50,059 nucleotides of DNA, from NCBI RefSeq assembly GCF_005233835.1, contig NZ_SZQA01000046.1, forward strand, positions 1 to 50,059. Direction: 5' to 3'. The translations under genes were made by a program, and so were the position numbers. Positions 1-50,059 of this stretch are shown here, one piece after another. Source of the stretch: Herbidospora galbida (lineage in GTDB: Bacteria; Actinomycetota; Actinomycetes; Streptosporangiales; Streptosporangiaceae). The notes under the pieces were generated by a model. The model was not told the origin of the DNA, did not search any database, and worked only from the letters and a program-made list of their open reading frames with translations. The stretch's first letter is position 1. Each line of letters begins with the position of its first letter.

Positions 1-1
1 C

Positions 2-622
2 GGCGGGCCGCTCGGGTCGGCGCTCCGGCACGCCCGCACCGCGCGGGAGGCCGGGGCCGACGGGGTGCTGCTGCTGCCGCCCGCCGCCCGCGGCCCGCGA
101 TACGCCGACTACGTGCGGGCGGTCGCGGCCGAAGGGGTGCCGGTCGTCCTCTACGCGCGCGACCACCTGGTGCTCTCGCCCCGCGAGGTGCTCGAACTCG
201 CCGACATCCCCGGCGTGGTCGGGCTGAAGGACGGGGTCGGCGACATCGACCGGATGCAGCGGATCGTCCGGGCCATGGACGGGCGCGACTTCACCTTCTT
301 CAACGGGCTGCCGACGGCCGAGCTGACCATGCCGGCCTACCGGGCGATCGGGGTCGACCTGTACTCCTCCGCCGTGTTCGCGTTCGCGCCGGAGATCGCG
401 GTGGCGTACCGGCAGGGGAACGAGCGGCTGCTCGGGGAGTTCTACGCGCCGCTCGTGGAGCTCAGGTCGAAGGTCCCCGGGTACGCCGTCTCGCTGGTCA
501 AGGCCGGGGTACGGCTGCGCGGGCTGGACGCCGGGGCGGTCCGGCCGCCGCTGGCCGACCTCGCGCCGGGCGACCTGGCCGAACTCGACCGCCTCATCAA
601 GATCGGGCTTGAGCTGACATGA
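2..622 (+). CDS. 5-dehydro-4-deoxyglucarate dehydratase (5' end outside window)
   Basis: DapA/KdgD-type (beta/alpha)8 lyase that would dehydrate and decarboxylate 5-dehydro-4-deoxyglucarate to 2,5-dioxopentanoate in oxidative uronate catabolism. The reading frame is open back to the left edge, so the N-terminal part is missing; about 206 residues are present. Visible landmarks are the YARD stretch near base 153 (family form YNRD) and the Schiff-base lysine in GLKDGVGD (AAG at 227-229). The stop overlaps the next start as ATGA (619-622), indicating translational coupling with the enolase-family gene. A semialdehyde dehydrogenase for the product is encoded at 8345-9748, which supports this substrate over dihydrodipicolinate. 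Other DapA-family aldolases (KDG aldolase, N-acetylneuraminate lyase) cannot be fully excluded from the partial sequence. Confidence 0.82.
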   Translation, partial: GGPLGSALRHARTAREAGADGVLLLPPAARGPRYADYVRAVAAEGVPVVLYARDHLVLSPREVLELADIPGVVGLKDGVGDIDRMQRIVRAMDGRDFTFFNGLPTAELTMPAYRAIGVDLYSSAVFAFAPEIAVAYRQGNERLLGEFYAPLVELRSKVPGYAVSLVKAGVRLRGLDAGAVRPPLADLAPGDLAELDRLIKIGLELT

Positions 623-1734
623 CGCGGATCGCGGGCCTGCACACGCTCCCGCTGCGGGCGGACCTGCCCCGGCCGTGGGGGCCCGACGTGCCGTACCACC
701 ACGTGATCGCCTGCACGCTCGTCCTCGACGACGGGCGGACCGGCACCGGATTCTCCTGGACCCCTTCCATCGGGGCGGCCGCGGTGGCCGCCCTGCTCGA
801 CCACGACGTCGCCGCGTTCGTGAAAGGGCTGCCGCCGCACCCGGAGGTGGTCTGGGACCACCTGTGGCGGCACCTGCGCGAAGCGGGCGGCGGCGGCGTC
901 ACGACCATGGCGATGGCGGCGGTGGACATCGCGCTGTGGGACCTCAGGGCCTCCGCCGGCGGCCTCGGCCTCGCCGACGCGATCGGGCGGCGGCGCGACA
1001 CCGTGCCGGTCTACGCGAGCGGGGTGAACCGGCACTACCCGCTCCACGAGCTGGTCGAGCAGGCCCGGCGCTGGATCGGCTACCCCGCCGTGAAGATCAA
1101 GGTGGGCCGCGACGACGACGTCGAGCGGGTGGCCGCCGTCCGGGAGGTCCTCGGGCCCGGCACCCTGCTGATGGTCGACGCCAACCAGCGCTGGGACCTG
1201 TTCCGGGCCCGCGCGATGATCCGGGAGCTGGAGCCCTTCGGGCTGACCTGGGTCGAGGAGCCGCTCCCGGCCGACGACCTCGACGGGCTGCGGCGGCTGC
1301 GCGCGTCGGTGGACGTCCCGATCGCCGCCGGCGAGAGCCTGTACACGATCCACGACTTCCGCCGCCTGCTCGACGCGGTCGACGTCGTCCAGCCCAACGT
1401 CGTCAGGGTCGGCGGGATCACCCCGCTGCTGCGGATCGCCGAACTCGCCCGGATCCAGGGCGTGCCCACCTTCCCCCACCTGCTGCCGGACCTGTCCGCG
1501 CAGCTCGCGCTGGCGCTCCCGCTGCCGTGCATGGTCGAGGACGTCGAGGACGCCTCCCTGGCCGCGCTCGGTCTCCTCGACGGGCCGCCGCCGGTCGAAC
1601 TGGGCCCCGGCGGGGCCCGGGTCGGCGCCCACTTAGGTCATGGCCTGCGTTTCGCGTCTTTGAGGCAGATTCCTCGCGCGAGCCACAGCCGGCCTCCGGC
1701 CGTCCGCGTCTCGCTTCCCCTGGAGGGCCGATGA
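619..1734 (+). CDS. enolase-superfamily sugar acid dehydratase / cycloisomerase
   Basis: Mandelate racemase/muconate lactonizing family protein of 371 residues. The K-x-K catalytic motif (K159/K161 in VKIKVG), metal ligands D187 (VDAN), E213/214 (VEEP) and E239 (AAGES), and H287 (FPHLLP) are all present, so the barrel is intact. In this context the likely reaction is aldarate dehydration (galactarate or glucarate) or galactarolactone ring opening, feeding the upstream dehydratase; the exact substrate is inference. It overlaps the preceding gene by ATGA and the following one by ATGA at 1731. The C-terminus is odd: after GHGLRFA the last 25 or so residues are encoded by a dispersed palindromic repeat (1662-1716), so the native C-terminus may have been replaced when the repeat arrived. 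Confidence 0.83.
   Translation: MTRIAGLHTLPLRADLPRPWGPDVPYHHVIACTLVLDDGRTGTGFSWTPSIGAAAVAALLDHDVAAFVKGLPPHPEVVWDHLWRHLREAGGGGVTTMAMAAVDIALWDLRASAGGLGLADAIGRRRDTVPVYASGVNRHYPLHELVEQARRWIGYPAVKIKVGRDDDVERVAAVREVLGPGTLLMVDANQRWDLFRARAMIRELEPFGLTWVEEPLPADDLDGLRRLRASVDVPIAAGESLYTIHDFRRLLDAVDVVQPNVVRVGGITPLLRIAELARIQGVPTFPHLLPDLSAQLALALPLPCMVEDVEDASLAALGLLDGPPPVELGPGGARVGAHLGHGLRFASLRQIPRASHSRPPAVRVSLPLEGR
1662..1716 (+). repeat. dispersed palindromic leader element, copy 1
   Basis: Copy 1 of a roughly 50-bp element found four times in the window. It reads GAGGCAGATTC, a short spacer, then GCGAGCCACAGCCGGCC-TCC-GGCCG and ends CCGCGTCTCGCTT. CGGCC/GGCCG forms the inner stem and GCGAG/CTCGC the outer one. 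It lies inside the end of the enolase-family gene. A GGAGGG ribosome binding site (1722-1727) and the ATG of the oxidoreductase (1731) follow directly. Confidence 0.72.
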
Positions 1735-3695
1735 TGAACGGCACCACCACGCGCACCGTCCCGGTGGTCCTGGCCGGGGCCTACGGCCACGGCTGGTGGC
1801 ACCTGGAGAACCTGCGGCGCCTCACCGACGGCGGGCTGGTCCGGCTGGCGGGCGTCTGCGACGTACGGGAGATCGAGCCCGGCCTGCTGCGCGGGCTCGG
1901 CAGCCCCGAGCAGTCGACCGACCTGGGGCGGCTGATCGAGCGGACCGGCGCCGAGGTGACCATCCTGGTCACGCCCATCCAGACCCACCGTGACCTGGCG
2001 ATCCGCGCGCTGGAGGCGGGGTCGCACCTGCTGCTGGAGAAGCCGCCCGCCTCGACCCTGGCCGGGTTCCACGAGATCGAGGCGGCCGTACAGAGAACCG
2101 GCCTGGCCTGTCAGGTGGGGTTCCAGAGCCTCGGCTCGGCGGCGATACCCGCGATCCGCCGCCTGGTCGCCGAGGGCGTCATCGGCCGGGTGCGTGGCAT
2201 CGGCGTCGCCGGCGCCTGGGAGCGCCCCTCGGCCTACTTCACCCGCTCGGCGTGGGCGGGCAGACGCCGCGCCGGGCGGGTCGACGTCATGGACGGCGCC
2301 CTCACCAACCCGTTCGCGCACGCCGTCGCGACCGCCCTGGCGGTGGCCGGGAAGGGCGCGGCCGACGACGTCGCCGACATCGACGCGGAGCTCTTCCACG
2401 CCAACCCGATCGAGGCCGACGACACCTCCTGCCTGCGCATCCGCCTGTCGGACGGGCCGCCGATCACGATCGCGGTGACCCTCACGGCCGACCGCAGGCA
2501 CGAGCCCTACGTGACCGTGCACGGCACCGAGGGGCGGATCACGCTGACGTACACCCTCGACCGGGTGCGGGTGGAGAGCCGGGCGCGCGGCGTGTCCACC
2601 ACCACCTACGCCCGCGCCGACCTGCTGGAGAACCTGGTCTCCCACGTCCGCGACGGCGGGCCGCTGCTGGTGCCGCTGCACCGGACGGGCGCGTTCATGC
2701 GGGTGCTGGAGGAGATCCGGCTCGCGCCCGACCCGCTGCCGATCCCCGACGCCCACCAGGAGATCGAGCACGAGAACGGCGTCGTGGTCCGCCGCACCAT
2801 CCCCGGCGTCGCCAACCTGACCGCGCGCAGCGCCGAGCACCTGGCGCTGTTCTCCGAGCTCGACGTGCCCTGGGCGGCCCCGCGCGCGGTGCTGAAGGTG
2901 GCCGGGCAGGCGGTCGCCGAGTACAACTGGCGGCCCGAACTGGCCACCACGCTCTCGCCCCGCCCCTACCTGCATCCGGTGCGGACGCTGCGGGGTGTCC
3001 CGGTGACCGAGGTCAACCCGGCCGACCACGTCCACCACCTGGGGGCCTCGATCGCGGTCGCCGACGTCTCCGGCCGCAACTTCTGGGGCGGCCGGACCTA
3101 CGTCCGGGGCCGCGGCCCGACCTGGCTGAACAACCACGGCGTGCAGAACCACGTCGCCTTCACCCGCCGCGACGAGCACGCCTTCACCGAGACCCTGCGC
3201 TGGACGGGCGTCGACGGCCTCGACCTCATCGAGGAGAACCGCCGGGTCACCGCCCGCCCGCTGAGCCGGGGCTGGGCCCTCGACGTGGAGTTCACGCTCA
3301 CCAACCTCACCCGCGAGCCGCTCACGATCGAGAGTTCGGCCACCAAGGGCCGCGCCGGCGCCGGTTACGGCGGCTTCTTCTGGCGGGCCCCCGGCGCGTC
3401 GGCCGACCGGGCGGCGTTCACCGCGTGGGGCGACGAGCCGCACGGCAGCCGCGCGCCCTGGCTGGCGATGTCGGCCGACGACTGGACGCTGGTCTTCGTC
3501 CAGGACGCCGACCCGTGGTTCGTGCGCATCGACGAGTATCCGGGCGCCGGACCGGCGCTGGCCTGGGAGACCCCGCTCGTCGTCGAGCGCGGGCTGACCC
3601 GCCGGATCGTCACCATCATCGCCGACGGCCGCCTCACCCCAGCCGAGGCCGCCGCTCTGGTCACAGACATCGGGGACATCCAACGAGAAAGGTAG
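1731..3695 (+). CDS. Gfo/Idh/MocA oxidoreductase fused to a PmoA-like (DUF6807) domain
   Basis: 654-residue two-domain protein. Residues 1 to about 330 form a Gfo/Idh/MocA NAD(P)-dependent oxidoreductase: a Rossmann start (VVLAGAYGHGWWHLENL, lacking a canonical GxGxxG), a CDVRE segment after the second strand and the EKPP motif near residue 105. Residues from about 385 form a DUF6807/PmoA-like beta domain with conserved HVHHLG, GRTYVRGRG and NHGVQNH segments; such domains usually occur as separate proteins beside sugar oxidoreductases. A carbohydrate or uronate redox role is inferred from the locus; the substrate is unknown. Two adjacent ATGs (1731, 1734) follow a GGAGGG site, and the first overlaps the previous stop. 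The solute-binding protein starts 5 bp downstream, so both are co-transcribed. Confidence 0.8.
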   Translation: MMNGTTTRTVPVVLAGAYGHGWWHLENLRRLTDGGLVRLAGVCDVREIEPGLLRGLGSPEQSTDLGRLIERTGAEVTILVTPIQTHRDLAIRALEAGSHLLLEKPPASTLAGFHEIEAAVQRTGLACQVGFQSLGSAAIPAIRRLVAEGVIGRVRGIGVAGAWERPSAYFTRSAWAGRRRAGRVDVMDGALTNPFAHAVATALAVAGKGAADDVADIDAELFHANPIEADDTSCLRIRLSDGPPITIAVTLTADRRHEPYVTVHGTEGRITLTYTLDRVRVESRARGVSTTTYARADLLENLVSHVRDGGPLLVPLHRTGAFMRVLEEIRLAPDPLPIPDAHQEIEHENGVVVRRTIPGVANLTARSAEHLALFSELDVPWAAPRAVLKVAGQAVAEYNWRPELATTLSPRPYLHPVRTLRGVPVTEVNPADHVHHLGASIAVADVSGRNFWGGRTYVRGRGPTWLNNHGVQNHVAFTRRDEHAFTETLRWTGVDGLDLIEENRRVTARPLSRGWALDVEFTLTNLTREPLTIESSATKGRAGAGYGGFFWRAPGASADRAAFTAWGDEPHGSRAPWLAMSADDWTLVFVQDADPWFVRIDEYPGAGPALAWETPLVVERGLTRRIVTIIADGRLTPAEAAALVTDIGDIQRER

Positions 3696-3700
3696 ACACG

Positions 3701-4990
3701 ATGGCCAGACGCCTGCTGTGTGCCCTGTTGATAGGCGCCGGTCTGACCATGACCGGATGCGGCGGCGACCCCGCCCCGTCCGGCGACGGCACGACCACCA
3801 TCACCTTCTGGGACGACAACGGCGGCCCCGCCCGCACGCCGGTGTGGCAGCACATCATCGCCGAGTTCCAGAAGGCCAACCCGAAGATCAAGGTCGAGTA
3901 CGTGGGCATCCCCATCGCCCAGGTCCAGCAGAAGTACGACACCGCCATCGCCGGCGGCGGCCTGCCCGACGTGGGCGGCGTCTCGACGGCGATGCTGGCC
4001 AACCTGGTGGCGCAGAAGGCGCTCGACCCGGTCGACCTGACCGGCCTGCCCCTGAACGAGCAGGTGGTGAACTCGGTCAAGTCGACGGTGCCCGACGGGA
4101 AGACGTACATGGTGCCGATGTCCACCAACATGGGCGTCTTCTGGTACCGCACCGACTGGTTCAAGGAGAAGGGCGTCACCCCGCCCGAGACGTGGGCCCA
4201 GTTCTTCGACGCGGTCGGCGCGCTCACCGACAAGGGCCAGAACCGCTACGGCTTCACCATCCGCGGCGGCGCGGGCTCGATCGCCCAGGCCTTGGAGGTC
4301 ATGTACGGCCAGTCGGGCATCCCCCAGATGTTCGACGCGAGCGGCGTCTCGACCGTGAACGACCCCCGCAACGTCGAGGCCCTGGAGAAGCTCGCGGGGC
4401 TCTTCAAGACCAACACGCCCGAGGCCGACGCGACCAACGACTACGCCAAGATGGTCGCCCAGTTCGACGGCGGCTCCATCGCGGTCATGCAGCACAACCT
4501 GGGGTCCTACAACGACCACGTGAAGACGCTCGGCGCCGACAAGGTCGCCGCGCTGCCCGTCTTCCGCCCGGCCGACGGCGCCCCCCGTGCGGTGCTGTCG
4601 AACCCGATCGCCGGGATCGGGCTGTTCGCGAGCGGCGAGAAGAAGGACGCCGCGCTGGCGTTCGCCACCTTCGCGGCCGGCAAGGCGATGAACAGCTACT
4701 GGGCCGACAAAACGGGCGTGCTGCCCGCCAACACCGAGGTGAACTCCGAACCGTGGATCAAGGAACGCCAGCACGTCTCGGCGGCTCTGGACGTGCTGAA
4801 CGACCCGGCCACGGCGGTCGTGCAGATGCCCTACCACCTGCCGGAGTTCAACGCGATCACCAAGACCGACGCCGAGCCGAACTTCCAGAAGGTCCTCCTC
4901 GGGGAGCTCTCGGCCAAGGAGTTCCTCAACGGCATGGCGACCGCGCTGACCGAGGCCCAGGCCAAGTGGAAGCAGCGCAACGGCGGCTGA
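3701..4990 (+). CDS. sugar ABC transporter substrate-binding lipoprotein
   Basis: Family 1 extracellular solute-binding protein of 429 residues. The N-terminus is a lipoprotein signal with basic MARR, a hydrophobic segment and a lipobox-like MTGC with the acylated cysteine near residue 20. Mature features include TITFWDDNGG, the SBP_bac_1 core and repeated aromatic residues. It would bind extracellular oligosaccharides, probably oligogalacturonides or another pectin fragment given the pectate lyase next door; the ligand is inference. No permease or ATPase gene is present in the window, so partners must lie upstream of the left edge or elsewhere. AAAGG precedes the ATG at suitable spacing. A strong hairpin (5000-5042) ends the transcript. 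Confidence 0.9.
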   Translation: MARRLLCALLIGAGLTMTGCGGDPAPSGDGTTTITFWDDNGGPARTPVWQHIIAEFQKANPKIKVEYVGIPIAQVQQKYDTAIAGGGLPDVGGVSTAMLANLVAQKALDPVDLTGLPLNEQVVNSVKSTVPDGKTYMVPMSTNMGVFWYRTDWFKEKGVTPPETWAQFFDAVGALTDKGQNRYGFTIRGGAGSIAQALEVMYGQSGIPQMFDASGVSTVNDPRNVEALEKLAGLFKTNTPEADATNDYAKMVAQFDGGSIAVMQHNLGSYNDHVKTLGADKVAALPVFRPADGAPRAVLSNPIAGIGLFASGEKKDAALAFATFAAGKAMNSYWADKTGVLPANTEVNSEPWIKERQHVSAALDVLNDPATAVVQMPYHLPEFNAITKTDAEPNFQKVLLGELSAKEFLNGMATALTEAQAKWKQRNGG

Positions 4991-4999
4991 CCCCGTTCT

Positions 5000-5042
5000 C
5001 CCGTACGTCTCCCGCCTCCTGACCTGGCGGGAGCCGTACGGG
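5000..5042 (+). terminator. hairpin terminator after the solute-binding protein gene
   Basis: CCCGTACG-t-CTCCCGCC pairs with GGCGGGAG-c-CGTACGGG around a 9-nt loop. The stem is 16 bp with one mismatch and no T-tract, as is common in actinobacteria. Confidence 0.78.
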
Positions 5043-5055
5043 CCCCTGTCTTCAC

Positions 5056-5106
5056 GGCAGCTTCCCCCACGCGGGCCACAGCCGGCCTTCGGCCGTCCGC
5101 TTTCTC
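5056..5106 (+). repeat. dispersed palindromic leader element, copy 2
   Basis: Second copy: GGCAGCTTC, then GCGGGCCACAGCCGGCC-TTC-GGCCGTCCGC, ending TTTCTC. Like copy 1 it is followed within a few bases by a ribosome binding site (AGGAG, 5107-5111) and the pectate lyase ATG at 5120. It lies downstream of the 5000-5042 terminator, so it belongs to the lyase leader. The outer stem is weaker than in copies 1 and 3. Confidence 0.7.
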
Positions 5107-5119
5107 AGGAGACCTCTCT

Positions 5120-6367
5120 ATGCGCAGCATGCTCGTTTTCGCCCTGACGGTCGGCGCGCTGGCCGGCCCCGGCACCGATCCGGGCCGGCAGACGCTGGGA
5201 CCCGGGGACGGCTGGGGCTCCCACAGCTCCGGCACCACCGGCGGTTCGGCGGCGCCCGCCGCGAACGTCCACACCGTCTCGACCCGCGACCAGCTCGTGA
5301 ACGCCCTCGCGGCGCCCGGCCCGAAGATCATCAAGGTCAGGGGCGTCATCGACGGCAACCTGCCCTGTTCCTCCTACGCGACCGGCGGCTACTCGCTGGC
5401 CGCCTACCTCCAGGCCTACGACCCCGCGACGTGGGGCCGCGTCGACCCGTCCGGGCCGTTGGAGGACGCCCGCGCGGCCTCGGCCGCCCGGCAGACCGCC
5501 CACATCAAGCTCAAGGTCGGCTCGAACACCACGATCGTCGGCGAGGGGAAGCACGCCCGCATCAAGGGAGTCAACCTGCACGTCGACAAGGCCGACAACG
5601 TGATCATCCGCAACCTCACGTTCGAGGACGCCCACGACTGCTTCCCCCAGTGGGACCCGCTCGACGGCGCCGAGGGCAACTGGAACTCCCTCTACGACAA
5701 CATCTCGCTGACCGGCTCGACCCACGTGTGGGTCGACCACAACACCTTCACCGACGGCGCCAACCCCGACAGCGCGCAGCCGGTCTACTTCGGCCGCCCC
5801 TGGCAGGTGCACGACGGCCAGCTCGACATCACCAACGGCAGCGACCTCGTGACCGCGTCGTGGAACCGCTTCACCGGCCACGACAAGACGATGCTGATCG
5901 GCTCGACCAACAACCCGTCACAGGACCTCGGGAAACTCCGGGTCACCGTCCACCACAACCACTTCGAGAACACCCTGCAGCGGCTGCCCCGGGTCAGGTT
6001 CGGCCAGGTGCACGTCTACAACAACTACTACGAGGTGTACGACCCGGCGTCCTTCGTCTACGCCCTCGGCGTCGGCGTGCAGTCGCAGATCTACAGCGAG
6101 AACAACTTCTACCGCCTGGGCCGCGGCGTCGACCCGGCGAAGATCCTCTACAACTGGGGCGGCACCGCGCTGACGGCCAGGGGCGACCTGCTGCGGGTCG
6201 GCGGCACGGTCACCCCGTTCGACCCGATCACCGCGTACAACGCGGCCAACGACCCGGACCTGGGCGCCGACGCGGGCTGGACCCCCACCCTGCACACGGG
6301 CGTCGACCCGGCGGCGGAGGTGCACAAGGACGTGTCGAGACACGCGGGCGCCGGCGAGATCACCTGA
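5120..6367 (+). CDS. secreted pectate lyase, polysaccharide lyase family 1
   Basis: 415-residue PL1 parallel beta-helix enzyme that cleaves polygalacturonate by beta-elimination. Recognisable signatures are VWVDHNTF near residue 200 and LQRLPRVRFGQVHVYNNYYEV near residue 290, which carries the R-x-P-x-x-R catalytic region, plus several NN/DN beta-helix turns. The N-terminus (MRSMLVFALTVGALAG) is a short hydrophobic signal peptide, so export is expected. AGGAG lies 8 nt before the ATG. The gene is the entry enzyme for the catabolic genes around it. Its leader holds a copy of the palindromic repeat also found before the oxidoreductase gene, hinting at shared post-transcriptional control or shared repeat insertion. 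A bidirectional terminator follows at 6434-6474. Confidence 0.92.
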   Translation: MRSMLVFALTVGALAGPGTDPGRQTLGPGDGWGSHSSGTTGGSAAPAANVHTVSTRDQLVNALAAPGPKIIKVRGVIDGNLPCSSYATGGYSLAAYLQAYDPATWGRVDPSGPLEDARAASAARQTAHIKLKVGSNTTIVGEGKHARIKGVNLHVDKADNVIIRNLTFEDAHDCFPQWDPLDGAEGNWNSLYDNISLTGSTHVWVDHNTFTDGANPDSAQPVYFGRPWQVHDGQLDITNGSDLVTASWNRFTGHDKTMLIGSTNNPSQDLGKLRVTVHHNHFENTLQRLPRVRFGQVHVYNNYYEVYDPASFVYALGVGVQSQIYSENNFYRLGRGVDPAKILYNWGGTALTARGDLLRVGGTVTPFDPITAYNAANDPDLGADAGWTPTLHTGVDPAAEVHKDVSRHAGAGEIT

Positions 6368-6433
6368 CGCACCGGGCCACCGGGACGCCAGGCCGCGGTT
6401 CTGCAAGGTCCAACCCGGCCGGGAGCTCTGACC

Positions 6434-6474
6434 GGCGGTTCCACGCCTCGACTTGCGGGAGGCGTGGAACCGCC
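6434..6474. terminator. bidirectional hairpin terminator
   Basis: A perfect 15-bp stem (6434-6448 with 6460-6474, core GGCGGTTCCACGCCT) around an 11-nt loop. It lies between the convergent pectate lyase gene and the minus-strand gene ending at 6484. Confidence 0.85.
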
Positions 6475-6483
6475 ACCAGGACG

Positions 6484-7458
6484 TCACTGCATGCTCAGCG
6501 CGTGCGGGTGGTCGTACGACCGGGGACAGATGAAGATCCAGAGACTGTAGCCGCGCCCGATCGTGATCATCGTGGGCCTCGACGCCTTCGCGACGCCCAG
6601 CGCCGGATCGTCCTCGATCGGCCGCCAGACGTCGTCGCCGTACCATTCGGAGCTGGCGACGGTGAGGAGGAGCCGCATGTCCTCGCCGCATTCGCAGGTC
6701 ATGGGATAGGGGTCGGTGATGGTCCACCACGGCCATCCCCCGGCCTTCCACCCGGCGGCGATCGACAGGTGATCGTAGCTGTGCCCGGCCGACTCCTCCC
6801 ACTCCCGGATGCGTCGCTCCAGCTTCTCGGGGAGCAGCGTCAGGTATTCGTACTCGACCACCCGCTCGGGGTGCAGCACACACGGCTCGGGCAGGTAGTA
6901 GTCGGACTCCATCACCGGCGGCTCGGGCTGGTCGGCCAGGACGTCGACGACGTCGGCGGCCCGCCGCCACCGCAGGACGACGGCGGGAACACCTCCCAGG
7001 TGGTCGAACGGGCACCACAGCACCTGCAGCAGATCGGCGCCGTCGGGACAGGCAAGGTCGGGCACGTCGCGCGCGAACAACTGAGCGACGGCCATCATCG
7101 GAAGCGGCGGGAGCTCGACACCGAGGACGATCTCCCGGTCGGCGCGGGCCAGGTCGGCCCGTTCCCGCTCGGTGAACCGCACCCTCTCTCCGCGCGGTGT
7201 CCGGCTCGACGCCGCCGAGAGGACGCGCCGCCGCAACCGCGCGTCGTCGGGACGCCGGGCGTCGTGCACATCGTGATCCTCCCGGCAGATCGGCCATTCC
7301 TCGTCGGCCGGCCACAGGAGGGGCCCGCCCACGGAGCTGCCCGTCGGCTCCGGCGCCCCGGGACGGGGGTGCAGCCGTGTGGTCGTGCGGACGTGAGCGG
7401 CCAGTTCGGGGAAGAGCGCGAGCAGATCCACCGGACGGGGCGGTGTGGTGCGGCTCAT
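6484..7458 (-). CDS. DUF1963/YwqG-like protein of unknown function
   Basis: 324-residue cytosolic protein. The order VGGPLLWPADEEWP, then LPMMAVAQLFARDVPDL, then LLQVLWCPFDH resembles the DUF1963 (YwqG) fold family, whose members share a G-x-P-x-x-P-x-x-x-x-WP opening and an L-x-x-L-x-Q strand; this is a motif-level match only. A CECGEDMRLLLTV segment near residue 250 could bind metal. No signal peptide or membrane segment is seen. The start (7458) overlaps the stop of the upstream minus-strand gene as ATGA, so both products are probably made together. A link with pectin use is positional only. Confidence 0.6.
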   Translation of the reverse strand: MSRTTPPRPVDLLALFPELAAHVRTTTRLHPRPGAPEPTGSSVGGPLLWPADEEWPICREDHDVHDARRPDDARLRRRVLSAASSRTPRGERVRFTERERADLARADREIVLGVELPPLPMMAVAQLFARDVPDLACPDGADLLQVLWCPFDHLGGVPAVVLRWRRAADVVDVLADQPEPPVMESDYYLPEPCVLHPERVVEYEYLTLLPEKLERRIREWEESAGHSYDHLSIAAGWKAGGWPWWTITDPYPMTCECGEDMRLLLTVASSEWYGDDVWRPIEDDPALGVAKASRPTMITIGRGYSLWIFICPRSYDHPHALSMQ

Positions 7459-8330
7459 TCGCCTGTCCGTTCGCGAGGGTGCCAGACCTCCTCGGCGCAG
7501 AGGACCCGCGCCGCCTCGTGGGGTTGGGCGTCGCGGACCGTGTAGGGGCCCGTTCCGGCGAGGACCGTCACGATGCCCGAGACGAAGACGCGGCGGGCGG
7601 TGGTGTCGCGCGCGTGCACGATGCGGCCCACCCGCAGGTTCCCGTCTTCCGGGACCCCGTCGGCGGTCTCCCACTCCCAGCGCCACACCCGATGGCTGCC
7701 GCCCGGACTGCCCGAGTGCAGCGCGTCGGAGCCCAGATGGAAGGTGTTCGCGCGGTCGGGGTTCAACGTCACCGCGACCCTGTCGACGGGCACCGCCTGC
7801 AGGCGGATCATGTCGTAGACCGACGTGATCTCGGGCTGCGTGGCCGGCCAGTCGACGTGGCGGTTCGGCCGCATGGCCGCCCACTGCCCGGCCGTGGTGA
7901 CCGGGACGTTCGCCGGCCGGGGCTCAGGCGGCGGCAGCGCGTCGGTCTCGCGCGGCCGTGCGTGGACGACGGGGTCGAAGACGTCGCGCAGCGGCCAGAA
8001 GCGCAGCAGCCACTGCGTGATGTCGGGGTCGCCGAGGTGGACGGACAGGCCGTATTCGAACCAGGGCGGCCCGATCAGGAAATCGGGGCCGCTGTCCTCG
8101 AAGACGCCGACCTGGACGACCCCCGTCTCGGCCGTCAGATTCCCCTCTTCGACCAGGGTCCAGCAGCCTTCGGGAGGCGGCGGTTCGGCGTCCCACGCCT
8201 CCAGGTGGAAGGTGGCGTTCAGGTGGTAGTCGGGCTCATCGGCGCGGATCTCCAACCGGTTGGAGCCGTAGAGGCAGATGAGCCCGTACTGCACGTAGAG
8301 GTCGGTGCGCAGACGGCGTAACAGCGTCAC
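7455..8330 (-). CDS. hypothetical protein coupled to the DUF1963-like gene
   Basis: A 291-residue protein from a GTG start at 8330, 14 bp after the end of the dehydrogenase gene. I do not recognise the family. It is rich in Trp, Pro and acidic residues, has no signal peptide or transmembrane helix, and contains the blocks YGLICLYGSNRLEI, FLIGPPWFEYGLSVHLGDPD and WPLRDVFDPVVHARPR. The last four bases overlap the next gene (ATGA), which suggests a functional pair. No alternative ATG lies near the N-terminus, so the start is moderately certain. Confidence 0.55.
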   Translation of the reverse strand: MTLLRRLRTDLYVQYGLICLYGSNRLEIRADEPDYHLNATFHLEAWDAEPPPPEGCWTLVEEGNLTAETGVVQVGVFEDSGPDFLIGPPWFEYGLSVHLGDPDITQWLLRFWPLRDVFDPVVHARPRETDALPPPEPRPANVPVTTAGQWAAMRPNRHVDWPATQPEITSVYDMIRLQAVPVDRVAVTLNPDRANTFHLGSDALHSGSPGGSHRVWRWEWETADGVPEDGNLRVGRIVHARDTTARRVFVSGIVTVLAGTGPYTVRDAQPHEAARVLCAEEVWHPRERTGE

Positions 8331-8344
8331 CCGCGCAGCATGCC

Positions 8345-9748
8345 CTACGCCACCGACACAACCCCGTCGACCCGGCGCGGGATCCCCAGCGGGTTGTCCT
8401 CCCGCAGCTCGGCGGGGAGCAGCGCGTCGGGCAGGTCCTGGTAGGCGACCGGGGTCTGCCAGCGGCGGATCGCCGTCGCGCCCACCGAGGTGTGCATCGG
8501 GGTGGTGCTGGCCGGCCACGGCCCGCCGTGGTGCATCGCCCACGTCACCGCGACGCCGGTCGGCCACCCGTTCCAGATCACCCGCCCGGCCAGCCGCGCC
8601 AGATCCGGCACCAGCGGCGCCGCCTCGACCGGATCGGCCGAGTGGACGGTCGCGGTCAGCGACCCGGGCAGGTTGCGGAGCACCTCGGGCAGGTCGGAGA
8701 TCTCCTGGTACGTCACCACGATCGCCGACGGCCCGAAGCACTCCTCGGCCAGCTCCGGCAGGCCCATGGAGAAGGTGGTCAGGTCGGCGGTGTAGACGCG
8801 CGGCGCGACGGCCCCCTCGATCGGCCCGGCCAGCCCCCGGGCCAGCTCGGTCAGCCTCCCGTCGAGCGACGACGCGCCGGTCTCGAAGCCCTCCCGGATG
8901 GCGGGCGTCAGCATCGCGCCGCCGGTCGTCGCGGCCACGGCGGCGGTGATGGCCTTCAGCAGCTCGGCGTCGTCGGGCACGAACAGCAGGCCGGGGTTGG
9001 TGCAGAACTGCCCGACCCCCAGCGTGAGAGAGGCGGCGAAGCCTTCGGCGAGCCGTACCGGATCGGCGAGAGCGGACGGCAGCACGACGACCGGGTTGAC
9101 GCTGCCGAGCTCGCCGTAGAACGGGATCGGGTCGGGCCGCTCGTTGATGAGCGCCTGGATCGCCTTCCCGCCGCGCAGCGACCCGGTGAACCCGACCGCC
9201 GACACCAGCGGGTGCCGGACGAGCTCGCGCCCCGCCTCCAGCCCCTCGACCAGGCCCAGCAGGTCGGGGTCGGGCAGCGCGCTCTTGATCACCTCGGCGA
9301 CGCGGCGCGACAGCGCCGGGTGTCCCGGGTGGGCCTTCACCACGACCGCGCATCCGGCGGCGAGGGCCGAGGCCACGTCGCCGCCCGCGACCGAGAACGC
9401 GAACGGGAAGTTGGAGGCGGCGAACACCCCGACCACGCCCGGCACCGGCTGGAACATCCGCCGCACGTCGGGCTTGGGCGGGGTCGCCGACGCGTCGGCG
9501 TGGTCGATGATCGCCTCGACGTGCCCGCCGTCGCGCAGCACGTCGGCGAACAGCCGGAACTGAACCGCCGACCGGGTGATCTCGCCGCGCAGCCGGGCCT
9601 CCGGCAGAGCCGTCTCGTCCCGCGCGACCGGCCACAACTCCTCTTCGGCGACCAGCAGCGCGTCGGCGACGCGGTCGAGCACCTCGGCGCGCTCGGCGGC
9701 GGGGCGGGTGCGCCAGACCTCGCCGGCGCGGGCAGCTTCATTGATCAT
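8345..9748 (-). CDS. 2,5-dioxovalerate (alpha-ketoglutarate semialdehyde) dehydrogenase
   Basis: 467-residue aldehyde dehydrogenase superfamily member. It shows the NAD(P) site ASNFPFAFS, the general-base glutamate in FYGELGSVNP and the nucleophilic cysteine in GVGQFCTNPG. These variants match the branch that oxidises 2,5-dioxopentanoate to 2-oxoglutarate, the final step after the dehydratase encoded at the left edge. The ATG at 9748 is preceded by GGAGGT, which decides the start. It is transcribed away from the DGPF gene and is probably the promoter-proximal gene of a three-gene unit with the two hypothetical genes downstream. An AT-rich promoter region lies at 9757-9776. Confidence 0.87.
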   Translation of the reverse strand: MINEAARAGEVWRTRPAAERAEVLDRVADALLVAEEELWPVARDETALPEARLRGEITRSAVQFRLFADVLRDGGHVEAIIDHADASATPPKPDVRRMFQPVPGVVGVFAASNFPFAFSVAGGDVASALAAGCAVVVKAHPGHPALSRRVAEVIKSALPDPDLLGLVEGLEAGRELVRHPLVSAVGFTGSLRGGKAIQALINERPDPIPFYGELGSVNPVVVLPSALADPVRLAEGFAASLTLGVGQFCTNPGLLFVPDDAELLKAITAAVAATTGGAMLTPAIREGFETGASSLDGRLTELARGLAGPIEGAVAPRVYTADLTTFSMGLPELAEECFGPSAIVVTYQEISDLPEVLRNLPGSLTATVHSADPVEAAPLVPDLARLAGRVIWNGWPTGVAVTWAMHHGGPWPASTTPMHTSVGATAIRRWQTPVAYQDLPDALLPAELREDNPLGIPRRVDGVVSVA

Positions 9749-9756
9749 CGAGACCT

Positions 9757-9776
9757 CCGCTTGGTAATATATGACA
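9757..9776 (-). promoter_or_regulatory. AT-rich promoter region of the semialdehyde dehydrogenase gene
   Basis: TATATT on the minus strand (complement of 9766-9771) is a -10 candidate about 18 nt before the ATG, inside TGTCATATATTACCA. It is markedly AT-rich against the surroundings. A regulator site here is possible, but the palindrome is weak. Confidence 0.35.
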
Positions 9777-9800
9777 TTTTTAGAAAGATCTTCCCGGCTG

Positions 9801-9832
9801 GTCGTCGATTCCGCCGGACCCTGGTCGTCGGG
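9801..9832 (+). promoter_or_regulatory. candidate ECF42-type promoter of the DGPF-sigma operon
   Basis: CGTCGATT and CGTCGGG boxes match the region 11266-11297 before the MFS gene at 26 of 32 positions with no gaps. The conserved -35-like GTCGATT and -10-like TCGTCGGG have identical spacing. ECF42 sigma factors are known to recognise TGTCGA-type promoters ahead of DGPF genes. The site is 40 bp upstream of the DGPF start. Confidence 0.62.
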
Positions 9833-9871
9833 TAGGCAGAAGCACGGAGAACCGAACCGAGGAGACAAGAA

Positions 9872-10213
9872 ATGCCCCAGTACGCGGTCATCATCCACTC
9901 GCCCGCCCCGGCCGACCCGATGGACCTGACGCCCGACTACCTGGCGCTGCTCGAACGCTACCCCGCACAGGTGACCGAGCTCGGCGGCGCCATCGTCGCG
10001 GGCTTCGCCCTGCAACCCAGCACCACCGCCACCTCGATCCGGGGCGACGTCATCACCGACGGCCCTTTCACCGAGGCGAAGGAGGTCGTGGCCGGCTTCT
10101 TCGTCCTGGAGGCCCCCGATCTGGACGTCGCCCTGGCCATCGCCAGGCTCAACCCGGCGTGCCTCGACGGCGGGGTGGAAGTCCGCCCCCTGTTCGACGC
10201 CTTCACCGAGTGA
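9872..10213 (+). CDS. DGPF (YCII-related) domain protein
   Basis: 113-residue small alpha/beta protein with the signature DGPFTEAKEVVAGFFVLEA at residues 64-82 that defines the DGPF/YCII-related family. In actinobacteria these genes are the classic partners and targets of ECF42 sigma factors; their biochemical role is unknown. GGAG lies about 8 nt before the ATG. The stop is 10 bp before the current sigma start; without a 14-bp duplication the two would overlap as GTGA. A candidate ECF promoter lies upstream at 9801-9832. Confidence 0.88.
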   Translation: MPQYAVIIHSPAPADPMDLTPDYLALLERYPAQVTELGGAIVAGFALQPSTTATSIRGDVITDGPFTEAKEVVAGFFVLEAPDLDVALAIARLNPACLDGGVEVRPLFDAFTE

Positions 10214-10238
10214 ACGAGACCGAGTGAACGAGACCGAG
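10211..10238. repeat. perfect 14-bp tandem duplication at the DGPF-sigma junction
   Basis: TGAACGAGACCGAG occurs twice in direct succession. The first copy holds the DGPF stop; the second follows the GTG now used as the sigma start. With a single copy, the GTG at 10210 would overlap the DGPF stop as GTGA, the usual coupled arrangement. Confidence 0.85.
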
Positions 10239-11304
10239 CAGGCCGTCGCCGACGCGCACCGTCACGAGTGGGCCTTCGTGCTCGCCGCGACGGCGCGCGT
10301 CACCGGTGATTTCGACCTCGCCGAGGAATGCGTCCAGGACGCCTACCTCGCCGCCCTCGACGCCTGGGCCCGCGACGGCGTCCCCCGCAAACCGGGCGCC
10401 TGGCTGACCCAGACGGCCCGGCGCAAGGCGCTCGACCTGCTGCGCCGGAACAAGGTCTTCCGCGCCAAGATGCCCCTGCTCGTCGAGCCTGACCCAGGCG
10501 GTGCCGAGATGCACCCGACCACCGACGACGACGAGATCCCGGACGACCGGCTCCGGCTGGTCTTCACCTGCTGCCACCCGGCGCTAGCCCGCGAGGCGCA
10601 GGTGGCGCTGACGCTGCGCCTGGTCTGCGGCGTGACCACGCCCGACATCGCACGCGCCTTCCTGGTCTCCGAGCCGACCATGGCCGCCCGGCTCACCCGG
10701 GCCAAGAAGAAGATCACCGCGGCCCGGATCCCCTATCGGGTGCCGGCCGCCGCCGACCTGCCCGAACGCCTCGACGCGGTGCCGCGCCTCGCGCACCGAC
10801 GCGCAGGGGCGGCTGGTGCTCCTCGAAGACCAGGACCGCTCGCTCTGGGACCGAGGGGCCATCGCCGAGGGCCGCGACCTGGCCGTGGCGGCCTTCCGGA
10901 CCGGCCGGGTCGGCCGCTACGCGCTGCAAGCGGCCATCGCCTCGCTGCACGCCGTCGCCGACACCGACTGGAAGCAGATCGTCGCGCTGTACGACGTCCT
11001 GCTGAAGATGTGGCCCTCACCCGTCGTGGCGCTCAACCGCGCGGTGGCGGTCGCCATGGTCGACGGCCCCGCGGCGGCGCTGGAGGAGGTCGACCTGCTG
11101 GCCACCGACGAACGGCTGGCCGGATATCACTACCTTCCGGCGGTCCGGGCCGACCTGCTGCGCCGCCTGAAGCGCCACGAGGAGGCCGCCGGCGCCTACC
11201 GCGCCGCCATCGCGCTGGCCGACAACGGGGCCGAAAAGGAATTCCTCGAAAATCGTCTCGCCGAAGTTGTCGATTCGGCCGGAGACCGCTCGTCGGGAGG
11301 TTAG
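10224..11304 (+). pseudogene. ECF42-like sigma factor with internal deletion and frameshift
   Basis: Frame 1 (10224 to about 10781) encodes sigma regions 2 and 4: AEECVQDAYLAALDAW, PGAWLTQTARRKALDLLRR, and VALTLRLVCGVTTPDIARAFLVSEPTMAARLTRAKKKI. After PERLDAV the frame goes out of register. The C-terminal TPR-like extension resumes in another frame as RTDAQGRLVLLEDQDRS and runs to 11304. The roughly 55-60 residues normally between these blocks, including the LLFTTGHTAP segment typical of the family, are absent, so this looks like a deletion rather than a single-base error. The first frame stays open and runs in phase into the MFS gene, giving one 867-codon frame to 12827. The extension is needed for ECF42 activity, so the product is probably inactive or altered. 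Confidence 0.78.
11266..11297 (+). promoter_or_regulatory. candidate ECF42-type promoter of the MFS gene
   Basis: TGTCGATT and CGTCGGG boxes align without gaps to 9801-9832 (26 of 32 identical). The site overlaps the last codons of the sigma gene remnant and ends 27 bp before the MFS start. This suggests the pump was a second target of the same sigma factor. Confidence 0.62.
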
Positions 11305-11324
11305 ACGAACGAAGGAGACCTCCG

Positions 11325-12827
11325 ATGAAGGCGACCCGGCGCGAATGGCTCGGGCTCATGGTCCTGGCCCTGCCCACCCTGCTGCTGTCCCTGGACGTCA
11401 GCGTGCTCTACCTGGCCCTCCCCCACCTCAGCCGCGACCTCGGCGTCACCGGCACCGAGCAGCTCTGGATCCTGGACATCTACTCGTTCATGCTGGCCGG
11501 CTTCCTGGTCACCATGGGCACGCTGGGCGACCGGATCGGCCGCCGCAGACTCCTGCTGATCGGCGAGGCGGCCTTCGGGCTCTGCTCGGTGGCGGCCGCC
11601 TACGCCACCAGCCCCGAGATGCTCATCGCCGCCCGCGCGCTGCTCGGCGTGGCCGGGGCGACGCTGATGCCGTCGACGCTGGCGCTGATCAGGAACATGT
11701 TCCGCGACCCGAAGGAGATGGCCGCCGCGATCGGCCTCTGGTTCTCCTGCTTCATGGGCGGCATGACCCTCGGCCCGCTGGTCGGCGGCGCCCTGCTCGA
11801 CCACTTCTGGTGGGGTTCTGCGTTCCTGCTCGGCGTGCCGGTCATGGTCGTGCTGCTGGTCGTCGGCCCGGCGCTGCTGCCCGAGTTCCGCGACCCGGAG
11901 GCCGGCCGCCTCGACCTGACCAGCGTCGCCCTCTCGCTGGCCGCGATCCTGCCGGTCATCTACGGCCTGAAGGAGATCGCCCGGGGCGCCGTGGGCATGA
12001 CCGCCTTCGCCGCCGTCGCCGTGGGGCTCCTCGCGGGGTTCGGTTTCGTACGCCGCCAGGGCCGCCTCACCAGCCCGCTGCTCGACCTGAAGCTGTTCCG
12101 GAACCGCTCGTTCGGCAGCGCGCTGGGCACCTCGCTCACGCTGGGCGTGGTGATGGCCGGGATCACCTTGGTCACCACCCTCTACCTGCAGAGCGTGGCC
12201 GGTCTGTCCCCGCTGGAAGCGGGCCTGTGGATGATCCCACAGGCCGTCGCGATGGCCGCCGGCCTGATGCTCGCCCCCCGCCTGGCGGCCCGGATCCAGC
12301 CCGCTGTGCTGATGACCGCCGGCCTGGTCGTCGCGGCGGCCGGGATGTTCGTCCAGACCCAGACCAGTGTGGCGACCGTGGTCATCGGCCTGACCCTGGC
12401 CGGGATCGGCATCGCCCCGACGATGGCCCTCACGATGAACCTCATCATGGCCTCCACCCCGCCGGAGAAGGCCGGCTCGGCCGCGTCCCTGTCGGAGACC
12501 GGCGGCGAGTTCGGCATCGCCATGGGCATCGCCACCCTGGGCAGCCTGGCGACCTACGTCTACCGTTCGTCCTTCACCGGAACCGACGAGACCGCCCGCC
12601 AGGGCATCACCGAGGCGGCCGCCGCCGCAAAGCGCATCGGCGGCCAGGCGGGCGAGCAGCTCATGGACGCCGCCAAGATCGCCTTCACCTCGGGCCTGGT
12701 GGCGGTGGCCACGGTGGGAACGGTCGTCTTCGCCGCCCTGGCCCTGCTGGTCTGGGTGGCCTTCCGGACCGTCCCGGTCATCAAGGAGGAGTCCGCCGGG
12801 CAGGAGCGCGACCTGGTCTCCGCCTGA
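11325..12827 (+). CDS. MFS drug efflux transporter, DHA2 (14-helix) type
   Basis: 500-residue inner-membrane proton antiporter. Diagnostic features are LDVSVLYLALPHL in helix 1, GDRIGRRRLLLIG (motif A, loop 2-3), ARALLGVAGATLMPSTLALI (motif C region) and about 14 hydrophobic segments. It would export a toxic small molecule; the substrate is unknown. The ATG at 11325 has GGAG 8-9 nt upstream. It is a paralogue of the transporter at 16905-18467. Because of the upstream sigma lesion, a read-through sigma-MFS fusion frame also exists, but the MFS has its own ribosome binding site and promoter. It ends back to back (TGATCA) with the minus-strand gene at 12828. Confidence 0.9.
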   Translation: MKATRREWLGLMVLALPTLLLSLDVSVLYLALPHLSRDLGVTGTEQLWILDIYSFMLAGFLVTMGTLGDRIGRRRLLLIGEAAFGLCSVAAAYATSPEMLIAARALLGVAGATLMPSTLALIRNMFRDPKEMAAAIGLWFSCFMGGMTLGPLVGGALLDHFWWGSAFLLGVPVMVVLLVVGPALLPEFRDPEAGRLDLTSVALSLAAILPVIYGLKEIARGAVGMTAFAAVAVGLLAGFGFVRRQGRLTSPLLDLKLFRNRSFGSALGTSLTLGVVMAGITLVTTLYLQSVAGLSPLEAGLWMIPQAVAMAAGLMLAPRLAARIQPAVLMTAGLVVAAAGMFVQTQTSVATVVIGLTLAGIGIAPTMALTMNLIMASTPPEKAGSAASLSETGGEFGIAMGIATLGSLATYVYRSSFTGTDETARQGITEAAAAAKRIGGQAGEQLMDAAKIAFTSGLVAVATVGTVVFAALALLVWVAFRTVPVIKEESAGQERDLVSA

Positions 12828-13340
12828 TCAGCTCGCGACCAGGCCCTCCAGTTCGTCGAGCCACCCCTGATGGACGCGCCCGAACGGCTCCCGCCGCTCG
12901 GTCACCGCGCCCATCAGCCATTTCGCGGCCCTGACCGACTGCTCGATGACCTCCTGCGGATAGCCGTAGAGTTCCCGGTGCTCCTCGAACTCGTCGGCGT
13001 CGTCGAGGAAGATCCGCCCGTCGGTCTTGCGGATCACGTCGAGATCGAGGTCGATCATGGTGATCTCGGTGTCGGAGACGACCGGGACCGTGGTGACGTC
13101 GACGTAGACGGCCGTTTCGTGCGGATGGGCGTTGAACGAAGCCACCCACCAGGCGTCGCGGGGGAACAGCATCACGAACGGGAACTCGTAGACGAACTTC
13201 GGTTCGTCGCCCTTGCGGCCCAGGATCCCCTTCCGGTGGCCGGTCCAGACGCCGTGCTCGTCCTCACCGAGGAGGACACCGGGAAAGTTCCAGTGGAGGG
13301 AGCCGTCGTATTTGCGGTAAACGATCGCCAGATCCGTCAC
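12828..13340 (-). CDS. DUF402 domain protein
   Basis: 170-residue protein of the DUF402 (FomD-like) family: YRKYDGSLHWNFPGVLLG, then FPRDAWWVASFNA, VYVDVTTVPVV and ITMIDLDLDVI, the last being the conserved metal-binding acidic strand. Family members act on nucleotide diphosphates or their esters. The GTG at 13340 is chosen because an upstream extension would run into the divergent BTAD gene. No signal peptide. It is flanked by an MFS gene (convergent) and an AfsR-like regulator (divergent), so it seems to be a single-gene unit. Confidence 0.75.
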   Translation of the reverse strand: MTDLAIVYRKYDGSLHWNFPGVLLGEDEHGVWTGHRKGILGRKGDEPKFVYEFPFVMLFPRDAWWVASFNAHPHETAVYVDVTTVPVVSDTEITMIDLDLDVIRKTDGRIFLDDADEFEEHRELYGYPQEVIEQSVRAAKWLMGAVTERREPFGRVHQGWLDELEGLVAS

Positions 13341-13380
13341 GCCATCCGACCTTAACCGAAGGTGGGCCAGAATCAGAGGT

Positions 13381-16300
13381 ATGCGTTTCGCCATTCTGGG
13401 CCCCCTCGACGTACGCCGCGACGACGGCACCCAAGTCGAGCTCACCGGCCCCCGCGGACGCACCCTCCTGGCCGCCCTGGTTCTCGACGCCGGCCAGGTC
13501 GTCACCACCTCGCGCTTGATCGACATCCTCTACGGCACCACTCCCCCCGCAGGAGCGGTGAACGCCCTCCAGGCCCAGGTCAGCCGCCTGCGAACGGCCC
13601 TGGGCGGGCACATCACCCACACCCCGGCGGGCTACCGCCTCGACGCCGCCCCGGCGGACGTCGACGCCCACCGCTTCGAACGCCTGGCCGCGACGGGCCA
13701 TCTCACCGAAGCGCTGAGCCTGTGGCGCGGCCCCGCCCTGGACGGCCTCCCCGACACCCTGGGAGCCGCGGCCGCCCGCCTGACCGAACTCCACCTGACG
13801 ACTTTCCTCGCGATGGTCGACACGGTCCTGAAAAACCACGACCCGATCTCTCCCCTCCTCACCGGCACCGGCCCCATCCCCGGCCTCCCCGAGATGATCA
13901 CCCGCCATCCCCTCAACGAGGGCCTGCGGTCCCGCCACATCAGAGTCCTGGCCGCCCTGGGCCGTCCGGCCGAGGCACTGACGGCTTACGAAGAGGCCCG
14001 ACGCCTCCTCGACGAGGAACTCGGCACCCGACCATCGGCGGTACTGACGGCCGCATACATGGCGGTACTACGCGGCGAAAGCTCCCATGCGCCGCCGGCT
14101 CACCCGGTCCACCAAGATCGGGCCCGATCCGACGAGCTACCCAATGGCCTGACGTCACCCCAGCCAGCACCACCTCACCCGGCTCGGCCCTACCCTGAGC
14201 CGTCCGGCCCGGCCTCGCCTGAATCCGGGCTGGTCTCGGGCCTGCCCGAGCAGGTGCCTCCCGGGGAATTTGCGGCCGGCCAGACAGTCGGCGATCCCGC
14301 CGCATCACCGCCCAGCCCGAAATTGCACGACACCACCACCGAAAAGCCCGAGCGGGTCGGCGTCCCTACCCTGCTCACCGATCTCGTCGGCCGGGATGCC
14401 GAACTCGCCGCCATCCGGGAGCTGATCTCCACCGCCCGCCTGGTCACCCTGACCGGCCCTGGCGGCACCGGCAAGACGCGGCTGTCCGCCGAGGCCTGCG
14501 CCCACGTCGACACGCCCGTCTACTTCGTCGAGCTCTCCCCTTTGGCAGACGGCACCGAGGTTCCGCAGGCCGTGCTCAGCACGCTCGGGCTCCGGGAGGG
14601 CCGCCTGCTCAAGCAGGGCGCGCAGCCGGTCACCGATCCGTTCGGCCGCATCGTGGCCGGGATCGGCGACCGTCCGATGCTCATCGTCCTGGACAACTGC
14701 GAACACCTCGTCGAGGCCGCCGCCACCTTCGCCGATCGCCTCCTGGCCGCCTGCCCGGGGCTGCGGATCCTGGCCACCAGCCGCGAGCCCCTCGGCATCA
14801 CCGGCGAACGCCTGCGCCCGATCCCGCCGCTGGCCCTCCCGCCGTCGGGCATCGACCCCGCCGACGCCCTTTCCTACCCTTCTGTACGCCTCTTCGCCGA
14901 CCGCGCCGCCGCCGTGAAACCCGGATTCTGGGAATCGGCCCACGCCGGCGAGCTCGACGCCGTGGTCAGGATCTGCCGCGCCCTCGACGGGCTGCCGCTG
15001 GCCATCGAACTCGCCGCAGCCAGGGTCCGCACGCTCCCGGTGACCGACATCGCCGACGCGACCGACCCGTTCGCCGTGCTCGCGCGCGGAAGCCGTACGG
15101 CAGAACCGAGACACCGCACCCTGCGCGCCGTGATCGCCTGGAGCTGGGACCTGCTCGACGACGACGAGCGGACCCTCGCCCGCCGCCTGACCGTCTTCCG
15201 CGGCGGCGCGACGCTGAAGGCGGCGCAGGAGGTCTGCGGCCTGCCCCCGCACGACGTACTGGACCTGCTCGCCGGCCTGGCCGACAAATCCCTCATCGAG
15301 GTCGCCGGGACCCACTACCGGATGCTCGACACCATCCGCGCGTTCTGCGCCGAACAGCTCGCCGAAGCGGGCGAGGAGGAGCGCCTCCGCCAAGCCCACG
15401 TGACCTACTTCCGCGACTTCGCCAACCTCGCCGACCCGCATCTGCGCACCGGCGACCAGCTCGACTGGCTGCGCCGCATGGACGCCGACCACGAGAACCT
15501 GCTCGCCGCCTTCCGCCACGCCGGAACCGACGACGCCCTGCGGCTCTTCTCGGGCATGACCGGCTTCTGGTGGCTGCGCGGCCTGCGCAGCGAGTCGGAC
15601 ACGTGCGCCCGCGAACTCCTGGCCCGCCTCGGCCCCGACCCGGAGATGTCGGAGGAGTTCGCCCTCTGTGTGCTGAGCGCCATCGTCGGCGGCGGCCCCA
15701 CCCCCGAACTCCGCCCCACGATCGAACGCGTCGCCACCTGGATGGACGGCTTCCGCGCCCCCCACCGCCAACCCCTTCTCTGGGTGCTCTGGTCGCAGGC
15801 CGTCGGCCCGCCCGACCCGGCCCTGGCCGAGGAACTGATCGCCGTCCAGGCCACTCACGACCTCGACGCGTGGACCCGCGCCCTGTCCCAGTTCGGCTGG
15901 GGCCTGCTGGCCCTCTTCGAGGGCAAGCCCGCGCGGGCGGAGGAACACCTGCTCCCGTCGCTGGCCGGATTCACCGAGATCGGCGACCGCTGGGGCATGG
16001 CGATGGGCCTCACCGGCCTGGCCGACATCGCCGAATGGACCTGCCGCCGCGAGGAGTCCCTCGACCTCATCAACCAGGCCCTGGAGCTCGTCCAGACCCT
16101 GGGCACCACCGTCGACATCGCCGACCTGCTCTGCCGCCGCGCCCAGAACACCCTGGTCCTGTCGGAACGATCAGGCGCGGCGGCCCCCGCCATGCTCGGC
16201 AGCGCCCGCGCCGACTTCTCCCGCGCCGCCGAACTGGCCCGCCACGCGGGCGCGATCGAACTCATCGGCCGCGCCCGCATAGGCCTGGCCGACCTGGCCC

Positions 16301-16773
16301 GCCTCCACGGATCCCTCACCGAGGCACGGGAGATGACCGAACAGGTCCTCATCGACCTGACCCAGAGCGGCGGCGACTGGTTCAGCCTCGACGAGATCCG
16401 CGTGGCCGCCAACCTGACCCTGGGCTGGATCGCCTACGCGCAAGGCGACCCCGACCGCGCCGAACACCACCACCGCCTGGCCCTCTCCTCGGTGTACGTC
16501 CAGCGCAACCGCCTCCAAGCCGCACGAGTGACCGAGGGCCTGGCCGGCGCCCTCCTCCTCCGCGACGACCCGGCGGGCGCGGCGGCCCTCCTCGGCATCA
16601 GCACCGCCCTGCGCGAGGGCCTCCCGAGCGACGAACCCGACCCGCTGAGACTGGCCTCCCGCTGCCGCGCCATCCTGGGCGAGGCGAGCTACGAGATCGC
16701 CCACGCGAGAGGCCTGGACATGCCGAAGGACCGCCTCATCCCGGTCGTCCTGGAACTCACCCCACCAGCCTGA
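13381..16773 (+). CDS. AfsR-like BTAD / NB-ARC / TPR transcriptional regulator
   Basis: 1130-residue SARP-family large regulator. An OmpR-type winged helix lies at residues 1-90 (MRFAILGPLDVRR, VNALQAQVSRLRTALGG) and a bacterial transcriptional activation domain at about 95-235 (HRFERLA, RLLDEELGTRPS). A Pro-rich linker (about 240-315) leads to a P-loop ATPase with Walker A GPGGTGKT near residue 360 and Walker B LIVLDNCEH near 435, then helical repeats from about 690 to the end. Such proteins activate pathway genes by binding direct repeats with an 11-bp period. Exactly such repeats lie 3' of this gene at 16812-16882, before the MFS gene, so it probably controls that pump. The inducing signal is unknown. 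Confidence 0.88.
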   Translation: MRFAILGPLDVRRDDGTQVELTGPRGRTLLAALVLDAGQVVTTSRLIDILYGTTPPAGAVNALQAQVSRLRTALGGHITHTPAGYRLDAAPADVDAHRFERLAATGHLTEALSLWRGPALDGLPDTLGAAAARLTELHLTTFLAMVDTVLKNHDPISPLLTGTGPIPGLPEMITRHPLNEGLRSRHIRVLAALGRPAEALTAYEEARRLLDEELGTRPSAVLTAAYMAVLRGESSHAPPAHPVHQDRARSDELPNGLTSPQPAPPHPARPYPEPSGPASPESGLVSGLPEQVPPGEFAAGQTVGDPAASPPSPKLHDTTTEKPERVGVPTLLTDLVGRDAELAAIRELISTARLVTLTGPGGTGKTRLSAEACAHVDTPVYFVELSPLADGTEVPQAVLSTLGLREGRLLKQGAQPVTDPFGRIVAGIGDRPMLIVLDNCEHLVEAAATFADRLLAACPGLRILATSREPLGITGERLRPIPPLALPPSGIDPADALSYPSVRLFADRAAAVKPGFWESAHAGELDAVVRICRALDGLPLAIELAAARVRTLPVTDIADATDPFAVLARGSRTAEPRHRTLRAVIAWSWDLLDDDERTLARRLTVFRGGATLKAAQEVCGLPPHDVLDLLAGLADKSLIEVAGTHYRMLDTIRAFCAEQLAEAGEEERLRQAHVTYFRDFANLADPHLRTGDQLDWLRRMDADHENLLAAFRHAGTDDALRLFSGMTGFWWLRGLRSESDTCARELLARLGPDPEMSEEFALCVLSAIVGGGPTPELRPTIERVATWMDGFRAPHRQPLLWVLWSQAVGPPDPALAEELIAVQATHDLDAWTRALSQFGWGLLALFEGKPARAEEHLLPSLAGFTEIGDRWGMAMGLTGLADIAEWTCRREESLDLINQALELVQTLGTTVDIADLLCRRAQNTLVLSERSGAAAPAMLGSARADFSRAAELARHAGAIELIGRARIGLADLARLHGSLTEAREMTEQVLIDLTQSGGDWFSLDEIRVAANLTLGWIAYAQGDPDRAEHHHRLALSSVYVQRNRLQAARVTEGLAGALLLRDDPAGAAALLGISTALREGLPSDEPDPLRLASRCRAILGEASYEIAHARGLDMPKDRLIPVVLELTPPA

Positions 16774-16811
16774 ACCTTCAGCGCTGAACCGGCGCACATC
16801 CACCAGGCCGA

Positions 16812-16882
16812 GCGTCAGGCCCCCGTCAGCGATCCGTCATCGATCCGTCAGCGGCGTCAGCAAGTGGTCAGCCGCAGGTCAG
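16812..16882 (+). promoter_or_regulatory. seven GTCA direct repeats, candidate SARP operator
   Basis: Heptamers of the form nnGTCAG start at 16812, 16823, 16834, 16845, 16854, 16865 and 16876. Spacings are 11, 11, 11, 9, 11 and 11 bp. SARP/AfsR-type OmpR-like domains bind heptameric repeats on an 11-bp period. The last repeat ends 22 bp before the MFS ATG. A perfect 12-bp palindrome (TTCAGCGCTGAA, 16777-16788) lies just upstream. Confidence 0.66.
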
Positions 16883-16904
16883 GGGCCTCGCCAAAGCTGA
16901 GCCC

Positions 16905-18467
16905 ATGACTTCCACCACCCCCACCCCGGCCGCGAAGAAGTGGGGCACGCTGGTCATCTCGTGCCTCGCGATGCTGCTGCTCGCTCTTGACGTGACCGTC
17001 CTTCACCTGGCCACTCCCAAGCTGGTCGAGGACATGACCCCGACCGCGACCCAGTTGCTCTGGATTCTGGACATCTATGGCTTCGCCCTGGCCGGTCTGC
17101 TGATCACGTTCGGCAACATCGGCGACCGGATCGGCCGCAAGAAGCTCCTGCTGATCGGCACCGTCGCTTTCGGCGCCGCGTCGGCCCTGACCGCCTACGC
17201 CCCCACGCCCGAGCTGCTGATCGCGGCCCGCGCGCTGCTGGGCGTGGCGGGCGCGACCATCATGCCGTCCACCTTGTCGATCATCCGGAACGTCTTCACC
17301 GACCCGAAGGAGCGCACCTCCGCCGTCGGCATCTGGAGCAGCGTCTCGGCCCTCGGGTTCGCCATCGGCCCGGTGGTCGGCGGCGCCCTGCTCGACCACT
17401 TCTGGTGGGGTTCGGCCTTCCTGATCAACGTCCCGATCACGATCATCCTGGTCATCGGCGGCGTGCTCGTCCTGCCGGAATCCCGTAACCCCAACCCCGG
17501 CCGCCTCGACGTCATCAGCGTCCCCCTGTCGATCATCGGCGTCATCTCCTTCGTGTACGCCTTCAAGATCGCCGCCCACGACGGCATCGCCGAACCGGCG
17601 GTCTGGATCTCCGCCGCGCTCGGCCTGGTCGCCTTCGTCGTGTTCGTCCGCCGTCAGACCAAGCTCGCCGAACCGCTGATCGACGTGCGCCTGTTCCGGC
17701 TCCGCGCCTTCTCCGGGGCCGTCGGCGCCAACGTGGCCGTCATCTTCGGCACGCTGTCGATCTCGGTGGCGTTCGCCCAGTACTTCCAGCTCGTCCGGGG
17801 CTGGTCGCCGCTGGTCTCGGGCCTGGCGGGGCTGCCGGGCGGCGTCGGCGCCGCGATCGCCGGCGGCCTGGCCGGTACGCTGATCATGGCCATGGGCCGG
17901 GCCAGGACGGTCACGCTGGGCCTGTTCCTGACCTCGGTCGGCTTCTTCTTCTACGCCTTGGTCGACGTCGACACCAGCTACGCCTTCATGCTCCTTCCGA
18001 TGATCATCGCCGGCATGGGCATGGGCTTCACCTTCGCCGTCACCAACGACACGATCATCGCCTCGGTCCCCCGGGAGCGCGCCGGAGCGGCCTCGGCCAT
18101 CTCGGAGACGGCCACCGAGGTCGGCGGCGCACTCGGCATCGCCGTCCTGGGCAGCGTCCTGGGCGGCCTCTACACCGGCAACCTGGTCGTCCCGTCAGGG
18201 ATCCCCGCCGAGGCGGCCACCGTGGCGGGCGAGTCCCTGGGCGGCGCCGTCCACGTGGCGTCCCAGCTTCCCGGCGCGCTGGGAACCCAGCTCCTGGAAG
18301 CGGCCCAGCGCACCTTCGTCGACTCGATGCACACGACCCTCGTCGTGGGCGCCGTCTCCATGATCGTCCTCGCCGCCGCCTGCCTCTGGGCCCTCCGCGG
18401 CACCCCGAAGGAGATCCCCGAGGTCATCCTTGACGACACCGGCCGGGTCGAAGAACCCGCCCGCTGA
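16905..18467 (+). CDS. MFS drug efflux transporter, DHA2 (14-helix) type
   Basis: 520-residue membrane antiporter paralogous to the one at 11325-12827: LDVTVLHLATPKLVEDM, GDRIGRKKLLLIGTVAFG (motif A) and LLGVAGATIMPSTLSIIRNVF line up closely. Fourteen hydrophobic segments are visible and the C-terminal tail is acidic. The substrate is unknown. It follows the AfsR-like gene by about 130 bp, a gap filled by 11-bp-period repeats, so it is the best candidate target of that regulator. No clear Shine-Dalgarno precedes the ATG. A perfect 11-bp hairpin follows the stop. Confidence 0.9.
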   Translation: MTSTTPTPAAKKWGTLVISCLAMLLLALDVTVLHLATPKLVEDMTPTATQLLWILDIYGFALAGLLITFGNIGDRIGRKKLLLIGTVAFGAASALTAYAPTPELLIAARALLGVAGATIMPSTLSIIRNVFTDPKERTSAVGIWSSVSALGFAIGPVVGGALLDHFWWGSAFLINVPITIILVIGGVLVLPESRNPNPGRLDVISVPLSIIGVISFVYAFKIAAHDGIAEPAVWISAALGLVAFVVFVRRQTKLAEPLIDVRLFRLRAFSGAVGANVAVIFGTLSISVAFAQYFQLVRGWSPLVSGLAGLPGGVGAAIAGGLAGTLIMAMGRARTVTLGLFLTSVGFFFYALVDVDTSYAFMLLPMIIAGMGMGFTFAVTNDTIIASVPRERAGAASAISETATEVGGALGIAVLGSVLGGLYTGNLVVPSGIPAEAATVAGESLGGAVHVASQLPGALGTQLLEAAQRTFVDSMHTTLVVGAVSMIVLAAACLWALRGTPKEIPEVILDDTGRVEEPAR

Positions 18468-18474
18468 CCAACCG

Positions 18475-18508
18475 GGAAACGGCCCTCCCACGCGGACGGG
18501 CCGTTTCC
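18475..18508 (+). terminator. hairpin terminator after the MFS gene
   Basis: GGAAACGGCCC pairs perfectly with GGGCCGTTTCC around a 12-nt loop, 8 bp after the stop codon. Confidence 0.8.
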
Positions 18509-18657
18509 GCCGTCCACCGGGTGGCGGTCGTTACGGCGGGATGGGTCGCGGCCGGTTGGCGCCGGATACGGCGAGGGCCGGTGGCGGCGGGCGGGGCCGG
18601 CCAGGCGGAGCCGTAACGGAGAAAAGGTCGGGCGCCGCCGATGTCCGGCAGAAAGCG

Positions 18658-18689
18658 CAGTGGCCCCTCCTGTCGAGGAAGGGCCACTG
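18658..18689 (-). terminator. hairpin terminator of the RNase J gene
   Basis: CAGTGGCCC and GGGCCACTG form a 9-bp stem with an additional CCT/AGG pairing inside the loop. It lies 10 bp beyond the RNase J stop. Confidence 0.78.
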
Positions 18690-18699
18690 AGAGGAACGG

Positions 18700-20385
18700 T
18701 CAGGCTTCGACGACCACCGGGATGATCATCGGCCGACGACGGTAGGTGTCGCTGACCCAGCGGCCGACCGTGCGGCGGACGACGCGGCGGATCTGCATGA
18801 CGTCGGCCACCCCCGCGGCGGCCGTCTCCTGGAGCGCCTTCTCGATCTGGGGGATCACCGCGTCGAGCGAGTCGGGGTCGATGCCCGATCCGCGCGCCGT
18901 GATCTCGGGGCCGCCGGTGAGGCGGCCGGTGGTCGAGTCGACGACCACCACGATCGAGATGAAGCCCTCGTCGCCCAGGATGCGCCGGTCTTTCAGCGCC
19001 ACCTCGGTGATGTCGCCGACCGAGGTGCCGTCGACGAAGACGTAACCGGCCGGCACCGCGCCGACCACCTTCGCCTGCCCGTCGACCAGGTCGACCACGA
19101 CCCCGTCTTCGGCGATGACGACGTTCTCGTCGGGCACTCCGGTGAGCCGCGCGAGCCGCGCGTGCGCCCGCAGGTGCCGCCACTCGCCGTGGACCGGCAT
19201 GAAGTTCGACGGCTTGGTGGCGTTGAGGACGTAGAGCAGCTCGCCCGCGGCGGCGTGACCCGACACGTGGACCAGCGCGTTGCCCTTGTGGACGACCTTC
19301 GCCCCCCACCGGGTCAGCCCGTTGATGACCTTGTTGACCGCCGTCTCGTTGCCCGGGACCAGCGACGAGGCCAGCAGCACCGTGTCGCCCTCGGCGATGC
19401 GGATCGGGTGGTCGCGGTTGGCCATGCGCGACAGCGCCGCCATCGGCTCACCCTGCGAACCGGTGCAGATGAGCACGACGTCTTCCGGCGGCCACTCTTC
19501 GATCTCGCGCGAGTCGACCAGGATCCCGGCCGGCACCTTGAGATAGCCGAGTTCGCGCGCGACGCCCATGTTGCGGACCATCGACCGACCGATGAGGGCG
19601 ATCTTGCGGCCGTGCTTCTGGGCCGAGTCGACGACCTGCTGCACGCGGTGGATGTGGGAGGCGAAGCACGCCACGATGATGCGCTTGTCGGCCACCCGGA
19701 TCACGTCGTCGATCACCGGCGCGATGTCGCGCTCGCTGGTGACGAACCCGGGCACCTCGGCGTTGGTCGAGTCGGACATCAGCAGGTCGACGCCCTCGGC
19801 GCCGAGCCGGGCGAACCCGCCCAGGTCGGTCAGCCGGCCGTCCATCGGCAGCTGGTCCATCTTGAAGTCGCCGGTGTGCAGGACGATCCCGGCGGGGGTC
19901 CGCACGGCGACCGCGAGCGCGTCGGGGATCGAGTGGTTGACCGCGAAGAACTCGAGCTCGAACGGCCCGAACCGGCGCCGCTCCCCCTCGACCACTTCCT
20001 CGGTGACCGGCTGGATGCGGTGCTCGGTCAGCTTGGCCTCGATCAGCCCGAGCGTCAGCCTGGCCCCGACGAGCGGGATGTCACGCCGCTCGCGCAGCAG
20101 GTAGGGCACCGCGCCGATGTGGTCTTCGTGGGCGTGCGTGAGCACGACGGCCTCGATCTTGTCGAGCCGGTCGCGGATGTATTCGAAGTCGGGCAGGATC
20201 AGGTCGACCCCGGGCTGGTCGACCTCGGGGAACAGGACCCCGCAGTCGACCACGAGCAACCGGCCTTCGTATTCGAAGACCGCCATGTTGCGGCCGATCT
20301 CCCCGAGCCCGCCCAGGGCGACGATCCGCAGGCCTCCTTCGGGTAGCGGCGGAGGCGGGCCGAGTTCCGGATGGGGATGACTCAT
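18700..20385 (-). CDS. rnj: ribonuclease J
   Basis: 561-residue metallo-beta-lactamase/beta-CASP ribonuclease with 5'-3' exo- and endonuclease activity in mRNA turnover and rRNA maturation. The zinc motif LTHAHEDHIG lies near residue 84, followed by VNHSIPDA, HTGDFK, SDSTN and the beta-CASP segment ACFASHIHRVQQ; the late histidine motif is HVSGHAAAGEL. The length is normal for the family. It follows dapA by 38 bp on the same strand, the standard actinobacterial order. The ATG at 20385 is preceded by GGGGTG, which sits in the arm of a near-perfect 20-bp palindrome (20391-20410), so translation may be controlled by that hairpin. Confidence 0.95.
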   Translation of the reverse strand: MSHPHPELGPPPPLPEGGLRIVALGGLGEIGRNMAVFEYEGRLLVVDCGVLFPEVDQPGVDLILPDFEYIRDRLDKIEAVVLTHAHEDHIGAVPYLLRERRDIPLVGARLTLGLIEAKLTEHRIQPVTEEVVEGERRRFGPFELEFFAVNHSIPDALAVAVRTPAGIVLHTGDFKMDQLPMDGRLTDLGGFARLGAEGVDLLMSDSTNAEVPGFVTSERDIAPVIDDVIRVADKRIIVACFASHIHRVQQVVDSAQKHGRKIALIGRSMVRNMGVARELGYLKVPAGILVDSREIEEWPPEDVVLICTGSQGEPMAALSRMANRDHPIRIAEGDTVLLASSLVPGNETAVNKVINGLTRWGAKVVHKGNALVHVSGHAAAGELLYVLNATKPSNFMPVHGEWRHLRAHARLARLTGVPDENVVIAEDGVVVDLVDGQAKVVGAVPAGYVFVDGTSVGDITEVALKDRRILGDEGFISIVVVVDSTTGRLTGGPEITARGSGIDPDSLDAVIPQIEKALQETAAAGVADVMQIRRVVRRTVGRWVSDTYRRRPMIIPVVVEA

Positions 20386-20390
20386 GCGCG

Positions 20391-20410
20391 CACCCCGTGA
20401 TCATGGGGTG
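20391..20410 (-). promoter_or_regulatory. palindrome covering the RNase J ribosome binding site
   Basis: CACCCC and GGGGTG flank TGATCA, making a 20-bp palindrome with a single off-centre G/T pair. On the minus-strand RNA the second arm, GGGGTG, is the ribosome binding site 5 nt before the rnj ATG, so folding would hide it. Confidence 0.5.
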
Positions 20411-20423
20411 TAGCCAGCAGCAC

Positions 20424-21341
20424 TCAATCTCCTATGACCTTCAGGCCGCCCGCGACGAGGTCGGCGCGGAGCAGCGCGATCTGTTCAGGTGTTGCCTCGA
20501 CCAGCGGCAGCCGGCTCGGACCGGCTTCCTGGCCGACAAGTCTCAGTGCGGCCTTCGCCATGATCGCCCCACCGGCCTGGTTCATGATCCCCGAAATGAC
20601 GGGGGTCAGGCGCAGGTGGATCTCGCGGGCTCCCGCGACGTCACCCTGGCGATACCGCTTGATCATCTCTGCGAGGTCGACCCCCGCGACGTGACCGATC
20701 ACGCTCACGAACCCGGCCGCGCCCACCGACAGCCACGGAAGGTTGACCGCGTCGTCGCCCGAGTAGAAGACGAGGTCGGTCGCGAGCATGACCTCGGACG
20801 TGGTGTGGAAGTCGCCCTTGGCGTCCTTCACCGCGACGATCCGCGGATGCTGCGCCAGCCGGATCAGCGTCTCACGCGCGATGGGGATGTTGGACCGCCC
20901 GGGGATGTCGTAGAGCATCACCGGCAGCTCGGTCGCGTCGGCGATCGCGACGAAGTGGCGGTAAACGCCCTCCTGCGGGGGACGGCTGTAATAAGGCGTG
21001 ACCGCCAGCAGACCATGGGCACCGGCCCGCTCGGCCGCCTTCGCCGCCTTCACGCTGTGGGCGGTGTCGTAGGTGCCGACACCAGTGATCACGAAGGCCC
21101 GGTCTCCGACGGCCTCGACCACGGCGCGGACGAGGAGCTCTTTCTCCTCGTCGGTGGTCGTCGGGCTCTCGCCCGTGGTGCCACTCACGACCAGGCCGTC
21201 ATTGCGCTGCTCGTCGACGAGGAAGCCGGCCAGTCGCTGCGCCGCGTCGTAGTCGACGGCTCCGTCGACGGTGAAAGGGGTCACCATCGCGGTCAGCATG
21301 CGGCCGAAGGGGGCGTCAGAGGTTCCAGTTGGCGATGCCAT
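20424..21341 (-). CDS. dapA: 4-hydroxy-tetrahydrodipicolinate synthase
   Basis: 305-residue DapA, which condenses pyruvate with aspartate semialdehyde in lysine and diaminopimelate synthesis. Seen are MVTPF, the GTTGESPT loop, VTPYYSRPPQEG, the YDIPGRSN motif and the Schiff-base lysine in VAVKDAKGD. The ATG at 21341 fits the usual N-terminus. It is upstream of rnj in the same direction. dapB, normally a close neighbour, is 18 kb away in the same orientation (39205-39945), with accessory DNA between. Confidence 0.95.
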   Translation of the reverse strand: MASPTGTSDAPFGRMLTAMVTPFTVDGAVDYDAAQRLAGFLVDEQRNDGLVVSGTTGESPTTTDEEKELLVRAVVEAVGDRAFVITGVGTYDTAHSVKAAKAAERAGAHGLLAVTPYYSRPPQEGVYRHFVAIADATELPVMLYDIPGRSNIPIARETLIRLAQHPRIVAVKDAKGDFHTTSEVMLATDLVFYSGDDAVNLPWLSVGAAGFVSVIGHVAGVDLAEMIKRYRQGDVAGAREIHLRLTPVISGIMNQAGGAIMAKAALRLVGQEAGPSRLPLVEATPEQIALLRADLVAGGLKVIGD

Positions 21342-21424
21342 AGACCGAACGGTACCCGGATCCGCCCAAACGGTGGACCCCGCCACCCCGCCTGTGGATA
21401 ACGGCGGGGGCATCCGGGCACGAA

Positions 21425-21470
21425 AGAGGCCGCCGATATGTGCTCGGGGGTACACACATCAGCGGCCTCT
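21425..21470 (-). terminator. strong hairpin upstream of dapA, probable minus-strand terminator
   Basis: AGAGGCCGC pairs with GCGGCCTCT, followed inward by GAT/ATC and TGTG/CACA with two single mismatches and a 10-nt loop. On the minus strand it is followed by TTTCG. No minus-strand gene now ends here, so it may be the terminator of a lost gene or a leader hairpin of dapA. Confidence 0.55.
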
Positions 21471-21530
21471 ATCCCTCAATCGACGCGTCTTACGGCCGCG
21501 TTACAGACTCTTGGAACTTATTTTCCCGCG

Positions 21531-21560
21531 TTGACATGCAGCCGTTTGGCTGCCTATCGT
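21531..21560 (+). promoter_or_regulatory. promoter with an embedded operator for the ArsR-SRPBCC gene
   Basis: TTGACA (21531-21536) and TATCGT (21555-21560) are 18 bp apart. The spacer carries a perfect inverted repeat GCAGCC-gttt-GGCTGC (21538-21553). The GTG start lies 9 bp beyond the -10, so the transcript should be leaderless and self-repressed. Confidence 0.62.
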
Positions 21561-21568
21561 GCGATGGC

Positions 21569-22366
21569 GTGGACGACGAGGTTTTCCGGGCACTGGCCGA
21601 CCCCAGCCGCCGCCAGTTGCTCGACCGGCTGAACGCCGCCAACGGCCAGACCCTGCGTCAGTTGTGTGACGGCCTGACGATGGCCCGCCAGTCGGTGAGC
21701 AAGCATCTGGCCGTCCTGGAGTCGGCCGGCCTGATCACCACGACCCGGCGCGGCCGGGAAAAACTCCACTACCTGAACGCCGAACCGATCAACGCCATCG
21801 CCGACCGCTGGCTCGGCCGATACACGCGGGCCCGGGCGAGCGCCCTGGCCGACCTCAAGACCGCATTGGAGCAACGGCCCATGAGCCCGACCGAGTTCGC
21901 CTACACGACGTACATCAAGACGACCCCCGAACGCCTCTGGGAGGCCCTGACCACCCCGGAGTTCACCCGCCGCTACTGGGGCGTGTCGCTGGAGTCGACC
22001 TGGGAGGTGGGGGCGCCGGTCACGTGGGCGATGGGCGAGGTGCGCATGGACGACCCCACCCACCAGGTGGTGCTGGAGTCGAAGCCCCACGAGCGGCTCT
22101 CCTACACCTGGCACACGCTGACCGACGAGTTCGCGGCGGCCGTCGAGCTGACGGGGGAGAAACTGACGGCGTGGCGGGCCGAGCCGAGGTCGAAGGTGAC
22201 GTTCAGCCTGGAGCCGGTGGGCGACCTGGTGAAGCTGACGGTGATCCACGACGACTTCATGGAGGGCTCGGCGATCCTCCCGGAGATCAGCCAGGGGTGG
22301 CCGGCGATCCTGTCGAACCTGAAGACGTACCTGGAGACGGGCGAGACCCTACCGGCCCTGAGCTAG
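21569..22366 (+). CDS. ArsR-family HTH fused to an SRPBCC (AHSA1-like) domain
   Basis: 265-residue regulator. Residues 1 to about 95 are an ArsR winged helix (VFRALADPSRRQLLDRLN, MARQSVSKHLAVLESAGLI, GREKLHYLN). Residues from about 110 form an SRPBCC/AHSA1-like ligand-binding fold (YIKTTPERLWEALTTPEFTRRYWG). The architecture suggests a repressor whose helix-grip domain senses a hydrophobic ligand; the ligand is unknown. I chose the GTG at 21569 because a TTGACA/TATCGT promoter ends only 8 bp upstream and the family usually starts with M-D-E-V-F. An upstream ATG at 21536 falls inside the promoter. The stop shares CTAG with the convergent ATPase gene. Confidence 0.86.
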   Translation: MDDEVFRALADPSRRQLLDRLNAANGQTLRQLCDGLTMARQSVSKHLAVLESAGLITTTRRGREKLHYLNAEPINAIADRWLGRYTRARASALADLKTALEQRPMSPTEFAYTTYIKTTPERLWEALTTPEFTRRYWGVSLESTWEVGAPVTWAMGEVRMDDPTHQVVLESKPHERLSYTWHTLTDEFAAAVELTGEKLTAWRAEPRSKVTFSLEPVGDLVKLTVIHDDFMEGSAILPEISQGWPAILSNLKTYLETGETLPALS

Positions 22367-22878
22367 GGGCCGGCTGCCGCTCGCGCGACGGGATCCGGCG
22401 CACGGGGTCGTCGCCCACACCCCACCTCAGCAGGTCGCCAGGGAGAGCGGCCCGACGACGGCGCTGACGGGGGCGCACCAGCCGGGCCCGATCTCCGGGA
22501 GTGGACGGAGCCGGCCCAGGAGGTGACGTACACATCTCCCAAACCCTCGTGTCCCCACGCGGTGGCCATCTCGCGGACGATCCCGAGGCCGCGACCGTGC
22601 TCGTCGGCGGGCGGCGGGCGTTTCTCGCGGGGCGCGGTCGCCTCGCCGCCAGGGTCGGTCACTTCTATACGAATGGAGCGTTCCAGCTTAATAACGCATA
22701 TGCGGACATTACCGCCCTTAGGGATTCTGCTATGGCGAATGGCATTCGAGAAGAACTCGGAAACGACGACCTCGGCATCATGGGCAAGTGGGCGCCCATC
22801 GAGGTAGCGGCGGACGAATAGCCTGGCCACGGCGGCCATCGAGGCTCGTCCAGGCAGGGACAAAGCATGACGATCCAC
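22363..22878 (-). CDS. anti-sigma-factor-like histidine kinase ATPase domain protein
   Basis: 171-residue HATPase_c_2 protein related to RsbW/SpoIIAB-type serine kinases. The N box is VVVSEFFSNAIRHS, the G1 box is VTDPGG and the G2 box is GRGLGIVREMA. Such small actinobacterial ATPases regulate sigma factors or partner regulators. The GTG at 22878 is favoured by GGAGG 8 nt upstream. The last 45 or so residues after VYVTSWAG are low-complexity and unlike the family, so the original C-terminus may have been lost or shifted. It is divergent from the GntR/UTRA gene at 22998, with which it shares the promoter region. Confidence 0.75.
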   Translation of the reverse strand: MDRHALSLPGRASMAAVARLFVRRYLDGRPLAHDAEVVVSEFFSNAIRHSRIPKGGNVRICVIKLERSIRIEVTDPGGEATAPREKRPPPADEHGRGLGIVREMATAWGHEGLGDVYVTSWAGSVHSRRSGPAGAPPSAPSSGRSPWRPAEVGCGRRPRAPDPVARAAAGP

Positions 22879-22997
22879 GACAGGATCCTCCACAGGTCAA
22901 GAGTAAAGTTGGAATCACAACTGTTGGCCATTACTCTGGGTTGTGCATCGGATACGGGAGGATCGGAATTAACGCTTTACAGTCCAAGGATGGATAA

Positions 22998-23720
22998 GTG
23001 GCCAACTCCGATCCGGTTTACCTGCGTGTTGTCGAAGACCTCCGCCGTCAGATAACGGAGGGCCTGTTGCAACCCGGAGCGCCGATTCCCTCACGGCACC
23101 AGATCACCCGGAAGTACGGCGTCGGCGAAACCGCCGCTCGCCACGCGCTTCGAGTGCTGGCCCAAGAAGGGTTGATCATCGGCCGCGTCGGGTCGGGCCA
23201 TCGGGTCCGTCAACGGCCGGACCTGCTCCCGCTCCACCGTGCCCAGGCCCACTTCTCGACCGACATGCACGCCGTCGGGCGCCGCCCGACGTGTGACGTC
23301 AAGACCGATTCCGCCGAGGCCAGGCCCGACATCGCCGTACGCCTGCGCATCGCCGCCCAATCCCCCGTCACGAGAACGCGCATCGTCTATCGCAGCGACG
23401 GCAAACCCGTGCAGCTCGCGGTGTCGTACGAACCCATCGTCTACAACGACGGCACCGACGACATCACCCAGGTCGCCCACCGCCTCGGCGGCAACGGCCT
23501 GAAGCTGACCGAGGTGACCGAACACGTGTACGCGCGGGTCCCCCAGCCCGTGGAAAGCGACGTCCTGGACCTCCCGGCCGGCGTTCACGTACTCCACGTG
23601 GAACGCACCCACTGGGCGGGCGACAAACCCGTGGAGACCAGCGACGTGATCATCCCGTGCGACCAGTTCCGACTCGTCTACAGCCTCCCTGCTCCTTACG
23701 GAGACCAGACGGGCCGGTGA
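22998..23720 (+). CDS. GntR-family regulator with UTRA domain
   Basis: 240-residue HutC-subfamily repressor. Residues 5-70 form the GntR winged helix (YLRVVEDLRRQITEGLLQPGAPIPS, ARHALRVLAQEGLI). The rest is a UTRA effector domain (RTRIVYRSDGKPVQLAVSYEP, DVLDLPAGVHVLHVERTHW). The ligand is unknown. The GTG at 22998 has an AAGGATGG site upstream. It is divergent from the anti-sigma-like ATPase, so it may control that gene and itself. Two hairpins follow the stop before the insertion sequence. Confidence 0.87.
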   Translation: MANSDPVYLRVVEDLRRQITEGLLQPGAPIPSRHQITRKYGVGETAARHALRVLAQEGLIIGRVGSGHRVRQRPDLLPLHRAQAHFSTDMHAVGRRPTCDVKTDSAEARPDIAVRLRIAAQSPVTRTRIVYRSDGKPVQLAVSYEPIVYNDGTDDITQVAHRLGGNGLKLTEVTEHVYARVPQPVESDVLDLPAGVHVLHVERTHWAGDKPVETSDVIIPCDQFRLVYSLPAPYGDQTGR

Positions 23721-23790
23721 GGGCTTCCCTCACTTTCGGCGTATGACCGGGTCGCGGGGACCTGCTACTTGCGGGTTCCCGCGACTTGTT
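23717..23790 (+). terminator. tandem terminator after the GntR/UTRA gene
   Basis: The first hairpin is GTGAGGG-ctt-CCCTCAC (23717-23733), with the stop codon in its stem. The second is GTCGCGGGGACC with GGTTCCCGCGAC (23751-23785), followed by TTGTTTG. Confidence 0.68.
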
Positions 23791-23943
23791 TGTGTGGGGC
23801 GGTGGGGGGTTCGAGGCATGTCCTCTCCTTGGGTGACGTTCCTCGGCGGCGGCCTTCCCTGAGAGGGCAGGAGCGGAGCAGTACCAAACTGGGCTTGATC
23901 CGGTTTGACGGACATCTGAGACCAGGGGTTCGTCCCCGGAAGG

Positions 23944-24258
23944 ATGTCCATCTTGGAGAGCATGGGGAAGAAAAAGCGTCCTCGCCGCTCGTTCACGCCA
24001 GAGTTCAAGGCCGAGATCGTCGAGCCGTGCCGGCGCGGTGACCGTTCGGTCGGCCAGGTGGCCAAAGACTTCGAGCTGACCGAGACCGCGGTGCGGGCCT
24101 GGGTCCGCCAAGCCGAGGTCGACACCGGAGCGCGGGAGGGGCTGACCAGCGCTGAACGGGAGGAGCCGGCCGCGTTGCGGCGGGAGAACCGCCGGCTGCG
24201 CGAGGACGTCGACGTCCTTAAGCGGGCCACGGCTTTCTTCGTGCGGGAGACCCGGTGA
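23944..24258 (+). CDS. IS3-family transposase OrfA
   Basis: 104-residue helix-turn-helix DNA-binding subunit: KRPRRSFTPEFKAEIVE, RSVGQVAKDFELTETAVRAWVRQ and a C-terminal leucine-zipper-like LRRENRRLREDVDVLKRA. The ATG at 23944 is adjacent to GGAAGG; an in-frame ATG at 23962 with GGAG is an alternative. It overlaps OrfB by GTGA at 24255-24258, so OrfB is made by reinitiation or frameshifting. Confidence 0.88.
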   Translation: MSILESMGKKKRPRRSFTPEFKAEIVEPCRRGDRSVGQVAKDFELTETAVRAWVRQAEVDTGAREGLTSAEREEPAALRRENRRLREDVDVLKRATAFFVRETR

Positions 24259-25123
24259 GCGTTGATCCGTTCATCGAGGCGGAGAAGCGCGGCGGTCACA
24301 GCGTCAAACGGGCGTGTGAGCTGCTGGAGGTCTCCCGAGCCGCCTTCTACGCACGCCGTGATGGCCATCGCGGTCCTCGCGAAGTTCGTGATGCGGAACT
24401 GAGTGAGCGCATCGGCGGCCTGCACCGTGATTCGCGTGGCACCTACGGCGCTCCGCGTATCCACGCGGCCCTGCGACGGGAAGGTGAGTTGTGCGGCCGG
24501 CGCCGGGCCCGGCTGATGCGCGCCCTGGGATTACAGGGCAGGCACCGCAGGCGCCGGCAGATCACCACGATCCCCGCCCCCGACGCCGGTTGGCGGCCGG
24601 ACCTGATCGGCCGGGACTTCCAGGCCGACCCGGACGAATCGACGCCCGCTGGTGCGGAGACATCACCTATGTCGCCACCGATGAGGGCTGGTTGTATCTG
24701 GCCACGTTGATCGACATCGCCTCCCGCCGGGTGATCGGCTGGGCCACCGGCGACCATCTGCGCAGGCCGCTGGTCGTCGACGCCTTGCAACACGCGTGGG
24801 ATGACCGCCGTCCGCATGGGCCGGTGATCTTCCAGTCCGATCGCGGCCGTCAGTACACCAGCGCCGCCTATGGTCAGGTCGCCGACCGGCTCGGCATCCG
24901 ATTGTCGGTCGGCCGCCGTGGCCAGTGCTGGGATAACGCGGTGGCCGAGTCGTTCTTCGCCACGATCAAGGGCGACCTGCTGGACGAACATCGCTGGCCG
25001 ACCCGGGCCGCCGCGCGCAGCGCGATCTTCGAATACGTCGAGAGCTGGTACAACCTGCACCGACTGCACAGCAGCCTTGGTTACCGAAGTCCTGCCGAGT
25101 TCGAGGCCGCAACCACGGCCTGA
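24255..25123 (+). pseudogene. IS3-family transposase OrfB, frameshifted
   Basis: The first frame (24255 to about 24640) encodes the HTH_21 region (RACELLEVSRAAFYARRDG, GTYGAPRIHAALRREG). The DDE integrase core continues in a second frame: WCGDITYVATDEGWLYLATLID, FQSDRGRQYTSAAYG and GQCWDNAVAESFFATIKGDL, ending at 25123. The break is near 24635-24645, where RDFQADP should run into RIDARWCGD; loss of one base explains it. All three acidic catalytic residues are on the second side, so no complete OrfB is made without a corrective frameshift. Confidence 0.85.
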
Positions 25124-25260
25124 TCACCACAAGCGCCGTGTCCGTCAAAGTGGAGCAAGCTCACAACAACCCGCTACCGCCCTCACTCTCCCCGCCCCGA
25201 AGTCCCTTCCAGCCGCGAAGACGCACCGGCACATCGGCGATGACTCCGAAAAAGAGGTCA

Positions 25261-25467
25261 ACCGGCCGCTGGAAGCTGCCGACGCGTTCCAGCGGCCGGT
25301 CCCTCACCGCCTGGCAAGGCAAGGCAGGTGGTGAGTGCCTATGGGACCTCCTCCTTGGTGCCGCCGAACAAGTCGACGGCACTCAGAGAGCGGGCGTGAG
25401 CCTGCGCCGACATCGCAAGAGGTGTGCCGGTCGCTGGAACTCTCCCTCGTGCATTCCAGCGACCGGC
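25261..25467. other. cluster of four hairpins, two sharing a covarying stem
   Basis: Hairpin 1 (25261-25300) is a perfect 14-bp stem ACCGGCCGCTGGAA. Hairpin 2 (25303-25335) is CTCACCGCCTG with CAGGTGGTGAG, one G-U pair. Hairpin 3 (25358-25382) is GTGCCGcCG with CGaCGGCAC. Hairpin 4 (25426-25467) is a perfect 14-bp stem GCCGGTCGCTGGAA. Stems 1 and 4 differ at two positions, each changed on both arms so that pairing is kept. They could be stacked terminators or a structured RNA; no convincing coding frame covers them. Confidence 0.5.
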
Positions 25468-26012
25468 CGCTCGCAGCTCCACGTGTGGGGGCGATGTGGA
25501 GCGGCGAGTGCTTTGAGGCGATTCGGCACAGGCGTCGGCCCGCCCTTGTTCGAACCACGCACTCCGACAAATACGATTTGCCGTAATTGCCGACGCGCCG
25601 CAGCTTAAGGCATTCGATCATCCGAGATGGGCAGGGGAACCCAGGGCGGTGACCATTCTCTGCAGTCGATGGAGCCCGTCGCTCGAGACTTAGCCATATC
25701 GCCACATAGCGGGATGGCGGTCAATTCAGCCCCGCGGAGAGCATCCACATGCACGCCGGCGCACGGCGGGCGTCCCGGCCTCAGCCAGGTCGTACAGCAA
25801 CACCAGAGAACAGCGCAAACACGACCAGACGGTAGCGACGCAGACATACTCTCGCGAACGAGGCAACAGGGCGTCCTGGTAGAACAATGCCGTTCTAATC
25901 AGGGAAATCGCGTCACATCCACGCCCGGGACGTAAAACACTTCCAGCCACAAATCGGATGGACAAATGCGGGCACCGCAAGAACGTCGGTGGGTGATGGT
26001 AAAACGTGCGTC
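25468..26012. other. gene-poor stretch with no recognised feature
   Basis: About 545 bp without a credible coding frame. Composition is less GC-rich than the neighbours, and the open frames present lack third-position GC bias or recognisable domains. It may be decayed sequence left of the RadC gene. No tRNA, att-like repeat or clear terminator was seen. Confidence 0.5.
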
Positions 26013-26672
26013 ATGGGTTTGCGGGTCAAGGACATGGCGGCTGGCGATCAGCCACGTGAGCGATTGCTGGAGAAAGGAGGCAACGCCCTGGCCGATCGGG
26101 AATTACTGGCCATACTCCTCGGATCGGGCAGCCGCGGCATGAGTGCCGTCGAGCTCGCCTCGCGGGTCATCTCCCACTGCGGCGATCTCGGGGAACTCGC
26201 GCGGTCCGAGCCACATCGGCTGCTCAGCGTTCCGGGGGTCGGGCCCGCCAAGGCCGCCCGCGTCGCTGCGGCGTTTCATCTTGTACGTCGCTCGCAAAGC
26301 GGCCCCGGTCCATTGCGCATCACCTCCTCGGCCGACCTCGCCGCCCTGGTGGCCCCGCTCCTGCGGGAGCAGACGAAGGAGCGCCTGGTCCTGGTGGTGT
26401 GCGACGCCGCCGGCGGGGTGCTGCGCCAGCTGGTGCTCACCGAGGGCGGGAGCGACCACACCTCACTGCCCGTCCGCGATGTGATCACAGCGGTGTTGAC
26501 CTCGGGAGGGGCGGCGTTCGGCGTCGCGCACAACCACCCGAGTGGCTCCATCGAGCCCAGTCCCGACGACGTGGCCTCGACCGACCACCTGCGACACGCT
26601 TCCGACATCGTTGGCCTCACCTTCCTCGATCACCTTGTGGTTACCGACACCAAGTGGCGCCGTGTTTCTTAA
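26013..26672 (+). CDS. radC: RadC/JAB-domain (DUF2466) protein
   Basis: 219-residue RadC family protein. It has the N-terminal PRERLLEKGGNALADRELLAILLGSG, a helix-hairpin-helix (LLSVPGVGPAKAARV) and the C-terminal JAB/MPN metal motif AHNHPSGSIEPSPDD, complete with the His, His, Ser and Asp ligand pattern. The family is called DNA repair protein RadC, but its biochemical function is unsettled and it is often carried by mobile or accessory regions. The start is uncertain: ATG 26013 gives the usual VKDM opening, while a GTG at 25989 is possible. It stands alone, next to gene-poor DNA and an IS, consistent with an accessory island. Confidence 0.88.
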   Translation: MGLRVKDMAAGDQPRERLLEKGGNALADRELLAILLGSGSRGMSAVELASRVISHCGDLGELARSEPHRLLSVPGVGPAKAARVAAAFHLVRRSQSGPGPLRITSSADLAALVAPLLREQTKERLVLVVCDAAGGVLRQLVLTEGGSDHTSLPVRDVITAVLTSGGAAFGVAHNHPSGSIEPSPDDVASTDHLRHASDIVGLTFLDHLVVTDTKWRRVS

Positions 26673-26754
26673 TCCTCAATCTACATATAGGTCTAGTCGC
26701 CGTCTATAGAGACTTAGTAAGTGTCTGGTTTCTGGGTATACGTACTGTTTGGTC

Positions 26755-26760
26755 TACGAT
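26755..26760 (+). promoter_or_regulatory. -10 element of a probably leaderless double-GntR gene
   Basis: TACGAT lies 6 bp before the ATG at 26767 in an AT-rich stretch. No Shine-Dalgarno is present, so transcription probably starts at or next to the ATG. No good -35 was found. Confidence 0.4.
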
Positions 26761-26766
26761 ACGAAG

Positions 26767-27276
26767 ATGCTCGACCGAGAGGGACCCGTGCCGGTCTACA
26801 AGCAGATAGCCGAGGAGCTCCGGCGAAAGATCGCCGAAGGCGAGCTGAGCCCCGGCGACGCCATCCCCAGCGAGGCGGAACTCGAAGCCGAATACAACGT
26901 CGCCCGTATGACCGCCCGCCGGGTGGCACGCGAACTGCGCGACCAGGGCCTCGCCTACACGATCCAGGGAGAGGGCACCTTCGTGGGCACGCCCGACACC
27001 CCGCGATCGGAGCTCCCCGTCTACCAGCAGATCGCGAAGCTCCTGTCGGAGAAGATCCGCTCCGGCGAGTTCCCGGCCAACCGCGCCCTGCCGAGCGAGA
27101 AGGCGTTGATGGCCGAGCACGGCGTGGCCAAGGCGACCGTCCGCCAGGCGATAGCGACCCTGCGCAAACAGGGGTACGTGTTCACGGTTCCCTACCGAGG
27201 GACGTACGCGACGGCCCGCGAGAAGTGGCCCAAGTCGAAGCGCTCGACACCGGCCTCACGCCAGAACGGGCTGTGA
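26767..27276 (+). CDS. regulator made of two tandem GntR winged-helix domains
   Basis: 169-residue protein with two complete GntR DNA-binding domains and no effector domain. Domain 1 at about 9-75 has PVYKQIAEELRRKIAEGELSPGDAIPSE and RMTARRVARELRDQGL. Domain 2 at about 84-148 has PVYQQIAKLLSEKIRSGEFPANRALPSE and KATVRQAIATLRKQGY. Usual GntR proteins carry one such domain plus FCD, UTRA or aminotransferase sensors, and dimerise through those. Here a single chain could supply both half-site readers. The target is unknown. Its ATG lacks a ribosome binding site and follows a TACGAT -10 (leaderless); a TTG at 26749 is an alternative. A GC-rich hairpin region follows at 27338-27365. Confidence 0.82.
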   Translation: MLDREGPVPVYKQIAEELRRKIAEGELSPGDAIPSEAELEAEYNVARMTARRVARELRDQGLAYTIQGEGTFVGTPDTPRSELPVYQQIAKLLSEKIRSGEFPANRALPSEKALMAEHGVAKATVRQAIATLRKQGYVFTVPYRGTYATAREKWPKSKRSTPASRQNGL

Positions 27277-27337
27277 AACCCGGGCGCTCGGGGCACGGCC
27301 CAGGGCACCCGACATCGACGTGACTTGCCGGGGTAAA

Positions 27338-27365
27338 GGCGGATCCGCCGCCCGCCCTGGCGGGC
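27338..27365 (+). terminator. possible terminator of the double-GntR gene
   Basis: A perfect 12-bp palindrome GGCGGATCCGCC is followed directly by GCCCGC-cctg-GCGGGC. Both can fold in RNA and lie about 60 bp after the stop. Confidence 0.4.
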
Positions 27366-27379
27366 CGGCGCTCGCCCAG

Positions 27380-27414
27380 GTGGATGAGTGACCTGTTTAG
27401 GTGAATGGGTGACC
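27380..27414. repeat. 14-bp direct repeat with 21-bp period
   Basis: GTGGATGAGTGACC (27380) and GTGAATGGGTGACC (27401) match at 12 of 14 positions and start 21 bp apart, two helical turns. This is operator-like spacing, but no gene starts nearby on either strand. Confidence 0.4.
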
Positions 27415-27628
27415 GTACTGCCTACGGATCGGGCAACACCCGTCTGCCCAGATGGACGGTTGGCTGCCTCAGATCGGTTCCCCGCTCCGGCGTCGATACG
27501 GAGTCCGGTCAGCCGAAACGGCTTGTGGTGGCCAGTGGTGCAACCGCAAGCGGCTCTGCGAGCCGACAGGCTATAGGGCCCAGCGGGAGCGGCGGTAGCT
27601 TTGCGCCCGGCGGGCTCCCATCCGGCTC

Positions 27629-27754
27629 CTGCTCCGCCCGGCTCTGCTCCACCCGGCTCCTGCTCCGCCCGGCTCTGCTCCACCCGGCTCCTGCTCCACC
27701 CGGCTCCTGCTCCACCCGGCTCCTGCTCCACCCGGGCCCGCTCCACCCGGCCCC
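27629..27754. repeat. minisatellite of 15/16-bp units
   Basis: CTGCTCCRCCCGGCT(C) units start at 27629, 27644, 27660, 27675, 27691, 27707 and 27723, followed by a degenerate copy. Lengths alternate 15, 16, 15, 16, 16, 16, so part of the array is a 31-bp super-repeat. It lies in a 500-bp gap (27277-27778) otherwise without credible genes. Because units are not multiples of three, the open frames here are not conserved between units. Confidence 0.8.
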
Positions 27755-27778
27755 ATCCCGCGCCGCGGCGGGACGGAT

Positions 27779-28594
27779 TCAGGTGCGTTCCGCGCCGCCG
27801 ACGCAGCCGGTCAGCGCGCGGCCCGGTAGCCGTCGGTTCGGTGCCCGGTCTTCGCCGACGATGCGCAATGATCCGAGCCGGTCGGCGCCGACTACGGATT
27901 CAGGAGTCACCGGGGCGATGTACACGCCGATTTTCATCCCCGTCGTGTTGTCGACGCGCAATGTATAGGTCTGCCCCCGCTCCACCCGGATCGGCGGAAA
28001 GGATTGATACGTGCCGCCGTTGTTCGATGGCGTGACCGCGGCACGGTACAGGACGGCGTCGCCGTGCATGACGGCCAGCGTGAGCTTGTCCGGCATCCCT
28101 TGTTCCCAGCCGACGACCACCCCGATCGTCCACACATACGGCGACGCCGGCACGAACTCCTGGTCCACGTGTCCGTCGGGCAGCAGCTGGAACGCCTCCG
28201 CGCCGAGCTTCTGATCGTTGCTGACCTCGTACACGCAGTCGGTGTCGTGGAACTCCGACGGCAGTACATACGGCTTCGGAGGTGTCCCGACGCCCGCAGC
28301 CGACCCCTCGGCCCCGTAGAACACCCAGGTCAATGCAACCGCCGCCACCGCGACGACGACTCCTCCGAGCAGAACGTGCCCCGGCCGGATCGCCGCCGCC
28401 CACCTCGGAAGCGCGTCGTTCTGCCCGTTGACCGCGCGCTGGCGGATCCCCAGGGCGATGGCCGCCACCGCGCCGAGAATGCCGCCCACCCAGCTCGCGC
28501 TCTCCAGCGTCGCCACCACCGAAAGGCCGATCATCAGCAGCGCCACTGGGCCGCAGATCGCCACAATCCAGGCGAAATTCCCGGTTTTCTTCAT
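27779..28594 (-). CDS. membrane protein of unknown function
   Basis: 271-residue protein from the ATG at 28594 (GGAG 9 nt upstream). Three hydrophobic segments fill the first half: WIVAICGPVALLMIGLSVVA, ASWVGGILGAVAAIALGI and VLLGGVVVAVAAVALTWVF. The second half is soluble, probably outside the membrane, and beta-rich with VYEVSNDQKLGAEAF and QTYTLRVDNTTGMKIGVYI. I do not recognise the family. Its last 35 residues are Arg/Gly-rich and may be noise beyond the original C-terminus. The gene ends facing the minisatellite. It is divergent from the arabinanase gene, sharing a 240-bp promoter region. Confidence 0.6.
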   Translation of the reverse strand: MKKTGNFAWIVAICGPVALLMIGLSVVATLESASWVGGILGAVAAIALGIRQRAVNGQNDALPRWAAAIRPGHVLLGGVVVAVAAVALTWVFYGAEGSAAGVGTPPKPYVLPSEFHDTDCVYEVSNDQKLGAEAFQLLPDGHVDQEFVPASPYVWTIGVVVGWEQGMPDKLTLAVMHGDAVLYRAAVTPSNNGGTYQSFPPIRVERGQTYTLRVDNTTGMKIGVYIAPVTPESVVGADRLGSLRIVGEDRAPNRRLPGRALTGCVGGAERT

Positions 28595-28810
28595 CGCTCC
28601 CGACTCCACATAAAAAGGTGCCGAGATAGAGACGAAAAGCCGCGCGATTCCGTTGACACATCCTCGCGCGACATTCAAGTCAGGAATTAATGGTATTTGT
28701 CATCTAAAGCAACACTTCGCGAAAGTTTCACGCCCGCCACGCCAGCCACCTGCGTCGATGCGGACCGCCGTTGACAGACCCCCGCCCCCGGGTTAGCCAT
28801 GAGATCCCAA

Positions 28811-28824
28811 TGTTAGCGATAACA
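28811..28824 (+). promoter_or_regulatory. LacI-type operator before the arabinanase genes
   Basis: TGTTA-gcga-TAACA is an inverted repeat 12 bp before the ATG at 28837. It resembles the TTAGCGCTAA class of operators bound by LacI-family sugar repressors in actinobacteria. A TTGACA -35-like hexamer is near 28770. The matching regulator is not in the window. Confidence 0.5.
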
Positions 28825-28836
28825 GATGGACCTCCC

Positions 28837-30096
28837 ATGCTCAGAAGAGTGCTGCTCCCCCTCCTCCTCATCGCCGTCCTCCTCCACCCCACCCCCGCCA
28901 ACGCCGCCGGCCCCGCCCCGCATTACCTCATGACGGCGTTCACCAACGCCAGCGAGTCGAACATGTACGTCTACGACTCCAGCAACGCCGCGAACTACAA
29001 CCTGATCAGGGCAAACGCCTACACACCCCCGTCAGGCCTGATCCGCGACCCGAGCGTCATCAAGCACAGCGACGGCTACTACCACCTCGTCTACACGACC
29101 GGCTGGACCGGCAACACGATCGGGTTCGCCCGCAGCGCCGACGCCGTCACCTGGACCTTCCAGCGCAACGTCGTCGTCGGGCTGAACGGCTCGACGGGCA
29201 GCACGTGGGCGCCCGAGTGGTTCCGCGACTCCGACGGCAGTGTGCACGTCGTCTTCTCGGCGTCGACGACCGGGACGGCGGGGCAGTTCCGGCCCTACCG
29301 GATCACGGCCACCAACTCCGCGCTGTCGGCGTGGTCGGCGGCGACGCCGCTCGGGATCTCGGCCAACTACATCGACAGTTTCCTGGTCAAGGTCGGCGGG
29401 ACATACCACAACTTCCTGAAGAACGAGACGACCAAGTACATCGAGCATGCCACCGCCACCAGCCTCAACGGGCCGTGGACGTTCGTCGGCACGGGCAACT
29501 GGGCCGGGTGGGGTTCGGGGCTCGAAGGGCCCGCGCTCGTGCGGCTGCCGGACAACCGGTGGCGGCTCTACTTCGACAACTACTCGGGCGGGCGCTACTA
29601 CTACGCCGACAGCTCCGACCTGTCGAGTTTCTCCTCCCGGACCGAACTCTCCGGGCTGTCCGGCACGGCCCGGCACTTCACCGTGCTGCGGGAGGACTCC
29701 GGTGACACCACCGCGCTGCCGACCGGGAACCGGTCGCTGCGGGCCGGGTCACTGTACGTGCGGCACCGCGACTACCAGGCGTATCTGGAGAACGTGAGCG
29801 CTTCCAGCTCGCTGCTGGCGCGGCAGGACTCCACCTTCACCATCGGCGCGGGGCTGGCCCACTCCGGGTGCTACTCGTTCCAGGCGATCAACTTCCCCGG
29901 GTACTACCTGCGCCACTACAACATGCAGCTGGTCCTGCAGCGGAACGACGGCTCGGCGATCTTCCGCGGTGACGCCACCTTCTGCGCGCGGGGGTCGCTG
30001 CTGGAGTCGTACAACCTGCCAGGGAAGTTCCTGAACGGCAGCCTGCGCCTCGATCCCACCGGCACGGCCTTCACCGTGACCAGCCCGCTGGCCTGA
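28837..30096 (+). CDS. secreted GH43-like glycosidase with C-terminal AbfB (CBM42-like) domain
   Basis: 419-residue protein. The signal peptide MLRRVLLPLLLIAVLLHPTP ends near an ANA-A cleavage site. A five-bladed propeller follows, with LIRDPSVIKHSDGYYHLVYTT (catalytic-base Asp region), STWAPEWFRDSDGSVHVVFSA and GLEGPALVRLPDNRWRLYFD (general-acid Glu). An AbfB-type beta-trefoil runs from about 310 (FQAINFPGYYLRHYN). Likely an arabinan or arabinoxylan side-chain hydrolase; exact specificity is not visible. The ATG at 28837 gives the best signal peptide. A LacI-type operator precedes it and the second GH43 gene follows after 12 bp, so they form an operon that would debranch pectin or hemicellulose, complementing the pectate lyase locus. 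Confidence 0.82.
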   Translation: MLRRVLLPLLLIAVLLHPTPANAAGPAPHYLMTAFTNASESNMYVYDSSNAANYNLIRANAYTPPSGLIRDPSVIKHSDGYYHLVYTTGWTGNTIGFARSADAVTWTFQRNVVVGLNGSTGSTWAPEWFRDSDGSVHVVFSASTTGTAGQFRPYRITATNSALSAWSAATPLGISANYIDSFLVKVGGTYHNFLKNETTKYIEHATATSLNGPWTFVGTGNWAGWGSGLEGPALVRLPDNRWRLYFDNYSGGRYYYADSSDLSSFSSRTELSGLSGTARHFTVLREDSGDTTALPTGNRSLRAGSLYVRHRDYQAYLENVSASSSLLARQDSTFTIGAGLAHSGCYSFQAINFPGYYLRHYNMQLVLQRNDGSAIFRGDATFCARGSLLESYNLPGKFLNGSLRLDPTGTAFTVTSPLA

Positions 30097-30108
30097 GAGG
30101 ACCCGTCA

Positions 30109-31521
30109 ATGCGCCTGTTACGCCTGATCGTCGTCGTGGCGACGCTGCTTCTCCTGACACCGCTGCCGGCGCAGGCCAGCCCGGCCGTGCAGTACGGCAA
30201 CCCGATCGCGGCGCAGCGCGCCGACCCGCACATCTTCAAGCACACCGACGGCTACTACTACTTCACCGCCACGGCGCCCGAGTACGACCGCATCGTGCTG
30301 CGCCGCGCCACCACCATCCAAGGGCTGGCCAGCGCGCCGGAGACCGTCATCTGGCGCAAGCACAGTTCGGGCGAGATGGGCGCGCACATCTGGGCGCCCG
30401 AGATCCACTTCATCAACGGCCGCTGGTACGTCTACTTCGCCGCCGGCCGCACCGACGACGTGTGGCGCATCCGCATGTACGTCCTGGAGAGCACCGCGGC
30501 CAACCCCCTGACCGGCTCCTGGACCGAACGCGGCCGCATCTCCACCCCCTGGGACACCTTCTCGCTGGACGCCTCGACCTTCGTGCACAACGGCATCCGT
30601 TACCTGATCTGGGCCCAGCAGGAACCGGGCATCTCGACCAACTCCAACCTGTACATCGCCCGCATGGGCAGCAACCCCTGGCAGATCACGGGGAACACCA
30701 CCCGCCTGACCATCCCCACCCTGGCCTGGGAGACCAGGGGTTACCGGGTCGCCGAGGGGCCGTCGGTGATCCAGCGCAACGGGCGGTTGTTCATGACCTA
30801 TTCGGCCAGCGCCACCGACGCGAACTACTGCCTCGGCCTGCTGACCGCCTCGGCGTCGGCCGATCCGCTCAACGCCGCGTCGTGGACCAAGAGCGCCAAC
30901 CCGGTCTTCGTCTCCAACGCCGCGACCAGCCAGTACGGCCCCGGCCACAACTCCTTCACCGTCTCGGAGGACGGCCAGAGCGACCTGCTCGTCTACCACG
31001 ACCGGTCGTACCAGAACATCTCGGGCGACCCGCTCAACGACCCGAACCGGCGGACGCGGGTCCAGAAGATCTACTGGCGGGCCGACGGCACGCCCGACTT
31101 CGGCATTCCCGTACCGGACGGCGCCACCCCGGTACGGCTCATGTCGGGCAGCTACGCCGTCCGCCACTGGGAGTACCGCGTCCGGCTCGAGACCAACGTC
31201 ACGCCGCTGGCAGACAGCCAGTTCCGGCAGGTCACCGGCCTGACCGGGTCGGGCACGGTGTCGCTGGAGTCGACCAACTTCCCCGGCTACTACCTGCGGC
31301 ACCGCAACCACGAGGGCTGGGTCGAGCGCAGCGACGGCTCCGCCCTGTTCCGCTCCGACGCCTCGTTCTACCGTCGCACCGGACTGACCGGCAGCGGCGT
31401 CTCGTACGAGTCGGTCAACTTCCCCGGCTACTTCCTGCGCCACCGCTCGGGCCTGGTCTGGGTCGAGCAGAACGACGGCACCGCCGCCTTCCACGGCAGC
31501 GCCACGTTCACGCTGGAATAA
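30109..31521 (+). CDS. secreted GH43 arabinofuranosidase-like enzyme with AbfB domain
   Basis: 470-residue secreted enzyme; the signal peptide MRLLRLIVVVATLLLL ends near AQA-S. GH43 landmarks are RADPHIFKHTDGYYYFTATAPEYD (base Asp), HIWAPEIHFINGRWYVYFAAG, FSLDASTFVHNGIRYLIWAQ (pKa-modulating Asp) and VAEGPSVIQRNGRLFMTYSA (acid Glu). The C-terminal 130 residues form an AbfB trefoil with the repeated motif SxNFPGYYLRHRN. Likely substrates are terminal arabinofuranosyl residues of arabinan. It is co-transcribed with the preceding GH43 gene (12-bp gap). Its end overlaps the convergent EamA gene by 14 bp. Confidence 0.88.
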   Translation: MRLLRLIVVVATLLLLTPLPAQASPAVQYGNPIAAQRADPHIFKHTDGYYYFTATAPEYDRIVLRRATTIQGLASAPETVIWRKHSSGEMGAHIWAPEIHFINGRWYVYFAAGRTDDVWRIRMYVLESTAANPLTGSWTERGRISTPWDTFSLDASTFVHNGIRYLIWAQQEPGISTNSNLYIARMGSNPWQITGNTTRLTIPTLAWETRGYRVAEGPSVIQRNGRLFMTYSASATDANYCLGLLTASASADPLNAASWTKSANPVFVSNAATSQYGPGHNSFTVSEDGQSDLLVYHDRSYQNISGDPLNDPNRRTRVQKIYWRADGTPDFGIPVPDGATPVRLMSGSYAVRHWEYRVRLETNVTPLADSQFRQVTGLTGSGTVSLESTNFPGYYLRHRNHEGWVERSDGSALFRSDASFYRRTGLTGSGVSYESVNFPGYFLRHRSGLVWVEQNDGTAAFHGSATFTLE

Positions 31522-32413
31522 CCGCCCTGGTGCGTTGCGTGGCGGCCACGCAGACCACGACCGCCATCGCGGCCACGATCGTCCACGGGTCGAACGGCTC
31601 GCCCAGGAGGAGGACCGCCCAGGCCAGCGTCAGCAGCGGCTGCGCGAGCTGGGTCTGGCCCGCGCGGGCGATCCCGCCCTGGGCGAGGCCCGCGTACCAG
31701 GGGATGAAGCCCAGGTACATGGACACGAGGCCGGTGTACAGGAACCCGGCCATCGACTCCCCCGTGAGACTCGGCGCGGTCGTCAGGGCGAGCCAGGCGG
31801 TCAGCGGAACCGTCAGCGGGGCGGCCACGACGAGCGCGTAGGAGATGACCCGCCAGCCGGGGGTGGTCCGGGTCAGCCGGGCCCCCTCGGTGTAACCGAC
31901 GGCGGCGGAGCCGAGGGCCAGCACGAGCAGCAGGTCGGCCGTCGTCACGTGCCCGCCGCCCCGCGAGAGGGTGAAGACGGTGATCGACAGCGCGCCCAGG
32001 CCGCTCGCGGTCCAGAAGGCCGCCCGGGGGCGTTCCCCCGCGCGCAGCACGGCGACGACCGCGGTGGCGGCCGGGAGCAGGCCGATGACGACCGCCGAGT
32101 GGGAGGTGGACGCGCCGCCGTACAGGGCCAGGCCGCTGAATACGGGGAAGCCGAAGACCACGCCGAGGGCGATGACGGCGTACGACCCGAGGTCGCGGCG
32201 GGGCGGCAGCAGCGGGGCGCGCGCGATCAGGAGGAAGCCCAGGGCCACGACCAGGGCGAGCACCGCGCGACCGATGGCGACCAGGAAGGGGTCGAGGCCG
32301 CGCATGGCGTACACGGTGGCCGGCATCGAGCCGGAGAAGGCGAGCACGCCGACGGCGGCGAGGGCCGTGCCAATACGGGCGCTACCGGGATGGTGCGAGG
32401 ATCCGCTACTCAC
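31508..32413 (-). CDS. EamA/DMT-family transporter
   Basis: 301-residue inner-membrane permease with about ten hydrophobic helices in two EamA halves (ALAAVGVLAFSGSMPATVYA, AVLRAGERPRAAFW; second half GFLYTGLVSMYLGFIPWYAGLAQG). Family members export amino acids, metabolites or drugs; the substrate is unknown. The GTG at 32413 is chosen because it begins just before helix 1. An upstream ATG at 32452 would place the neighbouring promoter inside the coding region and overlap the divergent MocR start. Pairing with a MocR regulator suggests PLP-linked amino-acid or amine export under its control. Confidence 0.82.
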   Translation of the reverse strand: MSSGSSHHPGSARIGTALAAVGVLAFSGSMPATVYAMRGLDPFLVAIGRAVLALVVALGFLLIARAPLLPPRRDLGSYAVIALGVVFGFPVFSGLALYGGASTSHSAVVIGLLPAATAVVAVLRAGERPRAAFWTASGLGALSITVFTLSRGGGHVTTADLLLVLALGSAAVGYTEGARLTRTTPGWRVISYALVVAAPLTVPLTAWLALTTAPSLTGESMAGFLYTGLVSMYLGFIPWYAGLAQGGIARAGQTQLAQPLLTLAWAVLLLGEPFDPWTIVAAMAVVVCVAATQRTRAVIPA

Positions 32414-32441
32414 TACCCGATCGGGGATGGTAGCGCTACTC
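32404..32441. promoter_or_regulatory. direct repeats in the MocR/EamA divergent promoter
   Basis: CGCTACTC occurs at 32404-32411 and 32434-32441, 30 bp apart. The second copy overlaps a perfect 10-bp palindrome GTAGCGCTAC and the likely -10 (TACTCT) of the MocR gene, whose ATG follows 8 bp later without a ribosome binding site. MocR regulators such as GabR bind direct repeats around 30 bp apart. Confidence 0.5.
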
Positions 32442-32450
32442 TGAACTCTC

Positions 32451-33890
32451 ATGAACGACGATAGCAGTATCGCTCGTCTCGCCGACAGTCTGAAAGCTCA
32501 GGCCGCCTCTCTGCGGCCCGGCGACCGGCTTCCCTCCAGCCGGGAGATCGTCCAGGCCCACGGCGTCTCGCCCGTCACCGTCTCCAAGGCCGTGGCGCGG
32601 CTGGTCGCCGAGGGGGTCGTCACCACGCGGCCGGGCGCGGGCGCGTTCGTCGCCGCGCCGCCGCGTCCGCGGGAGACCGATCCCTCCTGGCAGACCGTCG
32701 CGCTGGGCGGCCGGGTCGTCGACGAGGCGGCGCTGACGTCGATCCTCCAGCAGCCCGCCGAGGGGGTGATCCCGCTCACCGGCGGCTATCTCAACCCGGT
32801 GCTGCGGCCGACCAAGGAGCTCGGCGCCGCCGCGATCAGGGCGGTGAAGCGGCCCGACGCCTGGTCGATGCCGCCGCGCGCGGGCGTGCCCGAGCTGCGC
32901 ACCTGGTTCGCCGGTGAGACGGAGACGACGCAGAACGACGTGCTGATCGTCAGCGGCGGGCAGGCCGCGCTGACCCACGCCTTCCGCGGGCTGGCCGCGC
33001 CCGGCGATCCGGTGCTGGTGGAGACGCCGACCTATCCGGGGGCGCTGGCGACCGCGCGGGCGGCCGGGCTGCGGGTCGTGCCGGTGCCGGCCGACGACGG
33101 CGGGGTGCGGCCCGACCAGCTCGCCGAGGCGTTCGCGCGGACCGGGGCCAGGGTCTTCTACTGCCAGCCGACGCTGCAGAACCCGTCGGGGGCGACGCAG
33201 TCACTGGAGCGGCGGCGGCAGGTGCTCGACATCGCGCGGGCGGCCGGCGCGTTCGTCGTCGAGGACGACTTCGCCCGCTATCTCACCACCACTCCCCCGC
33301 CGCCTCCTCTGGTGGCGCTCGACACGCACGGCACGGTCGTGCACGTGCTGTCGCTCAGCAAGATCACCGCGCCGAGTCTCCGGGTGGCGGGGCTCGTGGC
33401 CAGGGGGCCGGCCGCCGCGCGGCTGCGGGCCGCGCAGATCGTCGAGTCGTTCTTCGTCGCGCGGCCGCTCCAGGAGACGGCGCTGGAGTTCGTGTCGGCC
33501 CCCGCCTGGCGACGGCACCGGGCGGCCGTCGCGGCGGAGCTCGACGAGCGGCGGGGGATCCTGCTGGAGAGCCTGCGGCGGCATCTGCCCGACCTGCGGG
33601 TGGAACTGGTGCCGAAGGGAGGGCTGCATGTGTGGGTACGGCTCCCGCCCGCCCTCGACGAACCGGCGCTCGTCGAACGCGCCCAGCGGGCGGGGGTGCT
33701 GGTCAGCCCGGGGCGGATCTACCACGCCACCGAGCCGCCGGGCCCGTGGCTGCGGCTCACCCACACGGCCGCGTCCCATCGGGCCGAACTGGCAGAGGGG
33801 GTCATTCGCCTCGCGACGGCTTACGGGGAACTCGCGGCTGACGCTCCCGGCGCTTCTTCTGCTGGAAGGCCAGGTAGGCGAGGTAGCTGA
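32451..33890 (+). CDS. MocR/PdxR-type GntR regulator with aminotransferase fold
   Basis: 479-residue regulator. A GntR winged helix fills residues 1-75 (SLRPGDRLPSSREIVQAHGVSPVTVSKAVARL) and a fold-type I PLP aminotransferase domain runs from about 110 to 460. PLP-site features are GGQAALTHAFRGL, YCQPTLQNPSG (substrate Asn), VVEDDFARY (pyridine-N Asp) and the Schiff-base lysine in LSLSKITAPSLRVAG. The effector is probably PLP or an amino compound. The ATG at 32451 lacks a Shine-Dalgarno and follows a TACTCT -10, so it is probably leaderless. It is divergent from the EamA permease, its likely target. The last 15 residues or so are Arg/Ser-rich and overlap a small antisense gene. Confidence 0.87.
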   Translation: MNDDSSIARLADSLKAQAASLRPGDRLPSSREIVQAHGVSPVTVSKAVARLVAEGVVTTRPGAGAFVAAPPRPRETDPSWQTVALGGRVVDEAALTSILQQPAEGVIPLTGGYLNPVLRPTKELGAAAIRAVKRPDAWSMPPRAGVPELRTWFAGETETTQNDVLIVSGGQAALTHAFRGLAAPGDPVLVETPTYPGALATARAAGLRVVPVPADDGGVRPDQLAEAFARTGARVFYCQPTLQNPSGATQSLERRRQVLDIARAAGAFVVEDDFARYLTTTPPPPPLVALDTHGTVVHVLSLSKITAPSLRVAGLVARGPAAARLRAAQIVESFFVARPLQETALEFVSAPAWRRHRAAVAAELDERRGILLESLRRHLPDLRVELVPKGGLHVWVRLPPALDEPALVERAQRAGVLVSPGRIYHATEPPGPWLRLTHTAASHRAELAEGVIRLATAYGELAADAPGASSAGRPGRRGS

Positions 33891-33897
33891 CGTGCAT
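33802..33897 (-). CDS. predicted 31-residue basic small protein
   Basis: A small frame beginning MHVSYLAYLAFQQKKRRERQ, with an aromatic/aliphatic start followed by a strongly basic tail (about 11 Lys/Arg). It has an excellent ribosome binding site: AAGGAG six bases before the ATG at 33897. Immediately upstream (33910-33962) is copy 3 of the palindromic leader element in the same relation to the start as copies 1 and 2. It lies antisense to the end of the MocR gene. I do not recognise the family; the support is the start region and context, not homology. It could be a leader peptide or a membrane/RNA-binding micropeptide. Confidence 0.45.
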   Translation of the reverse strand: MHVSYLAYLAFQQKKRRERQPRVPRKPSRGE

Positions 33898-33909
33898 GGT
33901 GTTCTCCTT

Positions 33910-33962
33910 AAGCGAGAAGCGGACGGCCGAAGGCCGACCGTGGCTCGCGCTTGAACCTGCCC
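33910..33962 (-). repeat. dispersed palindromic leader element, copy 3
   Basis: The best-folding copy. On the minus strand GCGAG pairs with CTCGC, CGG with CCG, CGGCC with GGCCG, with a T-T mismatch, a small internal loop and a TTC apical loop. GGCAGGTTC lies 5' and CGCTT 3'. AAGGAG and the ATG of the small gene follow. Confidence 0.72.
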
Positions 33963-34049
33963 GATAGACAGGAAATCACGACACCAGCTAAAGCGTTACA
34001 GGGGTGTCTTGTTATTCCCGGCTAGAGTGCCCCGGAAGGAGTGATCCAC

Positions 34050-34577
34050 GTGTCCGGCCCGGCTGAACTGCTGCGCGACTTCGTCAACACCTACGACGTC
34101 GAGACCGATACCGACGACCTGACCTCCCCGCAGGCGTTGCGCGACTGGCTGGAGGGCCACGGCCTCCAGCCCGCCGACGATCTCGCGCTCGCCAGGAACC
34201 TGCGGGAAGGTCTGAGGGCCGGCCTGCGGCACAACCACGACGTGGTGGCGTACACGACCCCCGAACCTCTGGAGGCGGCGCTGTCGGCGCTTTCGCTGCG
34301 CGTCGCCATCGACGGCGGGACGCCCCGGCTCGTGCCGGCCGACGGCGCGGCCCACCGCGGTCTCGCGGAACTCGCGGCCATGATCGCTGCGGCGCACGCC
34401 GACGGGACGTGGCCACGCCTTAAGGTGTGCGTCGAGAGCACCTGCCAGGCCGCCTTCATCGACGCGTCGAAGAACCGGTCACGTGCGTGGTGCTCGATGC
34501 GCGTGTGTGGAAATCGCACGAAAACTCGGACATATAGGGCACGACGTCAGGCTGAAGGTCCGGGGATGCCCGCCTGA
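34050..34577 (+). CDS. CGNR zinc-finger protein (ABATE domain)
   Basis: 175-residue putative stress-responsive regulator. The N-terminal ABATE-like helical domain begins LLRDFVNTYDVETDTDDL. The C-terminal CGNR zinc finger reads CVESTCQAAFIDASKNRSRAW followed by CSMRVCGNRTK, with four cysteines and the name-giving CGNR. I place the start at GTG 34050 because AAGGAG (34036-34041) is 8 nt before it; GTG 34041 overlaps that site. The target is unknown. It lies 38 bp before a GNAT gene that has its own AAAGGAG site. Confidence 0.84.
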   Translation: MSGPAELLRDFVNTYDVETDTDDLTSPQALRDWLEGHGLQPADDLALARNLREGLRAGLRHNHDVVAYTTPEPLEAALSALSLRVAIDGGTPRLVPADGAAHRGLAELAAMIAAAHADGTWPRLKVCVESTCQAAFIDASKNRSRAWCSMRVCGNRTKTRTYRARRQAEGPGMPA

Positions 34578-34615
34578 CCAGTACGGTGTCATAGGCACAG
34601 AAAGGAGCCGGCCAA

Positions 34616-35233
34616 ATGGGTGTCAGACCTGCCCGTCTCGAAGATGTCGACGCGGTGACGAGCACCCAGATCAGGGCGTGGAAGCACGGTTACCGCGATT
34701 TCCTGCCCCCCGGCCCGCTAGAGCAGATGACCGGCCCCGCCGCCGAGAAGATGTGGCGGCGCCAGTGGGACGAGGCGATCCTCTCGCCGCCCTCCCCCCG
34801 GCACCGGGTGCTGGTCGCCGTGGAACGCGTCGTCCCCGACACCGAAGAGTGGCACGCGCTGGGTCCCGGCGGGGTGCTCGCGGCGCTGCCGACGGCGGCC
34901 GAGCGGGCCAGCGACCGGGTCGTGGGGCTCGCCTCACACGGGCCCGCCGAAGACCCTGATCTGCATCCCGGGTTCACGGCCGAGCTGCTCACGCTGCTGG
35001 TCGACCCGAACCACATCCGGCGCGGCCACGGCAGCCGGCTGCTCAACGCGACCGTCGACCACCTGCGCGACGACGGCTACAGCTCCGTCGTGACCTGGGT
35101 GTTCGCCGAGAACTACGCGATGCTCGGGTTCCTCGAGTCGGCCGGCTGGGGCGAGGACATGGCCGAACGGGTGCTCGACATGGGCCGTCCGATCCGGATG
35201 GTCCGCATGACGACGGACATCTCACGCGCGTGA
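34616..35233 (+). CDS. GNAT-family N-acetyltransferase
   Basis: 205-residue acyl-CoA-dependent acyltransferase. It shows the N-terminal VRPARLEDVDAVTSTQIRAWKHGYRDFLP, the motif A strand ELLTLLVDPNHIRRGHGSRLLNA (acetyl-CoA pyrophosphate loop R-x-x-G-x-G/S) and motif B NYAMLGFLESAGW. The substrate is unknown. AAAGGAG precedes the ATG by about 8 nt. The end overlaps menA by GTGA, so the two are co-translated. Confidence 0.87.
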   Translation: MGVRPARLEDVDAVTSTQIRAWKHGYRDFLPPGPLEQMTGPAAEKMWRRQWDEAILSPPSPRHRVLVAVERVVPDTEEWHALGPGGVLAALPTAAERASDRVVGLASHGPAEDPDLHPGFTAELLTLLVDPNHIRRGHGSRLLNATVDHLRDDGYSSVVTWVFAENYAMLGFLESAGWGEDMAERVLDMGRPIRMVRMTTDISRA

Positions 35234-36102
35234 CCACCCCGGCTCAATGGGTCGCCGGCGCGCGGCCCCGCACTCTCCCCGCAGCGGTCGTCCCGGTCGC
35301 GGCCGGCACCGGCGTCGCCATCGGCGCCGGCCACTTCGTCTGGTGGGCCGCCCTGGCCGCCCTCTTCGTCGCGCTGGTCCTCCAGGTCGGCGTCAATTAC
35401 GCCAACGACTACAGCGACGGAATCAAGGGCACCGACGACGGTCGCGTCGGCCCGATGCGGCTCGTCGGCTCGAAGGCGGCCACCCCCAAGGCGGTGCTCA
35501 CCGCGGCGCTCGGCTGCTTCGCCGCCGCCGCCGTGGTCGGCCTGGCCCTCGTCGTGGCGACCTCGGCCTGGTGGATGCTGGCCTTCGGAGCCCTGTCGAT
35601 CCTCGCGGCCTGGTTCTACACGGGCGGCTCGCGCCCCTACGGCTACCGGGCGCTCGGCGAGCTCTCGGTGTTCTTCTTCTTCGGCCTGGTGGCGGTCATC
35701 GGCACCGCCTACGTGCAGGCCGGCTGGACGTGGACGGCGGTCTGGGTGAGCGTGCCCGTGGGTTTGCTCGCCGTGGCGCTGCTGGTGGTGAACAACCTGC
35801 GCGACCTGCGCACCGACGGCCCGGCCGGGAAGCGCACCCTGGCGGTGGTGCTCGGCGACCGGCGCACGAGGTTCCTCTACGCCGCGTGCCTGCTGGTGCC
35901 GTTCGCCTGCCTGGTGCCGCTGGCCTTCTCCCACCCGTTCGCGGCGCTGGGGCTGCTCGCGCTGCCGCTGGCGATCCGACCGGTGCGCGAGGTCATCGGG
36001 GCCCGCATCGAGGGCCGGGCGCTGATCCAGACGCTGCAGCAGACCGGGCGGCTTCAGATCATATTCGGCGTTCTGTTCGCGGTGGGCCTTGCACTTGCGT
36101 AA
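35230..36102 (+). CDS. menA: 1,4-dihydroxy-2-naphthoate polyprenyltransferase
   Basis: 290-residue UbiA-family membrane enzyme that prenylates 1,4-dihydroxy-2-naphthoate in menaquinone synthesis. The first Asp-rich Mg-pyrophosphate motif is NYANDYSDGIKG (NDxxD) and the second NNLRDLRTDGPAGKRT. About eight or nine transmembrane helices are visible. The GTG overlaps the GNAT stop (GTGA). No other menaquinone genes are nearby, so it is a stand-alone essential gene inside otherwise accessory DNA. Confidence 0.93.
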   Translation: MTTPAQWVAGARPRTLPAAVVPVAAGTGVAIGAGHFVWWAALAALFVALVLQVGVNYANDYSDGIKGTDDGRVGPMRLVGSKAATPKAVLTAALGCFAAAAVVGLALVVATSAWWMLAFGALSILAAWFYTGGSRPYGYRALGELSVFFFFGLVAVIGTAYVQAGWTWTAVWVSVPVGLLAVALLVVNNLRDLRTDGPAGKRTLAVVLGDRRTRFLYAACLLVPFACLVPLAFSHPFAALGLLALPLAIRPVREVIGARIEGRALIQTLQQTGRLQIIFGVLFAVGLALA

Positions 36103-36150
36103 ATCCATTATTGGGCACGCGTAATCAGGTAATGCTCGACAGGTTAAGTC

Positions 36151-36170
36151 GACTCCACGATAGTGGACTC
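36151..36170 (+). promoter_or_regulatory. inverted repeat upstream of the Nudix operon
   Basis: GACTCCAC-gata-GTGGACTC pairs at 7 of 8 positions and ends 25 bp before the Nudix ATG. It lies in an AT-richer promoter stretch (36103-36195) and is a candidate operator for the four-gene operon. Confidence 0.42.
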
Positions 36171-36195
36171 AATTCCCTTGACCAGAGAGAAGAGC

Positions 36196-36636
36196 ATGCC
36201 TCAACTGACGTTCGCTCAGAAGGCCGTGATCGTCGATCGCGATCGCATCCTGTTGGTGCGCAAATCCGCCGCCGATCCCCACAATCCCGGACTGTGGGAA
36301 CTCCCGGGCGGCCGGCTCAAGACCCCCATGGAGCCGCTGGCCGAGCAGATCACCCGGGAGGTGCTGGAGGAGACCGGCTTCCACGTCGTGCCTGATCAGA
36401 TCATCGATCTGTGGGACTGGCAGATGCCCGTCGGGCGCGAGATCGTGCGGGTCATCGCGGTGTCACGGCTCTGCCGGGTCCTGGGCGACCCGGGGAAACC
36501 GTGCCGGGCGCGCGACGACTACCTCGACGAACAGGCGTGGCATCCACTCGGGCTCTTGGGCGGCCTTGACGTCATCCCGTCGCAGAAGCCCACTATGCAA
36601 CGCCTCCCGGAACTGATCCCCAGCCTTTCGGGATGA
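36196..36636 (+). CDS. Nudix hydrolase
   Basis: 146-residue MutT-like enzyme that hydrolyses a nucleoside diphosphate linked to another moiety. The Nudix box begins GGRLKTPMEPLAEQ and ends ITREVLEETGF; it has one extra residue in the first spacer (G-x6-E instead of G-x5-E), while R-E-x-x-E-E-x-G is intact. QKAVIVDRDRILLVRKS precedes it. The ATG at 36196 follows a purine-rich site; an upstream GTG in the same frame overlaps the operator-like repeat and is less likely. First gene of a four-gene operon with a nucleotide kinase-like protein, a HIT protein and a membrane-anchored protein. The substrate is unknown. Confidence 0.87.
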   Translation: MPQLTFAQKAVIVDRDRILLVRKSAADPHNPGLWELPGGRLKTPMEPLAEQITREVLEETGFHVVPDQIIDLWDWQMPVGREIVRVIAVSRLCRVLGDPGKPCRARDDYLDEQAWHPLGLLGGLDVIPSQKPTMQRLPELIPSLSG

Positions 36637-36646
36637 GGCCGCCGAG

Positions 36647-37258
36647 GTGGCGCCGCCCGCAATGGTCATCGTCTCCGGATTCACCGCTGCCGGCAAAACC
36701 ACGCATTCCAGGATCCTCGCCGAAATGCTGGAGTGGAAATACCTCGGAATGTCGGCGATCAGAAGACGCATATTGCCCGAGTCGGGTTCGGCGGCCGAAG
36801 AATGGCTGCCGGAGGGCGACCGGCTGCGGGCCGCCGACACCGGCGTCGACCGCGAGATGGACCGCCTCATGGGCCGGGCCATCGCCGCCACCGACTCTCC
36901 CTTGGTGGTCGACGCCTGGCTGCAACCCTGGCTCTGCGCCGATCCGGGGGCCGTCAGGGTGTGGCTGGAGTCGAGCTTCCCCTCGCGGGTGGCCAAGGCT
37001 CAGGTCAGCCGGTTGCGTTCGGGAGCACGGGCGTCACCCCTCACCCGCCGGGAGATCGCGGCGAAGGACGCGTTCTCCGTCGCGCACTTCCGCCGGGTCC
37101 ACGGCGTGCGGTTCGGGCCCGATCCGGAGCTGTTCGACCTGATCGTCGACAACTCCGCCTTCATCTCCCGCCCGACGGTCGAGAGCAGCGACCGGGGCAT
37201 CGCCGGGTTCGGCCCGGTCCTCTACGAACTCGTCACGGGGCTGTTGCATGATCGCTGA
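36647..37258 (+). CDS. P-loop nucleotide kinase-like protein (AAA_33 type)
   Basis: 203-residue P-loop protein. Walker A is GFTAAGKTTHS at residues 11-21. A DxD/hhhD-like strand (LVVDAWLQPW) and a lid-like Arg-rich segment (RLRSGARASPLTRREIAAKDAF) follow, as in AAA_33/zeta-toxin-like and cytidylate-kinase-like proteins. It would phosphorylate a nucleotide, sugar or other small substrate; which one cannot be read. The start is GTG 36647, with GAGG upstream; ATG 36662 is possible. It lies 10 bp after the Nudix gene, and its last 11 bases overlap the HIT gene, which indicates a single translation unit. Confidence 0.75.
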   Translation: MAPPAMVIVSGFTAAGKTTHSRILAEMLEWKYLGMSAIRRRILPESGSAAEEWLPEGDRLRAADTGVDREMDRLMGRAIAATDSPLVVDAWLQPWLCADPGAVRVWLESSFPSRVAKAQVSRLRSGARASPLTRREIAAKDAFSVAHFRRVHGVRFGPDPELFDLIVDNSAFISRPTVESSDRGIAGFGPVLYELVTGLLHDR

Positions 37259-37868
37259 CTGCTTCCTGTGCCGGTCGGCCGCGGGGGCGGACGACATCCC
37301 CTGGACCGACCGGCCCTTGTGGCTCGACCCGCGCTGCGGCGTGGTGCTGCCCGGAATGGGCGGGCTGTCGCCCGGCTATCTGTTGCTGGCGCCCATCAGG
37401 CATGTGCACAGTTTGCGAACCGCCGTCGCGAGTGACCGAAGCGAACGCGACTTCCGCGAGTTCGTGGCCGAGGTCCTCGATTTCCTCGTACGCCGCCACG
37501 GAGACCTCACCTATTGGGAACACGGCGGCGCCTCGACCGAAAACCTGCTCCCCAGGTCGGCCTGCATCGACCACGCCCATTTGCACATCGTGCCCGGCTT
37601 CCACGATCTGCCCAGGCCACCGGCCTGCCAGAGTTTTCCCGACCTGGCCTCGGCGCTGTCGGATAACCCAGAAGACGGAGCTCCATATCTGTTATTGGGC
37701 CATCACAAAGGGCCCTGTCATGTCGGTGCGGACATCGGCAGAAGCCAGTACTACCGGCGCGAGTGGGCCAAAATACTGGGGAAGCCAGATCATTGGGATT
37801 ACCTGGTTACGGAAGACGGCACAAACACCATGCGCACCATCGACTCGTTCTTTCCGCACCGCGCGTGA
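37248..37868 (+). CDS. HIT-family nucleotide hydrolase/transferase-like protein
   Basis: 206-residue histidine-triad protein. An N-terminal CFLC (residues 5-8) can bind zinc with later His/Cys, LLLAPIRHVHSL is the usual HIT strand-helix, and the active site is HAHLHIVP (His-x-His-x-His). The domain is longer than classical HIT proteins, with a 90-residue C-terminal extension containing YLLLGHHKGPCHVG and SQYYRREWAKILG. Family members hydrolyse or transfer nucleoside monophosphates. It overlaps the kinase gene by 11 bp and the next gene by GTGA. The last 200 bp are clearly less GC-rich than the neighbours, which suggests horizontal origin. Confidence 0.83.
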   Translation: MIADCFLCRSAAGADDIPWTDRPLWLDPRCGVVLPGMGGLSPGYLLLAPIRHVHSLRTAVASDRSERDFREFVAEVLDFLVRRHGDLTYWEHGGASTENLLPRSACIDHAHLHIVPGFHDLPRPPACQSFPDLASALSDNPEDGAPYLLLGHHKGPCHVGADIGRSQYYRREWAKILGKPDHWDYLVTEDGTNTMRTIDSFFPHRA

Positions 37869-39052
37869 ACCAGCTCACCCGCGAGAGGCTCACCGCCGGG
37901 ATCGACCGGATCCAGGAGGCCATGCAGAGCTTCCTGGAACTGGCCAAGCAGCTCGAAGGGCTGCCCCCCGACCAGTACGCCGCCGGGCAGTTCCTCAAGT
38001 CGATCGACCAGCGCGGCGTCTACGGCACCACCGGCGCCCTGCTGACCCTGGCACGGGCCACCCCCTCCGCGCTCACGGTCACACAGATCCGCGGCCTCAC
38101 CAACCACCTGATCTCCCGGGAGTCGGCGGAGAACCGGCTGGCGAAGACCAGGGGCGACAAGGCGGCGCTGAAGCCCCGGCTCGACAACGAGGCGCGCATC
38201 ACCTTCAAGGCCGCCGACCTGCTCTACGCCCTCGCGGCCACCCCCGTCTGGGCCGAGCACGGCGCCGAACTGGCCGGTGAGGTGATCGGCCGCATCGACG
38301 CCGCCCGCATCCCGGTGGGCGGCTGGGGCGTGGAGCTGAAGCAGACGTGCACCGTCGACATGGTCGCCACCGCCTCCGTGATCCGCGCCCGGACCGCCGC
38401 CCGGCTGCCCGTCGCACCGCAGGACGTCGACCTGCTCCGCATCACCGCGCGCAGCCCCCAGGAGAACCCGCACGTCAGGATCTACTGCCTGCTGGCGCTG
38501 CTGGAGCAGCCGTTCGTCCGCGACGACGACGGCGCCCTCGTCGAGGAGTTCCTCGCCACGCTCGACCCGTTCACGCGGACCGAGGAGGACTACAAGTTCG
38601 AGATGGCGCGCCACCACCACTGGATCCACATCCCCTGGCAGCTCTATCTGCTCTCGTGCGTGGCCCTCTGGCGGCCGGGCCTGTTCCACACCGACGTCCG
38701 GGTCCGCGCGGTGCTCGACGACGCGCTGACGGCGCTGGAGAGCCGGGAGGGCTACATCTATCCGGGCCGGGGCGGGGAACGCTCCACGCGGACCTACGGA
38801 ATTCTGATGGACACGCTGTGGCGGATCCGCCAGGTGCTCGGCCCGCCGCCACCGCCGGTCTGGACGCCGCGGCGGGTGCTGAAGATCGCGTCCTGGAGCG
38901 GCCTGGCGGTGGGCGGCGGGTTCACCGCCGCGTCGTTGTGGTGGTGGGCGCAGGGCGAGGAGGGCCCGCTCGGATCCGTCGGCGGAAACGTGGCCGCCGC
39001 CGCCCTACTGGCGGCCCTGAGCCTGCTGCTCGGCTGGGTCAAGAAGCGGTGA
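37865..39052 (+). CDS. membrane-anchored helical (toroid-like) protein of unknown function
   Basis: 395-residue protein. The first 325 or so residues are soluble and helical with repeat-like blocks (YGTTGALLTLARATPSA, FKAADLLYALAATPVW, VRIYCLLALLEQPFVRDDDG, REGYIYPGRGGERSTRTYGIL), reminiscent of the alpha/alpha-toroid fold of terpenoid-cyclase-like proteins; that is shape-level inference. The C-terminus has two transmembrane helices (SGLAVGGGFTAASLWWW and NVAAAALLAALSLLLGW) ending in a basic KKR. It has no signal peptide, so the large domain probably faces the cytosol. The GTG at 37865 overlaps the HIT stop. As the last gene of the Nudix-kinase-HIT operon it could be the membrane partner or effector. 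Confidence 0.6.
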   Translation: MNQLTRERLTAGIDRIQEAMQSFLELAKQLEGLPPDQYAAGQFLKSIDQRGVYGTTGALLTLARATPSALTVTQIRGLTNHLISRESAENRLAKTRGDKAALKPRLDNEARITFKAADLLYALAATPVWAEHGAELAGEVIGRIDAARIPVGGWGVELKQTCTVDMVATASVIRARTAARLPVAPQDVDLLRITARSPQENPHVRIYCLLALLEQPFVRDDDGALVEEFLATLDPFTRTEEDYKFEMARHHHWIHIPWQLYLLSCVALWRPGLFHTDVRVRAVLDDALTALESREGYIYPGRGGERSTRTYGILMDTLWRIRQVLGPPPPPVWTPRRVLKIASWSGLAVGGGFTAASLWWWAQGEEGPLGSVGGNVAAAALLAALSLLLGWVKKR

Positions 39053-39193
39053 CCAGCGCATCCGTTCGGGGATGACCCCCCGCACCCCGCCCTCCGGGTG
39101 GGGCGTGTCGCCCCGCCGCCTCGGGATCAGGTGGACGTGGGCGTGCGGCACGGTCTGACCGGCCGCCACGCCGCAGTCGACCCTCCTGTACCC
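39005..39193 (-). pseudogene. C-terminal remnant of a HIT-family gene
   Basis: On the minus strand just after dapB, a frame reads AAGQTVPHAHVHLIPRRRGD followed by GGVRGVIPE, the unmistakable end of a HIT protein with its histidine triad. The N-terminal two thirds are absent: upstream sequence runs straight into the dapB stop. A GTG at 39169 could start a 54-residue product, but the fold would be incomplete. Its 3' end overlaps the convergent membrane-protein gene. Probably a relic left when the island formed. Confidence 0.68.
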
Positions 39194-39204
39194 ACGAAAG
39201 GCGG

Positions 39205-39948
<744 letters not shown>

Positions 39949-39961
39949 CTAAGGCTAGCGG

Positions 39962-41272
39962 TCAGCTCACCGCGGCCGAAAAGTCCTTTCCGGCGAACGG
40001 TCCGATGACGGCCAGAGTGAGGGGCCGGGTCAGCACGTCGCCCGCCACCTCGGCGATGTCGTCCGCCGTGACGGCGTCGATGCGCTGCAGCACCTCGTCG
40101 ACCGACATCAGCTGGTCGTAGACCAGCTCGCTCTTGCCGATCCGCGACATGCGGGAGCCGGTGTCCTCCAGGCCGAGCACGAGACCGCCGCGCATCTGGC
40201 CCTTGCCGCGCAGGATCTCCTCCTCGGTGAAGCCCTCGGAGACCACGCGCCCGATCTCGTCGCGGCAGATCTTGAGGACGTCGTCGATCTTCGAGGGGAG
40301 GCAGCCGACGTAGACCCCGAACTGGCCGGTGTCGGCGTACTGCGAGGTGTAGCTGTAGGCGCTGTAGGCCAGGCCGCGCTTCTCCCGGATCTCCTGGAAC
40401 AGGCGGGAGGACATGCCGCCGCCGAGCGCCGCGTTGAGCACCCCGAGGGCGAACCTGCGGTCGTCGGTACGGCTGACGCCGGTCGTCCCCAGCACGAGGT
40501 TGGCCTGCTCGGTCGGCCGGTCGACCACCTTCACGCCGCGGTGGGCCGGCAGGCCGGAACCGCCCACGCGGGGCGGGATCGGCGCGGCGTCGCCGCCCAG
40601 GGCCCCGGCGCGCTCGTAGGCGCGGGCCACCAGTTCCACCACGTGCTCGTGGGAGACGTTGCCGGCCACCGAGATCACGGTGTGGGTCGGCAGGTAGAAG
40701 CGCTGGTAGTACTCGTCGATGCGGTCGCGCGTGAGGGCGTTGATCGTCTCCTCGTTGCCGAGGATCGGACGCCCGATCGGGGTGTCGCCGTAGAGCTGCT
40801 CGGAGAACGCCTCGTGGACCACGTCGGAGGGGTCGTCGTCGTGCATGGCGATCTCCTCCAGGATCACGCCCCGCTCCGACTCTACGTCGTCGGGGGTGAT
40901 CAGGGACGAGGTGACCACGTCGGCCAGCACGTCGATCGCCAGCGGCAGGTCCTCGTCGAGGACCCGCGCGTAGTAGCAGGTGTACTCCTTGGCGGTGAAC
41001 GCGTTGATCTCGCCGCCGATGCCCTCGATCGACGCGGAGATCTCCATCGCGTCGCGCGTGGGCGTGCCCTTGAACAGCAGGTGCTCAAGGAAGTGGGTGG
41101 CTCCGGTGTGCTCCGGGTCCTCGTCGCGCGAGCCGATGCCGACCCACGCGCCGACCGCGACGGAACGCACGGTCGGCATGGTCTCGGTCACCACGCGGAG
41201 CCCACCGGGCAGGACGGTGCGGCGGATGACCCCCGCACCGTCCTTTCCGTCGAACAGGGTCGTCGTGATCAC
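39962..41272 (-). CDS. M16-family zinc metallopeptidase
   Basis: 436-residue mitochondrial-processing-peptidase-like enzyme. The inverted zinc motif HFLEH (H-x-x-E-H) lies in [14 protein letters not shown] near residue 60, with the third ligand Glu downstream in [13 protein letters not shown]. The C-terminal half contains the R/Y substrate region ([15 protein letters not shown]). It probably degrades or processes peptides in the cytosol. The GTG start overlaps the pnp stop as GTGA. The pnp-M16-dapB order is standard in actinobacteria. Confidence 0.94.
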
Positions 41273-43587
41273 GAGTTGCGGTCGTCCCGTCCGGAACGGC
41301 TGCGGGTGCGGCGCCGACGGGGCTCGTCGTCGCCGCCACGGGCCTCGGACTGCTCGGCGGGGGCCGCCGGCTCCTCGGGCTCGCCGGACTCGGCGCGGGC
41401 CGCCTTCTCAGCGGCCTCCTTCTCCACGACCTCGACCGGGACCAGGGAGAGCTTGCCGCGCGAGTCGATCTCGGCGATCTCCACCTGGATCTTCTCGCCG
41501 ACGCCCATCACGTCTTCCACGTTCTCGATGCGCTTGCCGCCGTGCAGCTTGCGGATCTGGGAGACGTGGAGGAGGCCGTCCTTGCCGGGCATGAGGCTGA
41601 TGAACGCGCCGAAGGCGGCGATCTTGACGACCGTGCCCAGGTAGCGCTCGCCGACCTCCGGCATGTGCGGGTTGGCGATGGCGTTGATCGCGCTCCGGGC
41701 CGCCTCGGCCGAGGGGCCGTCGGTGGCGCCGATGTAGATCGTGCCGTCGTCCTCGATGGTGATCTCGGCGCCCGTGTCGTCCTGGATCTGGTTGATCATC
41801 TTGCCCTTCGGGCCGATGACCTCGCCGATCTTGTCTACGGGAACCTTGATCGTGATGATGCGCGGCGCGGTCGGGTTCATCTCCGCCGGAGAGTCGATCG
41901 CCTCCTGCATCACGTCGAGGATGGCCAGGCGGGCGCCGCGCGCCTGCTTGAGCGCGGCGGCCAGGACCGAGGCGGGGATGCCGTCGAGCTTGGTGTCGAG
42001 CTGCAGGGCGGTGATGACGTCCTTGGTGCCGGCGACCTTGAAGTCCATGTCGCCCATGGCGTCTTCGGCGCCCAGGATGTCGGTCAGGGTGACGTAGGTG
42101 TCGCCCTCGCCGATCAGGCCCATCGCGATGCCGGCCACCATCTCCTTGAGCGGCACACCGGCGTCGAGCAGCGCCATCGTGGACGCGCAGACCGAGCCCA
42201 TCGAGGTCGAGCCGTTGGAGCCCAGGGCCTCGGAGACCTGGCGGATGGCGTAGGGGAACTCCTCGCGGCTCGGGAGAACCGGGATGAGCGCCCGCTCGGC
42301 CAGCGCGCCGTGGCCGATCTCGCGGCGCTTGGGCGAGCCCACGCGGCCGGTCTCACCGGTCGAGTAGGGCGGGAAGTTGTAGTTGTGCATGTAGCGCTTG
42401 GTGCGCTCGGGGTTGAGCGTGTCGATCATCTGCTCCATGCGGAGCATGTTCAGCGTGGTGATGCCCAGGATCTGGGTCTCGCCGCGCTCGAACAGGGCCG
42501 AGCCGTGGACGCGAGGCACAACGTGGACCTCGGCGTTGAGCCCCCGGATGTCCTTCGGGCCGCGGCCGTCGATGCGGATGCCCTCGCTGATGACGCGCTC
42601 GCGCATCAGCTTCTTGGTGAGGCTGCGGTAGGCGGCCGACAGTTCCTTCTCGCGGCCCTCGAAGTCGGCCAGCAGCTTCTCGCCGACCAGGCCCTTGACC
42701 CGGTCGATCTCGGCCTCGCGCTCCTGCTTGCCGGCGATGGTCAGCGCGGCGGCCAGCTCGGAGCGCACGGCGCCCTCGACGGCGGCCAGCGCGTCTTCCT
42801 GGTAGTCGAGGAAGATCGGGAACTCGCCGGTCTCCTTGGCGGCGACCTGCGCCACCTTCGACTGCGCCTCGCACAGCACCTTGATGAACGGCTTGGCCGC
42901 CTCGAGACCCTGGGCGATGGTCTCCTCGGTGGGCGCGACCGCGCCCTCGGCGACCAGCTTCAGCGTGTCCTTGGTCGACTCGGCCTCGACCATCATGATC
43001 GCGACGTCGCCGTCGGCGAGCACGCGGCCGGCCACGACCATGTCGAAGGTCGCGCCCTCGAGCTCGGTGTGGGTCGGGAACGCCACCCACTGGCCGCTGA
43101 TCAGCGCGACCCGGACGCCGCCGATGGGGCCCGAGAAGGGCAGCCCGGCGAGCTGGGTCGAGAGGCTGGCGGCGTTGATCGCGACGACGTCGTAGAGGTG
43201 CTCGGGGTTGAGCGCCATGACGGTGGCGACGATCTGGATCTCGTTGCGCAGGCCCTTGACGAACGAGGGACGCAGCGGCCGGTCGATCAGACGACAGGTC
43301 AGGACCGCGTCTTCGGACGGGCGGCCCTCACGGCGGAAGAACGAGCCGGGGATGCGGCCCGCGGCGTACATGCGCTCCTCGACGTCGACCGTGAGCGGGA
43401 AGAAGTCGAGGTTTTCCTTGGGGTTCTTCGAGGCGGTGGTCGCGGAAAGGATCATCGTCTCGTCGTCGAGGTAGACGACGGCGGACCCCGCCGCCTGGCG
43501 GGCGAGACGGCCGGTTTCGAACCGGATCGTCCGCGTGCCGAAGGAGCCGTTGTCGATGACGGCTTCCGTGCTGTGGACACCCTCCAC
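41269..43587 (-). CDS. pnp: polyribonucleotide nucleotidyltransferase (PNPase)
   Basis: 772-residue phosphorolytic 3'-5' exoribonuclease. Two RNase PH domains are seen (early [17 protein letters not shown] and [23 protein letters not shown]; later [15 protein letters not shown] and [21 protein letters not shown]), then a KH domain ([20 protein letters not shown]) and an S1 domain ([20 protein letters not shown]), followed by an Arg/Glu-rich actinobacterial tail. AAGGAGGT 5 nt before the GTG fixes the start. It is translationally coupled to the M16 gene. A long hairpin separates it from rpsO. Confidence 0.97.
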
Positions 43588-43772
43588 GGGGGACCTCCTT
43601 TTTCGGGTCGGTCACCCCACGTCGCCGGCTCCCGGAGGTGCGGCGCCGGTCTTCGATCGAAGCGCCCGGTCGCGTCGACCGGGGGCCACTACCGAGGACC
43701 GGCCCTCTTTTTCCGCGGAATGACGCGGGGCACTGGTTTCACGGGTGGTGTGGATATTCAGTTGTCGTTACG

Positions 43773-43808
43773 CGGAAGGGAGCGGCGTGATGTCGCCGCT
43801 CCCTTCCG
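43773..43808 (-). terminator. hairpin between rpsO and pnp
   Basis: A perfect 14-bp stem CGGAAGGGAGCGGC with GCCGCTCCCTTCCG and an 8-nt loop lies just beyond the rpsO stop. It may end the rpsO message or act as a processing hairpin before pnp. Confidence 0.82.
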
Positions 43809-43814
43809 GACGCG

Positions 43815-44084
43815 CTATCGGCGCAGACCCAGCCGCTCGATCAGCGTGCGGTAGCGGGTGATGTCCTTCGCCTGCAGGTACTTCAGCAGGCGACGACGGC
43901 GGCCGACCAGCAGGAGCAGGCCGCGGCGGCTGTGGTGGTCGTGCTTGTGGGTCTTGAGGTGCTCGGTCAGGTCGCTGATGCGCTTGCTCAGCAGCGCGAT
44001 CTGCACCTCGGGGGACCCGGTGTCGCCCTCGCTGGCGCCGTATTCGGCGACGATGGCCTTGGTCGTGGCGGTGTCGAGCGACAC
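43815..44084 (-). CDS. rpsO: 30S ribosomal protein S15
   Basis: 89-residue S15, which binds 16S rRNA early in 30S assembly. The sequence has [35 protein letters not shown] and [14 protein letters not shown]. The start is the GTG at 44084 with AAAGGAG 5-6 nt upstream; the next codons give SLDTATT. Its 190-bp leader holds a hairpin (44105-44147) and copy 4 of the palindromic element (44228-44276). It lies between ribF and pnp, as in most actinobacteria. Confidence 0.96.
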
Positions 44085-44104
44085 TGCTTCTCCTTTGTTC
44101 CATG

Positions 44105-44147
44105 GGCACGCGTAGCCATTGCAATCCCGCGAACGACCGTGCGTGCC
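44105..44147 (-). promoter_or_regulatory. hairpin in the rpsO leader
   Basis: GGCACGC (44105-44111) pairs perfectly with GCGTGCC (44141-44147), closing a 29-nt loop 20 nt upstream of the rpsO GTG. S15 represses its own synthesis through leader RNA structures in several phyla; this is a candidate for such a structure. Confidence 0.38.
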
Positions 44148-44227
44148 TACAGTCGCCGTGACGAGAAGCCGGTGATTACTCAGCCGACATACAAGGCTAC
44201 CACCGCCCGTTAACCAGCCGAGACGCC

Positions 44228-44276
44228 AAGCGAGACGCGGACGGCCGGCCGTGGCCCGCACACGTGAATCCGCCTC
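44228..44276 (-). repeat. dispersed palindromic leader element, copy 4 (shortened)
   Basis: On the minus strand: GAGGCGGATTC, then GCGGGCCACGGCCGGCC joined directly to GTCCGCGTCTCGCTT. It lacks the 7 bases around the apical loop present in the other copies. It starts at the ribF stop codon and lies 145 bp upstream of rpsO. Confidence 0.65.
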
Positions 44277-45195
44277 AAAGAAGACGTCGGGCCTCGTCGA
44301 CGTCGGCGCGCATCTGTTCGATGAGAGCCTCGACCGAGTCGAATTTCAGGGTGTCGCGGAGCCGGGCCAGGAAGTCGACCGAGACGTGGAGGCCGTAGAG
44401 GTCGAGATCGTCGCGGTCGAGGGCGTAGGCCTCGACGGTCCGGACGACGCCCTCGAAGGTCGGGTTGGTGCCGATGGAGATCGCGGCGGGCCAGCGCTCG
44501 TCGGGCGACTCCAGCCAGCCGGCGTAGACGCCGTCGGCCGGGATGGCCGTGTGGGGCGCCGACTCGACGTTGGCGGTCGGGAACCCGAGCGCCTTGCCGC
44601 GCTGGTGGCCCCGGACCACCACGCCCTCGACCCGGTGCAGACGGCCCAGCTCGTCGGCGGCGGCGGCCACGTCGCCGTCGGTCAGATGCTGGCGGATCAG
44701 CGAGGAGGTGATGTCTTCGAGACTGCTCACGAGGGGGACGCCGACGGCGACGAAGTCGTACTTCTCGCCGAGTTCGCGCAGGGTGCCGAGGTTGCCGGCG
44801 GCCTTGTGGCCGAACCGGAAGTTCTCCCCCACCACGACCCCGGCGGCGTGCAGCCGGTCGACCAGGGCGATCTGGACGAACTCCTCGGGCGAGGTGCGCG
44901 AGAACTCCAGCGTGAACGGCAGGATCAGCACCGCGTCGACCCCGAGGGCGCCGAGCAGCTCGATGCGCCGGTGCGGGGTGGAGAGCTGGGAGGGATGGCT
45001 GCCGGGCCGCACCACCTCGTCGGGGTGGGGGTCGAAGGTCACCGCGACCGACGCGACCCCGAGCTCATGGGCGAGGTCGACGGCCCGGCGCACCAGCGTC
45101 TGGTGACCCCGGTGGACGCCGTCGAACACCCCGATCGTGACGACGGACCGGCCCCAGTCCGCGGGCACGTCGTCAAGTCCGAGCCAGCCACGCAC
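44275..45195 (-). CDS. ribF: bifunctional riboflavin kinase / FAD synthetase
   Basis: 306-residue RibF making FMN and FAD. The N-terminal adenylyltransferase shows [16 protein letters not shown] (H-x-G-H type) and [11 protein letters not shown]. The C-terminal kinase shows [20 protein letters not shown] and [11 protein letters not shown]. The start is the GTG at 45195 with a G-rich site upstream; an in-frame ATG 51 bp upstream (45246) lacks support. The palindromic repeat copy 4 begins at its stop codon. Confidence 0.95.
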
Positions 45196-45247
45196 GTCGA
45201 CCCCCAAGCAGGCAATTGGCGAAGTAATGCTAAGCGTCCCACACACG

Positions 45248-46132
45248 TCAGGACACGAAGACGGCGAGGGGCTTGGCGGCCCCGCCCTTCTCCTCGACCA
45301 GGGCCAGCAGCTCCCCGCCGGGCGCGAAGACGCCGATCGGCCCCTCCCCCAGCCCGGCCGCCTTCAGCCGCCCTCCGTGGGAGACCAGCCTGGCCTCCTC
45401 CTCGGTGACGTCGCGGCGCGGGAAGGCCTGGGAGACGGCGTCGGCGATGGGCAGGATGACGCACTCCTTCTGGAGCGCCTCGATCGACAGCGCGTCTTCC
45501 ACTCGGTACGGCCCCACGCGCGTCCGCCGGAGCGCGGTCAGATGCCCGCCGACCCCCAGTCCGGCGCCCAGATCCCGCGCCAGGGAGCGGATGTACGTAC
45601 CGGAGGAACAGGTGATCACGGCCTCGACGTCGACGTGCTCACCCAGGGTGACCGAGGTGACCTCGAAGGAGTGGACCGTGATCGGCCGAGCCTGGAGCGC
45701 CACCTCCTCGCCCTGGCGGGCCAGCTTGTAGGCCCGCTCGCCGTTCACCTTGATCGCGCTGACCTGCGGCGGGACCTGCATGATCAGCCCGGTCAGCGCC
45801 TCGACGCCCTTGCGGACGTCGTCGGCCGTGACGTGGGAGGCAGAGGCGCGGCCGGTCTCCTCGCCCTCGGCGTCGTCGGTGTTGGTCGAGACGCCGAGGC
45901 GCATCGTGGCCTCGTACACCTTCTCGGTCAGGGCCAGGTGGCCCAGCAGGCGGGTCGCCTTCTCGACCCCGACGACCAGCACGCCGGTCGCCATCGGGTC
46001 GAGGGTGCCGGCGTGGCCGACCTTGCGGGTGCCGGCGATGCCGCGCATCTTGCCGACGACGTCGTGGGAGGTCCAGCCCGAGGGCTTGTCGACGATGATG
46101 ATGCCGCTCGGCGGCGGGGGGCGTCTGGTCAC
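45248..46132 (-). CDS. truB: tRNA pseudouridine(55) synthase
   Basis: 294-residue TruB, which forms pseudouridine 55 in the T-arm of tRNAs. It has GIIIVDKPSGWTSHDVV, the catalytic Asp in GHAGTLDPMATGVL, YEATMRLG and ITCSSGTYIRSLARDLG. The GTG at 46132 overlaps the DHH gene stop as GTGA. It is part of the rbfA-DHH-truB-ribF run. Confidence 0.96.
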   Translation of the reverse strand: MTRRPPPPSGIIIVDKPSGWTSHDVVGKMRGIAGTRKVGHAGTLDPMATGVLVVGVEKATRLLGHLALTEKVYEATMRLGVSTNTDDAEGEETGRASASHVTADDVRKGVEALTGLIMQVPPQVSAIKVNGERAYKLARQGEEVALQARPITVHSFEVTSVTLGEHVDVEAVITCSSGTYIRSLARDLGAGLGVGGHLTALRRTRVGPYRVEDALSIEALQKECVILPIADAVSQAFPRRDVTEEEARLVSHGGRLKAAGLGEGPIGVFAPGGELLALVEEKGGAAKPLAVFVS

Positions 46133-47115
46133 GCGAGCAGCTCCGTGAGGCGGGCGACGGTCTCCTGCGGGGTCTCGCGGGAGGAGAACCCGGCCGCGCC
46201 GGGGTGCCCGCCACCCCCCAGGGCGGTGCAGGCACGGCCCACGTCGGCCGTGCCCTTCGCGCGGGTCGACACGTTCCAGGTGCCTTCGTCGTCTTCCTTG
46301 AAGACCACGGCCACCTCGGCGTCGTCGACCTTGCGCAGGACGTCGATGATCCCTTCGACCTCGTCGTAGGGCAGGGCGTTCAGGGCCCGGTCCTCCCGGG
46401 TCACGGTCGTCCAGACCAGCCCGGAGCCGCCGACGGCCGACCGGTCGAGCTCGGCCCGCGACAGCGCGGCGCCCAGCACCCGCAGGTAGCCGAAGGGAGA
46501 GCGGTCCCACAGCTCCCGCGCGATGGCGTCGGGGTTGAGGCCCGCGTCGAGCAGCCGCCCGGCCAGGGCGTGGACGGCGGGGGTGGTCGAGCTGTAGCGG
46601 AACGACCCGGTGTCGGTCACCAGGGCGGTGTAGAGGCACGTCGCGATGTCCCGGTCGATCGGGAGCCCCAGCCGCTGGATCAGCTCCTCGGCCAGCACGG
46701 CCGTGGCCGCCGCCTTGGGGTCGACGAGCTGGACCGTACCGAACCCGGTGTTGGACGCGTGGTGGTCGAGCACCACCAGTTCCTTCGCGGCCTTGGCCGA
46801 CGGGACGAGCAGGCCGAGCCGCTCGATCGTGGCGGCGTCGAAGGTGATCATCAGGTCCGGCTCGGCCGGGAAGCGCGCGGAGTCGACCAGGAGGTCCTGG
46901 CCGGGCAGGAAGCGCAGCAGCCGGGGCACGGTCGGTTCGTGGTCGCCGAAGGAGGCGACCACGTGCCTGCCGGACCGCCGCAGCGCCTGGCCGAACGCCA
47001 GCATCGAGCCCAGGGCGTCGCCGTCGGGGATGACGTGACAGGCCAGGGCGATCGAGTCGTGCGAACCGATGAGCGCGACCGCGCGCGCCCACTCGGCCTC
47101 GGGAGGGAGCGTCAC
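46129..47115 (-). CDS. DHH/DHHA1 phosphoesterase, NrnA-like
   Basis: 328-residue bifunctional oligoribonuclease/pAp-phosphatase-like protein. Metal motifs are [20 protein letters not shown] and the name-giving LDHHASN (DHH), and DHHA1 has the [14 protein letters not shown]-binding loop near the C-terminus. It would degrade nanoRNA and/or pAp. It overlaps rbfA (GTGA) and truB (GTGA) by four bases each, so the three are translationally coupled. Confidence 0.93.
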
Positions 47116-47588
47116 TTCGCGCTTCGCTCGGACACCTCGTCGGTGTCGTCTTCGAACTCGTCGTCGAGCTCGTCTTCGTCCTTCTTGTACGGGTCGGCGT
47201 CGCCCGCGTAGGCGGCGCCCTCCGCCTTCTTGGCGATCTCGGCGTCACGTGCCCTGGCCTCGGCGAGCAGGTCGTCCATGTGCCGGGCCGAGTCGGGCAG
47301 GGGGTCGTGGGTGAAGGTCAGGGTGGGCGTGTGGCGCAGCCCGGTCTGCCGGCCGACCTCCGAGCGGATGATGCCCTTGGCGCTCTCCAGCGCGGCGGCG
47401 GTGTCCTTACGCTCGGCGTCCGACCCGAAGACGGTGTAGAAGACCGTCGCCTCGCCCAGGTCGTTGGTGACCCGGGTGTCGGTGATGGTGACGAACCCCA
47501 GTCGCGGATCCTTGATCCGCCGTTCCAGCATCTCGGCGACGATCTGCTGGATTCGGTCCGCCAGTTTCCTGGCTCGCGCGGCGTCCAT
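47112..47588 (-). CDS. rbfA: ribosome-binding factor A
   Basis: 158-residue 30S maturation factor with a KH-like fold: [46 protein letters not shown] and [12 protein letters not shown]. It has a long acidic tail ([15 protein letters not shown]) as in other actinobacteria. The start is the ATG at 47588. It lies between the DUF503 and DHH genes, standard order downstream of infB. Confidence 0.96.
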
Positions 47589-47640
47589 GGGCGCGCTCCC
47601 CCTTCTTCCGGATGTACGGCTGACGCTGCGACCTGGCGGT

Positions 47641-47937
47641 CTATTCCTCGTCGTTGAACAAACGATGCCGAGCCGACAGCAGCTCGATCTCCGGGCGGAA
47701 GGCGACGGCCCGCTCGCACGCGTTCATGACCTCATCGACGTTCCCGGCCGAGCCGGAGACGACGGCGACGCCGATCTCGGCTCTTCGGTGCAGTTCGTGA
47801 TGGCCGGTCTCGGCCACCGCGACCGCGGGGAACCGCCGGCGCAGCTCGGCGATGAGGGGACGGACAACGGACCGCTTCTCCTTCAGCGAGTGAACGTCGC
47901 CGAGGAGGATGTCCAACGTCAGAGCACCGACATACAT
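47641..47937 (-). CDS. DUF503 family protein (YlxP-like)
   Basis: 98-residue ferredoxin-like small protein: [25 protein letters not shown] and ALLSARH-like end ([11 protein letters not shown]). The family sits between infB and rbfA across Gram-positive bacteria, and a ribosome-assembly role is suspected. The start is the ATG at 47937, which matches the family N-terminus; a TTG at 47955 is unlikely. No clear Shine-Dalgarno is seen. Confidence 0.9.
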
Positions 47938-47991
47938 GTGTTGTTGTGGCGCCAATAGACCCTGGCGCGTGGGTCGTGTTCCTACAGGAAA

Positions 47992-48022
47992 CCGGTTCCC
48001 GGCCGCGTCGGCCGGGAACCGG
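47992..48022 (-). terminator. hairpin after infB
   Basis: CCGGTTCCCGGCC pairs perfectly (13 bp) with GGCCGGGAACCGG around a 5-nt loop, 15 bp beyond the infB stop and before DUF503. It may partially terminate the nusA-infB transcript. Confidence 0.78.
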
Positions 48023-48036
48023 ATGATCAGCCCCTG

Positions 48037-50059
48037 TTAGTCGCGGGGCTTCTCCCGCATCTCGAACGTCTCGATGACGTCGTCGATCTTGATGTCGTTG
48101 TAACCGACACCGATACCGCACTCGAAGCCCTCGCGGACCTCGGTCGCGTCGTCCTTGAAGCGGCGCAGCGACGAGACGGTGAGGTTGTCGGCGATGACGA
48201 CGCCCTCCCGGATGATCCTGGCCTTGCTGTTGCGGGTGATGACACCCGAACGGACCAGGGTGCCCGCGACGTTGCCGATCTTCGGCACCTTGAAGACCTC
48301 GCGGACCTCGGCGGTACCGGTCTGGATCTCCTCGAACTCCGGCTTGAGCATGCCCTTGAGGGCCGCCTCGATCTCCTCGATCGCCTGGTAGATGACCGAG
48401 TAGTAGCGGATGTCGACGCCCTCGCGCTCGGCCAGGTCGCGCGCCCGGACTTCCGGCCGCACGTTGAAGCCGATGATCACCGCGTTGTCGTCGGCGATCG
48501 CCAGGTTGACGTCGTACTCCGTGATCGCACCGACGGCGCGGTGCAGCACGCGGAGGTTGACCTCCTCGCCCACATCGATCTTGAGCAGCGCGTCTTCCAG
48601 TGCTTCCACCGAACCGGACACGTCGCCCTTGATGATGAGCTTGAGCTCGTCGATCTTGCCCTTCTCGTAGTCGCTGAACAGCTCTTCGAGCGTACGGCGG
48701 CGACCGGCCTTGGCCATCTCCGCGATGCGCTGACGAGCCGCCCGCTCCTGGGCGATCTGGCGGGCCATCCGGTCGTCGCTGACGACCAGGAAGTTGTCAC
48801 CCGCGCGGGGCACGGCCGTCAGACCGAGCACCCGGACCGGACGCGACGGGTCGGCCTCTTCGACCGGCTGCATGTTGTCGTCGAGCATCGCCCGGACGCG
48901 GCCGAAGGCCTCGCCACAGACGATCGACTCGCCGACCCGCAGGGTGCCGCGCTGGACCAGCACGGTCGCCACCGGGCCGCGGCCCTTGTCGAGGTGGGCT
49001 TCGATGGCCAGACCCTGGGCGTCCATGTCGGGGTTGGCGCGGAGGTCGAGCTCCGCGTCGGCCGTCAGGATGATCGCCTCGAGCAGGTTGTCGATGCCCA
49101 GGCCCTGCTTCGCCGAGATGTCGACGAACAGGGTCGAGCCACCGAACTCCTCGGCCACCAGACCGTATTCGGTCAGCTGGGCGCGGACCTTGGTGGGGTC
49201 GGCGCCCTCCTTGTCGATCTTGTTGACCGCGACCACGATCGGCACCTCGGCCGCCTGGGCGTGGTTCAGCGCCTCGATCGTCTGCGGCTTCACACCGTCG
49301 TCGGCCGCGACCACCAGAACGGCGATGTCGGTGGCCTGCGCACCACGGGCACGCATGGCGGTGAACGCCTCGTGACCCGGGGTGTCGATGAAGGTGATCT
49401 TCCGGTCTTCGCCATCGTGCTGAGCGTGGACCTGGTAGGCGCCGATGTGCTGGGTGATGCCACCGGCCTCCCGCGCCACCACGTTGGTGTTCCGGATGGC
49501 GTCGAGGAGCTTGGTCTTACCGTGGTCGACGTGACCCATGACGGTCACGACCGGCGGACGCGGCGCGAGGTCGGCCTCGTCGCCCTCGTCTTCACCGAAC
49601 TCGATCTTGAAGGACTCGAGCAGCTCGCGGTCCTCCTCCTCCGGGGAGACGACCTGCACGACGTAGTCGAGCTCGGCGCCGAGGAGCTGCAACGTCTCCT
49701 CGTTCACCGACTGGGTCGCGGTCACCATCTCACCGAGGTGGAGCATGATCTGGACCAGCGCCGCCGGGTTCGCGCCGATGCGGTCGGCGAAGTCGGACAG
49801 CGAGGCGCCGCGCGGGAGACGGATCGTCTGACCGCCACCACGGGGAGCCTGCACGCCGCCGATCGCCGGCGCCGACATGTTGTCGAACTCCTGGCGCCTC
49901 TGGCGCTTGGACTTGCGGCCACGCGTCGGACGGCCACCCGGACGCCCGAAGGCACCCGCAGTGCCGCCGCCACGGCCACGGCCACCCGGACCGGGACGAC
50001 CGCCGCCGAAGCCGCCGCCGCCACCACCGGGACCGCCGCCACCCGGACGACCGCCGCCA
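48037..50059 (-). CDS. infB: translation initiation factor IF-2 (5' end outside window)
   Basis: At least 673 residues are visible; the frame continues through the right edge into the Gly/Arg-rich N-terminal region (49900-50059) typical of actinobacterial IF-2. The conserved [20 protein letters not shown] lies near 49870. The G domain has [14 protein letters not shown] (G1), [10 protein letters not shown] (G2), DTPGHEAF (G3), NKID (G4) and SAK (G5). Domains II-IV follow to [13 protein letters not shown] at the end. It loads initiator tRNA on the 30S subunit. The ATG at 49878 is internal and is not the start. Confidence 0.96.

Follow-up and report, generated by a model that had tools for sequence, protein, structure and literature searches.

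The window, a stretch of 50,059 nucleotides of the soil bacterium Herbidospora galbida, contains four copies of a palindromic repeat. Copy 1 (1657..1716) lies on the minus strand if the unit is read as AAGCGAG...GAATCTGCC, as placed by a covariance-model match together with the sequence. It is situated in frame within the 3' end of a 371-aa gene (619-1734, plus strand), to which it supplies about 20 extra codons, and its head points toward the Shine-Dalgarno sequence of a 654-aa gene at 1731; the stop codon of the first gene overlaps the start codon of the second (ATGATGA). A sequence-only reading of this DNA had placed the element before genes, but copy 1 is not purely intergenic, as the upstream gene reads through it. 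Copy 2 (5051..5108, minus strand) has a decayed head and is flanked by a stop codon at 4990 and a start codon at 5120. Copy 3 (33910..33968, plus strand) is located 5' of a 31-residue reading frame, which exists as had been proposed. Copy 4 (44228..44281, plus strand) is indeed 7 bases shorter round the loop and is flanked by ribF and an 89-aa gene (43815-44084), which we take to be rpsO because of its position. The ribF stop codon, at which this copy had been thought to begin, sits in bases that are missing from empty sites, and its TTTGA is part of the tail of the element.

All four copies are present where the sequence-only reading had seen them. They were refound by a covariance model built from 32 training copies, window copies 1, 2, 3 and 4 among them (1659-1718, 5051-5111, 33908-33966 and 44226-44279; E 4e-9 to 1.5e-17). 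The 3' block shared by the window copies is beyond chance, with three matches to its 20 bases within the window at up to three mismatches compared with 0.11 expected from shuffles. The block common to all copies is less uniform than had been described, since copy 2 lacks CCGCGTCTCGCTT and reads CCGCTTTCTCAGG in a decayed form, and copy 3 reads CCGCTTCTCGCTT. Likewise, the element of roughly 50 bp turned out to be a unit of about 60 nt extending beyond GGCAG into a variable tail. The earlier observation of a repeated palindrome is therefore partly confirmed.

Distribution and structure of the repeat

The 8.3-Mb genome of H. galbida contains at least 149 covariance-model matches, at least 146 of them at E ≤ 0.001; scoring was limited to 150 candidates, and the genome may thus contain slightly more, while two match rows were reverse-strand duplicates in which the palindrome had been read twice. 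Except for two matches dropped at E 0.35 and 0.55, all (147 of 149) were carried on. A pattern scan of the same genome yielded 89 matches at up to three mismatches and none in the reversed control. The set used for the analysis of sites comprised 160 rows, which were reduced to 139 by removing 20 reverse-strand duplicates and a weak separate match (L097:2519), and after subtraction of one further duplicate to 138 copies at 122 sites; certain array members are absent from the 160-row set, and for this reason copy counts differ between the searches. Among 41 genomes searched, all seven of the genus Herbidospora carry the repeat (36-132 matches each), whereas 33 of the 34 genomes outside the genus are without a match and the remaining one has a single weak match. 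The exact core was found at 51 loci in a collection of named species, all of them in Herbidospora, and the phages, plasmids and viral contigs searched gave no match. The repeat is confined to Herbidospora in the searches made, and the proposed scan of the genome and its relatives with a covariance model has thereby revealed a genus-wide family.

According to a profile over the 122 sites, the unit reads AAGCGAGACGCGGACGGCCGAAGGCCGGCCGTGGCTCGCG-n4-GAATCTGCC-tail on the strand opposite to that chosen in the earlier description. The arm GAATCTGCC is conserved; the tail is variable and purine-rich and often ends with GACA, so that the two ends of the unit differ (head AAGCGAG, tail GAATCTGCC...GACA); the flanks beyond it show little conservation. 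Inside the 60-nt unit lies a 37-nt hairpin. Its stem consists of three 5-bp blocks split at pairs 6 and 12, where A.G mismatches predominate, and is closed by a short GNA-type triloop. In the profile, AA precedes the stem and Gnnnn-GAATCTGCC follows it. Furthermore, the H. galbida genome contains 13 head-to-tail arrays of 2-4 units each at a spacing of 57-62 bp.

The stem covaries, a point on which the sequence-only reading had suggested a check. In the alignment A2, which consists of 150 of the 160 model-match rows with reverse-strand duplicates included, 14 of the 17 stem pairs show changes on both sides, and 72 cells with both-side changes stand against 46.5 in shuffles, none of 500 shuffles being as high and slid controls being lower. 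The smaller alignment A1 shows weak covariation at two pairs, and one slid control reached three. The folding of single copies is unremarkable as RNA (z -1.26) and moderate as DNA (z -2.28), the AAGCG strand being the better folder in 100 of 115 distinct cores. The strand asymmetry of wobble pairs was rejected as proof of selection at the RNA level; 62 of the 83 wobbles fall on stem pairs 10 and 11 and may go back to few events. Orthologous copies (697 pair comparisons at 26 sites) show 10 compensatory double changes compared with 2.0 expected; two at position 4 (L148:6283) stem from the decayed copy 2 and one at L056 is unpaired, and if these are discounted, four sites with a compensatory change are left (L076, L087, L129 and L160). 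The changes at these four sites could reflect selection after insertion, gene conversion or self-correction of the palindrome.

Filled and empty sites and their position relative to genes

Orthologous stretches from six sister species (G001-G006) were located and compared with those of H. galbida, their identity being 90.7-96.6 % in 71 aligned chunks. Five or more species could be scored at 24 sites, and every one of these sites is polymorphic, none being filled in all species; scoring was partly by length alone, and two sites were corrected from the alignments, namely L222:10151 (empty in H. galbida, G002, G003 and G004) and L129:13285 (empty in G002). The four window copies are polymorphic as well. 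Copy 1 is missing in five of the six relatives and represented by a stem-deleted remnant in G005, copy 2 is shared with G005 and G006 and empty in G001, G002 and G004 (G003 unscored), copy 3 is empty in all six, and copy 4 occurs in G002 and G003, the site being empty in G001, G004, G005 and G006. A full unit makes a site about 53-61 bp longer than an empty one, a unit with an internal deletion less so. Clean junctions without a target duplication are numerous, others are off by a few bases; inspection of the filled/empty pairs by eye revealed no consistent target duplication, although L085:8765 is readable as a 3-base repeat. The number of units at one array site varies: G001 and G005 have several, G006 has one and four species have none. 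The element has moved after the split of the Herbidospora species. On the species tree, 10 of the 24 patterns fit a single change; the other 14 need two or three, so that loss, recombination or repeated (parallel) insertion must also occur.

Neighbouring genes are altered at some of these sites. With copy 1 the end of the upstream gene measures 93 nt in H. galbida compared with 33 nt in the relatives, an in-frame difference of 60 nt which leaves the stop/start overlap intact. At the operon site L129:5001, the stop codon and the next start codon are 11 nt apart in the empty species and 70 nt apart in H. galbida. A Shine-Dalgarno sequence is already present at empty sites, for example CTGA^AAGGAG.

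For the position relative to genes, a home-made codon-usage caller was used (1056 genes in 1.1 Mb, with a coding fraction of 0.886; starts approximate). After the element had been cut out in silico, 103 of the 122 sites were intergenic and 19 inside called genes; this cutting removes the last base of some stop codons, and therefore stop overlap is undercounted and some sites are wrongly placed inside. Within the intergenic set, the head lies up to 4 nt from a same-direction stop codon at 20 sites (2.2 expected from 400 random placements) and the tail up to 25 nt from a start codon also at 20 (8.8 expected), and none of the 400 random sets was as high in either respect. No enrichment is seen for the mirror placement, to which copies 1-3 conform (11 compared with 8.5 expected). 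The proposed orientation with the downstream gene thus applies to copies 1-3 but not to the family, in which it is the tail end that is found near start codons more often than expected. Gene pairs running in the same direction in the sense of the element account for 36 of the 103 sites (27.0 expected, P 0.028), divergent ones for 33 (33.4 expected) and convergent ones for 8 (13.8 expected); in a separate count over the H. galbida genome, 31 sites are divergent and 15 convergent, both types being common.

In filled coordinates, the head abuts or overlaps a stop codon at 30 of 122 sites, 19 of these before a same-direction gene. Of these stops 18 are TGA, and there are empty sites such as CTCCTT^CAGGAA without a TGA. 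Behind the tail, 32 of 122 sites have a 4-mer resembling the Shine-Dalgarno sequence (18.7 expected, p 0.002), whereas its reverse complement is depleted there (8 of 122) and the head side is without excess (16 and 12). There is a significant preference for an interval with a stop codon on the head side and a Shine-Dalgarno sequence on the tail side; most copies nevertheless lie outside this context, as the 30 heads at stop codons indicate.

A probable mobile element and rival explanations

We consider it very probable (roughly 0.88) that the repeats belong to one family of non-autonomous mobile elements of very small size and are no switch built in to control translation. The sequence-only reading had offered a structured mRNA leader or a REP/MITE-like repeat with insertion preference, and it is partly supported: the genus-wide occurrence, the polymorphic and often clean empty sites, the tandem arrays and the stop/Shine-Dalgarno preference argue for the second alternative. 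As evidence against its proposal it had named random placement, missing covariation and a linked REP transposase; the placement proved non-random, the stem covaries, and a REP transposase linked to the copies did not turn up. The best-supported statement is that the element is mobile and mobilised in trans, and we infer a single-stranded hairpin step. An enzyme supplied in trans would recognise the hairpin in its single-stranded form and join its ends at purine-rich sites. The location beside ribosome binding sites would result from target choice as well as from survival where an insertion is least harmful, and the wider stop-start gaps and about 20 extra in-frame residues would be by-products.

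Concerning the enzyme, it is conceivable, if doubtful, that the repeat is a REP family whose RAYT/Y1 (HUH) transposase has since been lost from most genomes. The single hairpin, the lack of a target duplication and the single-strand asymmetry are consistent with such an enzyme, and one Y1_Tnp protein exists in H. cretacea (E 3.1e-37). However, this is the only one in the seven genomes of the genus, and H. galbida has the most copies and yet no Y1 match. In addition, neither a GTAG nor a CGTC tag adjoins the stem in the profile, and the arrays are head-to-tail, a form under-represented in REPs according to an excerpt of PMC3733652. A 60-nt hairpin micro-element of a new class is a tentative and rather unlikely proposal; it would be moved without a DDE or RAYT transposase by a machinery choosing the stop/Shine-Dalgarno gap, perhaps because translation boundaries expose the DNA or RNA single strands on which it acts.

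That the repeat is a regulatory mRNA leader or intercistronic hairpin of the host, selected at its positions for translation, stability or processing, appears improbable. The vicinity to Shine-Dalgarno sequences and stop codons, the covarying stem, the compensatory changes at the four sites and the better folding of the AAGCG strand would agree with it. However, every one of the 24 scored sites is polymorphic, the neighbouring genes are unrelated, and divergent and convergent sites are common. If the host used the repeat as an mRNA structure, sense copies should pair better than antisense ones. At the 107 of 122 sites with an intact 37-nt core, pairing is equal in both, namely 0.874 in sense (44 copies) and 0.875 in antisense (25), with 0.855 in divergent (26) and 0.892 in convergent (12) context. 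Wobbles outnumber A.C mismatches both ways (13 to 2 in sense, 17 to 2 in antisense). Pairing that is equal whichever way the genes read favours a hairpin of the element itself, and suggests that it persists because it serves the propagation of the element, in a strand-specific single-stranded form. The leader as the reason for placement is not supported either by orthologous genes that do without the element in sister species, by the host Shine-Dalgarno sequence pre-existing at empty sites or by the non-enriched orientation of copies 1-3; individual copies may nonetheless influence translation. At the gathering score Rfam gave no match on the repeat and within the window only Actino-pnp, which lies elsewhere; three sub-threshold matches fell on a two-copy array.

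It is quite improbable that the element spreads through RNA in a SINE-like manner, with a reverse transcriptase making the copies. Strand-biased folding, the purine-rich variable tail, the lack of a target duplication and four remnants consisting of the 3' part only, in G005 (L060:5002 and window copy 1), G006 (L070:5003) and G003 (L070:6506), would be in line with it, but copies with only the 3' half are rare. As a signal of 5' truncation such copies were searched for in the H. galbida genome, and all 67 pristine 3' halves coincided with already listed model matches, one of them weak (E 0.0096). A MITE of a DDE transposase, suggested by the small, non-coding, multi-copy nature of the repeat and its vicinity to genes, is very improbable, as filled/empty pairs are without a consistent target duplication, the ends differ, and no transposase-like gene was recognised by eye in 11 intervals framed by copies up to 4 kb apart.

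Comparison with known repeats

MIRU and the CGTC-REPs belong to the short interspersed repeats for which no transposase is known, an old unsolved case. Herbidospora provides a compact test system with seven sequenced species of similar gene order and dozens of matches in each; its filled/empty pairs nearly define both ends of the unit, and the stop/Shine-Dalgarno preference is measurable. The repeat also illustrates how insertion of such a hairpin can lengthen the spacing between stop and start codons in operons and extend a protein in frame at its C-terminus.

The pneumococcal RUP and BOX as well as ERIC are small non-autonomous intergenic repeats (MITEs). In contrast, no terminal inverted repeats tying the Herbidospora repeat to a resident transposase were found, and its empty sites are without a consistent target duplication. 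No description of the repeat was found in the open-access full-text literature among the matches listed. One paper listed there under the genus name and interspersed repeats is a taxonomy (PMC6113628).

REPs of the GTAG and CGTC superfamilies are short palindromic repeats, some of which (CGTC) are without a dedicated transposase according to the excerpt mentioned above (PMC3733652). The Herbidospora repeat is likewise a short palindrome, and neither the Y1_Tnp search in H. galbida nor the genes read by eye between copies gave a dedicated transposase. However, its unit is 60 nt long with a 37-nt hairpin compared with 20-40 in REPs, its arrays are head-to-tail instead of HH/TT dimers, a tag tetranucleotide beside the stem is missing, and it sits at stop/Shine-Dalgarno gaps.

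MIRU and REP/MITE are the closest analogues, and by its properties the repeat seems most like MIRU in its way of working. MIRU insertion at overlapping stop/start (DTGA) sites was reportedly described by Supply in 1997. The retrieved parts of three papers present MIRU as actinobacterial elements of 40-100 bp with a tandem copy number that varies, occupying about 41 loci, most of these between genes and presumably inside polycistronic transcripts (PMC2734929; PMC3635867; PMC4213456). The Herbidospora repeat differs from them by its strong covarying hairpin and its limitation to one genus in the searches made. It resembles them in being actinobacterial, about 60 nt long and mostly intergenic, in lying between the genes of operons and in its variable tandem copy number, as seen in the 13 arrays and the array site that differs among species.

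Reading frame and RNA features in the window

Close to the third copy of the repeat lies a 31-residue reading frame on the minus strand (33802-33897; MHVSYLAYLAFQQKKRRERQPRVPRKPSRGE), which runs antisense to a called 479-aa gene (32451-33890) and overlaps its end. In the species comparison, the start and the Shine-Dalgarno region of this frame are recognisable in those relatives that lack the element at the orthologous site. The window also holds an Actino-pnp cis-regulatory RNA (RF01688; 43645-43703, minus strand, 66.6 bits), accompanied by an inverted repeat (43773-43808) whose 15-nt arms match perfectly.

Transposase and gene end

Among the seven Herbidospora species, matches in the Y1_Tnp search were limited to H. 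cretacea, which carries one Y1/IS200-type transposase (locus L228, G003:C8:352081-352434; E 3.1e-37). In another extracted stretch, a called 422-aa gene (L085:4996-6264), which by eye we take to be RibBA-like, contains the element within its 3′ end, apparently lengthening the C-terminus of the product.

Sites differing between species

At L040:5002 H. galbida has two units, and the sister species G002 and G004 have another palindrome, which is closer to perfect and lacks the GAATCTGCC arm. At the array site (L222:10151 / L224:7283) unit number varies by species in a VNTR-like manner: G001 and G005 have several units, G006 has one and four species have none.
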